Shown here piece after piece: positions 1 through 64,000 of a stretch of DNA of 64,000 nucleotides. The stretch spans positions 83,635 to 147,634 of the forward strand of contig CADBBH010000007.1 of NCBI GenBank assembly GCA_902792905.1, given 5' to 3'. The stretch's first letter is position 1, and every line of letters starts with the position of its first letter. Below the pieces are notes generated by a model that saw nothing but the letters and a program-made list of their open reading frames with translations, was not told where the DNA came from and did not search any database. Position numbers and translations under genes: made by a program. This stretch comes from Oscillospiraceae bacterium (lineage in GTDB: Bacteria; Bacillota; Clostridia; Oscillospirales; Acutalibacteraceae).

Positions 1-453
1 GACGCTGCAGACTATGTGAAACGCTCTGTTGAGCTTCATACCGAACAGCTTTATCAGCACATAGGCAACAACTCCGACCACGGGAAGCGCAAAAAGGGTT
101 AACGGCTCAAATCCGCTGACCGATGAAAAGGCAAAAATATAGAAAATATGCCCTATCAGAAAGTATGCGAGGCCGACCGGAATAAGCTTTTTCTTGAAAG
201 TCGGTGCAATCTCCTTGACTCCGAGAAAAACATCTCCGCAGAATCCGAACATCAGCGCAAAAATTATGAAGCTGAAATACTTTATATGTTCGCCGCCCTG
301 CAGATAATTTCCGAATACCGCCACGCTTATGAATCCGAAGCTCGCCATGAACTTGCAGATCATGCCCTCAAAGGATTTGTTCTTCCGTCTGAAGAGCACG
401 CAAGCTGCGGCAAAAACAAAGGTTGCCGCAATAAGTATGTAAATTACCGGCAT
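1..453 (-). CDS. YhhN/TMEM86-family membrane protein (3' end cut by the window)
   Basis: The first 151 residues of a multi-pass membrane protein are visible; the stop lies beyond the left edge. Hydrophobic segments alternate with short basic loops. The stretch with G-D-V-F-L-G followed about 20 residues later by F-L-I-G-H-I-F-Y resembles the conserved core of the YhhN/TMEM86 family, some members of which are lysoplasmalogenases cleaving the vinyl-ether bond of lysoplasmalogens. The ATG at 453 follows the upstream acetyltransferase stop by 3 bases and is preceded by AAGGAGG inside that gene's end, so the two are translationally coupled. Membrane location is clear; enzymatic activity is only inferred from family resemblance. 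Confidence 0.7.
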   Translation of the reverse strand, partial: MPVIYILIAATFVFAAACVLFRRKNKSFEGMICKFMASFGFISVAVFGNYLQGGEHIKYFSFIIFALMFGFCGDVFLGVKEIAPTFKKKLIPVGLAYFLIGHIFYIFAFSSVSGFEPLTLFALPVVGVVAYVLIKLFGMKLNRAFHIVCSV

Positions 454-456
454 CAG

Positions 457-1182
457 TTATTCCTCCTTAACCGATATTGCCCATTTTCCGTATTCTTCAA
501 AGCCGCATTTTTCATAGAATTTAAGCAGTCCGTCATTTCTGCAGAAGAGGAATGACGGCTTTTCTCCGTCCGCCATATAAGGCACAAGCGCCGATGCGAG
601 CCCTCTGCCCCTGGCTTCGGGATTTGTCACGACTGCGCCGAGCAGAATGCTTTTATCACCCTCAAAAAGGCGAATGCAGGTCGCAAGCAGTTTTCCGTTT
701 TCGACGATGCCGCCGAATTTTGCCGCGCCGTGATTAATCCTCGCGCATATATCCGCTTTGAAAGCGCCGAATTCACCGGTCGGGAAGCCCGCGAGATCAA
801 GCAGATTATAGATTTCCCTTAAATCATACTCGTTTACAAACCCTGTGGGTTCGGGATGAAAAGCGGGAATGAATCTGACAATATATGAGCTGTCCGAAAT
901 ATTCAGTTTCAGCTTTTCGATAACGGTCTTCTCCGCCTTCACGGAATTATATCCCGCGGCGCCGAGAAATGCCGAAATTTCTTCGAAATCGGCTCCTTCG
1001 CATGCGCAGACGGTAACGTTGCCGTCAATTACGCTCAACGCCGCCGAATTATCCTGAATATAGAAGCGGACAAAATCCGTGTTTTCAAAGCCGTAAGTCT
1101 CAGCCAGAGCGGTTACCGTCGCCGCAAAGGGATCGGCAGGCAGAAACTTCAGCTCACTTTTATTCTCCGCCAGTTTAATCAT
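457..1182 (-). CDS. GNAT-family N-acetyltransferase
   Basis: A 241-residue soluble protein. The C-terminal third carries the acetyl-CoA binding signature of GNAT enzymes: beta strand G-A-V-V-T-N-P, then E-A-R-G-R-G-L-A-S (Q/R-x-x-G-x-G/A loop), then F-L-F-C-R-N-D and F-Y-E-K-C-G-F. The N-terminal half (about 1-120) is a weaker GNAT-like or substrate-specificity region. The gene overlaps the upstream M42 peptidase by 4 bases (ATGA) and ends 3 bases before the YhhN gene. The substrate cannot be told from sequence. Confidence 0.8.
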   Translation of the reverse strand: MIKLAENKSELKFLPADPFAATVTALAETYGFENTDFVRFYIQDNSAALSVIDGNVTVCACEGADFEEISAFLGAAGYNSVKAEKTVIEKLKLNISDSSYIVRFIPAFHPEPTGFVNEYDLREIYNLLDLAGFPTGEFGAFKADICARINHGAAKFGGIVENGKLLATCIRLFEGDKSILLGAVVTNPEARGRGLASALVPYMADGEKPSFLFCRNDGLLKFYEKCGFEEYGKWAISVKEE

Positions 1183-2195
1183 TGAGCAAGCTCCGTTATC
1201 ATCGCTTTCGCGAGGTCCCTGACGGATTCTATATCCTCATATTTGCAAACGCAGCAGGGCGAATGCAGATATCTTGTCGGCACCGAAATTGTCAGCACTT
1301 TAACTCCGCCGCGGCTCTTATGAATCGCGCCCGCGTCATTGCCGCCCGCCACTCTGGTCTTGGTCTGCGCCTTGATATTATTGTTTCTTGCGACATCGAG
1401 CGCCTTTCTGTAAAGGTCAATATCATAGACAGTTGCCCTGTCCATAAATGAAATTGCTCCGCCGTTTCCGCAAACGCATACCCTCTCTTCGCCTTTGACG
1501 CCGCTTATATCGGCGGCGGTCGTGGTTTCAAGGACTATCGCGTAATCGGGATTGACCGTGAACGCGCTCACGGCAGCGCCCCTTGTGCCGATTTCCTCCT
1601 GAACACTGAAGCTGAACCAGCAGTCGTATTCAAGCTCCGAGCGTATGAGATCAATCATAACCGCGCAGCCGGCCCTGTCGTCTATCGCCTTGGATTTGAT
1701 GAAGCCGTCGCCGAATTCGATGAATTCACTTTCAAAATGAATTTCTTCGCCCAAGGATACGAGCGAGAGCGCCTCTTCTTTTGATTTTGCGCCTATGTCA
1801 ATATATAAATCGTCCTTTTTCGGGAGCGTCTGCTCCTCATCCTTTTCAATCAGATGAATCGGTTTTATTCCGAGCACGCCGGGAATGTTCTTTTCGCCTA
1901 TACGGACATTTCTGCCGATTATGACGGCAGTTTCGACTCCGCCGACATTAGTGAATTTTATGAAGCCGTCGGAATCGATGCCCGTGACTATCATTCCGAC
2001 CTCGTCGGTATGAGCGTCGAGCATAATCTTGTTTTTCGGAGTTTTCGCGCCTTTTTTGAAGGCAATCAGATTGCCGAGAGGATCGGTTTCATATTCGCAG
2101 TATCCGTCAATCTTTGAGATTATATAATCCCTTACCTTATCCTCCCTGCCGGAGATGCCGGGTAAATTGCATAAATCTTTAAGAATTTCAAGCAT
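1179..2195 (-). CDS. M42-family metallopeptidase (first of two)
   Basis: Cytosolic di-metal aminopeptidase of the M42 (FrvX/YsdC/endoglucanase-M-like) family, about 338 residues. Visible motifs: metal ligand segment LDAHTDEVG, the second ligand/bridging segment DDRAGCAVM, and the catalytic SVQEEIGTRGA (Glu-Glu), with a late His near LHSPCC. I choose ATG 2195, preceded by GAGAGGAG; an in-frame TTG at 2213 would overlap the upstream gene more. The gene overlaps the second M42 gene by 8 bases, indicating coupling. These enzymes usually trim peptides to amino acids; exact specificity is unknown. Confidence 0.85.
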   Translation of the reverse strand: MLEILKDLCNLPGISGREDKVRDYIISKIDGYCEYETDPLGNLIAFKKGAKTPKNKIMLDAHTDEVGMIVTGIDSDGFIKFTNVGGVETAVIIGRNVRIGEKNIPGVLGIKPIHLIEKDEEQTLPKKDDLYIDIGAKSKEEALSLVSLGEEIHFESEFIEFGDGFIKSKAIDDRAGCAVMIDLIRSELEYDCWFSFSVQEEIGTRGAAVSAFTVNPDYAIVLETTTAADISGVKGEERVCVCGNGGAISFMDRATVYDIDLYRKALDVARNNNIKAQTKTRVAGGNDAGAIHKSRGGVKVLTISVPTRYLHSPCCVCKYEDIESVRDLAKAMITELAQ

Positions 2196-3222
2196 TTTCG
2201 GCACTCCTCTCAATTATATATTCCGCCATAAGGCGCGCCGTATTCTCTATATCGGCAAGGTCAACAACCTCGACCGCCGTATGCATATTGCGGATGGGAA
2301 TCGAGAGCAGTGCAGTCCTGATTCCCCTGCCGGAAACCTGAATATCGTCGCCGTTGGTGCCGGTCCTGCCGCCCATAACCTCTTCGGTATGGGGTATATT
2401 CTTCTCTACGGCAATCGCGGTAAGGCGGCGGCTGATATTATAATCAAGCGAGGGAGCGTATCCGACCATCGTTCCCGACCCGAGAGCAACGTATTTTTCG
2501 GCATTCACGCCGGGCGCCTTCGCGAAGCTCACATCGCAGGCAATCGCCTCGTCTGCCTGAGAATTGAAAGCGCCGACTTTCGCGCCGCTGCCGCCCGTCT
2601 CCTCCTGAGCCGAAAACATAACGTCAATGCGGCAGGTCTTTCTGCCTTCGAGCAGTTGCAGGCATCTGAGAATCGCCGCGACTCCCGCCCTGTCGTCAAC
2701 CGAAGGGGATGCGATTCTGTTCCCCGCGAGGGTATCAAACGGAGCGTTGAATGTGATTCTGTCGCCGGGGGATATAATCTTATCCGCCTGCTCCTTTGTC
2801 ATACCCGTATCAATTGTTATATCATCGAATTTTCTTACCTTGTTTTCGCTGTCATCCCCTTTGAGATGGGGAGGGGTCGAGGTTACAACGCCGAAAACGT
2901 CTTCTCTGCCGTGAACAGTAACCTGCGCGGCGGTGAGCACTCTGCAGTCCGCTCCGCCGACTCTCGCAACCTTGACGAAGCCGTCGTCATCAACGGCGGT
3001 AACCGCAAGACCTATCTGGTCAATATGCGCGTCAAGCAGGATTGAATACCCGTCGCCCTTTGTGCCGGTTACATTTCCGAGGCGGTCCGTACGCGCATCC
3101 ATATATTTCCCGAGCATACCGCATATGCCCTCGGCAACCGCTTTTTCATTGCCGGAGGTTCCTTTGAGGGCACAGAGCTCATATAATAATTCCCTGACTT
3201 CGCCGTATTCCATCTTATTCAC
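2188..3222 (-). CDS. M42-family metallopeptidase (second of two)
   Basis: A 344-residue paralogue of the neighbouring M42 peptidase with the same motif order: LDAHIDQIG (the Glu after the metal Asp is Gln here), VDDRAGVAA, SAQEETGGSGA with the catalytic Glu pair, then GTNGDD and RNMHTAVE near the C-terminus. It overlaps the galactokinase end by 8 bases and the first M42 gene start by 8 bases, so three genes are stepwise coupled. Divergence between the two copies is large, suggesting different peptide preferences or a hetero-oligomer rather than a recent duplication. Confidence 0.85.
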   Translation of the reverse strand: MNKMEYGEVRELLYELCALKGTSGNEKAVAEGICGMLGKYMDARTDRLGNVTGTKGDGYSILLDAHIDQIGLAVTAVDDDGFVKVARVGGADCRVLTAAQVTVHGREDVFGVVTSTPPHLKGDDSENKVRKFDDITIDTGMTKEQADKIISPGDRITFNAPFDTLAGNRIASPSVDDRAGVAAILRCLQLLEGRKTCRIDVMFSAQEETGGSGAKVGAFNSQADEAIACDVSFAKAPGVNAEKYVALGSGTMVGYAPSLDYNISRRLTAIAVEKNIPHTEEVMGGRTGTNGDDIQVSGRGIRTALLSIPIRNMHTAVEVVDLADIENTARLMAEYIIERSAENA

Positions 3223-5269
3223 CTATCATCATTATTCCGCCGACAGGCCTGATTTTAAGCACATAGCAGGCCTTCTCGCCGAATACGGAGCAGATTTTTT
3301 CCTTGAACGAATCGAGTTTGTCGTTGGGAACAAACGCCTGAACCGTGCCGGCAAATCCGCCGCCGTGAACTCTCCACGCTCCGCAGCCCTTGAGCTCATC
3401 CGCGCAGATTGAGAGCGCGAGCGAAACCGCCTGCTTTGTGGGATATTTGCTTGTATATACATTCTGATTGAACATAAACGAAGAATCGCCGCTCTCGATA
3501 ATCAGGCGCTTGAATTCCTCAAAATCTCCGTCCTTGAGTGCCTGAGCCTGCCTGTCGACTCTTTCGTTCTCGTTATAGAAATGCTTCGCTCTGAGAATCG
3601 CTCTGTCATTGGTCTTTTCCCTGACCTTGGCAAGATTCGCTTCAAACTCGGTTCTGTCAACATCTCTGAGCACCTTTTTTCCGAATACGCCCGCAACAGC
3701 TTCCATCTCTTCCCTGACAGCGGCATAATCATCCGTGAGGTCGGAATGGTCCGCGCCGGTATCGATTATGACAAGCGAATGGCCGCAGGAGGCAAGATCG
3801 AATTCGACCTTGTTTATAATCGGATTATCGGTATCTTTGAAATCAATTTTGATGAAACTGCCGACTGAGCACGCCATTTGGTCCATAAGGCCGCAGGGCT
3901 TTCCGAAATACTTGTTCTCCGCATACTGTGAGATAACGGCTATCTCGACGGGGTCGATTTTGCCGCTGTTATAGAGATTATTCAGCATTGTGCATACGAG
4001 CACCTCGAAAGCCGCGGAGGAGGAAAGTCCCGAGCCGCTCTTGACATCGGATGCGGTGGCGGCGCAGAAGCCGCCGATATTGTAGCCGCGCGCCTTGAAA
4101 GCCGCGCAGATACCTCTTATGAGGGATGCGGAATGGCCCGTCTCAACCTGTCTGGGGCTGAGATCGTCGAGCGAAATCGTATCCATATTGTAGCCTTCGG
4201 ATTTTACCCTGATTATATTGTCATCGGTAATAGCGGCAACTGCGATAGCATCGAGGTCAACGCCCGCGGCGAGCACCTTGCCGTGGTTATGGTCGGTATG
4301 GTTGCCGCCTATTTCGCTTCTACCCGGGGCGGAGAATACGGAAACCTTTTTGCCCGCGCCGTATATTTCATCAAATTCGTTTGAAACTCTGAGATATCTC
4401 TGCTTCTGCGATTCGATATCCTCCTTCTTATAGATAAGCGCGAATTTATCATCATATCTTCCTGCGGTAAGATTCTCTCTCATAAGTGTATTTTCAATCA
4501 TTGTCGGACTTCCTTTCAGTTTTTTCTTCCTTATTCTTTTCATTATTGCCGTGACAATTTTTTCAGTTGCCGTCCATACTCCGTTTGCCGACAGGCAGGT
4601 CAGACCCGTGACAAATGTAATAAGCACAATCGGGATTAGGAATCCCGGAGTCAGCGGATCATAGAGGTTGCGGCCCGCTATGGTGAACGACAGGAGTCTC
4701 GGCATTGTGCCGATAAGCGAGAGGGTTATGAACTTCCAGTAACCGAAATCGAGAGAGCCGTAGATAGCCGATTTCAGATTGTATGAAAGCAGAGGCACAA
4801 GTCCCGTCGTCACCAGCACAACCGGGCTGCCGGTTCCCTCCTCGGTCTGAATGATATGCCGCAGAAGGTCGCTCTTGCGTATGAGCTTCCAGGAGCCGCC
4901 CGCTCCCCATTTTTTGCCCCAGAAGTATTTTATCGTCATCTGGACTCCGGTGCCGATGATATTCAGCGGAATCGCTATCTTCGCGGGGAGCACCGCGCCT
5001 GCGATGAAGCAAACAACAGAGGTGGTGTAAATCGGTATGACCGTCTTTATGATATAGAGGGCCATGATAACTCCGATAAACATCCAGGTCCTGTGTATGG
5101 AGAATATTCTGTCTTCAAGCTGTTTGAGGAATTGCTGGTAACTTCGCCACCAGCCCCACATCCACTCATATCTCAAAAGGAAAATCAGAGCTATGAGCAG
5201 AAATGAAACCGTAACCAGTATGAGACCAGCAAACAGCAGAAGTCTTTTTGTGGCTTTTCTGTTTCTCAA
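3215..5269 (-). CDS. In-frame fusion: TVP38/DedA-like membrane domain + galactokinase
   Basis: One uninterrupted frame encodes two domains. Numbered from an ATG at 5308, residues about 20-260 are a TVP38/TMEM64 (SNARE-associated, DedA-like) membrane domain with 5-6 hydrophobic segments, the family's small re-entrant region (F-I-A-G-A-V-L-P) and a late P-R-L-L-S-F-T-I-A-G segment. Residues about 270-697 are a GHMP galactokinase: GRSEIGGNHTDHN sugar-binding loop, SGSGLSSSAA ATP loop, CGLMDQMA, and HGGGFAGT near the end. I place the start at TTG 5269, six bases after AAGGGTGA. The join (KKLKGSPTMIENT) also encodes AAAGGAAG seven bases before ATG 4501, which would initiate a normal-length soluble galactokinase of 428 residues. 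Both a fused and a free form are therefore possible. The gene heads the minus-strand operon with the two M42 peptidases. Confidence 0.75.
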   Translation of the reverse strand: MRNRKATKRLLLFAGLILVTVSFLLIALIFLLRYEWMWGWWRSYQQFLKQLEDRIFSIHRTWMFIGVIMALYIIKTVIPIYTTSVVCFIAGAVLPAKIAIPLNIIGTGVQMTIKYFWGKKWGAGGSWKLIRKSDLLRHIIQTEEGTGSPVVLVTTGLVPLLSYNLKSAIYGSLDFGYWKFITLSLIGTMPRLLSFTIAGRNLYDPLTPGFLIPIVLITFVTGLTCLSANGVWTATEKIVTAIMKRIRKKKLKGSPTMIENTLMRENLTAGRYDDKFALIYKKEDIESQKQRYLRVSNEFDEIYGAGKKVSVFSAPGRSEIGGNHTDHNHGKVLAAGVDLDAIAVAAITDDNIIRVKSEGYNMDTISLDDLSPRQVETGHSASLIRGICAAFKARGYNIGGFCAATASDVKSGSGLSSSAAFEVLVCTMLNNLYNSGKIDPVEIAVISQYAENKYFGKPCGLMDQMACSVGSFIKIDFKDTDNPIINKVEFDLASCGHSLVIIDTGADHSDLTDDYAAVREEMEAVAGVFGKKVLRDVDRTEFEANLAKVREKTNDRAILRAKHFYNENERVDRQAQALKDGDFEEFKRLIIESGDSSFMFNQNVYTSKYPTKQAVSLALSICADELKGCGAWRVHGGGFAGTVQAFVPNDKLDSFKEKICSVFGEKACYVLKIRPVGGIMMIGE
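4493..4515 (-). promoter_or_regulatory. Internal ribosome binding site and ATG of the galactokinase domain
   Basis: On the minus strand the join between membrane and kinase domains reads GAAAGGAAGTCCGACA followed by ATG at 4501. Shine-Dalgarno match, spacing and position at the exact domain border are what a separate galK start would show. No stop codon separates it from the upstream domain. Confidence 0.55.
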
Positions 5270-5308
5270 ATTATCACCCTTTGCGCATCCGCCTTTGCAA
5301 ATGCGCAT

Positions 5309-5489
5309 AATTATCTATTTTAGTTTATCTTGTATATTTTAATACATTTTAAAGAAATAATCAATATATTTATAAAAACAGAAAATAATTTGTCCTTGAA
5401 TAAGCGGAGAAAATATGATAGAATTTCTGCGTAAAGAGGCCCTCATACTGGATATGAGGGCATAGAGTCGTTTATATGAGAGGTCGGAA
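5309..5489. other. Divergent intergenic region
   Basis: AT-rich spacer between the divergently transcribed membrane-galactokinase gene and the HAD gene. It contains several TATATT/TAATAC-like stretches for either direction and a small palindrome (CCTCATACTGGATATGAGG, 5442-5460) just upstream of the HAD ribosome binding site. I cannot assign a specific promoter pair with certainty. Confidence 0.4.
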
Positions 5490-6098
5490 ATGATTAAGAA
5501 TATAGTTTTTGATATGGGCGGAGTTCTCATAGATTACAATCCCGAAAAGACACTGTATGCCACGCTCGATAAGGAAAGCGCCGATATAGCGCTCGCGGAG
5601 ATTTTCAGGAATAAAATCTGGACCGAAAAAGACAGAGGCGTTATTTCCGCCGAAGAAATCATCGCCCGGAAGGGCGGTAAAATTCCCGCCCGCGCTTATG
5701 AAAAAGTCGCTGAAATGGTTATGGATTTTTATCCGTATATGCCGCCTTTTCCGCAGGCGGAGGAAATCGTGAAGCGCCTCAAATCAAATGGCTACCGCAT
5801 TTTTCTGCTCTCGAACGCCTCACTCGATTTCTATGACGCGAAGAAGAATATTCCGGCTCTGAATTATTTCGACGGATTTCTCGTTTCGGCGGATTATAAA
5901 CTGATAAAACCCGAAAAAGAGATATACCTCAAGCTCTTCTCAAAATTCAATCTTCTGCCCGGAGAATGCTTCTTCATCGATGATGTCGGGGCAAACTGCG
6001 AGGCGTCGGAAGAGCAGGGAATGAAGGCCTTCCGCCTTGTAAATCAGGATTACGACGGTCTTATCAACGCATTCAGGGAAAACGGTATCAGAATATGA
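5490..6098 (+). CDS. HAD-family phosphatase (YihX-like)
   Basis: A 202-residue haloacid dehalogenase superfamily hydrolase with an alpha-helical cap. Motif I is FDMGGVLIDYNP, motif II is LLSNAS, motif III is the Lys of KPEKEIYLK and motif IV is FIDDVGANCEA. This pattern is that of YihX-type sugar-phosphate phosphatases. A ribosome binding site (GAGAGG) precedes the ATG, and the stop overlaps the mfd start by 4 bases (ATGA). Substrate is unknown. Confidence 0.85.
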   Translation: MIKNIVFDMGGVLIDYNPEKTLYATLDKESADIALAEIFRNKIWTEKDRGVISAEEIIARKGGKIPARAYEKVAEMVMDFYPYMPPFPQAEEIVKRLKSNGYRIFLLSNASLDFYDAKKNIPALNYFDGFLVSADYKLIKPEKEIYLKLFSKFNLLPGECFFIDDVGANCEASEEQGMKAFRLVNQDYDGLINAFRENGIRI

Positions 6099-9000
6099 AT
6101 TGCTTCACCGAAAGTTCAAAAAGCATAACAGAATTCCGCTCACTGGTCAACGCGATACATAAGAAGCGCGTACCGCTGGGCGTAACCGGCCTTGCATATA
6201 TTCATAAAGCCCATGTGATTTCATCTCTGTGCACGGGCTTCAGACGCCGCGCCGTCGTACTCGTTCCCGATGAGGCGCAGGCGACGAGAATGGTCTCCGA
6301 CCTGACCGCGTTCGGAATCAGAGCGCTCGTTTTCCCGGCGCGTGATTTCTCATACAGAATTGACGAGACTGTTTCAAGGGAATACGAACACAGGCGGCTC
6401 ATGGTCCTTGACAAGATGCTCACCGGCGAATATGACGCCGTCGTGATGTCTTCCGAGGCCGCTCTTCAGCTCACTCCGCCCCCCACCGTGCTTATGGCAA
6501 ATTCGGTTACTCTCTCCTCCGGCGATGAATACACGACGGATGAGCTCAGCGAAATTCTCGTAAAAAGCGGCTATTCGTTCTGCGAGCAGATAGACGGTCC
6601 GGGGCAGTTCGCAATCCGCGGCGGAATTCTCGATTTCTTCCCGCCCTACGCCTCCTCGCCCTGCAGGGTCGAATTCTGGGGCGACACGATAGATTCCGTA
6701 TTCAGCTTTGATCTCGACACACAGAGAAGGACCGAAACACTTGATTCGGTCAGAATCACCCCCGCCAAAGAGGTGCTGATAACAGACGGTCAGCTCTGCG
6801 CGCTGATTGAAAATCATATAAAAGAAAAAAGAATCCGCGGCGCGGGCGGAAAGATGCTCGCGGCGGAGGTTGAAAAGATAAGCGGCGGCATAAAGGTAAA
6901 CTGCGCCGATAAATATCTGCCCCTGATTTATCCCGAATCGGGAGGAATCTTCGATTACGCCCGCGACAATATGCTCTTTGTCTGCGAGAGCTTCGCGGTC
7001 AAGGACAAATTCAACTCTTCGCTGAATCTTCAGCACGAGACGGTAAAGGGCCTTTTTTCCGATAATGTGCTCTGCAGAGGGCTCGAGAGATATACCCTCG
7101 AAATGTTTGAAATACAGAAGCTCTATACGGATATGGGTGCGGTCTATCTCGACAATCTGCCCCGCGGCAGTTTTGACACGGGAGTGAAGGAACTTATCAG
7201 CTTCACCGCGAAGCAGCTGATTCCCTGGAACGGCCAGCTCAACGCGCTCAAAGAGGATATTACGGGCAGAATGGCCCACCGCACCTATACCTGCGTGATT
7301 ATGGCGGGCACGGAAAAAGCTGCTGACACGCTCTCGCAGGATCTTGAAAGCGCGGGAATTTCAAATAATTACTATCCGGCTCCGCCTGAAAAATTCCCCG
7401 AGGGCAAGGTCTCGGTCATTCCCGGAGGGCTGAGCTACGGCTTCGAATATCCCGGCTCCGCCTTCTGCGTTTTCACCTACAGAAAACAGACCGCCTCAAA
7501 ACCGAAGCAGGCAAGAAAATCAAGCAAAAACGCCTTCAATAATCTGACCGAGCTTCACAGGGGCGAATATGTGGTTCACTCCGCTCACGGCATCGGTATA
7601 TTTGAGGGCATCTCAAGCCTTGAAAATCAGGGGATTCTCAAGGATTATATCAAAATCAGATACGATAAGGGCGATATTCTCTATGTGCCCGTGACCCAGC
7701 TCGACCAGGTGTCGAAATACATCGGCGGCGGAGAAGAGAGCAGAGTCAAGCTCAACAAGCTCGGCGGCAGAGACTGGGAAAAGACGCGCACAAGAGTAAA
7801 GTCCTCGGTAAAGGATATGGCGAAGGAGCTCATAGAGCTCTATTCAAAGCGTCTGAAGATTCAGGGGCACGCCTTCTCGCCCGATATTGATATGCAGAGC
7901 GACTTTGAATCGCGCTTCGAATACGCGGAAACAGAGGACCAGTTGCGCTGTATAAGGCAGATAAAACGCGATATGGAAAAGCCCTATCCGATGGACCGCC
8001 TTCTGTGCGGCGATGTCGGTTTCGGAAAGACCGAGGTCGCCCTTCGCGCCGTTTTCAAATGCGTCGCGGACGGTATGCAGGCGGCTATTCTCGTGCCGAC
8101 CACGATTCTCGCGCTTCAGCATTATCAGACCATTCTCAAGAGATTCGACGGCTTCCCGATTGAAACGGCAATGCTATCGCGCTTCTGCACGAAGAAGGAT
8201 ATTGACTCCGCCCTGCTCGGTATCAGGCGCGGCAGCATCGATATTGCCGTCGGCACCCACCGCCTGATTTCGGATGACGTGAAATTCGCGCATCTCGGGC
8301 TGATTATCGTCGATGAGGAGCAGCGCTTCGGCGTGGCTCAAAAGGAAAAACTCAAGTCTCTCTATCCGGCGGTCGATGTGCTCACGCTTACGGCGACCCC
8401 GATTCCCCGCACTCTGAATATGGCGATGACGGGCATACGCGATATGGCGGTCATTGAAGAGGCGCCGCAGGACAGGCAGCCGGTACAGACTTATGTCATC
8501 GAACACAGTCCGCAGGTGCTTTACGAGGCGATGGAGCAGGAGCTCCGCCGCGGCGGTCAGGTATATTATCTCTATAATAAAGTTGAAACCATCGAGCGCA
8601 AAGCCGCCGAAATAATCAGGGCTCTGCCCGAAGCGAGAGTGGCAGTCGCTCACGGCAAGATGAATGAGACGGAGCTCAGCGAAGTATGGAGGCGTCTTCT
8701 CGACGGTGAAATCGATATTCTTGTATGCACAACCATAATCGAGACGGGCGTTGACGTACCCAATGTCAATACGCTGATAATCGAAAACGCCGACAGGATG
8801 GGCCTTGCGCAGCTTCATCAGATAAGAGGCAGAGTCGGCAGATCATCGCGAAGAGCGAGCGCTTATTTCACCTTTACGCGCGGAAAACAGCTCAGCGAAA
8901 TCGCCGAAAAACGCCTTGAAGCGATCAGGGAATTTACGGAATTCGGTTCGGGCTTTCATATCGCCATGCGCGATCTTGAATTGCGAGGCGCCGGTAATAT

Positions 9001-9550
9001 ACTGGGCGCCAGCCAGCACGGGCAGATGGAATCCGTCGGCTACGATATGTATATAAAGCTTCTTGAGCGCGCGATAGCGGAAGAAAAGGGCGAAAAGCCC
9101 AAAGAGCCCGAAAAGGACTGCCTCATCGACCTGCCGATAAACGCGCATATCCCGGAGAGCTATATTTCAAGCGTGCCGCAGCGCCTGCAGATTTACCGCA
9201 GAATCGCGGATATCAGGAGCGGCGATGACGCGCTTGACGTTACCGATGAGCTTATCGACCGCTTCGGCGAACCGCCCAAATCGGTGCTCGGGCTTATCAG
9301 AATTTCAACTGTCAGGTTCAAAGCGGCGAAAATCGGCGTATATGAAATCTCAGCCGAAAGCGGGAGAATTGTCTTTAAAGCGGATGAGCTCACGCAGGAG
9401 ACCGTTCAGAAAATCATTTCCCGGTTCGGCGGCAGGGTCAGATTCAGCCCCGGCGGCGGAAAGCCTTATTTTTCAATAAGTCTGAAGGACGGAGAAGAGA
9501 AACTGAAGCTGATAGAAAAAGTGCTTGATACCGCCGGTTCGGACCGATAA
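6095..9550 (+). CDS. mfd: Transcription-repair coupling factor Mfd
   Basis: Full-length 1151-residue Mfd, which removes RNA polymerase stalled at DNA lesions and recruits UvrA. The N-terminal 350 residues are the UvrB-like, UvrA-binding region (including GPGQFAIRGGILDFF). A CarD/RID RNA-polymerase interaction domain follows at about 485-560 (GEYVVHSAHGIGIFEG). The superfamily-2 helicase/translocase core has Walker A GDVGFGKTEVALRA, box DEEQRFGV, TATPIPRTLNMAM, and the translocation motif region with GRVGRSSR. The C-terminus has the TRCF D7 domain. It overlaps the HAD gene by 4 bases. Confidence 0.97.
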   Translation: MNCFTESSKSITEFRSLVNAIHKKRVPLGVTGLAYIHKAHVISSLCTGFRRRAVVLVPDEAQATRMVSDLTAFGIRALVFPARDFSYRIDETVSREYEHRRLMVLDKMLTGEYDAVVMSSEAALQLTPPPTVLMANSVTLSSGDEYTTDELSEILVKSGYSFCEQIDGPGQFAIRGGILDFFPPYASSPCRVEFWGDTIDSVFSFDLDTQRRTETLDSVRITPAKEVLITDGQLCALIENHIKEKRIRGAGGKMLAAEVEKISGGIKVNCADKYLPLIYPESGGIFDYARDNMLFVCESFAVKDKFNSSLNLQHETVKGLFSDNVLCRGLERYTLEMFEIQKLYTDMGAVYLDNLPRGSFDTGVKELISFTAKQLIPWNGQLNALKEDITGRMAHRTYTCVIMAGTEKAADTLSQDLESAGISNNYYPAPPEKFPEGKVSVIPGGLSYGFEYPGSAFCVFTYRKQTASKPKQARKSSKNAFNNLTELHRGEYVVHSAHGIGIFEGISSLENQGILKDYIKIRYDKGDILYVPVTQLDQVSKYIGGGEESRVKLNKLGGRDWEKTRTRVKSSVKDMAKELIELYSKRLKIQGHAFSPDIDMQSDFESRFEYAETEDQLRCIRQIKRDMEKPYPMDRLLCGDVGFGKTEVALRAVFKCVADGMQAAILVPTTILALQHYQTILKRFDGFPIETAMLSRFCTKKDIDSALLGIRRGSIDIAVGTHRLISDDVKFAHLGLIIVDEEQRFGVAQKEKLKSLYPAVDVLTLTATPIPRTLNMAMTGIRDMAVIEEAPQDRQPVQTYVIEHSPQVLYEAMEQELRRGGQVYYLYNKVETIERKAAEIIRALPEARVAVAHGKMNETELSEVWRRLLDGEIDILVCTTIIETGVDVPNVNTLIIENADRMGLAQLHQIRGRVGRSSRRASAYFTFTRGKQLSEIAEKRLEAIREFTEFGSGFHIAMRDLELRGAGNILGASQHGQMESVGYDMYIKLLERAIAEEKGEKPKEPEKDCLIDLPINAHIPESYISSVPQRLQIYRRIADIRSGDDALDVTDELIDRFGEPPKSVLGLIRISTVRFKAAKIGVYEISAESGRIVFKADELTQETVQKIISRFGGRVRFSPGGGKPYFSISLKDGEEKLKLIEKVLDTAGSDR

Positions 9551-9561
9551 TCAAAAACAGT

Positions 9562-9589
9562 TTGTTTTCGCGCGAAAATATGCTATAAT
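9562..9589 (+). promoter_or_regulatory. Sigma-A type promoter for the membrane protein gene
   Basis: TTGTTT, 16-base spacer, TATAAT ending about 38 bases before the ATG at 9627. It lies just after the mfd stop, so the downstream gene can be transcribed independently. Confidence 0.65.
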
Positions 9590-9626
9590 TATTTAACTGA
9601 AATTTCAGCAGATACGAGGAGAGCAG

Positions 9627-10517
9627 ATGAGCAGAACGGATATAAACACCGATAACGCTTCGGGCCGCAGGAAAATTATCATTGCGGTCTGTATCGGCGC
9701 GCCCCTGCTTATTCTGCTTGTCCTTTTCTTTATCTTTAAAAACACCGTCATCACAAATTACGCGGTGCGCTGCATGAACGGCAACAATTACGACAGCGCC
9801 CGCCTCGTCTCACGACTGGTAGGCGGTGAAAAAGGCGAAATTCTCTCGGATTATATCGATCTTCGCAGCGATATCAATGCCGGGTATTCCGCCCAGCTGG
9901 CTTCTTTTGATATCGTAAAGGCAACCGGCTGGAGGGACAGGGCAAAATCCGTGAACGAGAGAGCTCAGAACGGGCTTGAGCCGCTCGCAGAAGAGGCCGG
10001 AACTCTCTATAAAAAACTGTATTCCCTCTGCCAGCTGGAGAGGGAATACGAAAATATGCGCGATGATATCCTTGAAATGATGAACGTTTTCTCCGAGATA
10101 AACAGGCTCTATACACCCGATGAAAGCGGCCGCAAACCCGCCTTCACGATAGCTGAGGAGAGCGAAAAAATAATGCAGTGGGAGGAAATATGCCGCGTCC
10201 TCAGTGAGTTTGAGAATTCCGTACCGGGCGGCGATTCCATCTATCTGCTCTCATATCTTATCAGCGAAACATACGCCGAATGTGAGGATATCAGAAATCA
10301 GCTCCTCGAGCTCGGCGAAAAAGGATATTCCGATGACGACTATATAAAGGTAAGCGGCGACGGAAGGAAGGTATTTCCCGATATCGCGGGCTCGTCGGGT
10401 GTCTCCGTCAGCGTCGAGAGAAAAGAACAGTATGAGGAATATATGTTCACCGCCATCTGCCGCACACTCACCCGCACCCTCGCACAATACTATACGGGCA
10501 TGAGCGACGAAGAATAA
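9627..10517 (+). CDS. Single-pass membrane protein of unknown function
   Basis: A 296-residue protein with a basic N-terminus, one transmembrane helix at about 16-37 and a largely alpha-helical, charged extracytoplasmic region with possible coiled-coil segments (about 95-170). There is no lipobox or sorting signal. AGGAG precedes the ATG. I do not recognise the family. It has its own promoter after mfd and is followed by a strong terminator. Confidence 0.7.
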   Translation: MSRTDINTDNASGRRKIIIAVCIGAPLLILLVLFFIFKNTVITNYAVRCMNGNNYDSARLVSRLVGGEKGEILSDYIDLRSDINAGYSAQLASFDIVKATGWRDRAKSVNERAQNGLEPLAEEAGTLYKKLYSLCQLEREYENMRDDILEMMNVFSEINRLYTPDESGRKPAFTIAEESEKIMQWEEICRVLSEFENSVPGGDSIYLLSYLISETYAECEDIRNQLLELGEKGYSDDDYIKVSGDGRKVFPDIAGSSGVSVSVERKEQYEEYMFTAICRTLTRTLAQYYTGMSDEE

Positions 10518-10528
10518 AACTAAATATA

Positions 10529-10560
10529 AAAGCTCCCCTCACGGGGAGCTTGTTTTTATT
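10529..10560 (+). terminator. Rho-independent terminator
   Basis: Stem AAGCTCCCC/GGGGAGCTT with a TCAC loop followed by GTTTTTATTTT. It ends transcription of the upstream membrane protein gene and overlaps the 3' end of the convergent DUF2809 gene. Confidence 0.9.
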
Positions 10561-10945
10561 TTCCGATTATCTTTTTTACCGCCGCGTCAATCCCGAAGCA
10601 TATTGCCGTGCCGGCGGCGTAGCAGGCGATGTCGCCGAAGGAGAATGTGCCGCCGAGCGCGATTGAAACAATGCGGTTATCCTTCATCCCGATAAGCGAA
10701 ACGAAATCGAAATACTGCAGGATTTCAATGATAACGGCAAACGCGAAAACAAAGATTGGCAGAAGCTTCGGCTTTCGGGTGAATATGATTCTCGCGAGTG
10801 AAAACAACAGTATAACAACGAGCACATCCCCGACACTGCCCCTCACAAAACCGTGAGCGTATTTTCCGATAAGAATCTCGGAAACGAGCAGTATCAGGGC
10901 AAGCGCGGCATAAATCGTTTTTTCTTTTCTTAAACTTTTATTCAT
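10556..10945 (-). CDS. DUF2809-family small membrane protein
   Basis: A 129-residue protein with four predicted membrane helices. The C-terminal half, with D-F-V-S-L-I-G then R-I-V-S-I-A-L-G-G-T-F-S-F-G-D-I-A-C-Y, matches the conserved core of DUF2809, a family of four-helix membrane proteins of unknown function that is distantly VanZ-like. It overlaps the end of the anti-sigma gene by 4 bases, so it is probably the third gene of the sigma/anti-sigma operon. Confidence 0.7.
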   Translation of the reverse strand: MNKSLRKEKTIYAALALILLVSEILIGKYAHGFVRGSVGDVLVVILLFSLARIIFTRKPKLLPIFVFAFAVIIEILQYFDFVSLIGMKDNRIVSIALGGTFSFGDIACYAAGTAICFGIDAAVKKIIGK

Positions 10946-11898
10946 TTGGTAATGATATGCTTCTCAAAGTATTCTTTCTGCATTTCAGGTGTACCGTAAA
11001 CATAATCTGTATTATAGATACCATAAGTTGCAAGAAGCTGCGTTTCGGTGCATTTCTTGAAGTCTTCTTTTGATATACCGAATTCATCTATGAATTTCAG
11101 GATATTGAAATCTGCTGTTCCGCCGTATTTGTCCCTGAATTCATTGAATTCCTCTTCACCGACAAAATCTATAAGGGATTCGCAGATTGTAAAATATCTG
11201 TCGGTGTGAATCGTATCTCCTTTCGGCCTGATTATAACGCTGTTTTCTTCGGGAGCAGTTTTCCCTTCTTGAACAAACAACGGATTCTTGTAATAATCAT
11301 CAGAAAACCAGATATCCGGATTATACAGTTCTTTATCATAACAATCTGGATTTTCGGTAATAAAATTCTTGTCATATATTTCCCAATATTTTTCTTTTGG
11401 AATGCCGTAATAATCCATAAAGAACCTTCTGTTGCAGTCCTCAGTCTTACCGAACAATTCGATGAATCTTTGAGAGGATTCCGGTTCGATTTTATCAGCA
11501 TAATCAAGCAGCCACCCATCAATTGCATGATATCCGAATACATGGCTGCAAAATGCGGTGTCATTGCCGATTCCCGCTCCGTTGGCATCTTTGCTGTTCG
11601 TTTTCGAATCCGAAGCCGAATATTCTCCGGCGTGTTCAATGCTCTCTGTTGCGTCGGCTTCGTAATCGACGCCCCCGCCGTATTCGATATCATATTCTTC
11701 CCTGACCGCGTTGTCGGCGGACTTCGCCGCTCCGAGTCTGAGGTTTCCGGTAACCGCGGCTCCGGTGAATATGCACACGGCGAGCGCGGCGGCCGTTACC
11801 GAAACTGCGGTGACTCTCTTTCTGACTGCCGCCTTGTGAACTTCATAGGCGCGGACTTTTTCCATTACGCTCTTTGACATTTCTTCACTCGTTTTCAT
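10942..11898 (-). CDS. Membrane-anchored anti-sigma-like protein with duplicated extracytoplasmic motif
   Basis: 318 residues: short cytosolic N-terminus (1-27), one transmembrane helix (about 28-50), then a secreted acidic region. It begins inside the 3' end of the ECF sigma gene (14-base overlap) with AAGGAGG eight bases before ATG 11898, the typical place for an anti-sigma factor. The cytosolic part is very short for a canonical anti-sigma domain and lacks a zinc-type HxxxCxxC motif. Residues about 144-175 and 251-282 are an imperfect repeat (FG..-D-.N-..F-.D-.-GI-.KE). The function is inferred from context only; it could be a sensor partner of the sigma factor. Confidence 0.6.
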   Translation of the reverse strand: MKTSEEMSKSVMEKVRAYEVHKAAVRKRVTAVSVTAAALAVCIFTGAAVTGNLRLGAAKSADNAVREEYDIEYGGGVDYEADATESIEHAGEYSASDSKTNSKDANGAGIGNDTAFCSHVFGYHAIDGWLLDYADKIEPESSQRFIELFGKTEDCNRRFFMDYYGIPKEKYWEIYDKNFITENPDCYDKELYNPDIWFSDDYYKNPLFVQEGKTAPEENSVIIRPKGDTIHTDRYFTICESLIDFVGEEEFNEFRDKYGGTADFNILKFIDEFGISKEDFKKCTETQLLATYGIYNTDYVYGTPEMQKEYFEKHIITK

Positions 11899-12439
11899 AG
11901 ATAAAGCCCTCCTTTTCAAGTTCTTTTTTCAGTGCGGCCCTCGCCCTGCTGAGCGTCGCCTCGACGGCGTGGACCTTCTTTTTCAGGATTTCCGCCGTTT
12001 CTTTATTGCTCAGGCCCTCAAAATATGTGAGCCACAGCACTTCCCTGTATTCGGCCCTGAGATTGTTCATCGCTCTGTGAACCGCGATTTTCCGCTCCTC
12101 GCGCAGATAGTTTTCTTCGAGATTTTCTTCATCGGCAAGGTCGTAATGGGTTTCAAGCGGCTCCTCGTGCCTTCGTTTCATTTTGCGAAGGGCATCGAGA
12201 GCGATGTTTCTGCCTATCGTATAGAGCCAGGTCTTGAACGACGCCCCGCCCTTATTCTTCGGCTTTTTAGTAAAAAGGCGCACGAAGGTATCCTCGGCAA
12301 GCTCCTCCGCGAGGTCAAGATTTGAGACATAGCCGTTGAGATAAAGAATCAGCCCGTCTTTATATTCGGTTATGATTTCTTCAAGGCCCTTTTCGTCGCC
12401 TTCAAGAAAACGGCGATACGCGTCGGCACCGTTTTCCAA
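11885..12439 (-). CDS. ECF-type RNA polymerase sigma factor
   Basis: Sigma-70 family, ECF group. Region 2 shows DLAEELAEDTFVRLF followed by SFKTWLYTIGRNIALDALRKMKRR; region 4 shows YREVLWLTYFEGLSNKETAEIL ending in an HTH. I place the start at TTG 12439 because AAAGGAG lies seven bases upstream (184 residues, usual for ECF); an ATG at 12466 in the same frame lacks a good site. It is co-transcribed with the overlapping membrane protein that probably controls it. Confidence 0.9.
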   Translation of the reverse strand: MENGADAYRRFLEGDEKGLEEIITEYKDGLILYLNGYVSNLDLAEELAEDTFVRLFTKKPKNKGGASFKTWLYTIGRNIALDALRKMKRRHEEPLETHYDLADEENLEENYLREERKIAVHRAMNNLRAEYREVLWLTYFEGLSNKETAEILKKKVHAVEATLSRARAALKKELEKEGFIYENE

Positions 12440-12487
12440 AGCAAACACTCCTTTGCTGACTTTCATTTATTACACGTCACAGACCTA

Positions 12488-12515
12488 AAACACCTCACAG
12501 TTTACTGCGAGGTGC
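12488..12515 (-). terminator. Rho-independent terminator
   Basis: Palindrome CACCTCaCAG/CTGcGAGGTG with a short T-run on the minus strand. It separates the small Cys protein gene from the sigma factor gene downstream on the same strand; a T-rich tract on the plus side is inside the small gene's 3' end. Confidence 0.6.
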
Positions 12516-12522
12516 CGGATTT

Positions 12523-12861
12523 TTATTTTGTAAGCTCTTCGAGAATTGCCGCCGCCTTTGTGCATCCTGGGCAGAGACAGTTGACAGCTCCGTTTGCCTT
12601 TGCCTCAACGCCCTGCTTATGCATCAGCTGAGCGACGACCTCATCATTCATATTAAGGCAGTATTCGCTCTGAGTGAAGGCAATATAGTCGTCTATGGTG
12701 CAGATATCGTCCCTGAGCTCCGCGATGAGATTTGCGGGGTCTGCTTCGCCTGTTTTTTCAGCGCTCTCAAGGAATTCCTTCGCCGCCTGCTGCAACTCGG
12801 GGCAGACATAGACCGTGAGCATATCCTTTATTTTTTCGATGAGTTCAGATGAAACTTTCAT
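12523..12861 (-). CDS. Small Cys-containing protein of unknown function
   Basis: 112 residues starting at ATG 12861 (AGAGAGGC upstream); an in-frame extension to 12936 lacks a ribosome binding site. Mostly helical and acidic, with a C-terminal C-L-C-P-G-C cluster plus an earlier Cys pair (V-Y-V-C-P, E-Y-C-L), which could bind a metal or form disulfides. I do not recognise the family with certainty. It is flanked by its own terminator, so it is probably monocistronic. Confidence 0.6.
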   Translation of the reverse strand: MKVSSELIEKIKDMLTVYVCPELQQAAKEFLESAEKTGEADPANLIAELRDDICTIDDYIAFTQSEYCLNMNDEVVAQLMHKQGVEAKANGAVNCLCPGCTKAAAILEELTK

Positions 12862-12920
12862 ATTTTTGCCTCTCTTTTCTTTTTTTGACATTATATCAAA
12901 ACGATGAGTGAATTTCAATA

Positions 12921-12949
12921 TTGCAGATATGAGCAATTTATGATATATT
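12921..12949 (+). promoter_or_regulatory. Promoter of the amidohydrolase gene
   Basis: TTGCAG, 17-base spacer, TATATT, located 28 bases before the ATG at 12977. Confidence 0.6.
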
Positions 12950-12976
12950 TATTAAAAATCACGGAGAGAGAATATA

Positions 12977-13771
12977 ATGATTATTGACTTTCATACCCAT
13001 TGTTTTCCCGAAAAAATCGCGGAAAAATCAATGAATATACTTAAAAACCGCTCGGGAATCATTCACCCGTCGCATAACGGAACGCCCGCTTCGCTCGTTG
13101 AGGCGCAGAGAAAAGCGGGGGTTGATTACAGCGTCATACTGAATATTTCAACAAATCCGCATCAGCAGAGAAGCGTCAACAATTTCGCGATTTCCCTGCT
13201 TGATTATGAAGGAGTCATCCCCTTCGGCTCGGTCCATCCCGACAGCGAAGATATATTCGAGGAGCTTGAGCGGCTGAAGGAAGCGGGAATAAAGGGCATT
13301 AAATTTCATCCCGATTATCAGGATTTCTTCTGCGATGAGGAGAGAATGATTCCGGTCTACGAAAAAATCGCAGAGCTCGAATTCATCACCGTTTTTCACT
13401 GCGGCCTCGACATGGGCCTGCCCTATCCGATTCACTGCTCCGCTCAGCGTCTGAGCACAATTCTGCCCGCATTCGGCGGAGCGCCCGTTGTGGCGGCGCA
13501 TTTCGGCGGACTTTCGGACTGCGAGAATACGATGAAATACCTCTGCGGCAGGGATGTTTATCTTGACACTGCCTACTGCTACGGCACTCTGCCGCCCGTT
13601 GCCGCGAGAGAAATAATAAAACTTCACGGCGCGGATAGAATATTGATGGCAAGCGACGCCCCGTGGAACGACCCTGCGGACAGCATAGCGATGGTAAAGC
13701 ATTTCGGCGTACCCGAAGCGGATGAGAAAAAGATACTCGGCCTGAACGCCGCGAAGCTGCTTAAAATATAA
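12977..13771 (+). CDS. Amidohydrolase-2 family metal-dependent hydrolase
   Basis: 264-residue TIM-barrel hydrolase of the amidohydrolase superfamily (amidohydrolase_2/TatD-like). Metal-site motifs: DFHTHCFP at residue 4, GIKFHPDYQ at about 108, FHCG, AAHFGG, and MASDAPW with the catalytic Asp near the end. The HTH motif and C-terminal Asp are intact. It stands alone between a promoter and a strong bidirectional terminator. Substrate unknown; related enzymes hydrolyse or decarboxylate small cyclic or acidic compounds. Confidence 0.8.
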   Translation: MIIDFHTHCFPEKIAEKSMNILKNRSGIIHPSHNGTPASLVEAQRKAGVDYSVILNISTNPHQQRSVNNFAISLLDYEGVIPFGSVHPDSEDIFEELERLKEAGIKGIKFHPDYQDFFCDEERMIPVYEKIAELEFITVFHCGLDMGLPYPIHCSAQRLSTILPAFGGAPVVAAHFGGLSDCENTMKYLCGRDVYLDTAYCYGTLPPVAAREIIKLHGADRILMASDAPWNDPADSIAMVKHFGVPEADEKKILGLNAAKLLKI

Positions 13772-13777
13772 AGAGAT

Positions 13778-13806
13778 AAGGACTGCCTCCCGGCAGTCCT
13801 TTTATA
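13778..13806. terminator. Bidirectional rho-independent terminator
   Basis: Perfect stem AAGGACTGCC/GGCAGTCCTT with a TCCC loop and T-rich flank, between the convergent amidohydrolase and fucI genes. Confidence 0.9.
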
Positions 13807-13813
13807 ATGCGTT

Positions 13814-15610
13814 TTATCTGTAAAGAGGTCCGTAGTTCTCGCAGGCGCGGTAGTCGGCTCCCTCGAGATCCTTTGTTCCGAATGCACCCCAGCAGGCGGG
13901 TCTGAATATCTTTTCATCGGGAACATTGTGAAGGGCTACGGGGATTCTGAGCATCGAGGCGAGGGTGATGATATCCGCGCCGATATGGCCGTAGCTGATG
14001 GCGCCGTGATTCGCGCCCCAGTTATTCATCAGGTCGTAAGCGGAAGCGAATGCGCCTTCGCCGGTGACCCTCGGAGTGAACCAGGTGCAGGGCCAGGTAT
14101 AGTCTGTTCTCTTCCAGAGAATATGGCTGACCTCATCGGGAAGAGCGACGGTCCAGCCCTCAGCAATCTGAAGCACGGGGCCGAGTCCTCTGACCCAGTT
14201 GATTCTTATCATGGTGGCGGGCATCTCCGCTCTGGTAAGGAAGCGGGCCGAATATCCGCCGCCGCGGAAATAGCCGTTATCGGCAGCGCACCATTCAGTC
14301 GCCTTGAGCATCTTGTCAACATCGTCCTCGGTAACGTTATACCATTCCTTCATAACGCCGTTGCCGTTTTCATCCTTGACTTCGCCGCAGGCGTCAAGGC
14401 AGCAGGCGCCGGAATTTATAAGGTGGATAAGACCGTTCGCGTCCTTCGCGTGGCCTTCGATATCATAACCGGTAACTCTCTTGATGCTCTCGCCGCTCCA
14501 GTGGGTGCGGACATCGGCGAACATCTGGGCTTTATTGGTGAGCAGGCTCATGAGAAGCATGCTCGCGGCATTGAGAGTGTCGTTTTCGGTAGCGAAAACA
14601 TAGGGGGCGCGTATGCCGTTCCAGTCAAAGGAAGTGTTGAGAATCGCCTCAACGAAGTCGGCATTCGGCCAGTGGTCGGTCCACTGTCTCTGGCCCTGGA
14701 ATCCGCCCGCGATGGCGTTGTGGCCGACGGCCTCCTCACCGAATTCGCCGGCAAGCTTGTCATTGCCGTTCATAAGGTCTTTTACGATGCATGCCATCTT
14801 GACCGTGAATTCCCAGTCCTTTTCCTTCTGCTCGTCGCTCTTGCGTACGAAATCGGGGTTTTTATCAAAGCCCTCGGGGCAGTTTGCCTTGACCCAGGCG
14901 AGTGCCTTCTGGTATTCCTCCTCGTCATAGATGCCTTCGTCCATTCTGCGGAGAATCTCAACCTCGTCAACGCTCTCGACTCTCATTCCGAGATATGCCT
15001 CGAAGAAATCGGGAGTAATCTGCGAGCCGGCAATGCCCATACACATTGAGCCGATCTGGAGATAGGATTTGCCGCGCATTGTGGTAGCCGCAATGCCCGC
15101 TCTCGCGAAGCGGAGAAGCTTCTCTTCAACATCGGCGGGAATCTCTTTATCATCCGCCTCCTGAACCTCTCTGCCGTAGATGCCGAATGCCGGAAGCCCC
15201 TTCTGGGCGTGGCAGGCGAGCACGCAGGCGAGATAGACCGCGCCCGGACGCTCGGTGGCGTTGAAGCCCCAGATGCCCTTGATTGTGGTCGGGTCCATAT
15301 CCATCGTTTCGGAGCCGTAGCACCAGCAGGGTGTGACGGAGAGGGTGACTGCGACGCCCTCTTTCTTGAACTGCGCCTCGCAGGCGGCCGCCTCTGCGAC
15401 TCTGCCGATTGAAGTGTCGGAGATGACAACCCTGACGGGGGTGCCGTCCGAATAACGCAGGTTTTCCTCATAGAGTTTCTTGACTGACTGAGCCATCATC
15501 ATGGTCTGATCCTCAAGGGACTCCCTGACCTTCAGAGGGCCGCGTCTGCCGTCGATGATACGGCGGATGCCTATTGCGGGATAATCGCCGATAAGTCTGC
15601 TTTTTGCCAT
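13814..15610 (-). CDS. fucI: L-fucose isomerase
   Basis: 598 residues, the usual length of FucI, which interconverts L-fucose and L-fuculose (and D-arabinose/D-ribulose) with a Mn2+ ion. The N-terminus ([14 protein letters not shown]), the [13 protein letters not shown] segment, the [17 protein letters not shown] region and [18 protein letters not shown] containing active-site acid residues are clear family signatures. It is the last gene of the fucU-kinase-fucI block, 27 bases after the kinase, with GGAGCG upstream of the ATG. Confidence 0.96.
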
Positions 15611-15637
15611 AGTATTACGCTCCTTTTATGTAAATTC

Positions 15638-17101
15638 TTAATTATTGCCTGATCTGAGATACGCGGCATTCCATTCCGCCGTGTTTTCGGGATAATAAAC
15701 CTTTATATTCTCGCTGTTTGCGATGATTTTTCTCGCCTCGGCAACATCCTTGATGCAACCCTGCGCGATGAGCTGAACCGCGATATTTCCGAGCACGGTC
15801 GCCTCAATCGGGCCCGCTTTTACGGGAACTCCGCAGGCGTTCGCGGTCATCTGACAGAGCAGGCCGTCCTTGACGCCGCCGCCGATAACGTGAATTTCTT
15901 TATAATCCTTACCCGTACAGCTCTTGATTTTTTCAAAGGTTGCGCGGTATTTCATTGCGAGACTCTCATATATGCAGCGGACAATTGCACCGTCTGTCCC
16001 GGGGAACCTGCCGGTCGCGTTTTTGCAGTAATCGCGGATTCTCTGCGGGATATTGCCCATTTTGCCGAATTCTTCATAATCGGGGTCGATGAAATGGGCG
16101 AACGGCTCGCTCTCAAGCGCGAGCTTTTCAAGGTCGGCATAGGAATAATCCTTGCCGTGTCTGTTCCAGTGGCGGCGGCTCTCCTGAATGAGCCAGAGAC
16201 CCGTGATATTCTTGAGAAATCCGGTTTTGCCCTCGCATCCGCCCTCGTTGGTGACATTCATCTCAAGCGAAGTTTCGTTTACTATCGGCTCGTCGAGCTC
16301 GGTGCCGAAGAGCGACCAGGTGCCGCTCGAGAGGAAGATGAAATCCTTTTCTTCGGCCGGCACGGCGGTTATCGCGCTCTGCGTATCGTGGCCGCAGACG
16401 CTTATGACTCTGATATCGCCCTCCAGACCGCATTCCTCTTTTATCAGTGGCGACAGCGCGCGGCTGACTTCACCGGGAAGCTTTATTTCGCCCGCGAGGC
16501 GCTGCGGTATGCCGAGCTTATCGAATATCTCGGAGCACCAGGTGCCTGTTTTGATATCAACGAGCTGCGAGGTGGTCGCTATCGAATACTCGGTCGCCTG
16601 CTCACCGGTCAGCATATAGGCGAATAAATCGGGCATAAAGAGAAATTTATCGGCTCTCTCAAGCAGATCTTTTCTCTCCAGCGCGAGGGAATAGAGCTGA
16701 AAAACGGTGTTGAGCTCCATGAACTGAATGCCGGTGAGCTCGTAAAAACGCTCTTTCGGTATGATTTCAAAGGCTTTCTCAACGAGACCGACAGTTCTCT
16801 TATCCCTGTAATGGATTGGATTTTCGAGCAGTCTGCCGTCTTTGTCAAGCAAACCGAAATCCACGCCCCAGGTATCGATTCCTATGCTGTCAAAGGAATC
16901 GGCTGTTCTCGCCTTTATCAGACTCTGTTTGATTTCATGAAACAGGCGGAGCACATCCCAGTAAACCGTGCCGCCGACGGATACGGGGTCGTTTGTGAAG
17001 CGGTGAACCTCGTTGAGCGAAATCTTTTCGCCGTCAAAGGTGCCGATAATGGCTCTGCCGCTTGAAGCGCCGAAATCTATCGCAAGAACCTTCTTAATCA
17101 T
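15638..17101 (-). CDS. FGGY sugar kinase, rhamnulokinase type (probable L-fuculokinase)
   Basis: 487-residue FGGY-family carbohydrate kinase. The N-terminal phosphate loop (AIDFGASSGRAIIG) and SIGIDTWGVDFGLLD are those of RhaB-type kinases; the C-terminal ATP site shows IHVIGGGVKDGLLCQMTAN. Position between FucU and FucI indicates that it phosphorylates L-fuculose here, as RhaB-like kinases do in other fucose operons. That assignment is inferred from context; sequence alone reads as rhamnulokinase. It overlaps fucU by 4 bases. Confidence 0.88.
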   Translation of the reverse strand: MIKKVLAIDFGASSGRAIIGTFDGEKISLNEVHRFTNDPVSVGGTVYWDVLRLFHEIKQSLIKARTADSFDSIGIDTWGVDFGLLDKDGRLLENPIHYRDKRTVGLVEKAFEIIPKERFYELTGIQFMELNTVFQLYSLALERKDLLERADKFLFMPDLFAYMLTGEQATEYSIATTSQLVDIKTGTWCSEIFDKLGIPQRLAGEIKLPGEVSRALSPLIKEECGLEGDIRVISVCGHDTQSAITAVPAEEKDFIFLSSGTWSLFGTELDEPIVNETSLEMNVTNEGGCEGKTGFLKNITGLWLIQESRRHWNRHGKDYSYADLEKLALESEPFAHFIDPDYEEFGKMGNIPQRIRDYCKNATGRFPGTDGAIVRCIYESLAMKYRATFEKIKSCTGKDYKEIHVIGGGVKDGLLCQMTANACGVPVKAGPIEATVLGNIAVQLIAQGCIKDVAEARKIIANSENIKVYYPENTAEWNAAYLRSGNN

Positions 17102-17520
17102 TGAACAACACCTTTTTTGAGGATGATATTTGCGTAAATCGCTGTCTCGCCGGTCGCAACAACCGCATAGGCCTTCTTCGCTCTCTCATAGAAAGCGAAT
17201 CTCTCGATGAGCTCGATATTCTTATCGCCCTCGTTTGCCTTGATTGTCTTTTCGTATTCCGCCCAGATTGGAGGTCTGTTTTCGGGATCGCCGTTATCCA
17301 TAAGGCCGACGGGCGCCTCAACATAGGTATCGAGCGGCATAAGCTTGAGGATCGCGTCAAGTATTTCGTTGACGCCGTGGCCGTCAAGGCGGATAAGGCG
17401 CTTCGCGACAGACGCGGCGGGGAAATTGCCGTCGCCGATAACGATTTCATCACCGTGGCCCATTTCCATAAGGATTTTGAGCAGATTCGGTGAGAGAACG
17501 GGAGAAATATTCTTTAACAT
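17098..17520 (-). CDS. fucU: L-fucose mutarotase (FucU/RbsD family)
   Basis: 140 residues. FucU catalyses anomer exchange of L-fucose so that the isomerase receives the right form. Motifs: SPNLLKILMEMGHGDEIVIGDGNFPA at the N-terminus with catalytic His, HGVNEILDAILKLMPLDTY, and the C-terminal IYANIILKKGVV. AGGAGG lies upstream of ATG 17520, which follows the asnS stop by 23 bases. Confidence 0.95.
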   Translation of the reverse strand: MLKNISPVLSPNLLKILMEMGHGDEIVIGDGNFPAASVAKRLIRLDGHGVNEILDAILKLMPLDTYVEAPVGLMDNGDPENRPPIWAEYEKTIKANEGDKNIELIERFAFYERAKKAYAVVATGETAIYANIILKKGVVQ

Positions 17521-17543
17521 AGCGTTGCCTCCTGTTTGATGAT

Positions 17544-18947
17544 TTAGAATTCGGCTGAACCTGTTGTTCTCGGGAACGGAATCGCGTCGCGGATATTAGA
17601 AACGCCTGTGAGATACATTACCAGACGCTCGAAGCCGAGACCGAAGCCGCTGTGCTTGACGCCGCCGTATCTGCGAAGGTCAAGATACCAGCTGTAATCC
17701 TCTTCTTTGAGGCCGAGCTCGGCAATTCTGTCAAGAAGCACATCGAGGCGCTCCTCTCTCTGGCTGCCGCCGATGATTTCGCCGATGCCCATAACGAGGC
17801 AGTCGCAGGCGGCGACGGTCTTTCCGTCGTCATTCAGGCGCATATAGAATGCCTTGATTTCTTTGGGATAATCGGTGACGAAGACGGGCTTTCTGAATAT
17901 CTGCTCGGTAAGATAGCGCTCGTGCTCGGTCTGAAGGTCGATACCCCAGCTGACTTTATATTCGAATTCGTCATTGTGCTTTTCGAGAAGCTCAACCGCC
18001 TCGGTGTATGAAACTCTGCCGAAATCGGAATTCGCAACGGCGGTCAGGCGCTCGAGCAGGCCCTTGTCGACGAATTTATTGAGGAAATCCATCTCCTGCG
18101 GGCAGTTTTCAATGACATAATTGATTACGAATTTAATCATCGCCTCGGCGATATCCATATTTTCGCTCAGCTCGGCAAATGCGATTTCCGGCTCAATCAT
18201 CCAGAATTCGGCCGCGTGGCGCTGAGTATATGATTTCTCGGCTCTGAAGGTCGGTCCGAAGGTATAGATTTTGCCGAATGCGAGGGCCATTATTTCGCCC
18301 TGAAGCTGACCCGAAACGGTCAGAAAGGCGGGCTTTTTGAAGAAATCCTGAGCAAAATCAACCGCGCCGTCCTCGGTCTTCGGAACATCGGCAAGATCAA
18401 AATCGGTGACTCTGAATCTCTCACCCGCGCCCTCGGCGTCCGAGCAGGAAATCAGCGGGGTATGGGCATAGACAAAGCCCTGATCTATAAAGAATTTGTG
18501 AATCGCGTAAGCGGCGACGGAACGCACTCTGAATACCGCGTTGAAAAGATTGGTCCTCGGTCTCAGATGCGCGATTTCCCTGAGATATTCAACCGAATGC
18601 CTCTTCTTCTGAAGCGGATAATCGGGAGTCGAGGTTGCTTCCACCGAGATTTCGTCCGCGTTGATTTCAAAGGGCTGGCTCGCCTCGGGGGTGAGCAGGA
18701 GTTTTCCCGTAACCCTGAGGGCTGCGCCGACATTCTGCTTCGCTATATCCTTGTAGTTCGCGAGCTTGCTCTCTTCAAAAACGACCTGAAGACCCTTGAA
18801 GGAGCTGCCGTCGTTGAGCTCTATGAAGCCGATGGCCTTTGAATCCCTGAGGGTACGCACCCAGCCGTAAACGGTAATTGTTTTATCGGCAAAGGATTCG
18901 GGGCTTTCATAGAGTTTCTTTATTTCCGTTCTGTCTGCGTAAGGCAT
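17544..18947 (-). CDS. asnS: Asparaginyl-tRNA synthetase
   Basis: 467 residues. Class II aminoacyl-tRNA synthetase with an N-terminal OB-fold anticodon-binding domain ([24 protein letters not shown]) and a catalytic core with motif 2 ([21 protein letters not shown]) and motif 3 ([13 protein letters not shown]). It ends in [12 protein letters not shown], typical of AsnRS. ATG 18947 is chosen because AAGGAG lies nine bases upstream; the in-frame ATG at 18956 abuts that site. It sits inside a long co-directional run, unusual company for a tRNA synthetase. Confidence 0.96.
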
Positions 18948-18971
18948 ATATATCATCTCCTTGAGTATTTG

Positions 18972-19352
18972 TTAAACAGTAATTCTGTCACGGTTCGCCT
19001 CGACTGTCAACTCGCCGATGCCTTCAACCAGCGTAAGTTCGTCGATACTGCGGAAATATCCGTATTTTTCGCGGAATTCCACAATGGCGCGCGCCTTGAC
19101 TTCGCCGACCTCGCTGAGCGTCGCAAGCTCCTGCTCGGTGGCTGTGTTTATATTAATCAGACCGCCGGTATCCGCCTCTCCGGTTTCCGGCTCGGGCATT
19201 GCGCGGTCCATAACCGTCTGCGCTTCGGGAACACTGACCGCTTTGAGCGAATCCGCGCCGGGCGCGTCAATGATTTTGAATATCATCAGAACCGCGAATA
19301 TCAGCAGAGCCGCCGCGAAAGCGAGCAACGGCGATTTCTTATCATCCTTCAT
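18972..19352 (-). CDS. ComEA-like helix-hairpin-helix protein
   Basis: 126 residues: N-terminal membrane anchor (about 8-25), an acidic linker, then a C-terminal HhH DNA-binding motif beginning LININTATEQELATLSEVGEVKARAIVEFRE and ending GIGELTVE. This is the ComEA architecture, where the protein binds incoming DNA at the membrane during transformation. No comEC or other com genes are in the window, so a role in DNA uptake is inferred from family only. It overlaps the MIF-like gene by one base. Confidence 0.82.
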   Translation of the reverse strand: MKDDKKSPLLAFAAALLIFAVLMIFKIIDAPGADSLKAVSVPEAQTVMDRAMPEPETGEADTGGLININTATEQELATLSEVGEVKARAIVEFREKYGYFRSIDELTLVEGIGELTVEANRDRITV

Positions 19353-19696
19353 CAGAAGTTACGGCCACTCCAGCCCCAGTGGTCCGTCTCCTCGTATTTG
19401 ATATAGACCTTGTCGGGAGCTATTCCGAGCTCTTCGTTGATAATCGAAGAGAGGGCGGCGGTCATTCTGTCATAAGCGGAATCGGATGCCGAGCCGAAGA
19501 GAGCGACCTCGAGAAAGGCACAGTCGTCCGCCTGATTTCCGCCGAAGCTCATCGGGGTATTGTCATTGAAGCTGAGCATCAGCCAGGTTTCGCTCTTTCC
19601 CGGGAAAAGGGCGATGGCTTCGCCGAATTTTTTAATAAGATTATCTCTTGCCGATTCGCTGATTTCTTTTGAAACAGTAGTTTTGATGCTTGGCAT
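19352..19696 (-). CDS. MIF/tautomerase-superfamily protein
   Basis: 114 residues resembling macrophage migration inhibitory factor and phenylpyruvate tautomerase. Pro2 directly follows the initiator Met (M-P-S-I-K), as needed for the tautomerase catalytic base; the core has SETWLMLSFNDNTPMSFGG and the C-terminal helix V-Y-I-K-Y-E-E-T. GGAGG precedes the ATG. MIF homologues occur in gut Clostridia; the physiological substrate is unknown. It lies 17 bases after the lipoprotein gene and overlaps the ComEA-like gene. Confidence 0.85.
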   Translation of the reverse strand: MPSIKTTVSKEISESARDNLIKKFGEAIALFPGKSETWLMLSFNDNTPMSFGGNQADDCAFLEVALFGSASDSAYDRMTAALSSIINEELGIAPDKVYIKYEETDHWGWSGRNF

Positions 19697-19713
19697 ATTA
19701 TGCCTCCTTTATA

Positions 19714-21951
19714 TCAGTTGACCCGCAGGAATCCGCCCGCTTCGACCACAACGCCGCGCACGGTCGCATCCCTGTCGGTATAATTTACGTAAATCATGGC
19801 TCCGTTATCATATTCGGTGCAGAACACGCCGTCCGAAACCCTGTAGTGGTCGGTCATTCGCGCATCGCGCAGATCGTAGAGGCAGGCATTTGCCTCGGCA
19901 TAGAAATCCGCCGCCGAATTGATTGTATTGTCATAATAGAATATGTCGCTCTCGCCGTCTCCGCTTATCGCCTTGTAATTCCATCTGTAATGCGGGCAGG
20001 CGCCGTATTCGATATATCTCAGAAGCGTTTCGTCCGAATTCGAGCTCTCGTTTATGGCGAAGCCCGAGTAATCGGCTATACCGTGAAGAATCAGCTGAAG
20101 GAACGGAACGGGAGTATAAGCTCCGCTCTTTGAAACGCCTGTGGAGAGAGGCAAATCGACTATCGAGCCGATATTCTTGAGCATATAGAAATTGCCGCCG
20201 ACAGTCATTATTTCATTGCCGGTTGACAGCGGAGAAACCGTGCCCGCGACGGTTTTTGCCGCCTGCTGGCGGAGCATGCCGTCCTGCGAGAAATCGGAAT
20301 AGAGGACAGTTCCGGCGTCATTCAGGCACACGCCCGTGTAATTGCCCTCGCTCGACCTTGAAAGAACCGCCGCGACGGCCTTCCTGAGCGCCGATACCCT
20401 TCTCAGACTGCGCACGGCGGGGCTGACTCCCATTGCCGAAACGACGGAATTTGAGGGGGTGTATCCGGTCTCTTCACCCGAGATGCTGTAAGCGTTTCTG
20501 CCTCTGAAACCCTTCGCGGATGAAAGAATATCGATATCTATGAAGAGCTTCATATTCTGATTTGAGATATATTCGCTCAGCGAGGCGAGGCCGCGTTTGC
20601 CTCCGAGTCTCGCCGAAAAGCGCGAGGTGGTGATATCCGTCTGGTCGCTGCCGCCGGTCTTTGCCGCAGTGTATCTGACGTTCACATTGTCTATGCCCTT
20701 GTTTTTCATGCGCACGAGCATATCCTGCGCCTGATCGAAGTCGGTCAGCACGCTCTGATATTCAAGCGAACCGACGGATTTTTTGCCTGTTCCCGTCAGG
20801 GTCAGGAAAAACGGCAGACTGTCCGCCTCCTCCGGCGCACGGGATGAGAGCACGCCGTCTCTTATGAGCTGCTCCCTTATTGCCGATGCCATTCCCGAAT
20901 AGGTGGCGTTTTTGCCGGACAGGAATCTGTAGCAGATATCTATGCTGTCAACGCTCTGTGCTTTTGAAATGCAGAGCGTATTGTCCTTATATGATGACGG
21001 GGTGATGCCGAACGAGGAATAAACCCGGTTGAAACCGGTCTGACCCGTCGCTTTTTCGGCGTTTATTACCGCCGCCGCGTCGCCGTTTTCAATCAGCGCG
21101 GCAAAGGCGGAATCGCCGGTCTTTATGCCGAACGAGGGGATTGATGCGGTGCCCGAATAATCAGCCGGGCAGGATGGGTCCGCGCCGTAAACCGCGAAAG
21201 AGAGAGATTCGAACGATTCGTCAAATACCGATGTGCTTATAACAGCTCCGCAGCCGTCGGGAACGAAGAGAAAATTGCCCTTCTCCGTCGTGTTGTAAGC
21301 GCCGAAATAATTGAGCGGCTCAATGCTTTCGATGAAGGCATCGGGATTGCCCGTCAGATTATTCCATCTGACATTGACATTCATACTGCCGTCCTTGAGG
21401 CGGACCGACATTTCAATGCGGAAGCCGATATCCGAATGATTGAAAACCTTCTTTGAAGCCGTGTCGGGTGACGGAAATATATCGTAGGTGAATATGCAGC
21501 CGTCCTTCTCCTGCTTGACCGACGATTTGCCGTAGGCGACCGAGTTATCCTGACTGTTGAGCAGATATATATCGGTGCCTGCAATAACCCTGAGACTGAC
21601 CATTCCCGAATTTATCGCGGGCAGAACGCCGCCTTCGGGCCTCGGCGGAAGGGCGGTGCAGAGAGTGCCGGCGGAAGAATCGTATATTCCGAAAGAATCT
21701 GTTCTCTCATCGAGGCGCAGGTCAATGAATCCCGATGAAATACCCGTATTCGCATATTCGCTTTCATCGGATGAAAAGTGAAGGGAGGCGTCGCTTGACG
21801 GCTTGCTGATGGTGTTACGCGAGGAAACTCCGTTTATGACCGTCACTCCGGAGCCGGCTCTGCCGCAGGATGTCAGAAGCAAACAGAGCAGAACCGCCGT
21901 CAAGGCAGCCGATACAATCCGCTTTTTAATTGTTTTCGGAGTTATTCTCAT
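19714..21951 (-). CDS. Large secreted lipoprotein, DUF5696-like
   Basis: 745 residues from ATG 21951, which gives a type II signal peptide: basic start, hydrophobic core and lipobox LLTSC. The remainder resembles the DUF5696 lipoprotein family of Firmicutes, with a beta-rich N-terminal part (sugar-mutarotase-like look: FGIYDSSAG, FLFVPDGCGAV) and a C-terminal region that reads like a TIM-barrel glycosidase (LFIDIDIL, YTGVCLNDAGTVLYSDFS). It overlaps the histidine kinase gene end by 26 bases, so kinase and lipoprotein are co-expressed. Glycan binding or hydrolysis is an inference. Confidence 0.65.
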   Translation of the reverse strand: MRITPKTIKKRIVSAALTAVLLCLLLTSCGRAGSGVTVINGVSSRNTISKPSSDASLHFSSDESEYANTGISSGFIDLRLDERTDSFGIYDSSAGTLCTALPPRPEGGVLPAINSGMVSLRVIAGTDIYLLNSQDNSVAYGKSSVKQEKDGCIFTYDIFPSPDTASKKVFNHSDIGFRIEMSVRLKDGSMNVNVRWNNLTGNPDAFIESIEPLNYFGAYNTTEKGNFLFVPDGCGAVISTSVFDESFESLSFAVYGADPSCPADYSGTASIPSFGIKTGDSAFAALIENGDAAAVINAEKATGQTGFNRVYSSFGITPSSYKDNTLCISKAQSVDSIDICYRFLSGKNATYSGMASAIREQLIRDGVLSSRAPEEADSLPFFLTLTGTGKKSVGSLEYQSVLTDFDQAQDMLVRMKNKGIDNVNVRYTAAKTGGSDQTDITTSRFSARLGGKRGLASLSEYISNQNMKLFIDIDILSSAKGFRGRNAYSISGEETGYTPSNSVVSAMGVSPAVRSLRRVSALRKAVAAVLSRSSEGNYTGVCLNDAGTVLYSDFSQDGMLRQQAAKTVAGTVSPLSTGNEIMTVGGNFYMLKNIGSIVDLPLSTGVSKSGAYTPVPFLQLILHGIADYSGFAINESSNSDETLLRYIEYGACPHYRWNYKAISGDGESDIFYYDNTINSAADFYAEANACLYDLRDARMTDHYRVSDGVFCTEYDNGAMIYVNYTDRDATVRGVVVEAGGFLRVN

Positions 21952-23458
21952 AGTATTCGGGACCTTCCGGAACTTCAAAATAGAATTCGACTCCGCCCCC
22001 GACGTTTTCAACGCCGTATCTGCAGCGGTGGTTAGTCATAATGCTCTTTACTATGGACAGCCCGAGGCCGAAACGGTTGGCGTTCCTGTTATGCGCCTTG
22101 TCGGCCCGATAGAAGCTGTCCCAGATTTCGGCTATATCCTCCGCGGCGATATGCTCGCCGGTATTGATAACCGAAACGCGTACGCAGCCGTTCTTCATTT
22201 TACGGCTGACAATCGAAATGCGCTTTTCTCCCGAGCAGTGGGAGATGGCGTTGGTAATATAGTTCTTGAGTACGATATCAATCTTTTCGCCCATCGCGTA
22301 GCACTCGAGCGAAGCGGGCACGCGGTTTTCGACCTCGATGCCGTTTTCTTCAATCTCAAGGGCAAGGTGACCGAGAAGAATTCTTATGTTTTCACCCAGA
22401 CCGAAGAAATCGGGGGTGAAGGGCTGGGACTTGCTCTCGAGCTTTGAGAGCTCGAGCAGCTCAAGAACGAGTTCGTTCATCTTGCGGCTCTCATCCATGA
22501 TAATCGAGCAGTATTCGCCGATAATCGCGGGATCGCTGCTGATGCCCTCCTTAAGCCCCTCCGCATAACCCGAAATGATGGCAATCGGAGTTTTGAGCTC
22601 GTGGGAGACGTTGCTGATAAAGGACTTGCGCGCGTTGTCGAGCGCGAGGCGCAGCTCAATATCCTTTTCAAGCTGTTTATTCTTGTCGTTGAGGTCGTCA
22701 AGCGTTGTGTCGAGCTTGTCGGAGAGAGTGTTTATGCTCCTGCCGAGCTCGCCGATTTCATCCCTGCCGTAGTCATTGCACTTGCGGTCGAAATTCAGCG
22801 CCGCCATATCCTTGGTGACGTTATTCATCTCCTCGACGGGCTTGACGAATCGTGAAATTATGATATAGAAAATGATTCCGAGCACGGTGATGACGAGAAT
22901 CGATATCACCGAATAAACCGAGCCCGCAACCCTGACCACGTTTTCGATATCCGCAACCGGATAGAAGACATAGACCGTATCGCCGGTTGAGATGCTGTCG
23001 TGATAAATGAAATAATCGGCGTTGGTCGCGTTCTTTTTCTTGATTTCAAAGTTTTTATATTTGAATTTTCTGTCGCCGTATCTCGCGGATACGGTCATAT
23101 CGGAATACTGCGGGTCCATCGAGCCGGGCGTCGGAAAATGCTCAATGCCTATAGCCGAGCCGCCGCCGCTGCTCTTATACTGCAGGAAGCCGCTGCCGTC
23201 AACTAACTCAAATTCCGTTCCGTAATTCTGCGAGATGGCGTAAAGGTCAAAGTAATATGTGCCCGAATCGGGAACGAGGTTATCAATCTTCTGCGCGACT
23301 TCGGAGAGTCTGCCGTAGGTGCTGCGTGTGAATACGCTGAAAAGGAGCGGTTCGGAAACGAGCATGATAACCGCAAAAAACACCATCAGCACGAGCAGGA
23401 TTGCGGCAAAAAGCTTGACCCTTATTTTTGAACCGAGATAAGAGAAAAGCTTTTTCAT
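21926..23458 (-). CDS. Sensor histidine kinase
   Basis: 510 residues. Two transmembrane helices (about 14-36 and 178-202) flank a 140-residue extracytoplasmic sensor. A HAMP linker (about 203-255) and short coiled coil lead to the HisKA domain with phospho-acceptor His286 (SHELKTPIAIISGY), followed by a HATPase domain with N-box KNYITNAISH and G-box FGLGLSIVKSIM. It overlaps the response regulator by 4 bases. The stimulus is unknown; the co-transcribed lipoprotein is a candidate input or output. Confidence 0.95.
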   Translation of the reverse strand: MKKLFSYLGSKIRVKLFAAILLVLMVFFAVIMLVSEPLLFSVFTRSTYGRLSEVAQKIDNLVPDSGTYYFDLYAISQNYGTEFELVDGSGFLQYKSSGGGSAIGIEHFPTPGSMDPQYSDMTVSARYGDRKFKYKNFEIKKKNATNADYFIYHDSISTGDTVYVFYPVADIENVVRVAGSVYSVISILVITVLGIIFYIIISRFVKPVEEMNNVTKDMAALNFDRKCNDYGRDEIGELGRSINTLSDKLDTTLDDLNDKNKQLEKDIELRLALDNARKSFISNVSHELKTPIAIISGYAEGLKEGISSDPAIIGEYCSIIMDESRKMNELVLELLELSKLESKSQPFTPDFFGLGENIRILLGHLALEIEENGIEVENRVPASLECYAMGEKIDIVLKNYITNAISHCSGEKRISIVSRKMKNGCVRVSVINTGEHIAAEDIAEIWDSFYRADKAHNRNANRFGLGLSIVKSIMTNHRCRYGVENVGGGVEFYFEVPEGPEYYENNSENN

Positions 23459-24144
23459 TCTCCGTTCACCTCAATCTTGTAGCCGACGCCGAAAACGGTC
23501 TTTATATGCTTATCGCCCCAGTCGCCGAGCTTGGTCCTCAGACGCGCGAGGTGGGAATCGACGGTCCTGCTGTCGCCGTAGAAATCGACTCCCCATATTT
23601 CATCGAGCAGAGCTTCTCTTGAAAAGGTTCTGCCGGGATTTGAGGCGAGCTTTTCGAGCAGGCTGAATTCCTTGATTTTGAGATCCAGCACCGCGCCGTC
23701 GAGACTGACCTCGTGGGCGGGTATGTTTATTCTCAGCCCGTCAATCGAGATGATGTCGGAGGATGTTTCCTCCCTGACGGCGCCCGATCTTTTGAGAAGG
23801 GCTTCCACCCTCTTTATGAAAACGGGCATGCTGAACGGCTTCGTGATGAAATCATCCGCGCCGCTCTCAAATGAGACGAGCTCATCGAATTCCTGACTTC
23901 TCGCGGTGAGCACTATAATCGGCACGGAGCTTGTCTCCCTGATGGTCTTGCAGACCTCCCAGCCGTCAACCTCGGGCATCATTATATCGCAGACAACGAG
24001 GTCGATGCCCTTGTTCGCCGCAAAGGCGTCAATGGCCTGCCTGCCGTCCGCCGCTTCTATGGTTTCGTGACCCGAATTTTTGAGGAAATCGCATACCAGA
24101 CGCCTCATTCTCGGCTCATCCTCAGCCACAAGTATTCTGCTCAT
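23455..24144 (-). CDS. OmpR-family response regulator
   Basis: 229 residues from ATG 24144 (GGGCGGTGAG upstream). The receiver domain has the acidic pair EDE at 8-10, phospho-acceptor Asp53 (VVCDIMMPEVDGW), Thr and Lys (FITKPFSM). The winged-helix DNA-binding domain has the recognition helix segment DSRTVDSHLARLRTKLG. It is the first gene of the HK/RR/lipoprotein run and is divergent from the cysteine desulfurase gene. Confidence 0.96.
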   Translation of the reverse strand: MSRILVAEDEPRMRRLVCDFLKNSGHETIEAADGRQAIDAFAANKGIDLVVCDIMMPEVDGWEVCKTIRETSSVPIIVLTARSQEFDELVSFESGADDFITKPFSMPVFIKRVEALLKRSGAVREETSSDIISIDGLRINIPAHEVSLDGAVLDLKIKEFSLLEKLASNPGRTFSREALLDEIWGVDFYGDSRTVDSHLARLRTKLGDWGDKHIKTVFGVGYKIEVNGE

Positions 24145-24279
24145 AATCTCACCGCCCGGAGTTGAATTTGACTGATCTGACTTAAAGGAGCGCATAAGTG
24201 CGCTCTTATCCATATTATCCGTAATATTGTATCACAAGCCCTTTTTATAATCAAGTAAAATGTATTAAAAAATAAAAAC

Positions 24280-24308
24280 TTGAAAAAATAATTATTTTAT
24301 AGTATAAT
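24280..24308 (+). promoter_or_regulatory. Sigma-A promoter of the nifS-thiI-cinA-sortase run
   Basis: TTGAAA, 17-base spacer, TATAAT, 73 bases before ATG 24382. The best promoter in this divergent region. Confidence 0.8.
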
Positions 24309-24381
24309 ACACCATATATACGCCCAAACGGGTTATTACCCCTGAAGAAAAATACGGGCGCATTTTATGAAAGGAGAGAGT

Positions 24382-25521
24382 ATGGAAAACCGCGGATATT
24401 TTGATAACAGCGCCACCACAAAACCGTGCAGGGAAGCTGCCGAAGCGGTTATGAACGCAGTCGAAAACGGCTGGGGAAATCCATCGTCTCTCCACTTTAT
24501 CGGAAGCGAAGCCGAGAGTATTCTCGAGGATGCAAGGGCAAGCGTCGCCGGCGCCCTCTCCTGCAAAAAAGAGGAGATATATTTCACCTCGGGCGGAACC
24601 GAGAGCAACAACCTCGCGGTTTTCGGAGCGGCTCATAAGATGAGGCGTCTCGGCAGAAGAATAGTCTCAACGGCAATCGAGCATCCGAGCGTTGACTCCG
24701 CTCTCGACGCGCTCGCGGCCGAGGGATTTGAAATTATAAAAATCAAAACCGACAGATTCGGCAGGGTTGACGAAAAGGATATCTTCGAAGCGGTGAATTC
24801 CGATACGATTCTCGTTACAATGATGCTCGTCAACAATGAGCTCGGCTCGGTTCTGCCTGTCCGCAGTATCAGAAAAGCGGTCGCGAGAGCGAAAGCCCCC
24901 GCCCTCATCCACTGCGACGCCGTGCAGGCATTCGGCAAAATTCCCGTAAAACCCGCATCACTCGGCACCGATCTGCTGACGGTCAGCTCCCATAAGATTC
25001 ACGGACCCAAGGGAGCGGGTGCGCTCTATATCAAAAGCGGCGTTAAGATTCAGCCCCGCGCTTTCGGCGGAGAGCAGGAAATGAGGATAAGGCCCGGCAC
25101 GCAGGCGATGCCCGCAATCGCCGGCTTCGGAGCCGCGGCAAAGGCAATCCCCGATTATAAGCAGAGTCTTGAAAAAGCCGAGAGCTTAAGAGCGTATATG
25201 CTCGGCAAATTCGAAGAGGCGGGCGGCATAGTCATAAACTCCGCGCCGGACGCTCTTCCCTATGTCACCAACATCTCGGTTCCCGGAATCAAATCAGAAC
25301 CGATGCTGAATTTCCTCTCGTCAAAAGGAATCTGCGTTTCGAGCGGGTCTGCCTGCTCAAAGGGCAAAAAGAGCAGGGTGCTCTCCGCAGCCGGCCTTGA
25401 GCCCGAAGCGATTGAAAGCGCTCTGCGAATCAGCTTTTCAAGATTCACGACAGAGAGCGAAATTGATTACCTCGCCGAAATGATAAAACTCGGTCAGAGC
25501 GAAATAAGAAAAATCCGCTGA
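24382..25521 (+). CDS. Cysteine desulfurase (NifS/IscS-like)
   Basis: 379-residue PLP enzyme that transfers sulfur from L-cysteine. Motifs: YFDNSATTKPC at the start, TSGGTESNN, CDAVQAFGK, SSHKIHGPKGAG with the PLP Lys, and the catalytic loop SSGSACSKGK. ATG 24382 follows AAAGGAGAG. Direct linkage to thiI, 12 bases downstream, indicates that it supplies persulfide for tRNA 4-thiouridine, as NifZ does in Bacillus; a general Fe-S role is also possible. Confidence 0.93.
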   Translation: MENRGYFDNSATTKPCREAAEAVMNAVENGWGNPSSLHFIGSEAESILEDARASVAGALSCKKEEIYFTSGGTESNNLAVFGAAHKMRRLGRRIVSTAIEHPSVDSALDALAAEGFEIIKIKTDRFGRVDEKDIFEAVNSDTILVTMMLVNNELGSVLPVRSIRKAVARAKAPALIHCDAVQAFGKIPVKPASLGTDLLTVSSHKIHGPKGAGALYIKSGVKIQPRAFGGEQEMRIRPGTQAMPAIAGFGAAAKAIPDYKQSLEKAESLRAYMLGKFEEAGGIVINSAPDALPYVTNISVPGIKSEPMLNFLSSKGICVSSGSACSKGKKSRVLSAAGLEPEAIESALRISFSRFTTESEIDYLAEMIKLGQSEIRKIR

Positions 25522-25533
25522 TAAGGAACAGAT

Positions 25534-26709
25534 ATGAAAGAAGTAATTCTTATAAAAAACGGCGAGCTTGCCCTCAAAGGCCTCAACCGCAGAACCTTCG
25601 AGGATATGCTCATTAAAAATATGAGACTGCGCCTCAAATCCCTCGGTCAGTTCAATTTCGAGGTTCAGCAGTCAACAATAATGGCAGAGCCCCTCGATGA
25701 GAATATCGATCTCGATGAGGCGGCGGAGAGAATCGGCAGGGTATTCGGCATAGCCGCATATTCGAGAGCCATCGCCTGCGAAAAGGATTTTCAGACCATC
25801 CTGAAAAGCGCGGCGGATTATCTCGAGGAGGATCTTGAAGCCGCGTCCACATTCAAGGTCGAGGCAAAGAGGTCGGATAAGAAATTCCCGCTGACATCCC
25901 CCGAAATCTGCAGGGAGGCGGGCGGCTATCTGCTCGGTAAATTCCCGCATCTCGAAGTTGACGTTCACAATCCCGATATTACGGTCAATATAGAAATCAG
26001 AGACACCAGCGCATTCGTCCACGGCAGACAGATAAAGGGCGCGGGCGGTATGCCGACCGGCTCGGCGGGCAAGGCGTGCCTGCTCATTTCGGGCGGTATC
26101 GACAGCCCCGTCGCCGGCTATATGATGGCAAAGCGCGGCCTCTCGCTCACTGCGGTTCACTTTGCCTCCCCGCCCTACACCAGCGAAAAGGCGGAGCAGA
26201 AGGTGCATAAGCTCCTTGAAAAAGTCTCGATGTTCTCGGGCAGAATAGGTCTCTGGGTGGTTCATTTCACCGAGATTCAGGAGAGCATCAAAGATAACTG
26301 CCCCGAGGAAATCTTCACGGTCATTATGCGCAGAATGATGATGCGCGTGGCGCAGATTATCGCGCGGCGCGAGAATGCCGGCGCACTGATTACCGGCGAG
26401 AGCGTAGGTCAGGTCGCGAGCCAGACGATGCCCGCAATCGCCTGCACCGACGCGGTGTGTGAAATCCCCGTATTCAGGCCGCTCATCGGCATGGATAAGG
26501 ATGAAGTGATAGCCATCGCGAGAAATAAGACAGACACATTTGACCTTTCGGTCCTGCCCTATGAGGACTGCTGCACGGTATTCACCCCGAAGCATCCGCG
26601 CACCAGACCAACAATCGAATACGTCGAGAAGGCGGAAGAGGCGTTTGACTGGAGACCGATGGTCGAGACGGCGGCTGAAACAGCCCGCCTCGTAGTGATA
26701 GGATACTGA
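25534..26709 (+). CDS. thiI: tRNA 4-thiouridine synthetase ThiI
   Basis: 391 residues, the short Firmicutes form without a C-terminal rhodanese domain. The N-terminal NFLD/THUMP region (about 1-165) is followed by the PP-loop ATPase with LISGGIDSPVAGYMMAKRG and the ThiI-specific segments LITGESVGQVASQT and HPRTRP. It activates U8 of tRNA for thiolation (and may supply sulfur for thiamine). Paired with the cysteine desulfurase upstream; the cinA start is 2 bases after its stop. Confidence 0.95.
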   Translation: MKEVILIKNGELALKGLNRRTFEDMLIKNMRLRLKSLGQFNFEVQQSTIMAEPLDENIDLDEAAERIGRVFGIAAYSRAIACEKDFQTILKSAADYLEEDLEAASTFKVEAKRSDKKFPLTSPEICREAGGYLLGKFPHLEVDVHNPDITVNIEIRDTSAFVHGRQIKGAGGMPTGSAGKACLLISGGIDSPVAGYMMAKRGLSLTAVHFASPPYTSEKAEQKVHKLLEKVSMFSGRIGLWVVHFTEIQESIKDNCPEEIFTVIMRRMMMRVAQIIARRENAGALITGESVGQVASQTMPAIACTDAVCEIPVFRPLIGMDKDEVIAIARNKTDTFDLSVLPYEDCCTVFTPKHPRTRPTIEYVEKAEEAFDWRPMVETAAETARLVVIGY

Positions 26710-26711
26710 TT

Positions 26712-27953
26712 ATGGCAGTTTGTGAAATCCTTTCGGTAGGCACCGAAATTCTTCTCGGAGACATACTCAATACAAATTCGCAGTATCTCTCCCGCGCGCT
26801 CGCGGATATGGGAATATCCGTGCTGCGCCATACCACGGTCGGCGACAATCACGCCCGCCTTGCCGAAGCGGTAAGGACCGCGCTCGGCAGAAGCGATATC
26901 GTCATTTCAACCGGCGGCCTCGGACCGACTCCCGACGATATCACCGCGGAGGTCTGCTGCCGCGAATTCGGCTTTGAGCTTGAATTCAACGCGCAGGTCG
27001 CCGAAAAAATCAAGAGTTATTTTGCTTCAAAAAATATCGATATGCCCGAAAGCAACCTCAAGCAGGCCTATGTGCCGAAGGGCGGAGATGTTTTTGACAA
27101 TAAAAACGGCACTGCTCCCGGAATGGGAATGAAAAAAGACGGCAAATGCCTGGTGATTCTGCCCGGCCCTCCGCACGAAATGCAGGCGCTTTTCGAAGAG
27201 AGCATAAAACCGTATCTCGCCGAATACTCGGGTTATACGATAGTTTCTCATGAAATAAGGACTATGGGTATCGGCGAAAGTTCGCTCGCGGAGCTCTGCT
27301 CCGACCTGCTCGAATCGGAGAATCCGACCGTCGCCCCCTATTGCAAAATCGGCGAGGCGCTCCTCAGAGTAACCGCAAAGGCGCGGACAAGTGAAGAAGC
27401 GGAAGCGCTCATCGCTCCCGTTATCGATGAAATCAGATCGCGCGCAGGAGAGTATATCTACGGCATCGACTGCAGGAATGTCGAGGACGCGCTTGTTCCC
27501 CTGCTTAAAGAAGCGGGGCTCACGATAGCGACGGCGGAGAGCTGCACCGCAGGACTGATAGCAAAGAGAATCACCGATATTCCCGGAGCGAGTTCGGTTT
27601 TTAAGCACGGAATCATCACCTACGCAAACGAAGTCAAGGAGAAGGCGCTCGGCGTCTCTCACGATACTCTCGAGAAATACGGAGCGGTCAGCGAAGAGAC
27701 CGCGAGGGAAATGGCGGCGGGCGTGCGCCGCGTGACCGGAGCCGATATCGGAATTTCGGTAACCGGTTTTGCGGGCCCCGATGCCGATGAGCAGGGCAAG
27801 GAGCCCGGTCTCATCTATGTCGCGCTTGACAGCGAAAGCGCCGCGGTCTGCGAAAAAATCGAAACCGGCAGAAACGACCGCAATTTCAACCGCACCGTCG
27901 CCGCGTCAAGGGCGATGATACTCGCAGTGAAACAATTATTGAGCAATTCCTGA
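26712..27953 (+). CDS. cinA: CinA-family nicotinamide-nucleotide amidohydrolase/competence protein
   Basis: 413 residues with the full CinA layout: MoCF-type COG1058 domain (about 1-170; VGTEILLGDI, STGGLGPTPDD, LPGPPHEM), a KH-like middle region, and the CinA_C amidase domain (about 255-413; TATAESCTAGLIAKRIT with the catalytic Ser, and ISVTGFAGPD). These enzymes deamidate NMN and hydrolyse ADP-ribose. It lies 2 bases after thiI and 15 bases before the first sortase. A degenerate homologue is present in the N-terminal half of the protein at 30972-33245. Confidence 0.95.
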   Translation: MAVCEILSVGTEILLGDILNTNSQYLSRALADMGISVLRHTTVGDNHARLAEAVRTALGRSDIVISTGGLGPTPDDITAEVCCREFGFELEFNAQVAEKIKSYFASKNIDMPESNLKQAYVPKGGDVFDNKNGTAPGMGMKKDGKCLVILPGPPHEMQALFEESIKPYLAEYSGYTIVSHEIRTMGIGESSLAELCSDLLESENPTVAPYCKIGEALLRVTAKARTSEEAEALIAPVIDEIRSRAGEYIYGIDCRNVEDALVPLLKEAGLTIATAESCTAGLIAKRITDIPGASSVFKHGIITYANEVKEKALGVSHDTLEKYGAVSEETAREMAAGVRRVTGADIGISVTGFAGPDADEQGKEPGLIYVALDSESAAVCEKIETGRNDRNFNRTVAASRAMILAVKQLLSNS

Positions 27954-27968
27954 CCCACGGAGGACAAA

Positions 27969-28946
27969 ATGAAAAACAACAAATTGTGGATAATACTCAG
28001 CTGTGTTTTCGGCCTGGCAGCGGCGGCGTTCATCGCGCTGACCGTAATCAACCTGATGCCGAGAGCGGAAAAAAAGCCGGCGGCGCCGGTTCAGTATGAA
28101 CTGAACGAAAATGTGAATCTTCACAAAATCGGCGACTCGCTCACATCCCTTGTTTCAAACAACTTTAAATCGGCAAAATTCCCCGAGGGAATTCTCGATT
28201 CAATGAAGCAGGCGTATTCGGTGAATCCCAATCTGGTCGGCTGGCTCACGATTCCCGGAACGGAAGTCGATACCGCAGTGCTTCAGTCCGATGACAATGA
28301 CAAATATCTCAAGCGCGATTTCTATGAAAACTGGACGGGCGAGCTCTCGGGCAGACTTTACGGCAATCTTTTCCTCGATTACCGCTGCATCGGAGACGGC
28401 GAGCTCTCAAAGAATATGATTATTCACGGGCATACCACCGGCAAATCGGACGGCATCCCGAAGCAGTCCTTCCGCTCGCTCTATGATTACCGCAAGAAAG
28501 AGCATTTCATCAAAAATCCGATTATCAAGTATTCAACCCTGAAATATCAGTATGTCTATAAGATTTACGCGGTCTTTTATGATTCGGTGAATCCGAAGGA
28601 TGACAACGGATACTTCTTCAATTATATCTATCCCGATATGTCCGATAATAATATGAAGGGCTATATCGAGCAGGTCGATCAGAGAGCCCTCTATAAAACG
28701 GGTGTCGGGCTTGAGCCGACCGATAAAATCATTACGCTCTCAACCTGCATTTATGATCTCGGAAAGAGCGTCGAAACACGCCTCGTAGTGGTCGGCAGAC
28801 TGCTCAGGGACGGCGAGAGCGCGGAGATTGATTCCTCGCTCGTCAAGGATAATCCCGATTACCGCAGGCCCCAGGTCTGGTACACAAGAAACGGCAAAAC
28901 CAACCCCTATAAAGATTCGGCAAGATGGCAACCCAGCCCGGATTGA
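27969..28946 (+). CDS. Class B sortase (short form)
   Basis: 325 residues with an N-terminal membrane anchor (about 7-28) and a class B sortase domain. Catalytic residues visible: His155 in I-I-H-G-H-T-T, Cys260 in ITLSTC and Arg271 in ETRLVVVGRL. The canonical YGHNMH motif is altered to IHGHTT. After the catalytic Arg there is a 45-residue tail ending NPYKDSARWQP, which the next gene shares. AGGACAAA precedes the ATG. Sortase B enzymes attach proteins to peptidoglycan by transpeptidation; the substrate is not obvious next door. Confidence 0.9.
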   Translation: MKNNKLWIILSCVFGLAAAAFIALTVINLMPRAEKKPAAPVQYELNENVNLHKIGDSLTSLVSNNFKSAKFPEGILDSMKQAYSVNPNLVGWLTIPGTEVDTAVLQSDDNDKYLKRDFYENWTGELSGRLYGNLFLDYRCIGDGELSKNMIIHGHTTGKSDGIPKQSFRSLYDYRKKEHFIKNPIIKYSTLKYQYVYKIYAVFYDSVNPKDDNGYFFNYIYPDMSDNNMKGYIEQVDQRALYKTGVGLEPTDKIITLSTCIYDLGKSVETRLVVVGRLLRDGESAEIDSSLVKDNPDYRRPQVWYTRNGKTNPYKDSARWQPSPD

Positions 28947-28993
28947 TTGCCCGCGCAGTTACCATTACCGATTCCGAAAAAAGGAGATAACAT

Positions 28994-30901
28994 ATGGCAG
29001 ACGATAACAACAAGACCAATATCCCCGAGGGCATGAGCAATCTCAGCGATGAGGAAGCGATTACCGAGATAGATATCGATTCGTTCCTCACTTCGCAGAA
29101 CGAGAGCGAAAAGCCCGCCTACGGCGATGAAATAAAACAGACGGAGCAATCCATAGAGGAAGAGATACAGAGTCTTATGGACAGTATTATGAGCTCCGCT
29201 CCCGCGACACCGGTTCCCGAAACTCCGTCGGAGGAGAAGGCGGAACAGGGCGAAAAGCCGCTCGGAGACCTGTGGATGAATCCCGAGGAATATATTGATA
29301 TTCCCGCAGCTCCGGCCCCCAAAGAGCCCGAGGTCCCGAACGCACCCGTACCCGAGGTCGCGAAGGATGACATCCTCACAATGATTGAGGAGCTCAAGGC
29401 GGATACCGATACCGAGAAGGGCTTTGAAAGCCTTATCACGGATATAGAATCAAATGAGAATATGGCTCCGATGGATGTCGGAGACGAAAAACCCGCGGCT
29501 CCGGCAGAGCAGCCCGCACCCGTTCCCGAAAAACCCGCGGAACCCGAAAAGCCCGAAAAGTCCGCCAAAAAGCCCGGCGAAATCGATATTCACGCCGAAG
29601 GGTTTGAGCAGGAGCTTGCCGCCCTGCTCGGCGATGAGCCCGCGAAGGAAGAGGAGCCCGCCGTAGAGACTCAGAACGAAGAAGCTTACGACGATTCTTT
29701 TGAGGTTGAGGAGATTCCCGAGGACAGGGCCGATGAGGGCGCGATTTCGTTCGATAAGAGCAAATCCCCCGCCGTCCCCGTCCAGACACCCGAGGGCGCG
29801 GTGGAAATCGCCGCCGCGAGCGTTTCAAACGAGCCTCAGGTTCAAGTATTCGACCTGCTTCAGAGCAGCGAAAAGACCGTCGGCAACGTTCCTCTGGAAA
29901 TAATCGAGGACGACGGCAAGATTTCAAAGCAGGAGCGCAAGCAGGCAAAGATTGATAAGAAAATCGCCGAGGGCAAGAATCCGAAGGTTGCCGAGGCAAT
30001 CCGCAAGACTGTACTCGCGATTTCGATTCTCGTTATTATCGTCAGCTCCGCGTATCTCGCAAAGACATATATCTACGAACCCATGATGTTCAAGAAACAT
30101 CAGAGCGAAATCCAGAATATAGTCAGCGAGCCGGCAAACAATGTGAGTGAAACGATTGCCCAGAATGACAGCAAATATCCGGTAGGCATGCTCGCGAAAT
30201 ACAAGAAGCTCTACGATATCAATAAAGATCTGCGCGGCTGGGTTTCGATTCCCGGACTTGAAATCAATCTTCCGATAGCTCAGGCTAAGGATAACGATTT
30301 CTATCTTCACAGGAATATATATCAGAAGCGCACCATGTACGGCGTGCCGTTCTTCGATTACAGAATCTCGGATTTCAAGAACCTGCCGAAGAACACCGTG
30401 GTTTACGGCCACAATATGCACTACGACGATCTGATTTTCGGCAAGCTTGAAAACTACAGAGATACCAGAGGTTTCAAGGAAGCGCCGACCATCGAGTGCA
30501 ACACGATTTACGGCGACTATACCTGGCTCGTCTATGCCGCGTTCATCACCAATTCGGCGGCGTCTCAGGATAACGGCTATATGTTCACATATAACTGGAT
30601 AGACCTCTCCGACAGCAAGTTTATGGAATTCATAAACGAGGTTGACAAGAGAAAGATGTTCACCTCGCCCGTTGATATTCAGCCGACCGACAAGATTCTC
30701 ACGCTCTCAACCTGCTGCTATGACTTTGACGGCGCCCGCCTTGTGGTCATAGCCAGGCTCAAGAGAGACGGCGAAAGCGTTTCAATAGATACTTCCCAGG
30801 CATTCAACAACGATAATCCCAAGTATCCGCAGGCCTGGTATAACGCAAATAAAAAGAACAACCCCTATGCCGATGACGCAAGATGGTATCCAAATAAGTA
30901 A
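28994..30901 (+). CDS. Class B sortase with a long acidic cytosolic N-terminus
   Basis: 635 residues. The first 335 are predicted cytosolic, rich in Glu, Pro, Ala and Asp and probably disordered, with short hydrophobic patches. A basic patch (KQERKQAKIDKKIAEGKN) precedes one transmembrane helix (about 338-357). The C-terminal sortase B domain has His473 (VYGHNMH), Cys574 (LTLSTC) and Arg582 (ARLVVIARL). The tail NPYADDARWYP matches that of the neighbouring sortase. Typical SrtB proteins are about 250 residues, so the cytosolic extension is the odd feature. AAAGGAGATAA precedes the ATG. Confidence 0.9.
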   Translation: MADDNNKTNIPEGMSNLSDEEAITEIDIDSFLTSQNESEKPAYGDEIKQTEQSIEEEIQSLMDSIMSSAPATPVPETPSEEKAEQGEKPLGDLWMNPEEYIDIPAAPAPKEPEVPNAPVPEVAKDDILTMIEELKADTDTEKGFESLITDIESNENMAPMDVGDEKPAAPAEQPAPVPEKPAEPEKPEKSAKKPGEIDIHAEGFEQELAALLGDEPAKEEEPAVETQNEEAYDDSFEVEEIPEDRADEGAISFDKSKSPAVPVQTPEGAVEIAAASVSNEPQVQVFDLLQSSEKTVGNVPLEIIEDDGKISKQERKQAKIDKKIAEGKNPKVAEAIRKTVLAISILVIIVSSAYLAKTYIYEPMMFKKHQSEIQNIVSEPANNVSETIAQNDSKYPVGMLAKYKKLYDINKDLRGWVSIPGLEINLPIAQAKDNDFYLHRNIYQKRTMYGVPFFDYRISDFKNLPKNTVVYGHNMHYDDLIFGKLENYRDTRGFKEAPTIECNTIYGDYTWLVYAAFITNSAASQDNGYMFTYNWIDLSDSKFMEFINEVDKRKMFTSPVDIQPTDKILTLSTCCYDFDGARLVVIARLKRDGESVSIDTSQAFNNDNPKYPQAWYNANKKNNPYADDARWYPNK

Positions 30902-30971
30902 TCAGTAAATCAAGGATGGTTTCGGAAATTGCTTGCTTACATTGCCGAAAAGACTGAAAGGGGTGATACTT

Positions 30972-33245
30972 ATGGCTTCAGAAGTCAGCCTTTACCTGCC
31001 CGGCGATGATTCTCTGCTTGAGGCCGCGAGCGCGGCTTACGCGAAGATTTCCGTCACGGCGGGGCTTTCGGGAGCATTCAAATATGCGAACGAAAAAGAG
31101 GCAGTAAAGCTTGCCGCGGCGGCAGCCGCGAAGGGCGAGACCGCTGTTATCATTGCCGATGACGGCAGATTCAACACAGTCAAGCTTCTGCTGATGAAGG
31201 TGCTTTTGACCAAAGTCGGCCACTCTGATGTAATATCGGAAAAATTAAGCAGTGTTTCTTTTCAGGATTCAAGGGAATTCCGCATTCATACGGCTGTCCC
31301 GCACGGCGGAAAGATTTTCCCGTCGCCCGACGGACTGTATTCGGCTCTGAGCGTAAAGCTGCGCAAGGGCTTTGTTATCCTCGCTTCGCTTGACGCGAAA
31401 AGACTTGATTCCGCCCTCTCGCAGGGCATTCTCAAGGACCTGCCCGGCAATCAGAAAAGCGGAAAGGATATGCTCCGCTCCTGCCTCGATGAGGCGGAAA
31501 ACGCGGGCAAGAGCATAGCCCTCGCGGATTACGGTCTCGCGCAGGCCGTGATGAATGTCGCCGAAAGCGTCGGCGCGAAAGAGGGACTTATATTAAAGAC
31601 GGAGGCATCCTGCGATGCCCCTGCGGACGATCCTCAGTATATCGCGCTGCTCGCGAAGAACGCGATTGAGAACGCCGGCACGGATTCAATCGGCGCCGCT
31701 ATTTCGGAGCCCGCCGCGGACGGCTCGATAAGCATCTGCGTTGCGGACAGCGAATCGGCAAAGGTTGAGGTTATCCACGCTCTCGAGGGCGAGGATAAAT
31801 CAAAGACCGCCAAGGCGGCGACCGTCAAGCTCTTTGAAATGATTGCGGACTGCACCAGAAACGGCATCGGCGCGCCCGAATACAAGCCGAAGAAAGGCAG
31901 CGTAAAGCCGCTTATCATCGTCATAATCTGCCTTGTTGTCGCGGCGATTGCCTGCCTTGCGATAGGGCTTTCAATCTATAAGAACAGCATAAGCAAGGCG
32001 GATGTCGCGGGCGAATCGACCACTGTCGAAAACGTGACCTCAATCAAGGTGTCATCCACATTCGGTCAGACCACACGAGGGGCGGACGAGGAGCTCTACG
32101 ACGAGGTTGTTCCCGATTTCGGAGAGAAGGAATCATCCCTGCTCGAGGTCATTGACACGACCTATAACGCCGGCGGAGTGAAGACTCAGGCGGCAAACGG
32201 GCAGTTCACCACCAACGGCGCGGGAGCCGTTGAGGTTATCACAAGCGCGAGGGACGCTTCAAGCGACGCGGCCAGAATCGCCACCACGGTCAGAGCGGTT
32301 ATATCGGCTCTGATGCCGACGGATGAGGGCGGCGAGGAAGGCGGCGACACGTCAACCGGCTATTCCCATTCGCGCCGCACCACAACCACGACAACAGCAA
32401 GGACGACGGAGAAGACAACGGCGTCGGCGCCGCAGGGCAAATTCGTATTCACGGTTTACGGCTACGGTCACGGAGTCGGAATGAGCCAGCGCGGAGCTAT
32501 AATCTATGCCGAAAAAGGCTGGACCTGCAATCAGATTCTGACACATTACTATCAGGGCACGACCCTTATGGTAGATAAGAATACGCCCGCGGAGGTCACG
32601 AGGCGCGGAGTGAGAATGACTCTCGTCGCCTTCCTGTGCAGGACCGTCGAGCCAGAAATAGGCCCGAATTCGCCCATGGAAGCTCTCAAGGCGCAGGCGA
32701 TTGCCGCCTACACCTTCGGCATGAGCAACGGCTGGGACAGAAACCAGTCATTCGACCCGTATTTCAATTATAAGGGCACGAAGGTTGAGCAGGCGGTATT
32801 CTCGATACTTCATATAACCTCCGAGGATGAGCAGCCACACGCGATTTTCGTCAGCTACAACGGCGGCTACGCGAATACGGTTTACTGCGCATCGATGGCG
32901 GGCAAGACCACCTCGTGCAAATCCGTATGGAGCCTCGACATCCCCTATCTGCGCGGCGGCTCGGTCAGCCCCGAAAGCGTGGATGTGAGCACGGTCGAAT
33001 TCACGGTCGATCAGATGAGAAGCATCGTCAGGAATTTCTCGGGCAATACCGAAATTCTCAATCAGGATCCGTCCACCTGGATAAGAATCATTTCGCACGA
33101 CGGCTCCTACAGCAACGCGATAGGCTATGTTGACCAGATGAGCATAGGCGGCAAGACCTGCACCGGAAGCTATTTCCGCACCAATCTCATCAACTACGCC
33201 CTTCGCTCCCACTGCTTCACAATCAAGTATGTGAAATACAATTAA
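30972..33245 (+). CDS. Membrane protein: degenerate CinA-like domain + rearranged SpoIID/LytB domain
   Basis: 757 residues from ATG 30972 (AAAGGGGTGA upstream). Residues 1-300 are cytosolic and align by eye with CinA: 97-155 with its MoCF end (AVPHGGKIF against YVPKGGDVF, then FVIL), and 178-295 with the CinA_C domain (ICVADSES against IYVALDSES). The motif residues are lost: GGLGPTPDD has no counterpart, and the catalytic AESCTAG segment reads [10 protein letters not shown] transmembrane helix (about 312-335) and a Thr-rich linker (340-490) follow. The extracellular part is SpoIID/LytB-like: [13 protein letters not shown] at 497, [11 protein letters not shown], then E562 before [15 protein letters not shown]. 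Usually the GHGVGMSQ segment comes last, so the domain is circularly permuted. A lytic transglycosylase activity on peptidoglycan is inferred. Confidence 0.75.
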
Positions 33246-33255
33246 ACATAACAAA

Positions 33256-33286
33256 AAAACACGGCTTAATCAGCCGTGTTTTTCTT
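33256..33286. terminator. Bidirectional rho-independent terminator
   Basis: Stem AAAACACGGCT/AGCCGTGTTTT with A-run before and T-run after, between the convergent SpoIID-like and EamA genes. Confidence 0.9.
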
Positions 33287-34183
33287 TTGAATATCCGGTT
33301 TATCCTGCGCCTTCGAGGGCAGATTGAGAAGTATTATCGCCGTGAAAACAAGGGCGATGCCCGCGATTTTCAAAGCGGTACGGGGTTCGCCGTAAACCGT
33401 CATTCCGAGCAGGGCGCCGACAAGCGGCTCAATCGCCGCGATGATTCCCGCCTTGCCGGTATCAAGCCCCCTGAGCCCTTCGGTATAGAACAGATAGGGA
33501 AGCACAGTGCAGAGAATTCCTATGCCGAGGCACCATAGAATCAGTGACGGTTCGGCAGCAATGATTTTTGCCGTCTGAAGCGGTTTGCCGATAAACAGCG
33601 AGCCGATGAGCCCGAATATGAAGGTGTATTCCGTGACGGTCATCGGACTGTATCTTCTGAGCGCGAATCTGCCGAATATCGAATAGAGGCCGTAGCAGAG
33701 ACCCGAGCCGAGACCTGTCATAAGAATAAGCGGAGTCAGTCTGTATCCGCCGCCCGCGAGGCCGGTGACAAGCACACAGCCGGCAACAGTCAGAATCAGC
33801 GCGGCGATCTTCCTCGCGGTGATTTTTTCTCTGAAAAATACCGCCGACATAAGCATTATGAATACGGGCGATGTATAGAGCAGAACAACGGCGATGCTCG
33901 CCTGCGAATGAATCATCGTATAGAAATAGAAGCAGTTGAAGAGCACTACGCTGATTATACCCGTGCCGATAAACAGCGGAATATCGCGCGGCCTTATTTT
34001 AAGGGCGTGTCTGTCTTTCGCGAGGGCAAAAACGGTGAAGAGCGGCGCCGCGACCGCCATTCTGATAAGCGATATATTCATGGCGTCGAGACCGCTTGCC
34101 GAAAGGCGCTTGATGAATACGGTGATTATACCCCAGAGAATTCCCGCGAGCAGCACGCATATTACGGATTTTTTATTTTTCAT
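33266..34183 (-). CDS. EamA/DMT-superfamily transporter
   Basis: 305 residues with ten predicted helices in two EamA repeats (starts at about 7 and 152; GILWGIITVFIKRLS and GLGSGLCYGLYSIFGR). The C-terminal half has EGLRGLDTGKAGIIAAIEPLVGALLG, a hallmark of the drug/metabolite exporter family. The substrate is unknown. Its 3' end overlaps the shared terminator. Confidence 0.9.
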   Translation of the reverse strand: MKNKKSVICVLLAGILWGIITVFIKRLSASGLDAMNISLIRMAVAAPLFTVFALAKDRHALKIRPRDIPLFIGTGIISVVLFNCFYFYTMIHSQASIAVVLLYTSPVFIMLMSAVFFREKITARKIAALILTVAGCVLVTGLAGGGYRLTPLILMTGLGSGLCYGLYSIFGRFALRRYSPMTVTEYTFIFGLIGSLFIGKPLQTAKIIAAEPSLILWCLGIGILCTVLPYLFYTEGLRGLDTGKAGIIAAIEPLVGALLGMTVYGEPRTALKIAGIALVFTAIILLNLPSKAQDKPDIQKKNTAD

Positions 34184-34240
34184 TTCGTTCTTTTATGTAT
34201 TCCTTTTGTTTATTCCGCAATATTATACACCTCAAAAATG

Positions 34241-34270
34241 AACCGGTCAACCTTTCGATTGACCGGTTTT
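34241..34270 (-). terminator. Rho-independent terminator
   Basis: Perfect stem AACCGGTCAA/TTGACCGGTT, loop of eight, T-rich on both sides; ends the zinc-ribbon membrane protein gene. Confidence 0.85.
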
Positions 34271-34273
34271 CTT

Positions 34274-35272
34274 TTATTCTTTGTCGTCTGTTTCTTCCTT
34301 GATTTCCTGAGCCGCTTCTTCGGCTTCCTCTTTTACATCGTCTGCCGTTTCTTCAGCTTTATCAAGGAATTTTCCCGCCTTGCGCTCGAGCTCTTCGAGC
34401 TCCTTTGCCTCTTTCTCGGCGGCTTTCTTTCTCTCCTCGGCGATTCTCGCGTTCTCTTTCTCTGCGAGAATCTTATCCATCTTCGCGTGAATTTCTTCCA
34501 TCGAGACGCCGTCGGCGAGCATCTGCTCATATTCCTCATAGGGAATTCCGCCGATGTAGCACTGCTTGTATTTTACGGGCGGTTTCTTTATCGTGATTAT
34601 TATATTTATCGCGAGCAGCAGGAGCAGGGCTCCGATATAGGCAAACGCGCCGAACTGAAGTTTTCCGCTGAAGAATTCGGGGAAGGCCGAACCGATTCCC
34701 GAAGCGAATTTCGTGAAGAAAATCGCGGAAACCGCTGCCGCGCAGATTGCGATGGAATTGTTGATGATATTTCTGATATTTCCTTTCGGACCGTTGGCCG
34801 CCATAAGGGATATGAGACTGACAACCACCATCGCGAGCGAAATGAGCACCGCGAAAAGCGAGACCGCGTAGCCGGTAAATCCGGGTCCGACAAGCTTCGA
34901 GCCGGTCATCGTGAAGAGATTGTCAAAATTCAGGGATGAGATTGTGTTGACAATCGTGACGGCGTTTACAGTGGTGCTTCTCTGCTCTATGAACGGACCG
35001 CTGAAGGTAATCTTCGCGAGGGGGAGCATCAGCATCGCTATCGGCAGGATTGACAGCGCGAGTCTTACCAGCGAATACGGCGAGCCGACGAACGATGCCT
35101 TGAGACGGTCGATTTTTTTCTGAACTCTGACGTGGTCGAGCTCAGCAACGTCCGCCTCCTCCTGGAGACGCTCATCCATATTGTAATAGACTATATTTAT
35201 GCCGCATTTGGGGCAGTTCGGGTGCCAATCGGTAAATTTGAGGTGATAACCGCATTTGGGGCAGTTTGCCAT
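34274..35272 (-). CDS. Zinc-ribbon membrane protein with C-terminal coiled coil
   Basis: 332 residues. An N-terminal zinc ribbon (C-P-K-C-G ... C-P-K-C-G within the first 25 residues) is followed by a charged helix and four predicted membrane helices (about 68-90, 130-155, 170-195, 205-230). The highly charged C-terminal coiled coil (about 250-332) is rich in Glu, Lys and Ala. GGAGGAATCGGC precedes the ATG. No family with known function recognised. The layout suggests a membrane scaffold with soluble ends, both facing the cytosol if four helices are right. Confidence 0.7.
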   Translation of the reverse strand: MANCPKCGYHLKFTDWHPNCPKCGINIVYYNMDERLQEEADVAELDHVRVQKKIDRLKASFVGSPYSLVRLALSILPIAMLMLPLAKITFSGPFIEQRSTTVNAVTIVNTISSLNFDNLFTMTGSKLVGPGFTGYAVSLFAVLISLAMVVVSLISLMAANGPKGNIRNIINNSIAICAAAVSAIFFTKFASGIGSAFPEFFSGKLQFGAFAYIGALLLLLAINIIITIKKPPVKYKQCYIGGIPYEEYEQMLADGVSMEEIHAKMDKILAEKENARIAEERKKAAEKEAKELEELERKAGKFLDKAEETADDVKEEAEEAAQEIKEETDDKE

Positions 35273-35384
35273 GCCGATTCCTCCGTTCCAAAATGATTAC
35301 ATTTTATTATAGCATAATGTAAATAACGCTTCAACATTGAATTATGCACAAAAAGGATACCGATATATTGACGATATGACGAAT

Positions 35385-38060
35385 TCAGACCGACTCAACC
35401 TTCAGAATTCCGCCCTTTACGGGAGCGTCAAATGTGAATTCCAGAGCGCCTGCGGTGCGTTTCTTATAAGGGATTTCCGAGCCGTCAAGATAAGCTCTGT
35501 ATTCCTTCGCACTGTCGAGAGTTACGATGAGCGAGAATTTTTCGCTGCTGCCGTTATAGGTGAATTTCACCTCGGCGGAATCGTCACCGAGCTTGCGGTA
35601 ATCAGTCCATACATCATAGCCGCAGGAGAGCGAGCCGGGCCTGTAATAGGCGTTTGCCCAGGTGCAGATCGGACCGGATAGGCCGCCGAAATTATGGAAC
35701 CAGCCGCCGCGCTTCGTCTTTATTCCGAAGCATTCATAGGTGTTGTATGAAAAATCGGTCTCGCCCTTCCAGACATCGAGGGCGCGGTTCGCGATTTCAA
35801 AGGCGAAATCCGTTTCGCCCATATCGAGCAGAGCTCTCCAGAAGAAGAACGGGTGGCTGATCCAGACGTTTCCGTTCCAGTAGCCGTCGTCGAAATAATA
35901 AGACGCGCCGACATCCACGGCGCTCAGACCGGCTTCGGTCCAGAGCTCAGAGGGATTCTTCATATGAGCGAGCAACTTCGCTTTCCTGTCTTCGGGAACG
36001 ACGTCCGCAAACAGAGGATAAATGCCGTCAAAGCCCTTGTTCCAGTTTTCACCGTCCGCAGTTTTCATAATATACGGATTCGCGGGGTCCTTATCATACA
36101 TAGTATAGCCGTAATATCCCGATTCCTCATCCCAGGCGAGGGTGTTGAGGGCGTTAGCGGATTCTTCAATATCTTTATCATAAACCGCGATATCATCGGT
36201 AAAGCCGTAAAATTCAGCCGCCGCGCGCAGGATTTTCGCCGCCCTTATGATATGGGCGGTCGGCAGGCACGGGCAGGAATACGGCTCGGCCTTGTTCTTT
36301 ATCATTTCAACCTGAGCGGGATAGTCGTCCATACCCGAGCAGGAATACCAGTAATCATAGACAGTCAGCAGGCCGTTGCCGAACTTCGCGCAGGTTGACG
36401 AACCTCTTCTGCCGCGCAGGAATTCATAGTATCTGCGCATTTTGGGATAGATATATCTGAGCTCCTCCCTGTTTTCGGTTTTATTGAGCAGGTCATAGTA
36501 TTCCTCAAACTGCGTCGGTACAAGCGAGCCGTGGTGAACAAAATCAAAATCGGTGTTGTCGTCATCGACAAGGTATGTTTCGAGCACATATCTCGTGAGC
36601 TTCTCATCGGCTTCGAGAAGCCCGGTGCCGATAAGACCGCTGTCCCAGGTATAGAAGGAATCCCAGCGCTTGCCGGGGGTATGATGAACGACGTTCCTGC
36701 CCCTTAAATAAACGGGATAAACCGCGTTTGTCAGCAGTGTTGAGCGAAGAATTCTCGTGCTCAGCTCATATTTTTCACCGTCGGGATTGTAATGCGGATT
36801 ACCCGCCTTTTCACGCGCGGTGCTGTATATTTTTTCATACTCTTCTGCGGTGAGCGGCGCGGAATCGGCGGCGGAAATCACCGCGTATTCAGCTCTGGTT
36901 GAATGCGGGTCGATGAATATCGCCTTTATCAGCGTGTTATGGAAAAATCCCTCGTCGCTGTGCTTGTCTCTGAACGAGCGCGAAAACGTCTCGGCAAGAC
37001 GGTCAAAGGTCGGGTCGCCGTTTGAGAGGCGGTTTACAAGCGCGTCCTCAAGGCATCCGCTCGCGAGAATGCGCTGACGGGTATTCTTATTGTGAGTGAG
37101 AATCGCGAAGGAGCAGCCCTCATACGGATATGTGACGCGCGTGCGCATCCCTTCGCCCGCTTTTTCGCTTGTTATTTCGGGCACATAGCCGTATTTTTCT
37201 TTTGAAACGCGGATTTCGCCGCCCTTCTCAATAACCGCGAGAAAATCAAACTCGACTCCGGCTCCGCCGAGTGAGACGAATTCGGGATTCTCAACGAAAT
37301 CAAGGTATTCTACGCGAAGCAAATCGCTGCCGGGAAGCGTGATTTCCCTGCCGTTCAGCTCAAACTTCGCGTCGCCTTCGGTGACGGTCCTGTATCTCAT
37401 GGCAAGCACGGGATTCTGCAGCCCGCCTGCCGAAAGCTTATATGAAACCCTGTCGCCTTTGTCGTATCCGAAAGGCTTTAATTTCAGGTGCTTTACGTGC
37501 CATTCCTCGCATCTGTCGCCCAGCCCGCAGCCGAGATAAAAATCCTTGTCGCGGAACATTCCCTTATACATTCCGTCGGGCGTCTCGGTATCCCAGGGGC
37601 GCGGCCTCGCGTATTCGTAATTTATATAGTCGTTGGCGCCGAGAATTACGGCGTTTGCAGGCGCGTCAAGCTTTACGTACTCATAAAACGGGAATTCGAG
37701 GGATGCGAAAATATTGAGGAGCAGATTCTGATGAAGGTCCGTATTGTTGACGAATTCGCAACGCATAAGATAAGCGTCGTCATCCATTTTTGAAAACGAA
37801 ACATCGGCATAGACCTCGTCTCTGCCCATAAGCTCGTATCTGTAAGAATAATACGAATAATCCGCCGCGCATTCCCATAGATGATAGCCGGAGGGAAAAG
37901 TGACATTCGGCACGGGAACGGAGGTGTTCCAGACAGTCGGATGCACAGTGATATCAAATCTCGCGCCGACATCGGCGAGCGAGGGGATGATCTTTGAAAT
38001 TCCCATGTATTTCTTGGAATACGGGCCCCAGAGCGGCATAAAATTCTCAGTAAAACTCAT
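35385..38060 (-). CDS. GH63-like (alpha/alpha)6-barrel glycoside hydrolase
   Basis: 891 residues, no signal peptide, so probably cytosolic. The N-terminal 270 residues are beta-rich. The C-terminal 480 residues show the features of MGH1/GH63-type glucosidase barrels: KRWDSFYTWDSGLIGTG, YDYWYSCSGMDDYP with candidate acid residues, DDGYWNGNVWISHPFFFW, and a late Glu in YNTYECFG. Mannosylglycerate or kojibiose/glucosyl-type alpha-linked substrates are known for relatives; the substrate here is unknown. ATG 38060 follows GCAGGTGA. It appears monocistronic. Confidence 0.65.
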   Translation of the reverse strand: MSFTENFMPLWGPYSKKYMGISKIIPSLADVGARFDITVHPTVWNTSVPVPNVTFPSGYHLWECAADYSYYSYRYELMGRDEVYADVSFSKMDDDAYLMRCEFVNNTDLHQNLLLNIFASLEFPFYEYVKLDAPANAVILGANDYINYEYARPRPWDTETPDGMYKGMFRDKDFYLGCGLGDRCEEWHVKHLKLKPFGYDKGDRVSYKLSAGGLQNPVLAMRYRTVTEGDAKFELNGREITLPGSDLLRVEYLDFVENPEFVSLGGAGVEFDFLAVIEKGGEIRVSKEKYGYVPEITSEKAGEGMRTRVTYPYEGCSFAILTHNKNTRQRILASGCLEDALVNRLSNGDPTFDRLAETFSRSFRDKHSDEGFFHNTLIKAIFIDPHSTRAEYAVISAADSAPLTAEEYEKIYSTAREKAGNPHYNPDGEKYELSTRILRSTLLTNAVYPVYLRGRNVVHHTPGKRWDSFYTWDSGLIGTGLLEADEKLTRYVLETYLVDDDNTDFDFVHHGSLVPTQFEEYYDLLNKTENREELRYIYPKMRRYYEFLRGRRGSSTCAKFGNGLLTVYDYWYSCSGMDDYPAQVEMIKNKAEPYSCPCLPTAHIIRAAKILRAAAEFYGFTDDIAVYDKDIEESANALNTLAWDEESGYYGYTMYDKDPANPYIMKTADGENWNKGFDGIYPLFADVVPEDRKAKLLAHMKNPSELWTEAGLSAVDVGASYYFDDGYWNGNVWISHPFFFWRALLDMGETDFAFEIANRALDVWKGETDFSYNTYECFGIKTKRGGWFHNFGGLSGPICTWANAYYRPGSLSCGYDVWTDYRKLGDDSAEVKFTYNGSSEKFSLIVTLDSAKEYRAYLDGSEIPYKKRTAGALEFTFDAPVKGGILKVESV

Positions 38061-38126
38061 ATTGTCACCTGCTTCTTTCATTTGCCGTCAATATAACATA
38101 AATCGCGGGAAATTACAATATAAAAT

Positions 38127-38149
38127 CGGGATTTGACCTGCAAATCCCG
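38127..38149 (-). terminator. Rho-independent terminator of the regulator gene
   Basis: Perfect stem CGGGATTT/AAATCCCG followed on the minus strand by ATTTTATATT, about 90 bases beyond the HTH gene stop. Confidence 0.7.
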
Positions 38150-38236
38150 AAATCCATGTAAGCAAATATGACGATATTCTGCGGTTTGGTTCTCCGCGAA
38201 AACATCTGCTGTTTTACGGACATCCGCACAATGATT

Positions 38237-39001
38237 TTATCTTTTTTTATAGAGGACAAGCTCCGGATTTTTACCTTCCGCCTCATAGGTGCATATGAGG
38301 ATGAAATCCATATTCGCGAGCACTCCGAAGCATCTGTCTCCCCCGAATTCGCACTCGAGCTGAGTGCCGAGATAGGTGACGCCGTCATCGAGGAATTTTG
38401 CGCTTATACCGCTTGGCAGAGGGTATTCAAGATTCACGAATTTACCGACCAGCGCGTTGAGCGATTCGACCTTCGGCATCCCCTCAATTCCGAGAGCGTT
38501 GATTTCCTCAATCAGTTTAGCCTTGAATTTATCGAATTCGCCGTTGTCGCCGAGCTCCTCATATCTCTTCCAGTAATCGAGAGTCGGGAGCATCTGCTTC
38601 ATATAATCGCGCGCCTGCTCCTCGGTAAAGCCCTCGCTCACCATATGGGGAATACAGACCTTGATGAGCTCGTCCATATCGCTGTAGGTATATGTGCCGT
38701 CGGCAAAGCACCATTTGCAGTAATCATCGTTGAGAGAGCCGTCCTTGTTTCTGCCGGTAATCTCATCGTCGAGCGGCATTCCGCAGCACTGGCATCTGAG
38801 CTTCTGCGGCGAGCCGAGCAGAGTATTGATTGAAACGCCGAAAAGCGCGGAGAGCAACTTGAGCGTCTCCGTATTCGGGACCGTCTCGCCCGTTTCCCAG
38901 CGCGAAACCGCCTGACGGGTAACAAACAGTTTCTCCGCGAGCTCATCCTGAGACATTCCGTTCTTTGTCCTGAGTTCAAGTATAACATCTTTGGTAGTCA
39001 T
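38237..39001 (-). CDS. XRE-type HTH regulator with zinc-ribbon effector part
   Basis: 254 residues. Residues 1-60 are a Cro/CI-type HTH (MSQDELAEKLFVTRQAVSRWETGETVPNTETLKLLSALF). Residues about 68-150 resemble the PF12674-type zinc ribbon (C-Q-C-C-G-M-P-L ... Y-C-K-W-C). The last 100 residues are an unassigned alpha/beta domain. AAGGAGG precedes the ATG. The 5' leader contains a perfect CCTCTC-N6-GAGAGG palindrome (39030-39047) that could be its own operator. It is divergent from ppdK, 260 bases away. Confidence 0.82.
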   Translation of the reverse strand: MTTKDVILELRTKNGMSQDELAEKLFVTRQAVSRWETGETVPNTETLKLLSALFGVSINTLLGSPQKLRCQCCGMPLDDEITGRNKDGSLNDDYCKWCFADGTYTYSDMDELIKVCIPHMVSEGFTEEQARDYMKQMLPTLDYWKRYEELGDNGEFDKFKAKLIEEINALGIEGMPKVESLNALVGKFVNLEYPLPSGISAKFLDDGVTYLGTQLECEFGGDRCFGVLANMDFILICTYEAEGKNPELVLYKKR

Positions 39002-39029
39002 GGCAATTCCTCCTTGAATATATTGTACT

Positions 39030-39047
39030 CCTCTCCCGCGTGAGAGG
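39030..39047. promoter_or_regulatory. Palindrome, candidate operator
   Basis: CCTCTC-CCGCGT-GAGAGG between the HTH regulator and ppdK. Its position in the regulator's leader suggests autoregulation; the evidence is symmetry and location only. Confidence 0.35.
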
Positions 39048-39177
39048 CAAGCAACCGGCTGTTGCCCCGCTGTGCGCTGTCAAAAGCATATCACAATCCC
39101 TGTAATTATTCAATTCCTTTCGTTATTCTCACCAAAAACCTCCTGCGCCCGGCGGCAACACTTATAATAAAATTCTC

Positions 39178-39206
39178 TTTACTTTTTATTATAACTCTGT
39201 TATAAT
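39178..39206 (+). promoter_or_regulatory. ppdK: Promoter of ppdK
   Basis: TTTACT, 17-base spacer, TATAAT, 56 bases before the ATG, with AT-rich DNA around and GGAGG at the ribosome binding site. Confidence 0.7.
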
Positions 39207-39261
39207 TTTCTACGGTCAAAAATTAAATTTTGCAAAATTTCAATTTTTTGGAGGAAAAAAT

Positions 39262-41898
39262 ATGGCAAACAAATGGGTCTACATGTTTGACGAAGGCAAC
39301 ATGTCCATGCGTAATCTTCTCGGCGGTAAAGGCGCTAACCTCGCGGAAATGACCGAAATCGGCCTTCCCGTTCCCTATGGTTTCACCATCACCACAGAAG
39401 CTTGCACACAGTACTATGAAGACGGCAGAAAGATCAATGACGAAATCATGGCTCAGGCTATGGAAGGCGTCAAGAAGATGGAAGAGAAGAACGGCAAGGA
39501 GTTCGGCTCCAAGACCAATCCTCTGCTTGTTTCAGTCCGTTCCGGCGCCCGCGCATCAATGCCCGGTATGATGGATACCATCCTCAACCTCGGCCTCAAT
39601 GACGAAGTTGTCGCCGCTATGATCGAAGGCAACCCGGATCCCGCTTTCGAGAGATTCGTATATGACTCCTACAGAAGATTCATCCAGATGTTCTCCGACG
39701 TCGTTATGGAAGTCGGCAAGAAATATTTTGAGAAGCTCATCGACGAGATGAAAGAGAAGAAGGGCGTAAAGTTCGACGTAGAGCTCAACGCCGCAGATCT
39801 CAAAGAGCTTGCTGCCCAGTTCAAGGCAGAGTATAAGAACCAGCTCGGCGAAGATTTCCCCTCAGATCCCGTTCAGCAGCTCAAGCTCGCTATCGAAGCT
39901 GTTTTCCGTTCATGGGACAATCCCCGCGCGAACGTTTACAGAAGAGATAACGATATCCCCTATTCATGGGGTACCGCAGTCAACGTAATGCCCATGGTAT
40001 TCGGCAACCTCAATAACCAGTCCGGCACAGGCGTTGCATTCACCAGAGACCCCGCAACAGGCGAAAAGAAGCTCATGGGCGAGTTCCTTATCAACGCTCA
40101 GGGCGAAGACGTTGTTGCAGGCGTACGTACTCCGATGCCCATCGCTCAGATGGAAAAAGAGTTCCCCGAAGCTTACGCTGATTTCATCAAGGTTTGCGAT
40201 ATCCTTGAGAATCACTATCACGATATGCAGGATATGGAGTTCACCGTTGAGAACAAGAAGCTCTATATGCTCCAGTGCCGTAACGGCAAGAGAACAGCTC
40301 CCGCTGCTCTTCAGATTGCCTGCGACCTTATCGACGAAGGTCACAAGACCGAAAAAGAAGCTGTCATGATGATCGATCCCAGAAACCTTGACACTCTTCT
40401 TCATCCCCAGTTTGACGCAAAAGCTCTTAAAGAAGCTACTCCCATCGGCAAGGGACTCGGCGCTTCTCCCGGCGCTGCCTGCGGTAAGGTTGTTTTCACA
40501 GCCGACGACGCCGAAGCATGGAACGCAAAGGGCGAGAAGGTAGTCCTTGTCCGTCTTGAGACTTCTCCCGAAGATATCACCGGCATGAAGGCTTCGCAGG
40601 GCATCCTGACCGTCCGCGGCGGTATGACCTCCCACGCAGCCGTTGTTGCCCGCGGCATGGGCACCTGCTGCGTTTCCGGATGCGGCGACATCAATATGGA
40701 CGAAGAAAACAAGAAGTTCACCCTTGCAGGCAAGACCTTCAACGAGGGCGACTATATTTCAATCGACGGCTCAACCGGCAATATCTATGACGGCATCATC
40801 CCCACCGTTGACGCCCAGATCGCCGGCACATTCGGCAGAATCATGGCTCTCGCCGACAAATACCGCAAGCTCAAAGTCCGCACCAATGCCGACACTCCCG
40901 CAGACGCCAAGAAGGCGCGCGAGCTCGGCGCAGAGGGCATCGGCCTTTGCCGTACAGAGCATATGTTCTTCGAGGCAGACAGAATCGCCGCTTTCCGCGA
41001 GATGATCTGCTCCGATACAGTTGAAGAGAGAGAAGCTGCTCTTGAGAAGATTCTTCCCTATCAGCAGGGCGACTTTGAGAAGCTCTATGAAGCTCTTGAA
41101 GGCAACCCCGTAACCATCAGATTCCTCGATCCTCCTCTTCACGAGTTCGTTCCCACCACCGAAGACGAAATCAAGCTTCTCGCCGAGACTCAGGGCAAGA
41201 GCGTTGAGACCATCAAGGCCATCATCTCCTCCCTCCACGAGTTCAACCCGATGATGGGTCACAGAGGCTGCCGTCTCGCGGTTACATATCCCGAAATCGC
41301 AAAGATGCAGACCAAGGCTGTCATCCGCGCGGCAATCAACGTTCAGAAGGCTCATCCCGACTGGACCGTCAAGCCCGAAATCATGATTCCGCTCGTATGC
41401 GAAATCAAGGAGCTCAAATTCGTCAAGAAGATCGTCGTTGAGACCGCGGACGCTGAAATCGCAGCCGCAGGCGCAGACCTCAAGTATGAAGTCGGCACAA
41501 TGATTGAGATTCCCAGAGCGGCCCTCACCGCTGACGAAATCGCCAAAGAGGCAGACTTCTTCTGCTTCGGCACAAACGACCTTACTCAGATGACCTTCGG
41601 CTTCAGCCGTGACGACGCAGGCAAGTTCCTCGACGCTTACTATGATACCAAGATCTTTGAGAACGATCCGTTTGCAAAGCTCGACCAGGCCGGCGTAGGC
41701 AAGCTTATGGAGATGGCTATCTCGCTCGGCAAGCCCGTCAATCCCGCTCTTCACTGCGGTATCTGCGGCGAGCACGGCGGCGACCCGACATCCGTTGAGT
41801 TCTGCCACAAGATCGGCCTCGACTATGTCTCCTGCTCACCCTTCAGAGTTCCCATCGCCCGCCTCGCAGCAGCACAGGCTGCTATCGCCGAAGGCTGA
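39262..41898 (+). CDS. ppdK: Pyruvate, phosphate dikinase
   Basis: 878 residues, full length. PPDK interconverts pyruvate + ATP + Pi and PEP + AMP + PPi and replaces or backs up pyruvate kinase in many anaerobes. The ATP-grasp N-terminal domain begins MFDEGNMSMRNLLGGKGANLAEM. The swivelling phospho-His domain has GGMTSHAAVVARGMGTCCV. The PEP/pyruvate TIM barrel has GLCRTEHMFF, FGTNDLTQMTFG and the catalytic Cys in HCGICGEHGG. Codon choice (more GCT/GCA, GTT, CGT) differs from neighbours in the manner of a highly expressed gene. Own promoter and terminator. Confidence 0.98.
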   Translation: MANKWVYMFDEGNMSMRNLLGGKGANLAEMTEIGLPVPYGFTITTEACTQYYEDGRKINDEIMAQAMEGVKKMEEKNGKEFGSKTNPLLVSVRSGARASMPGMMDTILNLGLNDEVVAAMIEGNPDPAFERFVYDSYRRFIQMFSDVVMEVGKKYFEKLIDEMKEKKGVKFDVELNAADLKELAAQFKAEYKNQLGEDFPSDPVQQLKLAIEAVFRSWDNPRANVYRRDNDIPYSWGTAVNVMPMVFGNLNNQSGTGVAFTRDPATGEKKLMGEFLINAQGEDVVAGVRTPMPIAQMEKEFPEAYADFIKVCDILENHYHDMQDMEFTVENKKLYMLQCRNGKRTAPAALQIACDLIDEGHKTEKEAVMMIDPRNLDTLLHPQFDAKALKEATPIGKGLGASPGAACGKVVFTADDAEAWNAKGEKVVLVRLETSPEDITGMKASQGILTVRGGMTSHAAVVARGMGTCCVSGCGDINMDEENKKFTLAGKTFNEGDYISIDGSTGNIYDGIIPTVDAQIAGTFGRIMALADKYRKLKVRTNADTPADAKKARELGAEGIGLCRTEHMFFEADRIAAFREMICSDTVEEREAALEKILPYQQGDFEKLYEALEGNPVTIRFLDPPLHEFVPTTEDEIKLLAETQGKSVETIKAIISSLHEFNPMMGHRGCRLAVTYPEIAKMQTKAVIRAAINVQKAHPDWTVKPEIMIPLVCEIKELKFVKKIVVETADAEIAAAGADLKYEVGTMIEIPRAALTADEIAKEADFFCFGTNDLTQMTFGFSRDDAGKFLDAYYDTKIFENDPFAKLDQAGVGKLMEMAISLGKPVNPALHCGICGEHGGDPTSVEFCHKIGLDYVSCSPFRVPIARLAAAQAAIAEG

Positions 41899-41932
41899 GT
41901 TCGCGAGAGAATAAACTCATAACAGCATAATT

Positions 41933-41966
41933 AAACTCCCCGATCCAGAAGGATTGGGGAGTTTTG
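41933..41966 (+). terminator. Rho-independent terminator of ppdK
   Basis: Stem AAACTCCCC-ATCC / GGAT-GGGGAGTTTT, with T-run, between ppdK and the convergent phosphoesterase gene. Confidence 0.9.
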
Positions 41967-41980
41967 ATAATTTATTCTTA

Positions 41981-42940
41981 TCAGCTGCCGAGCGGATACC
42001 GCATTTCGCAGAATGCGTCGTCGGCTGTGTCATAGCGCCATTCGCCGCGGTAGAAATCACGCCCGCGCACGAGAATCTCATTATCATAGACCTCGACCTC
42101 GATTCCGATGCCGCTCTCCTTGTATATCTCGCGGTCCTCTCCGGCGAGGTGTGTCAGGCGCGGGAGATAAATCTCGGGATAGCCGAGGTCATCGTGAAAC
42201 GACCAGAAGAGGTAAAGAGGCATATGGGTATGCCCTACGAAGCTGAAAAGCGGATGATCCGCGGCGTATTCCGCGAGCATATCAATAAGGCGGGTTGTTT
42301 CATTGCCGTCGGCATCCACCGCATAGTCGTGAGGATGATGCGAGAAGACGAATACGGGCTTGTCGCCCTTTGCCGCTTCGGCGAGCACGTCTTCAAGCCA
42401 CTCATACTGCTCATCGGTCATATAAAAATCATTGACGCTCTGCGTTTCCGGACCGAGCACGATGAAATAACAGCCGTCAATCACTTCGTAATAATACGGA
42501 TGCTCAAGCTCCCTGCCGAAAAACGCCTGAGTATAGTCAAACCAGCGGTTCTGAAGCGTTTCGTAGTCTCCCTGACCGTTGCCTGTATCGTGATTGCCGA
42601 CAACCGTGAGCACCTTCTCACCCTTGAGAATCCACGACACCGCGCCGTGGAAAAGCAGGTTCTCGATATTCTGGCCGTTCATAGTGCTGTCGCCGAGGAA
42701 AATGACGGCGTCGTTGCCGCTTTTATTCTTTTTCACGTTTCTGAGAGAATTCACAAAAACCTGATAACGCGGGAAGTTGTTGCCCTCGATGTGGCAGTCG
42801 GAGAGCACAGTGAAATTGAATCTGCAGTTTTCGGGCGATTCAACATCGTACTCCTGCGTATTCATATTTCCCGCCGCAATCAGCATAACCGCCGTGATGA
42901 CAAACGCCGCGATTTTCATAAATATTGATTTGAAAAACAT
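41981..42940 (-). CDS. Secreted or membrane-anchored calcineurin-like phosphoesterase
   Basis: 319 residues with an N-terminal hydrophobic signal/anchor (about 8-24). The metallophosphoesterase motifs are complete: VLSDCHIEG (D-x-H), FLGDSTMNG (GD-x-x), VVGNHDTG (GNHD), SHHPHDY and GHTHMPL. AGGAGACGG precedes the ATG. The enzyme probably acts outside the membrane on phosphate or lipid-linked substrates; specificity is unknown. A second, unrelated-looking secreted phosphoesterase lies at 60861. Confidence 0.85.
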   Translation of the reverse strand: MFFKSIFMKIAAFVITAVMLIAAGNMNTQEYDVESPENCRFNFTVLSDCHIEGNNFPRYQVFVNSLRNVKKNKSGNDAVIFLGDSTMNGQNIENLLFHGAVSWILKGEKVLTVVGNHDTGNGQGDYETLQNRWFDYTQAFFGRELEHPYYYEVIDGCYFIVLGPETQSVNDFYMTDEQYEWLEDVLAEAAKGDKPVFVFSHHPHDYAVDADGNETTRLIDMLAEYAADHPLFSFVGHTHMPLYLFWSFHDDLGYPEIYLPRLTHLAGEDREIYKESGIGIEVEVYDNEILVRGRDFYRGEWRYDTADDAFCEMRYPLGS

Positions 42941-42971
42941 TATACCGTCTCCTGTCCGTTATCCGAAGCCG

Positions 42972-43601
42972 CTATTTAATCTCAATACCCGTTACGTAAA
43001 TCACTTCGCAGGCGCCGTCGCCGGTGTCATCGCGCGAGGTGCTGGAATTCCAGGTGAAATAGGTGCCGTCTGATTTCTGGGCGTTGATATCGACGAGATA
43101 GCCGGTGACATGCACGATGTCGCCTGTCTTGATTTTCATTATCTCGGCTTTTATCGCGTCTGTTGACGGAATCAGATGGTTGTTCGCGCTGTGGCGGTTG
43201 ACTCCGCTCTCGCCTCCGACGGGCGCGAGCACCGAAGCGTCATCAACGCGCCAGTAATACCATCTTCCGCTCTGTGAAAAATGGAAATCTATGCGGTCAT
43301 TGTACTCCGCGACGGCTCCCCAGGCGAATGCCACATCCTTAGGGGCAATGCGGTCCTGAAGGGAGTAGCCGCTGTATTTCTTTGTGCTGACCGCGAGGGC
43401 GGTCATATCGTAGGACATTTTGTATTTGACGGATACGGTATATTCCGCCTCTTCGAATTCCGTTCCGCCCTGCGCCGCAAACTGCTTCGGGTCCGGAAGC
43501 CCTGCCGCGCTTCTGTTCGGGTCACCGGCGGGCGCCATACTTTTCCAGGCGAAGAATCCGATTGCAAGCAGAATTATTATTCCTATTAAATATTTCTTCA
43601 T
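42972..43601 (-). CDS. Membrane-anchored protein of unknown function
   Basis: 209 residues from ATG 43601 (GGGAGGGATAACC upstream): N-terminal helix (about 4-20), then a secreted domain of about 185 residues. Recognisable stretches are YSLQDRIAPKDVAFAWG, HFSQSGRWYYWR, SANNHLIPS and a C-terminal beta-rich part with GDIVHVTGYLVDI, which looks like an OB-fold strand set. I have seen such W/Y-rich domains in uncharacterised proteins but cannot name a function. It is 31 bases upstream of the phosphoesterase and probably co-transcribed. Confidence 0.65.
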   Translation of the reverse strand: MKKYLIGIIILLAIGFFAWKSMAPAGDPNRSAAGLPDPKQFAAQGGTEFEEAEYTVSVKYKMSYDMTALAVSTKKYSGYSLQDRIAPKDVAFAWGAVAEYNDRIDFHFSQSGRWYYWRVDDASVLAPVGGESGVNRHSANNHLIPSTDAIKAEIMKIKTGDIVHVTGYLVDINAQKSDGTYFTWNSSTSRDDTGDGACEVIYVTGIEIK

Positions 43602-43682
43602 GGTTATCCCTCCCTGCATTCTATTTTAATATATTCGGCAGCGGTATATATTAACAAATATTAAATTTTGGCGATATTCTTA

Positions 43683-43711
43683 TTGAAGCGCACTGCTGTT
43701 TATGATATATT
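43683..43711 (+). promoter_or_regulatory. Promoter of the four-gene araD unit
   Basis: TTGAAG, 17-base spacer, TATATT, 27 bases before ATG 43739. Confidence 0.6.
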
Positions 43712-43738
43712 AAATATGTATCTGAAAGGCGGGTGTTT

Positions 43739-44245
43739 ATGAGGGTAGATAAGATTTATTTTGATATGGACGGAGTGCTCGCCGATTTCAACAGAGGAGT
43801 CGCCGAATTATGCGGCATCGCTCCCCCTCTTAAGCAGGATGAGGATCCCGTTGAGGATGAAATAATGTGGGCGCATGTAAAGGAAGTTCCTCATTTTTAT
43901 GATAAGCTTGAGCTGATGCCCGGCGCGAAGGAAATGTTTGACCTTCTCTATAAGAAATACGGCGATAAATGCGAAATTCTCACGGGTATCCCCAATGAGA
44001 GACGCGGGCTGAAAAACGTGGCTGAGGATAAGATAAAATGGATGCGCCGCCTGCTCTCGGAGGATATAGTCATAAATACCGTACGCAAAACCGATAAAAA
44101 GGATTATGTAAAGGGCGGGGGATATATACTCATCGACGACCTTGAGCCGACCGTCGAAACTTGGAACGCTCTCGGCGGCACGGGAATTCTCCACACAAGC
44201 GCCGCAGAAACGCTTGAAATCCTCAAAAATCTCGGAATTATATAA
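43739..44245 (+). CDS. HAD-superfamily 5'-nucleotidase-like protein
   Basis: 168 residues. Motif I is FDMDGVLADFNRG, as in the NT5C (5'(3')-deoxyribonucleotidase) branch. Motif II is ILTGIP, a Lys lies in NTVRKTDKKDY, and motif IV is LIDDLEPTVETW. ATG 43739 is chosen because AAAGGCGGGTG precedes it; a GTG two codons earlier is in frame. First gene of a four-gene run. Confidence 0.8.
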   Translation: MRVDKIYFDMDGVLADFNRGVAELCGIAPPLKQDEDPVEDEIMWAHVKEVPHFYDKLELMPGAKEMFDLLYKKYGDKCEILTGIPNERRGLKNVAEDKIKWMRRLLSEDIVINTVRKTDKKDYVKGGGYILIDDLEPTVETWNALGGTGILHTSAAETLEILKNLGII

Positions 44246-44267
44246 AAATCAAAGCAGGGTGATAATT

Positions 44268-44798
44268 ATGAAAACGGTAAGAAAGATTCTCTTCTTTTTC
44301 TGGCAGTTCACATACGGTCTGCTCCAGAATATCATAGGTCTTGTGATGCTCGCGATTTATAAATCAAAGGGCAGCGAGAGCGAGTGGTATCATAACGCGC
44401 TCGTCACCTATATCGAAAAGAAGAATTTCGGCGGCGTGAGTCTCGGAATGTTCATATTCATCAATAAAAACGTTACCGGTGACAGACGCCACGATATGAG
44501 AATCCACGAATACGGGCACACGGTGCAGACTATGATTCTCGGCCCCGCATGGCTCTTTATCATCGCGCTTCCTTCTGTTATCTGGTGCGGACTGCCCGCG
44601 CTGTGCAAGCTCAGGAGAGAGAAGAATATCTCCTATTACTGGCTCTATTGCGAGGGCTGGGCAAACCTCTGCGGCCTCTACGGCACGAAGGAGAAATTCC
44701 TGACCGAGGACTGCCGCGAGAGAGGCCGCTACGGCAAGCCGATAAACCCGAATTTCAATAAAAGAAAAGACATTAAAGGCAGAAAGAGAAACAAATAA
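44268..44798 (+). CDS. Membrane protein with HEYGH (HExxH) motif
   Basis: 176 residues with two or three hydrophobic segments (about 8-32, 90-118). Between them lies MRIHEYGHTVQTMILGP, an exact HExxH zinc-protease signature, and after the last helix CEGWANLCGL supplies a Glu that could be the third ligand. The C-terminus is strongly basic. AGGGTGATAATT precedes ATG 44268; the stop overlaps the next start (TAATG). Protease activity is a motif-based inference; no family of known function recognised. Confidence 0.65.
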   Translation: MKTVRKILFFFWQFTYGLLQNIIGLVMLAIYKSKGSESEWYHNALVTYIEKKNFGGVSLGMFIFINKNVTGDRRHDMRIHEYGHTVQTMILGPAWLFIIALPSVIWCGLPALCKLRREKNISYYWLYCEGWANLCGLYGTKEKFLTEDCRERGRYGKPINPNFNKRKDIKGRKRNK

Positions 44799-45340
44799 TG
44801 GATTACGATTCAAACGCTTTCACCCAGGGCGTTTCCCCGGGAGGCCTGCGCAACACGGCGCAGATAAAACTGCTTGTTGAATATCTTGTTTCGCGTCTTG
44901 ACGAGCCGCTGACGGCGGATATCGCGGTCGAGGCGCTGACCAAGAATATGCTCGCGAATTATTTTGAATCCGTTCAGGCGGTTGATGAGCTCGTCGCAAA
45001 CGGCTCTCTGATCCGCGGCGAAGACGGAGTCCTCACCCTTACCGATAAGGGCAGGAGAACCCTCGCCGAAATCGGAGGAGAGCTGCCCGCTTCCGTTCGC
45101 GAAAGGGCGCTCGCCGACGCCGCGGCCGTTCAGCTTCGCAAAAAACTCGAGGGCACGACCGATACAAAAATCGAGCAGACCGACGACGGCTGCAACGTGA
45201 CCTGCAAGGTCCTGCATAAAGACAAGGTGCTGCTTTCGGTCACGCTCCACGCGGTCGATTATGAGCAGGCGGAAAAAATAGCGGACGCTTTCAACAGCGA
45301 TCCCGCCGGCATTTACGGCTCAATTATTTCACTTTTTTAA
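44798..45340 (+). CDS. DUF4364-family protein (winged-helix-like)
   Basis: 180 residues. The N-terminal 90 residues look like a winged helix (LRNTAQIKLLVEYLVSRLDEPLTADIAVEAL, then AVDELVANGSLIRGEDGVLTLTDKGRRTL), followed by an alpha/beta domain. This matches the DUF4364 family common in Clostridia, thought to be a transcriptional regulator. Overlaps the membrane protein stop by one base and precedes araD by 12 bases. Confidence 0.8.
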   Translation: MDYDSNAFTQGVSPGGLRNTAQIKLLVEYLVSRLDEPLTADIAVEALTKNMLANYFESVQAVDELVANGSLIRGEDGVLTLTDKGRRTLAEIGGELPASVRERALADAAAVQLRKKLEGTTDTKIEQTDDGCNVTCKVLHKDKVLLSVTLHAVDYEQAEKIADAFNSDPAGIYGSIISLF

Positions 45341-45352
45341 CCGAGGTTCACT

Positions 45353-46042
45353 ATGCTTGAGAAATTAAAAGAAGAAGTATATAAGGCAAATCTCGACCTT
45401 GTCAATTATAAACTTGTGCTCTTCACCTGGGGCAATGTTTCGGGCATCGACCGCGAGAGTGGCCTGATGGTCATAAAACCCTCGGGAGTTGATTATGAAA
45501 AGCTCACGCCCGCCGATATGGTCGTCATGTCGCTCGACGGCAAAAAGGTCGAAGGGGAGCTCAATCCCTCCTCCGATACGCCGACTCATCTTGAATTATA
45601 CAGGCGCTTCCCCGATATCGGAGGCGTCGCGCATACGCATTCGACCTTCGCGGTCGCCTTCGCCCAGGCGGGCAGCGAGATTCAGCCCTACGGCACGACT
45701 CACGCGGATTTCGCTTATGGAGCAATCCCCTGCACCCGCGACCTGACGCGCGCCGAAATAGAGGAAGAATACGAGCTTAATACGGGCAGAGTCATCGCCG
45801 ACTGGTTCGAGGGCAGGAATATCGATTACAACGCCGTTCCCGCCGTGCTTGTCCACTCGCACGGACCCTTCACCTGGGGCAAAAACGCGGACGCCGCCGC
45901 CAAAAACAGCGCGATTCTCGAAGAGGTGGCAAAGATGGCTTATCTGAGCGAGCAGCTCGGCGCCGCCCCCGCGAGTCAGGCAATCCGCAAGAAGCACTAT
46001 ATGAGAAAACACGGCCCGAACGCTTACTACGGGCAGAAATAA
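45353..46042 (+). CDS. araD: L-ribulose-5-phosphate 4-epimerase
   Basis: 229 residues, class II aldolase/epimerase fold. Signatures: LFTWGNVSGIDRESGLMVIKPSGVDYE, PSSDTPTHLELYR, VAHTHSTFAVAFAQAG with the Zn-binding His pair, TTHADFAYGAIPCTR and VHSHGPFTWG. It converts L-ribulose-5-P to D-xylulose-5-P. Other arabinose genes are absent nearby, so it may serve ribulose-5-P formed elsewhere (for example from ascorbate or xylulose pathways). A terminator follows. Confidence 0.93.
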   Translation: MLEKLKEEVYKANLDLVNYKLVLFTWGNVSGIDRESGLMVIKPSGVDYEKLTPADMVVMSLDGKKVEGELNPSSDTPTHLELYRRFPDIGGVAHTHSTFAVAFAQAGSEIQPYGTTHADFAYGAIPCTRDLTRAEIEEEYELNTGRVIADWFEGRNIDYNAVPAVLVHSHGPFTWGKNADAAAKNSAILEEVAKMAYLSEQLGAAPASQAIRKKHYMRKHGPNAYYGQK

Positions 46043-46049
46043 AGAAGAA

Positions 46050-46083
46050 AAATCCGCAGAGCAGAACGCCCTGCGGATTTGTT
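46050..46083. terminator. Bidirectional rho-independent terminator
   Basis: Stem AAATCCGCAG/CTGCGGATTT with an 11-base loop, between convergent araD and yebC. Confidence 0.85.
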
Positions 46084-46096
46084 ATTATAACCGATA

Positions 46097-46834
46097 TTAC
46101 TCTGCGTCGTCGGTATTTTCCCAGTTGTGCCAGACGCCCTGGATATCGTCGTTGTCGTCAAACATATCGAGCATCTTGTTCATATTCTGCATATCTTCCT
46201 GCTCGGTGAGAGTGACATAGGTTGAGGGGATATAGGCCGCCTCGGCTGAAAGGAAGGTGTAGCCCTTCGCGGAGAGCGCCTCGCTGACTGCGCCGCAGTC
46301 ATAGGGATCGGTGCGGATTTCGAAAACTCCCTCGTCGGAGAGGAAATCGGTCGCGCCCGCTTCGAGTGCGTCTTCCATAAGCTTCTCTTCATCGATATCT
46401 TCGGCTTCGATAAGGATGACTCCCTGCTTTGTGAAGAGGAAGGAAACCGAGCCGGACTGGCCGAGGTTGCCGCCGAATTTATCGAAATAATGGCGGACAT
46501 CGCCGGCAGTTCTGTTGCGGTTGTCGGTCAGCGCTTCGACTATGACGGCAACGCCCTTGGGGCCGTAGCCTTCGTAAACCACGTTTTCATAGTTAGCGCC
46601 GCCCTGCTCGCCGGCCGCCTTCTTTATGATTCTGTCGATATTATCATTGGGAACGTTATTCGCCTTTGCCTTGGCGATGACATCCTTGAGCTTTGAATTC
46701 GATGCGGGGTCGGGACCGCCCTCGCGCACGACAACGGCAATCTCTCTGCCTATCTTTGTGAAGACCTTCGCTCTCGCGTTATCGGTCTTTTCTTTTTTGC
46801 GCTTTATGGTGCTCCATTTTGAATGTCCTGACAT
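46097..46834 (-). CDS. yebC: YebC/PmpR-family protein
   Basis: 245 residues with the strongly conserved N-terminus MSGHSKWSTIKRKKEK, the DNA-binding-like segment of N-terminal helices, and GQSGSVSFLFTKQGVI. The family was annotated as transcriptional regulators; some members act in ribosome rescue at polyproline stretches. GAAAAGAGG precedes the ATG, and a good promoter lies at 46895-46923. Confidence 0.95.
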   Translation of the reverse strand: MSGHSKWSTIKRKKEKTDNARAKVFTKIGREIAVVVREGGPDPASNSKLKDVIAKAKANNVPNDNIDRIIKKAAGEQGGANYENVVYEGYGPKGVAVIVEALTDNRNRTAGDVRHYFDKFGGNLGQSGSVSFLFTKQGVILIEAEDIDEEKLMEDALEAGATDFLSDEGVFEIRTDPYDCGAVSEALSAKGYTFLSAEAAYIPSTYVTLTEQEDMQNMNKMLDMFDDNDDIQGVWHNWENTDDAE

Positions 46835-46894
46835 ATTGTAAACCTCTTTTCTCGATTATCACGAAACAATCGCGCTTCGACTAAATACTGAATA

Positions 46895-46923
46895 ATTATA
46901 TAAAAACAAGCGAAAATTGTCAA
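46895..46923 (-). promoter_or_regulatory. yebC: Promoter of yebC
   Basis: Minus strand TTGACA, 17-base spacer, TATAAT, 60 bases before the yebC ATG. It lies in the tail region of the upstream hydrolase gene. Confidence 0.8.
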
Positions 46924-46950
46924 GGGAATAATAAAACCCTCTTCACCGCG

Positions 46951-47868
46951 TCAGCCTTCAAGAAACGCCTGTGTTATCGCGCAGAGCTCCTGAGCCCTGT
47001 TTTCAATCATCTGGTGGCCCGCGCCTTCAAGAGTATTCCTGCTCGCCTGCGGGAAGGCATCGTTCATCTCCGCCTTCTGCGCGTCGTTGAGGATTATATC
47101 CTTCTCGGCCTGGCAGAGCAGAACGGGGCAGGTGATTTTCGAAACCGAGCCGAGATCGGTCGGGATGACATTATACATCATTTCGCACATACCCGCGCCG
47201 AAGCCGTCATACTGCACGGGCGCGGTAACGCCTTCAGTCTCATAATTCATCGCGAAGGCGAAATCGTTTGTCGCGGCGTAGATAATCAGCTTCACAAGCG
47301 GCGTAATCTTTGTTCCGTATTTGAAAAACGCGTTCATAAAGCCCTTCATCGGCGCGGATTTCACGATTTTTTCCGCAGCGGTCGGGAATTCGCTCTGCGC
47401 ACAGGGGCAGTAGAGCAGGAGCGCTCTGAGCGGAATCCTTTCCGCGATATTGACGGCGACTCCGCCGCCCATCGAGTGCCCCGCTAGAATCCATTCCTCA
47501 CCGGGAGCGAGCTCGTTCATCAGCGCGATTATCAGCTCCTCGCGTTCAATCACATCCGTTTCGGGAGTTTCCCTGGTCGAATATCCGAAATCGGGCAGGT
47601 CCGCCGCGACGCATTCATAGCCGTCCGCGGTCAGGATTTCAATCATATTGCGCCACGAAAAGGTCGAGCACACAAAGCCGTGGAGCATCATTATTCTGCC
47701 CTTTTGCTCTCCCTTTGCGGGGAAAACGCGGTAATGGATATCGTAATCGCCGAGCGTGAAATATTCGCTGTTTTCATAGGGCTTGTAATTCGTATCGGCA
47801 AAAGCCGTCAACGAAAAAGCGCCCGCGAGTATAGATATGCAGAGCAGTATCGATATGAGTTTTTTCAT
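46951..47868 (-). CDS. Secreted alpha/beta hydrolase
   Basis: 305 residues with a signal peptide (hydrophobic core about 6-20, ending TAFAD). The alpha/beta hydrolase fold has oxyanion motif MLHGF, nucleophile elbow AGHSMGGGVAV (Ser), acid in QAEKDIIL and the catalytic His in EGAGHQMIENR. Esterase or lipase-type activity is likely. It starts at the dut stop, sharing one base, so it is coupled to dut. Confidence 0.85.
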   Translation of the reverse strand: MKKLISILLCISILAGAFSLTAFADTNYKPYENSEYFTLGDYDIHYRVFPAKGEQKGRIMMLHGFVCSTFSWRNMIEILTADGYECVAADLPDFGYSTRETPETDVIEREELIIALMNELAPGEEWILAGHSMGGGVAVNIAERIPLRALLLYCPCAQSEFPTAAEKIVKSAPMKGFMNAFFKYGTKITPLVKLIIYAATNDFAFAMNYETEGVTAPVQYDGFGAGMCEMMYNVIPTDLGSVSKITCPVLLCQAEKDIILNDAQKAEMNDAFPQASRNTLEGAGHQMIENRAQELCAITQAFLEG

Positions 47869-48308
47869 CAGTTTTTACCCGTTGAGCCGAAGCCGCCGGC
47901 TCCCCTTTCCGTTTCATCAAGCTCGTCAACCTCAACCGGCTCAATCAGCGAGACGGGCAGAATCACGAGCTGCGCGATTCTCTCGCCGGGATTTATCGTA
48001 TAGGGTTCGGTGAGCTGGTTGATGACGCCCACGCAGACCTCTCCCCTGTAGTCGCTGTCAATTACTCCGACAGAGTTCAGCAGACCGATGCCGTGCTTTA
48101 TCGCGAGGCCGCTGCGCGCGAAAACGAATGCGCCGAGCTCGGGCGAAGGCAGGGCAATCGCAATGCCCGTCGGTATCACGGCCTTTTCGCCGAGAGCGAG
48201 AGTTACCGGCTCGTCAATGCAGGCATATAAATCCATGCCCGCCGAGCCTGCCGTCGCTCTGAACGGAATCTGCGCGTTTTCCCTGAGTTTCTTTATCTTG
48301 AGTTCCAT
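47868..48308 (-). CDS. dut: dUTP diphosphatase
   Basis: 146 residues, trimeric dUTPase. The five motifs are in order: AGMDLYA, FARSGLAIKHGIG, GVIDSDYRGEV, GERIAQLVI and the C-terminal glycine-rich RGAGGFGSTG that closes over the active site. It hydrolyses dUTP to dUMP. AAGGTGAATAT precedes the ATG, four bases after the FemAB stop. Confidence 0.97.
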   Translation of the reverse strand: MELKIKKLRENAQIPFRATAGSAGMDLYACIDEPVTLALGEKAVIPTGIAIALPSPELGAFVFARSGLAIKHGIGLLNSVGVIDSDYRGEVCVGVINQLTEPYTINPGERIAQLVILPVSLIEPVEVDELDETERGAGGFGSTGKN

Positions 48309-48312
48309 ATAT

Positions 48313-49347
48313 TCACCTTAATTTCTTCATTATTTCCTGAGTTTTATCAACAAGAATTGCGGCGGCGGGCTTGTAAACCCGCTCCATCTCGCCCATGAAT
48401 TCCTCTTTATACGCGCCGAATTTCATCTTGAAGCGGTAGAGGCCGTCATCCTCGTCAAACCTTGTGACACCGCGGAAATCATAGATTCTGCAGCCGCATT
48501 CGAGAGCCCATTTTATCATTTCCCACTGGAGCAGATAATTCGGCATCGTGTTCCTGTGAATATTGCGCGAGGCGCCGTAAAAATACCAGAGCTTGTCGCC
48601 GTAAACGAGCGAAATCGCGCCCGCAATCGCGGTCCTCTCTCCGCCCTCGGGAGTGTAATATGCGATATAGAGCCGCGCCTTATCACCGAATGTGTCGAGA
48701 ATTTTGGCGAAATATGCCGCGCTTCTGAGCTCGAAGCCGTCCCTCTCGGTCGTCTCCTTCATCATATCGTAGAAAAGGTCCGCCTTTTCGCTGCCGGCGA
48801 TTTCGATTTCAACATTGTTTTTGAGCGCGACTCTCACCTTTCGGCGGTGGCCCGAATCGAAGGAGGCGAAAACCTCGTCCTCGCTCTTTCCCTCAAGGTC
48901 GATGCGGATTACCCTCGCGCACTGAAAGCCCTTGAAGGCGTCCGTCACGGGGTTTATCTTAAAGCCCGCCGAGGTGACGATTTTTCTGTATTCCTCATCG
49001 TTTGTGTCGGCGTCCTTATCGATTTTTATCGCGTAGGCGTTGTATTTCCTGCCCTCTTTTTTCGCTCCTTCCATAAGCGCGTCAAACGTCTCTTTATCGT
49101 GAAGGTCGCAGACCGGTCCGCGCGGAGCGTAGAGCAGATGATAGGGGAGCTTTGAAATTTTACGCACGAGCACCGCCATTGCGCCCTTTATTTCGCCGCT
49201 GTCGGAGCGGCAGAGAACGCCGAACCAGCCCCAGTCATCCTTTACCCTGCCCCAAAGCGAGGACTGCATAAAATGCCCGCTCGGATGGGAGGCGACGAAG
49301 CGGTCAAATTCAACGGCTGAGCCGATATTTACAATTTCGGTTTTCAT
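48313..49347 (-). CDS. FemAB-family peptidoglycan aminoacyltransferase-like protein
   Basis: 344 residues from ATG 49347 (AAAGGAAG upstream). Fem-type features: HPSGHFMQSSLWGRVK near the start, YHLLYAPRGPVCD, a second GNAT-like half with VYGDKLWYFYGASR and KWALECGCRIYDFRGV. FemX/FemAB enzymes add amino acids from aminoacyl-tRNA to the peptidoglycan stem peptide, making the cross-bridge. The amino acid is not predictable. Its own promoter (TTGCAT-17-TATAAT) is visible at about 49371-49404. Confidence 0.9.
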   Translation of the reverse strand: MKTEIVNIGSAVEFDRFVASHPSGHFMQSSLWGRVKDDWGWFGVLCRSDSGEIKGAMAVLVRKISKLPYHLLYAPRGPVCDLHDKETFDALMEGAKKEGRKYNAYAIKIDKDADTNDEEYRKIVTSAGFKINPVTDAFKGFQCARVIRIDLEGKSEDEVFASFDSGHRRKVRVALKNNVEIEIAGSEKADLFYDMMKETTERDGFELRSAAYFAKILDTFGDKARLYIAYYTPEGGERTAIAGAISLVYGDKLWYFYGASRNIHRNTMPNYLLQWEMIKWALECGCRIYDFRGVTRFDEDDGLYRFKMKFGAYKEEFMGEMERVYKPAAAILVDKTQEIMKKLR

Positions 49348-49411
49348 CGCGGAACTTCCTTTATTCGTAATATAATTATTATACATTATATACTTTTCAA
49401 ATGCAATACCA

Positions 49412-49439
49412 TTGACAAAAGGCGATTTTTTGATATAAT
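49412..49439 (+). promoter_or_regulatory. fbaA: Promoter of the class II aldolase gene
   Basis: TTGACA, 16-base spacer, TATAAT, 33 bases before the ATG; consensus boxes as expected for a highly expressed glycolytic gene. Confidence 0.85.
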
Positions 49440-49472
49440 TATTGCGGTAATAAACGAAAAGGAGAAACATTT

Positions 49473-50408
49473 ATGGCACTTGTAAATACCACCGAAATGT
49501 TCAAAAAAGCTTATGAGGGCGGCTACGCTATCGGCGCTTTCAACGTAAACAATATGGAGATAGTCCAGGGTATCGTCGCGGCGGCGGATCACCTCAAATC
49601 CCCTGTTATTCTTCAGGTTTCAAAGGGCGCGAGAGCTTACGCGGGCCACAACTATCTGATGAAGCTCGTTGAGGCGGCAACAGCCGAGACCGATGTTCCC
49701 ATCGCTATTCATCTTGACCACGGCCCCGATTTCGAGACCTGCAAATCCTGCATTGACGGCGGCTTCACCAGCGTTATGATTGACGGCTCAAGCCTTCCCT
49801 ATGAAGAGAATATCGCGGTTACCCGCAAGGTAGTTGAATACGCTCACGAGCGCGGCGTCACCGTAGAGGGCGAGCTCGGCACTCTCGCAGGCGTAGAGGA
49901 CGATGTTGTTGTCGAAGCCGGCAACGAGAGCTATACCAAGCCCGAGCAGGTTGAGGATTTCGCGAGCAGAACCGGCGTTGACTCGCTCGCCATCGCAATC
50001 GGCACCAGCCACGGCGCTTATAAGTTTAAACCCGGCCAGAATCCGCAGCTCCGCTTTGACATTCTCGAAGAGGTCAGCAAGCGCCTTCCCGGTTTCCCGA
50101 TCGTTCTTCACGGCGCGTCATCCGTTATGCCCGAATATGTTGAGAAAATCAACGCTCACGGCGGCAAGATGCCCGACGCCATCGGCATTCCCGAGCCGAT
50201 GCTCCGCCAGGCGGCAGAGATGGCAGTCTGCAAAATCAACGTTGACTCCGACCTTCGCCTCGCGCTGACCGCAACCATCCGCGAGCAGTTTGATCTCTAT
50301 CCCGATCACTTCGATCCCAGACAGTATCTCAAGCCCGCCCGCACCGCCATCCAGGAGGTTGTCGAGCACAAGATGCTCAACGTCTTCGGCTGCGCCGGCA
50401 AGGCATAA
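49473..50408 (+). CDS. fbaA: Class II fructose-bisphosphate aldolase
   Basis: 311 residues, zinc-dependent aldolase of glycolysis and gluconeogenesis. Signatures: AIHLDHGPDFETCKSCIDGGFTSVMIDGS (first Zn His region), EGELGTLAGVEDD, AIAIGTSHGAYKF and VLHGASSV with further Zn ligands. KINVDSDLR is the phosphate site. A strong promoter and AAAAGGAGAAAC precede the ATG and a terminator follows. Codon choice is biased as in ppdK. Confidence 0.96.
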   Translation: MALVNTTEMFKKAYEGGYAIGAFNVNNMEIVQGIVAAADHLKSPVILQVSKGARAYAGHNYLMKLVEAATAETDVPIAIHLDHGPDFETCKSCIDGGFTSVMIDGSSLPYEENIAVTRKVVEYAHERGVTVEGELGTLAGVEDDVVVEAGNESYTKPEQVEDFASRTGVDSLAIAIGTSHGAYKFKPGQNPQLRFDILEEVSKRLPGFPIVLHGASSVMPEYVEKINAHGGKMPDAIGIPEPMLRQAAEMAVCKINVDSDLRLALTATIREQFDLYPDHFDPRQYLKPARTAIQEVVEHKMLNVFGCAGKA

Positions 50409-50427
50409 GATAAATAAGATATTGAAT

Positions 50428-50464
50428 ACAGCCCTCTCCTCGTGAGAAGGCTGTTATTTTTTGC
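50428..50464 (+). terminator. Rho-independent terminator of fbaA
   Basis: Stem ACAGCC/GGCTGT with internal CTCTC/GAGAA pairing and a following TTATTTTTTG. Confidence 0.75.
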
Positions 50465-50482
50465 TTATACCGGTAAATAAGC

Positions 50483-50511
50483 AAAACAAAAACCCGCAGT
50501 TTCCTGCGGGT
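50483..50511 (-). terminator. Rho-independent terminator of the small secreted protein gene
   Basis: Minus strand ACCCGCAG-GAAA-CTGCGGGT followed by TTTTTGTTTTG. Confidence 0.9.
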
Positions 50512-50531
50512 AATGTTTCTGATTGTTTATA

Positions 50532-51740
50532 TCAGCCGGAGACAAAGAGAGTGAGGATTTTCTCCAGACCGCCGAAGATGGCTACTCTGATTTTCCAAAC
50601 TATATCGTTATAAGCCGATTCTGAAAAACCGATTGCGAGAGGAGTCGCGAAATTCTCGAACTTGACAAGGAAGATGAAGAGCCCTGCCATGAAGCTGTCT
50701 TTGAATTCAACGTGATTGCCGCTTGTATAGAAATCAACGAGAATCTCGTTATCGTTTTCATCCTTGCCGTATATAAGATCGGACTGCGGAAGATCCTTGC
50801 CGTCGCCGTACTGGCCGGCGGTCTTGCCGTAGAGATCCTTTGAGGCCTTGGTCAGGTCATAATTCTTGAGGGATTTGAGATGATTGCTGTCGCTCGCGAC
50901 GGTAATGAAGCGGTAAACCTTTACCGTGCCGGGATCGGGAAGATATTCGCCGCAGTGAATGCACTTGCCCTCATCCTGATTAAAGATGGAGAGCAGTGAG
51001 GTCGCGCCGACCGCCTTGCCGCACTTCGGGCATTTGAAAGCGTAGAAGGCTTCGACCTTGACGCCTTCAACCTTGGGGGCTGCCGATGTCTCGTCTTCGA
51101 GAGCGGGAATGCCGTCATCCCAGATTGCGTATAAGGTAACGTCTGCGCTCAGTTCGATTTCCCAGACGCCGCCGAGTACGTATGCGGGAGCAACCGCGTC
51201 CTTATCCTCATCCCAGCCGATGAAGGTGTAGCCCTTTCTCTTCGGATAGGTCGTAGAGAGCTCGTTGACGCCGCTCTTGCCGGTCTGTGTGCCCGGTCCG
51301 CCGCTGCCTTCGTTATCATTGAAGGTGATGGTGTAGGTGGCATTGTCGCCTTCGGCTGTTTCCTGCTTGCCGTTTTCTTTCTCTTTTTCTTTTTCTTCCT
51401 GTGCTTTTCTGGCGGCAACTTCTTCCTCGGCCTCTTTCTTCGCCTCGGCGATTTCGGTGGCCTTATTAATCTGATTGACGGTGTACATCTTATTGGCTAT
51501 TATGCCGTACATCGCGGGCGCGATGCCGCCCCACTGATAATCGCCGTCATTATACTGCTCGGGATTCGAGGCGTTGAAGAGTCTCTCATCCTTGGTGTAA
51601 TCATAATCGCTTGATGCGGCGGGAGTTTCGCCGTCACCCGCTCCGGTATCATCGGCCGCAAACGCGGGGATGCCTACCATTGAAATAAGCAGAGCGGCAA
51701 GCAATACGGATAAAATCTTTTTGATTTTCAATTTTATCAA
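50532..51740 (-). CDS. Secreted InlB-repeat protein with a zinc-ribbon-like insert
   Basis: 402 residues. Signal peptide (about 1-30, cut near AFAA), an acidic linker with a Lys/Glu run (about 97-130), then one Listeria-Bacteroides (InlB B) repeat ending GYTFIGWDED...TLYAIW. A Cys-rich segment C-P-K-C-G-K ... C-I-H-C-G-E follows, spaced like a zinc ribbon, and a C-terminal region ends in an amphipathic hydrophobic helix (EKILTLFVSG). No LPxTG-type signal. Functionally unknown; InlB repeats serve as stalks in surface proteins. Confidence 0.7.
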   Translation of the reverse strand: MIKLKIKKILSVLLAALLISMVGIPAFAADDTGAGDGETPAASSDYDYTKDERLFNASNPEQYNDGDYQWGGIAPAMYGIIANKMYTVNQINKATEIAEAKKEAEEEVAARKAQEEKEKEKENGKQETAEGDNATYTITFNDNEGSGGPGTQTGKSGVNELSTTYPKRKGYTFIGWDEDKDAVAPAYVLGGVWEIELSADVTLYAIWDDGIPALEDETSAAPKVEGVKVEAFYAFKCPKCGKAVGATSLLSIFNQDEGKCIHCGEYLPDPGTVKVYRFITVASDSNHLKSLKNYDLTKASKDLYGKTAGQYGDGKDLPQSDLIYGKDENDNEILVDFYTSGNHVEFKDSFMAGLFIFLVKFENFATPLAIGFSESAYNDIVWKIRVAIFGGLEKILTLFVSG

Positions 51741-51794
51741 CCAACTTTCCTAATATATTCAAATCTGTAATTCAGTCTGTCAAAGTGATTGCGC

Positions 51795-51818
51795 CGCCCG
51801 CCCTCGAGCGGGCGGCTT
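51795..51818. other. GC-rich hairpin
   Basis: GCCGCCCGCCCTCGAGCGGGCGGC between the ferredoxin stop and the InlB-repeat gene. The T-run is on the plus side only, so as a terminator for minus-strand genes it would be weak. Confidence 0.5.
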
Positions 51819-51827
51819 TCTGTCTGC

Positions 51828-51998
51828 TTATTCCGCAGCCGGAGCACCTACGGGGCAGGTGTCAGCGCATGCACCGCACTCGATGCACTTGTCTGCGTCA
51901 ATTACGTACTTGCCGTCGCCCTCGGCGATAGCTTCTACGGGGCATTCTGCTGCGCAGGCGCCGCAGGAGATGCAGTCGTCACTGATTTTGTATGCCAT
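51828..51998 (-). CDS. 2[4Fe-4S] ferredoxin
   Basis: A 56-residue protein beginning MAYKISDDC. It has two complete four-cysteine cluster motifs: [12 protein letters not shown] and [12 protein letters not shown], each CxxCxxCxxxCP, the classical clostridial ferredoxin pattern. It carries low-potential electrons between redox enzymes in the cytosol. AGGAGG lies eight bases before the ATG. The codon choice (GCA, GCC, TGC) is that of a well-expressed gene. It stands alone between two large secreted-protein genes on the same strand. Confidence 0.97.
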
Positions 51999-52046
51999 AG
52001 TTCAATCCTCCTAAATAATATTTATTCAAAATGAGTTGAATATCTG

Positions 52047-55000
52047 TCAGTTGAGAAGTCCCTTGAGTGCGGGGAAGAGAACGGGTAACAAGTCGGGGAT
52101 GAATGAGGGTTTGAACCAGCTCTTCGCGATGGGCAGAGCTGAGAAATACCAGCCCTCGGAGGTGATGGGATTGCCGTTTTCATCGGTGCCGAGCTCAAGA
52201 ACTTCCTTCTTGGGCCAGAGCAACATGATAATCCAGTTCTCGGGATTGGTATTGAGAGTGCCTTCGCCCTTCTTGCAGGGACGGTTGTCTTTCCAGTAAT
52301 ACCACTTGAAATCCTTGCCGAGAGCGGAATAGATATTGCCGTTCATATTAAGGCTGAAGCCGTCGCCGATAATCGGGAGACCCATGAAGAATCCGGTGGT
52401 ATCGTAAACGCGGAAGAAGAAATCTTTATCCGACTTCCACTGAAGCTGAAGAATGGTGGTGTTGTAAACACGGCATTCGTCATTCTCATAGCCTTCGAGC
52501 CATTCGCTCTGGGCAGGCATATCGGACCAGTTTCTGATCGGGGAATTTACGTGATAAACCTTGGTTCCCATAAATTCACAGGCGCGGTAGGGTCTGAACG
52601 GTGACTCGCCCTTCTCGTCAAGATAAATCGGCTTGTTCATATCATAGACAATCTGCTTAATCTCATTGCCGTCATCGTCAAGCTTGACATTGCCGTTTGC
52701 ATCAAGAACTTTCTCATAAACAATCTCCCGCTTGGGTTCGCCGGTGATATCGTCGATTACGACATTGCCGTCTTTATCCTTGACATCCTGATAAAGGGGC
52801 TCATACATCGGATTGCCTTTACCGTCTTTCTTTTGGGTCTTGACGGTCTTCGAAGGAATGTTACTGTCGTCGGCATCAAGGAAGTTGTTAAAGTAGGGAG
52901 CTTCTATTTTGTCACCGTTTTCGTCATATTTCACGACTGTAGAATCGTAATTGGGATCATAGATTACGGTGCCGTACTTTACATCGGTTTTACGGTATCC
53001 GATTTCAACGCCGTCCTTGCCGTTATTGAAATCGATGAACGCGGAGCGCTGATCGGACATATACTGAACGCGGATGGTAAGCGGGCCTTCATAAGCGTAG
53101 AAGCTTGATTTGACCGCTCCGGTGGATTCAACCGTGAATCCGCTCTTGTTTAGAAGCTGACCGGTGGGAAGGTTATCCTCAATCTGCTTTTCGAGGTCGG
53201 CGTCAATAAGAGCCGCGTAGGTAACGGCCTGCTTGCCGTTGAAGGTCTTCTTGGTGAGAACATCCCAGCTGCCGTCCGCCTTCTGATACATAACGGTGAA
53301 CTCATAGTCCATCGTGTCAAATGAGCAGGAGAGCATAACCGCGTCATAATTCTTGCCCTTGACGGTCAGAGTGGTGAGCGAGCTGTCAACCAGCTCTTTG
53401 GTCAGAGTGACTGTGTTGCCCTTCAGAATGCTGGTTTCATCGGTGCTCTCATCGGAGCCGTACCAGAGGTCAACAAGCTTATAGCCGGGTCTGTCGATAA
53501 TCGCGCAGTCTTCAAGCAGAACGTTCGCGTCATACTTGGTATCGACTCTGTCGGTGCTGAAGCAGCTCGCGAGGTCGGCCTTGGTGAAGGTATCGCCGAT
53601 AACGAATTCCTTATCGATAATCTGATTGTTGATGCTGCCGCCGGCAGTCGCGTTGAACGCGAAACGATAGGTTCTGTCTTTCGGGCAGGTGTACAAATCA
53701 AATACGCCGGGAACGGTGTAGCCGGAGGTGTTGAGAATGAACGCGCCTGAAGAGGCGTCAATCTCGTTGCCCTTGCCGTCCTTAAAAATCGAGGTGTAGA
53801 GATATTTTGAATTCTCATCATTCTCGAAGGTCTGAAGGTTCGCAACCTTTATGGATGTTCCTTCAGCGCCTACAATAGCGGGATTATAAGCGATGCCCGC
53901 GCCGTTCTTATAGACGCAGCTGATATTGGCAAGATTGCCGGGCTCATCGGGATTATAATTCGTGTTGTCAAGCAGCGAATTGAATTCATAAGTCTGGGTG
54001 TCATATTTATTCCAGCTGTTTTCTATTACGGTGCCGTCGGCATTGGTGTTGGGATAATAGAAATTAGCGGTCTGAACAAACTTGGCTGTGACAAACAGGA
54101 AGGGAGTTTCTCCGAAGACTATTTCTTCAAACGCATAGCGGTCAATCATTCCGAGATATGCTTCGCCTTCGTATGCAAGATAATTGAGGCCCGTATAAAC
54201 GGGTTCCTCTTCGCACTCGATGGTGCTCTTGCCGGTCTTTTTGAACTCGGCCTCAACCGCGTTTTCAATAGCGTCATAGCTCTCCTGGGTGAGAGTTTCG
54301 CCGGGAACGCCGACATAGTCAAGGTACTCAACCCATTCGCCGCTCGCCTTGCCGATAAGGACCTTGAGCACGGCGCTGTTTTCCCAGATAGCGGAAGCGG
54401 TTACGGGATTCACGCTGCCGAAGGTGTATTCGGTGGTCGCGATGCCGTTTACTGCCCAGCCCTTGTGATTATCGCCGTCTTTTGTGGCGGAATACTGAGT
54501 GAGATCGAGAGGCTGCGAAACGAGAGCGTTTATTTTCTTTGCTTCAACGCCGTCAACAAGGCCTCCGTTACCGTCAAGGGTAACCTCAACCTGTGTATCG
54601 TTGAGAATTGCGGTATAGACAAGGGATTCATCGCCCATATAGGCATTTGAAAGATCGACAAAGTTGCCGTCTGCATCTGCCCACGCATAAAGATTATCTA
54701 CCTCGGGAGGAACGATTTTATCATTCTTCGCGGGATACTGATTCTCTATAACGGTTTCGTCCGCATTGCGGAAGGAAACCTCGTTTGCAACCGTGAATTT
54801 CTGACTCGGCTGAAGCCTGAAACCGTCAACAGAGGGAATATTATTGGTAGTATTTGTTCCGCCGATGCACTGATAGCCCTGAGTCAGCTTTTCGCCTGAC
54901 GCGGCGGTGAAGGATTCGGGGACCTGAATGAATTCAAATTCGCCGGCGCCGCCCTCAAGCTGAATATCAAATTCGCAGATAGGATTGTCGGAAGCTGTAT

Positions 55001-55523
55001 TCTTGATTGTCTTGGTCTTATCATTGATTTCAAAAATGACCCAGTTGGCTATTTCTGCGGGCTGATAGCCGGAGATATTGCTTGCGGAAGCATCTCCCGT
55101 GACTGTAACAAAGCCGGAGTTTGTACTGGTCTTTTTGGTCGGAGTCCAGCTGGTGGACAGTCCGTTGACACGGCCGCCTGTCGGCATGATTTTACCGCCG
55201 TTGGTATTGAACAGCGCAGAATTGGTCATTGCGAAATAATATTTTCCCTGATAGAGGTCTTTGTTTGTCTTGACAAAGAACTTTACGTGGAAAGTTCCGC
55301 CTGCCGGAAGAAGATAGTCTGTAGCTTTTCCGTTTTCGGTTATTTCATAACCGGCGTAGAAGAAATCTCCTCCGTCTGCTTCTTCAGCAAGTTTTTCGTA
55401 TGTGGGTATCGCTGCCGACGGCTCCTCATCCTCCGCCGAAGCAAACAGCAAACCCGCTGTGAGCGTGCCCAGAAGCATTGAGAGACAAAGCACAATGCTC
55501 AGGACTTTCTTTAATCTTGTCAT
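52047..55523 (-). CDS. Large secreted surface protein with InlB-type repeats
   Basis: 1158 residues from ATG 55523 (AAAGGAGG upstream). Signal peptide: KKVLSIVLCLSMLLGTLTAGLLFASAEDEE. The N-terminal 240 residues look like a cohesin-like or cadherin-like beta domain (AGGTFHVKFFVKTNKDLYQGKYYFAMTN). Middle regions carry several Listeria-Bacteroides-like units (VTLDGNGGLVDG ... KGWAVNG ... ASAIW). A tract of charged DKDGN-like turns lies at about 890-970. There is no LPxTG motif; the last 30 residues are hydrophobic/amphipathic and end in Asn. An adhesin or scaffold role is an inference. Confidence 0.7.
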   Translation of the reverse strand: MTRLKKVLSIVLCLSMLLGTLTAGLLFASAEDEEPSAAIPTYEKLAEEADGGDFFYAGYEITENGKATDYLLPAGGTFHVKFFVKTNKDLYQGKYYFAMTNSALFNTNGGKIMPTGGRVNGLSTSWTPTKKTSTNSGFVTVTGDASASNISGYQPAEIANWVIFEINDKTKTIKNTASDNPICEFDIQLEGGAGEFEFIQVPESFTAASGEKLTQGYQCIGGTNTTNNIPSVDGFRLQPSQKFTVANEVSFRNADETVIENQYPAKNDKIVPPEVDNLYAWADADGNFVDLSNAYMGDESLVYTAILNDTQVEVTLDGNGGLVDGVEAKKINALVSQPLDLTQYSATKDGDNHKGWAVNGIATTEYTFGSVNPVTASAIWENSAVLKVLIGKASGEWVEYLDYVGVPGETLTQESYDAIENAVEAEFKKTGKSTIECEEEPVYTGLNYLAYEGEAYLGMIDRYAFEEIVFGETPFLFVTAKFVQTANFYYPNTNADGTVIENSWNKYDTQTYEFNSLLDNTNYNPDEPGNLANISCVYKNGAGIAYNPAIVGAEGTSIKVANLQTFENDENSKYLYTSIFKDGKGNEIDASSGAFILNTSGYTVPGVFDLYTCPKDRTYRFAFNATAGGSINNQIIDKEFVIGDTFTKADLASCFSTDRVDTKYDANVLLEDCAIIDRPGYKLVDLWYGSDESTDETSILKGNTVTLTKELVDSSLTTLTVKGKNYDAVMLSCSFDTMDYEFTVMYQKADGSWDVLTKKTFNGKQAVTYAALIDADLEKQIEDNLPTGQLLNKSGFTVESTGAVKSSFYAYEGPLTIRVQYMSDQRSAFIDFNNGKDGVEIGYRKTDVKYGTVIYDPNYDSTVVKYDENGDKIEAPYFNNFLDADDSNIPSKTVKTQKKDGKGNPMYEPLYQDVKDKDGNVVIDDITGEPKREIVYEKVLDANGNVKLDDDGNEIKQIVYDMNKPIYLDEKGESPFRPYRACEFMGTKVYHVNSPIRNWSDMPAQSEWLEGYENDECRVYNTTILQLQWKSDKDFFFRVYDTTGFFMGLPIIGDGFSLNMNGNIYSALGKDFKWYYWKDNRPCKKGEGTLNTNPENWIIMLLWPKKEVLELGTDENGNPITSEGWYFSALPIAKSWFKPSFIPDLLPVLFPALKGLLN

Positions 55524-55580
55524 TTTGTTTCCTCCTTTAAAATGACTTAGCCGAGCCAATCCCGACAAATTTACGCAGTA

Positions 55581-55609
55581 ATTATATTATAATAAAATAC
55601 GATAATCAA
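55581..55609 (-). promoter_or_regulatory. Promoter of the large surface protein gene
   Basis: Minus strand TTGATT, 17-base AT-rich spacer, TATAAT, 58 bases before ATG 55523. Confidence 0.7.
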
Positions 55610-55794
55610 GATAATTTTTATTAAACTGTAATAAATATTATAAATATTGTATAATTATACCAATTATCGACGGTTTCGTTAGTGCAATATTACTTGCAAT
55701 CTCCACCGCTAAAAACAGTATTAAATATTAAATATTATGTGAAACGAAAGAAATCCCCGCAGATACGGGAATCCGCGGGGCAATATAACTATTC

Positions 55795-56014
55795 TGTCTG
55801 TTTGTTTTTCACTTTTTCAAGGGCTTCACAGTTAAGATGAAAACAGCGCATTTTCGAGCGACGACAGTATGTTGATACGGCAAGCGGGAAAAGGCGCCGA
55901 AAACAGACAGTACAATAATTTCTCTTGACGGTTTTCATTATCATTAAAATTCAAACCCGCAGGAAATTCATCCTGCGGGCTCTTCATTTTGATTTGTCTG
56001 TTTGTTTTTCACTT
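55795..56014 (+). repeat. Pair of 20-base direct repeats 200 bases apart
   Basis: TGTCTGTTTGTTTTTCACTT occurs identically at 55795-55814 and 55995-56014. Each copy lies just after a GC-rich hairpin. It suggests a local duplication of a terminator-plus-tail unit. Confidence 0.8.
55956..55979 (-). terminator. Rho-independent terminator of glpK
   Basis: Minus strand CCCGCAGGA-TGAATT-TCCTGCGGG followed by TTTGAATTTT. Confidence 0.85.
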
Positions 56015-56043
56015 AAATGTGAAGACCTGCCTGTGCCGGGTTC

Positions 56044-57546
56044 TTATTTTGCCCAGTCCTTGGAACGCTCCACCGCGCGCTTCCAGCCGTCATAGAGAGC
56101 GTTTCTCTTCGCCTCATCCATCTTCGGCTCAAAGATTCTCTCCACCTGGCGGTTCTTCTCGATTTCCTCCTTGCTCTCCCATACGCCGACCGCGAGACCG
56201 GCGAGGTAAGCGGCGCCGAGAGCCGTGGTTTCAACGGTCTTGGGCCTGTTGACGTTGCAGCGGATCATATCAGCCTGAATCTGGAGCATAATATTCGAAA
56301 CGCTCGCGCCGCCGTCAACGCGCAGCTCCGTGAAATCGATGCCCGAATCCGCCTTCATTGCCTCGAGAAGGTCGGTCATCTGATAGGTAATCGCCTCAAG
56401 CACGCTTCTCGCGATATGCGCCCTGTTGACGCCTCTGGTCAGGCCGACTATACAGCCGCGCGCATACATATCCCAGTAGGGAGCGCCGAGTCCCGTGAAT
56501 GCGGGCACGAAATAGATGCCGTTCGCGTCGGGAACGCTCTCCGCGAGCTCGTCGCAGCGGCGGGCGGAATCAATCAGATGAAGCTCGTCGCGCAGCCATT
56601 TGATGACCGAGCCGGCGTTGAAGGCCGAGCCCTCAATCGCGTATTCGACCTTGTCGCCGATGCCCCAGGCAACGCCCGTGAGCAGGTTGTTCTTTGATTT
56701 GACTCTGGTTTCGCCTGTATTCATAAGCAGGAAGCAGCCTGTGCCGTAAGTGTTCTTCGCCTGACCGGGCTCAAAGCATGCCTGGCCGAAGAGGGCGGCG
56801 GGCTGGTCGCCGATGGCGCCGCTGATGGGGATGCCTTCGAGGGCCTCGAGGCCGAGGATGCCCTTGGCGACTCTGCCGTAAATCTTGCTTGAGGGAACAG
56901 GCTCGGGAAGAATCGACATCGGAATACCGAGCTTGTCGCAGAGAGTCTTGTCCCAGCAGAGATTGTCAACGTCAAAGAGCATTGTTCTTGAAGCGTTTGA
57001 ATAATCGGTTACGTGCACGCTGCCGCCGGTAAGATTCCAGATAAGCCAGGTCTCGACCGTGCCGAAAAGCAGGCGGCCCATATCCGCAAGGCGTCTCGCC
57101 TCGGGAACGTTGTCGAGAATCCACTTGATTTTGGTGCCCGAGAAATATGCGTCAATCAGAAGGCCGGTCTTCTCCTTGATATAGTCGCCGAGCCCCTCTT
57201 CCTTGAGTTTTTCACAGTAGTCCGCGGTCCTGCGGCACTGCCAGACTATGGCGTTATAGACGGGCTTGCCGGTCTGTCTGTCCCAGAGAATCGTGGTTTC
57301 GCGCTGGTTTGTGATGCCGATTGCCGCGATTTCGCTCGGCTTCACTTCGCCCGAGGAAATGCAGCCCGAAACCGCCTGAAACTGGCTGTAGAGAATCGCG
57401 AGAGGATCGTGCTCAACCCAGCCCGCCTCGGGATAAATCTGCTCGAACTCATTCTGCGCCTTGCAGATGATGTTGCCCTTTTTATCAAAAATGATAGCGC
57501 GGGAACTGGTTGTGCCCTGGTCGAGTGCCATTACATACTGTGCCAT
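56044..57546 (-). CDS. glpK: Glycerol kinase
   Basis: 500 residues, the usual GlpK length, from ATG 57546 (AAAGGAGTTAATTAT). FGGY family: MALDQGTTSSRAIIFDKKG phosphate loop, NQRETTILWDRQTGKPVYNAIVWQCRRT, GAIGDQPAALFGQ, NTYGTGCFLLMNTG and the signature VDGGASVSNIMLQIQAD. It phosphorylates glycerol to sn-glycerol-3-phosphate. No glpF or glpD is adjacent. Conserved His/Arg regulatory residues are present in the LWDRQTG region. Confidence 0.97.
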   Translation of the reverse strand: MAQYVMALDQGTTSSRAIIFDKKGNIICKAQNEFEQIYPEAGWVEHDPLAILYSQFQAVSGCISSGEVKPSEIAAIGITNQRETTILWDRQTGKPVYNAIVWQCRRTADYCEKLKEEGLGDYIKEKTGLLIDAYFSGTKIKWILDNVPEARRLADMGRLLFGTVETWLIWNLTGGSVHVTDYSNASRTMLFDVDNLCWDKTLCDKLGIPMSILPEPVPSSKIYGRVAKGILGLEALEGIPISGAIGDQPAALFGQACFEPGQAKNTYGTGCFLLMNTGETRVKSKNNLLTGVAWGIGDKVEYAIEGSAFNAGSVIKWLRDELHLIDSARRCDELAESVPDANGIYFVPAFTGLGAPYWDMYARGCIVGLTRGVNRAHIARSVLEAITYQMTDLLEAMKADSGIDFTELRVDGGASVSNIMLQIQADMIRCNVNRPKTVETTALGAAYLAGLAVGVWESKEEIEKNRQVERIFEPKMDEAKRNALYDGWKRAVERSKDWAK

Positions 57547-57680
57547 ATAATTAACTCCTTTGAAATTGGATTTTTGATTATGATGTTCAAATATCGGATT
57601 ATGGTATGCTGCAAAAATTATTGGTATGCGTAATAAACAGAATATGCGGAGCATAGTATAATAAACAAAATCCTCTTATG

Positions 57681-58176
57681 GCCCTCTCCACGAACGGAGA
57701 GGGTGCCGACGCAGTCGGCGGGTGTGGGCGATAAAATCACGCTTTGATTTTTTCTTTAATCCTCTTGTCTATCGCAGAACACACCTCATAGAAATTTGTG
57801 TCTATATCCAGATTGCAGAACCGCATCACTTCTATTCCTTTGGAATTCAGTTCCGCCGTGCGTGCATCATCATGCTTTTTTTGATCATCTGTATAATGAC
57901 CGCCACCGTCAAGCTCGATTGCCAGCTTTGCTTTGCTGCAATAAAAATCAAGTATATAGCTACCTCTGACTCTCTGCCTGTGAACAGGTATCTCATAATC
58001 CCGCAGAAACTCATACCACAGTTTGTTCTCCCAGGGAGTTGCGTTCCTGCGAAGCTCCTGTGCTCTTTCTGTCAGAATTCTTTTCTTCTCTTCTTTCATA
58101 ATAATCGTTTTTATCGCCCACACCCGTCACGGCTCACTGCGTTCGCCGTGCCACCCTCTCCGTTCGTGGAGAGGGC
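57681..58176. mobile_element. Inverted-repeat element carrying a DUF559 nuclease gene
   Basis: The two ends are long inverted repeats: 57681-57736 and 58109-58176 match as reverse complements over CCCTCTCCACGAACGG, AGAGGGTG and CGGGTGTGGGCGATAAAA. Each end is interrupted by a small hairpin of its own (CCGACGCAGTCGG on the left, a longer GCACGGC...GCCGTG on the right). The only gene inside is the DUF559 protein, whose stop abuts the left repeat and whose start abuts the right one. No clear target-site duplication is visible. This looks like a cargo nuclease in a palindromic repeat cassette. Confidence 0.65.
57737..58099 (-). CDS. DUF559 endonuclease-like protein
   Basis: 120 residues from ATG 58099 (no clear ribosome binding site; a GTG at 58123 inside the repeat is in frame). 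It belongs to the DUF559/Vsr-like restriction-endonuclease fold: ATPWENKLWYEFLRD, then VRGSYILDFYCSKAKLAIELDGGGHY, a PD-(D/E)xK-type Asp...Glu-x-Asp arrangement, and FCNLDIDTNF near the end. The gene fills the space between two inverted repeats. Function (homing, repair or self-mobility) is unknown. Confidence 0.85.
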   Translation of the reverse strand: MKEEKKRILTERAQELRRNATPWENKLWYEFLRDYEIPVHRQRVRGSYILDFYCSKAKLAIELDGGGHYTDDQKKHDDARTAELNSKGIEVMRFCNLDIDTNFYEVCSAIDKRIKEKIKA

Positions 58177-58223
58177 TATATAAGGTTTGACTCGTTATAA
58201 TATTGGTCCCCGTCACCTTGTTT

Positions 58224-59621
58224 TTAAATTCCGAAATACTCCTTCGCGTTGTTGTACGCGATGTCTTCGGCGAGCTTTTTCAGCATCTTTTCATCATCGG
58301 GATAGAGGCCGTCCTCAACGAATTCGCCGAGCAGGTTGCAGACGATTCTGCGGAAATATTCGTGCCTCGGGTATGAGAGGAAGGAGCGCGAATCGGTTAC
58401 CATTCCGACGAATTTACCGAGAGCTCCGAGGTTGCCGAGCGCCTTCATCTGCTCGCGCATGCCGTCGATATGGTCATTGAACCACCAGGCGGAGCCGAAC
58501 TGAATCTTGCTCTGCGCCTCGTCTGACTGGAAGTTGCCGAGCATCGAGCCGAAAACGAAATTATCGCGGGGATTCAGCGTGAAAATGACCGTCTTGGGCA
58601 GCGAATTCTCATAGTCGAGAGAATCGAGGAAGCGCGAGAGTTTCCTTGCCACGAGCTGGTCGTCTATTGAATCATAGCCCGTGTCGGGGCCGATTTTTTC
58701 GAACATTCTGCGGTTGTTGTTGCGCATCGGGCCGATATGAAGCTCCATAACCCAGCCGCGCGAAGCGTATTCCTTCGCGAGGAAGCGCAGAAGGGCGGTC
58801 TTGTATCTGTCGGCATCCTGCGTTGAGACCTCCGCGCCTGATTTCGCGGCTCTGAATATCGAATCGAGCTCATCTTCGCTCGCCGTTTCATAGGGTATAT
58901 ACGAGAAACCGTGGTCGCTCGCGCAGCAGCCGAGCGAGGCGAAGAATTCTATTCTCTCCTTCAGCACATCGCAGAGCTCTTTGAAGCTCTCAATTCCTTT
59001 GCCTGCGCGGTTTTCCATATCCGCGAGCCAGCCGGTGAACGACGGCAGGTCAATGCTCAGCGCCTTGTCGGGCCTGAAGGCGGGAAGCACTCTGAAAGGC
59101 AGATTCTCCTTCGCGAGAAGCTCATGATATTCAAGCGAATCGGCGGGGTCGTCGGTCGTGCAAAGGTGAGTGACGTTTGATTTTGCAATCAGCTCGCGCG
59201 GTGAAAATCCGCCCGCGGCAATCTTTTCATTCGCCTTCTGCCAGATAATGTCCGCAGTCTCTTCGCTGAGAATATCGTAAATATCAAAGTATCTCTGAAG
59301 CTCAAGATGGCACCAGTGATACATCGGGTTTCCGATGAGATACGGCATGCAGGCGGCAAACGCCCTGAATTTCTCGTATCCCGGTGCGTCGCCGGTTATG
59401 AATTTTTCATTCACGCCGCACGAGCGCATCGCGCGCCATTTATAATGATCGCCGCCGAGCCAGAGCTGAGCGAGATCAGCGCCGGCCTTATTCTCATAGA
59501 TTTCTTTGGGCGACAGGTGGCAGTGCCAGTCAAAAATCGGCATCTTGCCCGCCGCTTCAAACATCTTTACAGCCGGCTCATTGAAGAGCAGGAAATTCTT
59601 ATCCATAAACTTTCTTGACAT
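58224..59621 (-). CDS. uxaC: Glucuronate (uronate) isomerase
   Basis: 465 residues, the expected UxaC length. It converts D-glucuronate to D-fructuronate and D-galacturonate to D-tagaturonate. Signatures: PIFDWHCHLSPKEIYENK at the start (metal His pair), DHYKWRAMRSCG, TTDDPADSLEYH, MELHIGPMRNNN with metal His, and WWFNDHIDGM. GGAGGCGATGCT precedes the ATG. No uxuAB neighbours are present in the window. Confidence 0.96.
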   Translation of the reverse strand: MSRKFMDKNFLLFNEPAVKMFEAAGKMPIFDWHCHLSPKEIYENKAGADLAQLWLGGDHYKWRAMRSCGVNEKFITGDAPGYEKFRAFAACMPYLIGNPMYHWCHLELQRYFDIYDILSEETADIIWQKANEKIAAGGFSPRELIAKSNVTHLCTTDDPADSLEYHELLAKENLPFRVLPAFRPDKALSIDLPSFTGWLADMENRAGKGIESFKELCDVLKERIEFFASLGCCASDHGFSYIPYETASEDELDSIFRAAKSGAEVSTQDADRYKTALLRFLAKEYASRGWVMELHIGPMRNNNRRMFEKIGPDTGYDSIDDQLVARKLSRFLDSLDYENSLPKTVIFTLNPRDNFVFGSMLGNFQSDEAQSKIQFGSAWWFNDHIDGMREQMKALGNLGALGKFVGMVTDSRSFLSYPRHEYFRRIVCNLLGEFVEDGLYPDDEKMLKKLAEDIAYNNAKEYFGI

Positions 59622-59745
59622 AGCATCGCCTCCGTATATTTCAATAATATATCATTATGCCGGTTTTTGCAAGCGAAAACAGAAAAAAGCAAAAAATGAG
59701 CGGAGCGATTCCGCCCCGCCTGATGCCGCCGCAAATCATAAATCA

Positions 59746-59778
59746 GACAAAAATCCCGCACCGCCTGAGCGGTACGGG
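59746..59778 (-). terminator. Rho-independent terminator of the HPr gene
   Basis: Minus strand CCCGTACCGC-TCA-GGCGGTGCGGG followed by ATTTTTGT. Confidence 0.9.
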
Positions 59779-59820
59779 AAGTGTGATTAAAAGGATACGG
59801 CGGTAAACGCCGCCGGAGAA

Positions 59821-60084
59821 TTACTCGGCAAAGCCCGATTCAACAAGCTTGACAAGCTCATTGACTGCCTGCTCCTCGTCAGCGCCGCTGGCGATGATGC
59901 GGATGCCGGTGTCGCCCATAATGCCGAGGGAAAGCACGCCGAGAAGGCTCTTGGCGTTGACTTTGCGCTCATCCTTCTCAACCCAGATGGATGCCTTGAA
60001 TTCGTTTGCCTTCTGGATGAAATAGGTAGCCGGACGGGCGTGAAGACCAACCTGATTCTGAACTGTAACTTCTTTAATGGTCAT
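59821..60084 (-). CDS. ptsH: HPr-family phosphocarrier protein
   Basis: 87 residues. The PTS phosphoryl site His15 is in GLHARPAT and the regulatory Ser46 region is AKSLLGVLSLGI, as in HPr that is controlled by HPr kinase. It relays phosphate from Enzyme I to sugar permeases and acts in carbon catabolite control with CcpA. It could also be a Crh-like paralogue, but the active-site His is kept. GGAGATAATCT precedes the ATG; a promoter with TTGACG-16-TATAAT lies at 60140-60167. Confidence 0.96.
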   Translation of the reverse strand: MTIKEVTVQNQVGLHARPATYFIQKANEFKASIWVEKDERKVNAKSLLGVLSLGIMGDTGIRIIASGADEEQAVNELVKLVESGFAE

Positions 60085-60139
60085 AGATTATCTCCTGAAT
60101 AATAATGGTTTCAAATTGTTGATATTAACCTATGCAATA

Positions 60140-60167
60140 ATTATATCATCAATTTTTGTTTCGTCAA
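60140..60167 (-). promoter_or_regulatory. ptsH: Promoter of the HPr gene
   Basis: Minus strand TTGACG, 16-base spacer, TATAAT, 55 bases before the ATG. Confidence 0.8.
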
Positions 60168-60285
60168 CAATTTGGAAAATTTTCGTTTTCTATGCCAAAT
60201 TGAGGTATTTTGTCAAAAATCCTTTTGGTTAAAATGACAACAGATTCAGAAAAATTTTGTTTAATATGGGAACAACTATTCACAT

Positions 60286-60622
60286 TTACGCGCTCACACC
60301 CCTGAAGGCGAGGTAAACATAGCCCGTTCCCGCCTCGTTGAGAAGCGGCGTAATGCCCGAAACAGCGTGGGTTGAGCCGTTTTTGACCCTGAAACCGTTT
60401 GCGGTTATTTCGATGCCGAGCGAGTTTTTCCATCGCCTTGCCGCGGTCAAAGAATTTAATCTCGGATATGCACGAGCCCGTCTGCTTTATCGAGGCGATA
60501 TTGAAGGTGTCGAGCTTTTTTATCTGCCTGTCGGTCAGCGTGTCCGAATGAAGCAGCAGCTTTATCGCGTCGGCTGACGAGCCGAAGGCAATGTGCCTGA
60601 GCCCCGAGATAATCTCATCCAT
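60286..60622 (-). pseudogene. Frameshifted phage terminase-small-subunit-like remnant
   Basis: From ATG 60622 the frame reads MDEIISGLRHIAFGSSADAI, then FNIASIKQTGSCISEIKFFDRGKAMEKL, which resembles the end of small terminase subunits (E-I-K-F-D-K-x-K-A-L-E-L-L). At about 60420 the frame shifts; the other frame continues L-G-I-E-I-T-A-N-G-F-R-V-K-N-G ... G-Y-V-Y-L-A-F-R-G-V-S-A and stops at 60286. Without the shift the sequence would form one protein of about 110 residues. I see no other phage genes. Alternatively it is a small intact gene of unknown type with a sequencing frameshift. Confidence 0.4.
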
Positions 60623-60802
60623 ATCAATTCCGTTTTCCGATTCAATCACTCCTTTTTTCAGCGTTATTCTCCGGCGGATTTTCTCGCCGGCCGTGAATTG
60701 CCCCTCACCCATAGGCGGAAAACGGCAAAAACGCAGTATGATTACCCTGCGATAAAACGGAAAAACGCGGTCTCCGGCGAAAAAATTCACATAGAAACCG
60801 CT
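60623..60802. other. Spacer before the second phosphoesterase
   Basis: GC-rich upstream of the remnant; minus-strand frame stays open but has no start with a good ribosome binding site. I see no supported gene. Confidence 0.4.
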
Positions 60803-60830
60803 TGATTTCAGCGGAAATCGGCGTATAATT
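60803..60830 (+). promoter_or_regulatory. Promoter of the secreted phosphoesterase gene
   Basis: TTGATT, 16-base spacer, TATAAT, 30 bases before ATG 60861, with GAAAGGAG between. Confidence 0.7.
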
Positions 60831-60860
60831 GATATGTAAAAAAGAAAGGAGACTGTCTCT

Positions 60861-62060
60861 ATGAAAAAAACCATAGCTCTGTTTATGAGCCTCATTTTGA
60901 CTTTTGCGTTTATCCTGCCCTGCTTTGCGGCGGATATTGATGTTTCCCGCCCCGAAAACGCTCACCTCGCCTTCGGCGAAGACGGAAAATTCACAATTCT
61001 TCAGGTGGCGGACATCCAGGATGACGCCCTGCTCTCAAATCTCGCCGTTTCGGCAATCAAAAACGCGGTTGAGAAGAGCAAGCCCGACCTCATCGTCCTG
61101 ACCGGCGACAATATCGCGGGCTATTCCTGCGGCACAAAGGGTCTCGCGAAGACCGCACTCAAATCCGTAATGGATATGTTCGAGGAAATCGGCGTTCCCG
61201 TAGCGGCCGTCTTCGGCAATCACGATGACGACAATACCCCCTATACCAAGCTTGAGCAGATTGAGCAGTATGAATCCTATAAGTGCTATATCGGCTGCGC
61301 GGGCGTTGTCTGCGAAGCGAAGCTCGGCGATAAATCAACAATGAACGCCGGCACTTACAACGTTCCGATTTTCGACTCCGAGGACAGCGACAAAATCACC
61401 TACAATCTCTGGTGCATTGATTCGGGCAACTACAATCTGGACGATACCTACGGCGGCTACGGCTATGTAATGCCCGAGCAGGTCAACTGGTATATTGAGA
61501 AATCAAACGAGCTCAAAGAGGCAAACGGCGGCGAGCCCGTTCCCTCAATGGCGTTCCAGCATATCGTTCCCCCGCAGATTTACAGAGCTCTCAAAGAGGT
61601 TGACAAAAACACCGATGGCGCCGTTCCCCACGAAGGAAAATACTGGGTTCTTCCCGATGATGTTGACAAGGAAACCAACTGGATGGGCGAAGCCCCCTGC
61701 CCGCCCCACACCGCATTTGAACCCGGCTACGCCGAGCTTGACGCAATGGTTGAGCAGGGCGATGTCAAAGCCGTATTCTTCGGCCACGACCATATCAATT
61801 CGTACATCGTTCCCTATGAGGGCATCGACCTCGTCTCCTCGCCCGGCATCACCTTCCACTCCTACAACGATCAGAACAGAGGCTTCCGCGTAATCACTCT
61901 CGATAAGAGCAATCTCGATTCCTATGAGACCTACACGATGAACGCCGCGGAGCTGCTCGAGAACGGCAGCGTATTTGATAGGATTGCCCTCGCGTTCAAG
62001 AATATCATTGACGCGATAGTGAACTTCTTCAAGGATCTCTGGTTCTCAATCACCGGCTGA
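60861..62060 (+). CDS. Secreted calcineurin-like phosphoesterase
   Basis: 399 residues. Signal peptide (about 1-23, cut near CFAA-DI). Metallophosphoesterase motifs: QVADIQDDALLSN (D-x-Q variant of D-x-H), VLTGDNIAGY, VFGNHDDDN, a late FQHIVPPQ and GHDHINSY. The first metal motif has Gln rather than His, seen in a subset of phosphohydrolases. The last 25 residues form an amphipathic helix (FKNIIDAIVNFFKDLWFSITG) resembling the tail of the protein at 50532. Function unknown. Confidence 0.85.
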   Translation: MKKTIALFMSLILTFAFILPCFAADIDVSRPENAHLAFGEDGKFTILQVADIQDDALLSNLAVSAIKNAVEKSKPDLIVLTGDNIAGYSCGTKGLAKTALKSVMDMFEEIGVPVAAVFGNHDDDNTPYTKLEQIEQYESYKCYIGCAGVVCEAKLGDKSTMNAGTYNVPIFDSEDSDKITYNLWCIDSGNYNLDDTYGGYGYVMPEQVNWYIEKSNELKEANGGEPVPSMAFQHIVPPQIYRALKEVDKNTDGAVPHEGKYWVLPDDVDKETNWMGEAPCPPHTAFEPGYAELDAMVEQGDVKAVFFGHDHINSYIVPYEGIDLVSSPGITFHSYNDQNRGFRVITLDKSNLDSYETYTMNAAELLENGSVFDRIALAFKNIIDAIVNFFKDLWFSITG

Positions 62061-62102
62061 TTACGGTTAATCACGGTTAAAACAGAATAAAATAAAAACA
62101 GC

Positions 62103-62135
62103 CCCGGTCAGAGCTCCGCGCTCCGGCCGGGATTT
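62103..62135 (+). terminator. Rho-independent terminator
   Basis: CCCGG...GAGC/GCTC...CCGGG hairpin followed by ATTTTATG, 45 bases after the phosphoesterase stop. Confidence 0.75.
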
Positions 62136-62169
62136 TATGATGATGTTATGATGACGGTCTGTTGAATTG

Positions 62170-62840
62170 TATTGCGCCTTTTATTGCGGTCCTTCGCTTC
62201 GCTCAGGATGACAAAACATAATAAAATCTGTCATTCTGAGGCGGCACGCCGAAGAATCGCAGGTTAATTTGCAGTATTCATGCTCCGCATATCCTGTTTG
62301 CGGGCGGATGATATCCGCCCCTACGGGAGTGCATAATTACAATGCGCCTTCTATTGCGGTCCTTCGCTCCGCTCAGGATGACAGGCAGTGTTTTTATAAT
62401 TTCGCGCACATACAACTGTGTTGTGTTTGCCCGGTTTACTCAAAAAGCAGTGCTTTGAATATACTGAGACCGTAGGGGCGGATATTATCCGCCCGCTTTA
62501 CGCAGGTCGGTTTTCTGATTGCGTATTATTATCGGAACATTGTAAACGGGAGGCGTTTTGTAATTGTAAGTATTCGGTTTTATGCTCCGCATATTCTTGT
62601 GGCGGGCGGATGGTATCCGCCCCTACGGGAGTGCGATAATTATAATGCGCTGTTTTTTTTGCAGAATGCCGAAGGCAGAGGTCTCCACCGGAGACCCGCG
62701 CCCCTGCGAACACATAAAACTATAAATTGTCATTCTGAGGCGGCACGCCGAAGAATCTCAGGTTTAGGAGAAGCCGTGTCAGTCCCTGCCGATAATACGC
62801 CTTCTATTGCGGTCCTTCGCTGCGCTCGGGATGACAAAAT
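62170..62840. repeat. Mosaic of interspersed repeat units, left block
   Basis: No gene. It contains at least three copies of GTCCTTCGCT-N-CGCTCAGGATGACA (62186, 62356, 62809), two of TGTCATTCTGAGGCGGCACG (62229, 62728), three of the palindromic GGGCGGAT-N-ATCCGCCC unit (62300, 62472 inverted, 62602), a GGTCTCCACCGGAGACCCGC unit (62680) and two ATGCTCCGCATAT units. Orientation varies, as expected of palindromic interspersed elements. Confidence 0.85.
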
Positions 62841-62901
62841 AAACCAAACAGTAAATACATCAATTCAAAGACAATCGGATAAAAACCGTCGGAAATAAAA
62901 A

Positions 62902-62925
62902 ATCCGGCCCGCCGATGCGGACCGG
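62902..62925 (-). terminator. Rho-independent terminator of the wall-anchored protein gene
   Basis: Minus strand TCCGGTCCGC-ATC-GGCGGGCCGGA followed by TTTTTTATTT. Confidence 0.9.
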
Positions 62926-62944
62926 AAATCTTATTAAGCTTTAC

Positions 62945-63565
62945 TTACGCAACCTTTTTCTTGGTGCAGACATAAGCTGCTGCAGCTGCAACTGAGATAG
63001 CTGCGAATGCTGCGATACCGATTGAGGAGGAGCCGGTGTCAGCTGAGGGAGCAGCGTCGGTCTCTTCGATAACGGTCTCTTTGTTGCCTGCATAGAGATC
63101 CTTAATCTTCTGCTTGAGAGAAGTGATAAGGTTGTGGATGGTGGTAAGGATGTCGCCTATAATGGGAAGAGAAGCGATTTTCGCTTCGAGATCGCTGATT
63201 GCGCCTGCAACGTCTGCCTGAGAAGCAGTGCCGCCGGTGATGCCGTTCTCAACGAGGTCGATGAGCTTGATGATGATGTCTTCGATTGCATCCCACCATG
63301 TTGCTTCGGTCTGGAAGATGTGGAGAAGTCTCTCAACTATAGCGGAAGCGGTGAGATCAAAGAACGGAACGGGAGCAGCTTTTGCAGCGGCTTCCTCATC
63401 AAGATGAGCGTTATACTCTTCTGCGTCGGTGAATATTTTATTGCAATCGGGGCAAACATAGCCTTCACCATTGATGTTTACATTGGTGGTAGCCTCTGCG
63501 AAAGCCATAACTGCGCAGGAAAGAGCGATTACAAGTGCAAGTGCGATTGATATTACCTTTTTCAT
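62945..63565 (-). CDS. Small secreted protein with a sortase-type C-terminal anchor
   Basis: 206 residues. Signal peptide (hydrophobic core 3-20, VMAFAE cut). A Cys pair with a nearby His (CPDC...AHLDE) follows, then a helical region with two amphipathic helices. The C-terminus has S-A-D-T-G-S followed by a hydrophobic helix and KKKVA, the layout of a cell-wall sorting signal (xPxTG-like motif, helix, basic tail). AAAGGATTTGGTTCCA precedes the ATG, and TTGACA-17-TAATAT at 63613-63641 is a clear promoter. Likely a cell-wall protein; substrate of a sortase by inference. Confidence 0.75.
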   Translation of the reverse strand: MKKVISIALALVIALSCAVMAFAEATTNVNINGEGYVCPDCNKIFTDAEEYNAHLDEEAAAKAAPVPFFDLTASAIVERLLHIFQTEATWWDAIEDIIIKLIDLVENGITGGTASQADVAGAISDLEAKIASLPIIGDILTTIHNLITSLKQKIKDLYAGNKETVIEETDAAPSADTGSSSIGIAAFAAISVAAAAAYVCTKKKVA

Positions 63566-63612
63566 TGGAACCAAATCCTTTCTGAATAGAGTTTCTAAAA
63601 CCTACGCCAGTA

Positions 63613-63641
63613 ATATTATCACAGAATGTAATATTTGTCAA
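63613..63641 (-). promoter_or_regulatory. Promoter of the wall-anchored protein gene
   Basis: Minus strand TTGACA, 17-base spacer, TAATAT, 48 bases before ATG 63565. Confidence 0.8.
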
Positions 63642-63779
63642 CCTTTTTTGTAACTTTTTGTAACCGTTTGAATAATTTATTAATAAAAAATAAAAAAATA
63701 ACATATATATAAAATGTTTTGTGAGAATTGACAGAATTATTACAATACGGCTCCGGAGGGTACGCAACTGCTGACGCGC

Positions 63780-64000
63780 GGCGCGGAATACGGAGACCCG
63801 CGCCCCTGCGAACTCATAAAACTATAAATTGTCATTCTGAGACGGCACGCCGAAGAATCGCAGGTTTAATTTGCAGTATTCATGCTCCGCATATCCTGTT
63901 TGCGGGCGGATGATATCCGGTCTCGCCTGTCGGCTCGGTCGGCGCTTCTGCCGAAGGCAGAGGTCTCCACCGGAGACCCGCGCCCCTACGGGAGTGCGAT
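63780..64000. repeat. Mosaic of interspersed repeat units, right block
   Basis: Contains CGGAGACCCGCGCCCCTGCG (63791), a TGTCATTCTGAGACGGCACG unit (63829), a CATGCTCCGCATATCCTGTT unit, a truncated GCGGGCGGATGATATCCG and a second CCGAAGGCAG...GGAGACCCGC unit at the window edge. The same units and order occur at 62230-62320 and 62668-62760, so the wall-protein gene is bracketed by related repeats. Confidence 0.8.

Follow-up and report, generated by a model that had tools for sequence, protein, structure and literature searches.

The window, a stretch of 64,000 nucleotides from an Oscillospiraceae genome (GCA_902792905.1, contig CADBBH010000007.1, positions 83,635 to 147,634 of the forward strand), carries thiI, cinA, two class-B-type sortase genes, and a gene for a 757-aa membrane protein in one run, separated by gaps of 2, 15, 47, and 70 bases (Table 1). 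CinA occurs widely among bacteria and is known for its part in NAD recycling, sortases are the enzymes by which proteins are fixed to the wall, and SpoIID is an enzyme best known from sporulation. The open reading frame (ORF) of the 757-aa protein lay where it was originally predicted, with a ribosome-binding-like AAAGGGG 5' of its start codon. In the second sortase, a hydrophobic stretch and an acidic tail of ~340 aa precede the sortase domain. A terminator-like hairpin separates the last gene from a convergent ORF; a scan of the region found 17 such sites against 10.4 expected by chance, and a promoter scan was uninformative (6 sites against 5.2 expected).

Table 1. Features of the thiI to pseudo-CinA gene run, in positions of the window.
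Feature	Position	Strand	Evidence
thiI, first gene of conserved run	25534..26709	+	Pfam ThiI 1.2e-67
cinA, full MoCF-KH-CinA_C	26712..27953	+	Pfam
Class-B-type sortase with TLSTC	27969..28946	+	Pfam Sortase 1.6e-8; TIGR03064 102.8 bits, under cut-off 153.75
Second class-B-type sortase with TLSTC	28994..30901	+	Pfam Sortase 9.8e-10; TIGR03064 137.8 bits, under cut-off
Pseudo-CinA / TM / circularly permuted SpoIID protein, 757 aa	30972..33245	+	ATG 30972, stop ends 33245
Degenerate MoCF/COG1058 half, residues 17-157	31020..31442	+	hhalign to CinA MoCF, probability 94.8-95.5, E 5e-8 to 1e-8
Degenerate CinA_C (NMN deamidase) half, residues 171-293	31482..31850	+	hhalign probability 95.8-96.6, E 8e-9 to 6.5e-10
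Single TM helix, residues 314-333	31911..31970	+	mean hydropathy 3.33 over 20 residues
Extracytoplasmic linker, ~residues 340-485, Thr-rich toward end	31989..32426	+	translation
SpoIID C-terminal block (GHGVGMSQ), placed first, residues 488-532	32433..32567	+	alignment to 5i1t/5txu; end of TIGR02669 profile
SpoIID N-terminal block, placed last, residues 541-752	32592..33227	+	alignment to 5i1t/5txu; Pfam SpoIID
Glu-562, position of catalytic Glu-101 of C. difficile SpoIID	32655..32657	+	phmmer alignment to 5txu
Terminator-like hairpin on both strands, between 757-aa gene and convergent ORF	33255..33283		hairpin scan
Convergent ORF	33266-34183	-	ORF list

The charge flanking the transmembrane (TM) helix of the 757-aa protein was +3 before and 0 after. 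Among 39 relatives the flank before the helix was more positive than the flank after in 34 and less positive in five, and none had a hydrophobic stretch within its first 63 residues. The pseudo-CinA half is thus predicted to lie on the cytosolic side of the membrane and the SpoIID domain outside, the orientation originally proposed. The linker between them had no family match in Pfam or NCBIfam. A gene-model error, whether a frameshift or a fusion artefact, was rejected on 29 ORFs from 29 genomes that align lengthwise and on the 38 fused ORFs found in scanned loci, two sets that overlap. A single-protein search for related loci had found just three near relatives, all from uncultured Clostridia, of which two came from the rumen of water buffalo and the omasum of sheep.

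Single-sequence methods saw little in the N-terminal half. Pfam and NCBIfam scans of the 757-aa protein gave it no name, pairwise BLASTP against CinA returned E 0.55, leaving the likeness invisible, and Pfam CinA matched only three of 39 members (best E 0.0056). The NCBIfam CinA model PRK00549 matched a stand-alone relative (L142) weakly, at 1.1e-4. When a profile of the alignment of 39 pseudo-CinA relatives (A1) was run against PDB sequences, four matches were returned, none of them CinA at E 10 or better and the best a designed protein (E 0.03). The scarcity of Pfam matches and the missing PDB CinA chain indicate that divergence has been great. The original prediction had aligned this half with CinA by eye and named profile-profile comparison as the check. 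In hhalign comparisons, whose E-values are for single comparisons, A1 matched an alignment of 21 full CinA sequences with a probability of 98.1 (E 1.2e-13), residues 17-293 running colinearly with CinA 21-407, and the motif pairs picked out by eye share aligned columns. Each half found its own counterpart: residues 1-155 matched MoCF (COG1058) with a probability of 95.5 (E 1.3e-8) against 0.3 for CinA_C, and residues 160-305 matched CinA_C with 96.6 (E 6.5e-10) against 0.2 for MoCF. The KH domain of CinA had no match in the 757-aa protein (probability 0.2-0.9), and the alignment gap spans it. As controls, reversed CinA scored 1.0, all 60 column shuffles scored 0.6 or less, and alignments of the neighbouring families (thiI, the two sortases, and SpoIID) scored at most 1.4; for the 64 stop-to-stop window ORFs of at least 200 aa, CinA was the sole non-self match (91.5; next best 2.5). 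Ordinary HMMs built from the pseudo-CinA halves also picked up true CinA, both in these loci and in others (e.g., E 2e-9). Searched over 291 class-level genomes, the A1 profile found 15 at E 1e-6 or better, namely the genome of the window and 14 others; in all 14 the match was a true CinA as judged with our own CinA HMMs (12 full-length and two CinA_C only). The profile-profile comparison and the genome searches thereby overturned the rejection to which BLASTP, Pfam/NCBIfam, and the PDB profile search would have led.

Residue roles were taken from the Thermus enzyme, in which, in the excerpts of PMC4246079, Asp-76 binds Mg, Glu-156 contacts ribose, Lys-301 is the general base, Tyr-296 contacts phosphate, Thr-340 takes part in catalysis or ligand binding, and the KH domain contributes both to closing the ADP-ribose site and to the natural contacts of the TtCinA dimer. 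Positions were carried over by alignment to 4ct8, which from its matching numbering we infer to be Thermus CinA, and correspond to D76, E156, Y304, K309, and T351 of the window CinA. The loss of functional residues claimed by the original prediction held across the family: in the profile alignment GGLGPTxDD, most of PGPPxEM, AESCTGG past its first Ala, and the Tyr/Lys segment were replaced or deleted. The Asp-76 column was mostly L, N, V, or S among the 39 sequences, the Glu-156 column held R in 24 and E in two, the Tyr-296 position fell in a gap, and the Lys-301 column, uncertain in a gapped stretch, held R in nine and C, A, and K in four each. Only the position of Thr-340 kept a hydroxyl among ligand and catalytic positions (Ser in 38, Thr in one). 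Other residues were retained, namely Lys-71 (39/39), Gly-121, Ser-124, and Ser-245 (38/39 each), and Glu-274 (37/39). The inside half thus appears to be a pseudoenzyme, a non-catalytic domain of the CinA fold.

Among 200 genomes of the family, matches at E 1e-20 or better placed this domain in 27 genera. In comparison with the relative in L006, the two pseudo-CinA halves had dN/dS values of ~0.21 and 0.13, SpoIID 0.06, and the linker 0.10; in comparison with L007 it was 0.27 and 0.23 for the halves and 0.09 for SpoIID, with the linker saturated. Both halves are under purifying selection, though less strongly than SpoIID; since the linker was as low as the pseudo-CinA halves in the one close pair, the values are weak evidence on the domain itself.

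Outside the membrane, the original prediction of a lytic-transglycosylase-like half was borne out by a match to the SpoIID/LytB model TIGR02669 (124.3 bits against a cut-off of 83.3), which fell in two stretches; Pfam SpoIID matched residues 548-591 (E 1e-6). Residues 488-531 aligned with 282-325 of 5i1t and 306-349 of 5txu, and residues 541-752 with 56-279 and 80-303, respectively, the latter block being weak alone (16 bits); the last block of the domain therefore comes first. We take 5txu to be C. difficile SpoIID, which fits its length of 354. In the phmmer alignment 5txu residue 80 pairs with residue 541 and the alignment is ungapped up to Glu-562, placing this residue on E101. E101 of C. 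difficile SpoIID is described as essential in the excerpt of PMC6221140. Across 24 aligned relatives the GHGVGxSQ motif, the catalytic Glu, and EAxKAQ were invariant. We built an HMM from 15 sequences of canonical SpoIID and scored the blocks before and after rotation; canonical reordering raised the best single-stretch score in all 52 permuted rows (51 distinct places), from a median of 115 to 192 bits. In sequence, the SpoIID domain is therefore circularly permuted, with its catalytic Glu and GHGVGMSQ signature intact. In a tree, one branch split permuted from canonical SpoIID rows (support 93/89; 92% of bootstrap trees), which is in keeping with, and not proof of, a single origin of the permuted form. 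Full-length matches to a permuted model were found at 34 places in 32 genomes and 20 genera among the 200 family genomes, and one partial match (G263) begins likewise (2-129); other family matches had their start no earlier than profile position 25, mostly near 60, which is what canonical order would give. Outside the family, where at most six candidates per genome were scored in 391 class genomes and further cases may have been missed, one full permuted match was found (G651). Another permuted SpoIID, preceded by an M23 peptidase domain, is encoded in the genome of the window (L104). Taken together, the protein is almost certainly a degenerate CinA on the inside joined to a permuted SpoIID on the outside. 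The permutation, the loss of KH, and the identity of the two genes after cinA as sortases had escaped the original prediction.

We evaluated sporulation from SpoIIP and SpoIID alone, in draft genomes. Of 28 genomes of the genus, 14 had SpoIIP and canonical SpoIID, 11 had neither, and three had one of the two. The fused protein was kept in 10 of the 11 with neither, and on this ground a sporulation role was rejected. No SpoIIP was found in the genome of the window (~84% complete), and the 10 other genomes of the genus without SpoIIP and canonical SpoIID include one rated 100% complete. The score against TIGR02870, the sporulation SpoIID equivalog, was 94.7 bits, under its cut-off of 234.75. Its retention in those 10 genomes makes it probable that the fused protein has a vegetative wall role.

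The original prediction had proposed looking for the same architecture, and its nearness to cinA, in other Clostridia. We scanned 82 loci, which had been fetched for matches to pseudo-CinA or SpoIID and not for sortases, and found 63 pseudo-CinA ORFs; 38 of these contained a permuted SpoIID, one a canonical SpoIID (L138), and 24 no SpoIID within the ORF. Within the fetched stretches, cinA lay upstream of 56 of the 63 and thiI of 52; of the seven loci in which no cinA was visible, six are cut off by the end of a contig, and the seventh is L151. A sortase (in L123, a second pseudo-CinA) lay on the same strand directly upstream of 61, at a distance of 100 bases or less in 59 and 132 or less in all 61 (measured between stop-to-stop ORFs), and the two exceptions (L101 and L149) are both at contig starts. 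Separate SpoIID genes of the permuted kind stood beside pseudo-CinA in seven loci (L126, L128, L129, L132, L134, L151, and L152), and for 17 pseudo-CinA ORFs SpoIID was neither in the ORF nor recognised beside it, though one of these, in L123, precedes a pseudo-CinA with SpoIID. The variable presence of SpoIID next to a near-constant sortase indicates that the sortase, not SpoIID, is the constant partner. In 16 loci the true cinA consisted of the CinA_C half only, beside a pseudo-CinA that keeps MoCF (15 with both halves and one with MoCF only).

Relatives join the same parts differently. In six loci of other genera of the family (L078-L081, L154, and L157) an intact, full CinA was fused to a sortase, and in L084, from another family of the order, CinA_C was. 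A hydrophobic stretch lies between the fused parts, at 1.88 in L078 and 1.95 in L084, just under the cut-off of 2.0. The last gene of L078-L081 and L085 encodes a degenerate MoCF, a TM helix, a sortase-like domain, and a canonical SpoIID; the last gene of L086 showed no recognisable sortase-like domain, and the SpoIID-joined protein of L154 has only 75 residues before its TM helix. The N-termini of six of these proteins (L078-L081, L085, and L086) matched CinA MoCF and the pseudo-CinA family of the window with hhalign probabilities of 97.5% and 96.2%, respectively. TLxTC, which we take to be the sortase signature, was missing from all six sortase-like domains joined to SpoIID (L078-L081, L085, and L154); of the other 112 sortase ORFs, 92 had it. 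In L082 and L083, which belong to another family of the order, thiI, CinA_C, a sortase, and a canonical SpoIID occurred with no pseudo-CinA. Among the best 30 of 56 cinA loci across the order (~3.4 kb each), a sortase was found in four, including that of the window, and thiI in 23. A thiI-cinA-sortase run ending in pseudo-CinA was observed in a single family of Clostridia. The genome of the window also encodes two LPxTG-type anchor proteins.

We consider the best overall explanation, which we give about an even chance, to be a dead CinA-fold domain that docks sortases to local wall cutting by the permuted SpoIID. By its sequence, the inside half is a CinA from which the KH domain and the catalytic and ligand residues have gone, retained as a non-catalytic domain. 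The pseudo-CinA half would then act as a cytosolic docking or regulatory platform for the sortases of the same gene run, and perhaps for CinA, and in growing cells the permuted SpoIID would cut glycan strands at the sites where sortases anchor proteins to the wall. We propose the platform because the feature shared over the architectures is a CinA fold inside and a sortase outside, with SpoIID optional. Docking to a sortase/CinA assembly as the specific job of the pseudo-CinA half is plausible, though we would put it somewhat below even, and adjacency of pseudo-CinA and sortase genes is not proof of contact. A wider reading, put forward as tentatively, is a membrane machine not described before. 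In it the CinA fold may have left NAD metabolism to become the inside platform of class-B-type sortases, with a lytic transglycosylase rebuilt by permutation attached, and stages of the rebuilding may survive in living relatives as CinA-sortase fusions, a dead sortase, stand-alone pseudo-CinA, and pseudo-CinA on canonical or on permuted SpoIID.

Other explanations were weighed against the same evidence. Pseudo-CinA might pair with active CinA at the membrane, holding or tuning it and coupling pyridine-nucleotide recycling to wall work, as the dimeric state of TtCinA (excerpts of PMC4246079), the frequency of upstream cinA, and the CinA-sortase fusions of relatives would allow; such pairing is unlikely, as the protein lacks KH, which supplies some of the natural dimer contacts, and the 16 loci in which a CinA without its MoCF half stands beside a pseudo-CinA with one mean that a simple mixed dimer is not the general rule. 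The original prediction favoured a sensor, a dead enzyme still binding NMN, ADP-ribose, or a related nucleotide and signalling through the membrane to the wall enzyme. CinA ancestry is in its favour, together with the glycine of the GTAPG loop (38/39), the proline of PGPP (32/39, Ser-139 in the window protein), and the hydroxyl at the Thr-340 position in every sequence. The equivalents of Asp-76, Glu-156, Lys-301, and Tyr-296 are replaced or deleted and KH is absent, however, which makes sensing of NMN or ADP-ribose improbable, and the 17 pseudo-CinA ORFs with no SpoIID in or recognised beside them would have no such output. The original interpretation thus stood in part: a pseudo-CinA inside, joined to a wall enzyme outside and encoded near cinA, is supported, but the partners to which gene order and fusions point are sortases.

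The retained residues might instead form a new site, with Lys-71, a DGLYSA loop replacing GTAPG, Ser-245, and Glu-274 serving a new activity or ligand. These columns are nearly invariant in the pseudo-CinA family, yet they form no known motif, Lys-71 is also Lys in 19 of 21 CinA sequences, and some positions may be structural, leaving this reading a rather small chance. A passive anchor, a remnant of an old CinA-sortase-like fusion that only holds the protein in the membrane, would accord with the duplication and decay suggested by CinA-sortase fusions and MoCF-TM-dead sortase-SpoIID proteins in relatives, but its chances are slim for a domain that is constrained and kept in 27 genera, also as a stand-alone protein. 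That there is no CinA kinship, and only chance likeness of Rossmann-like folds, has in its favour the BLASTP result and the missing PDB CinA chain; against the domain-specific matches, the controls, and the 14 of 14 class-level matches to CinA, it is barely credible.

Pseudo-CinA, sortases, and permuted SpoIID thus point to an undescribed wall-building machine, of which the architecture is solid and the mechanism is what we infer. If the reading is right, a conserved, membrane-bound dead CinA travelling with sortases would be a second career for the CinA fold, and the CinA-sortase link makes a directly testable question of whether sortases bind this fold. The permuted SpoIID, in 20 genera of one family, would be a natural experiment on a fold and on the use of an enzyme known from sporulation in cells without its sporulation partner. 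Among the open-licence papers searched we found none combining cinA, sortase, and thiI, CinA and SpoIID, or CinA-like and pseudoenzyme, and none on a circularly permuted SpoIID. The available excerpts of the papers returned there held nothing on a CinA-sortase fusion or a link between SpoIID and sortase, and in those of the two best-ranked papers for circularly permuted lytic transglycosylases other proteins were treated, without SpoIID.

Compared with known systems, the 757-aa protein shares with CinA colinear homology over both outer domains, and the run includes a true cinA three genes before it; it differs in having no KH domain, in its replaced catalytic and ligand residues, in its membrane anchor, and in its fusion to a wall enzyme. 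A precedent for a scaffold of this kind is corynebacterial Glp, a molybdotransferase-like protein, which acts in division and coordinates wall growth with a membrane receptor (excerpts of PMC10522489). Glp belongs to the MoeA/gephyrin lineage, unlike pseudo-CinA; against the Glp model NF045515, the true CinA of L078 scored weakly and below the cut-off (E 3e-7), and the two pseudo-CinA-SpoIID proteins and one stand-alone protein scanned had no match at E 0.01 or better. With SpoIID/LytB proteins (TIGR02669 and Pfam SpoIID; 5i1t, 5txu, and 4rwr) the outside domain shares both conserved blocks, the catalytic Glu, and GHGVGMSQ, but here the domain is circularly permuted and persists in genomes that lack SpoIIP and canonical SpoIID. 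The two upstream neighbours resemble class B sortases (TIGR03064) in having TLSTC, yet both score under the equivalog cut-off, and whereas they are separate from the 757-aa protein, sister genera fuse sortases to CinA or SpoIID.

A second permuted SpoIID protein was encoded in the window's own genome (locus L104, 8089-9510, contig C3), with an M23 peptidase domain ahead of SpoIID (Pfam E 1e-18), and a relative (L077) carried an extra C39-like peptidase at the end. A 367-aa permuted SpoIID was also found in G651, a genome from another family (L109 and L135), and was placed inside the family f1 sequences in the SpoIID tree of permuted and canonical rows, possibly reflecting transfer or a misbinned contig. 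In genome G200, pseudo-CinA was joined to a SpoIID with canonical block order (L138, 4523-6811), which may represent an intermediate predating the permutation. Genome G225 possessed a tandem pair of pseudo-CinA genes (L123, 4826-8736), with permuted SpoIID joined only to the second.

At six loci, intact CinA and a class-B-type sortase were fused, with a hydrophobic stretch between them; one further fusion of this layout contained CinA_C only in place of intact CinA.

CinA-sortase fusion ORFs
Locus	Positions	CinA portion
L078	11513-14347	intact
L079	2967-5927	intact
L080	2914-5877	intact
L081	2089-4683	intact
L154	6890-9985	intact
L157	3484-6102	intact
L084	5172-7922	CinA_C

Canonical SpoIID was joined to a sortase-like domain without the TLxTC cysteine motif at L078 (8846-11413), and five similar ORFs were found (L079, L080, L081, L085 and L154); these domains are apparent pseudo-sortases. 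The second window sortase (28994-30901) possessed an acidic, low-complexity tail of ~340 residues, possibly a docking arm, followed by a hydrophobic stretch. Two proteins of the same genome (L136 and L137) had the wall-anchor endings LPSTG and LPEAG, making them candidate substrates of the sortases.
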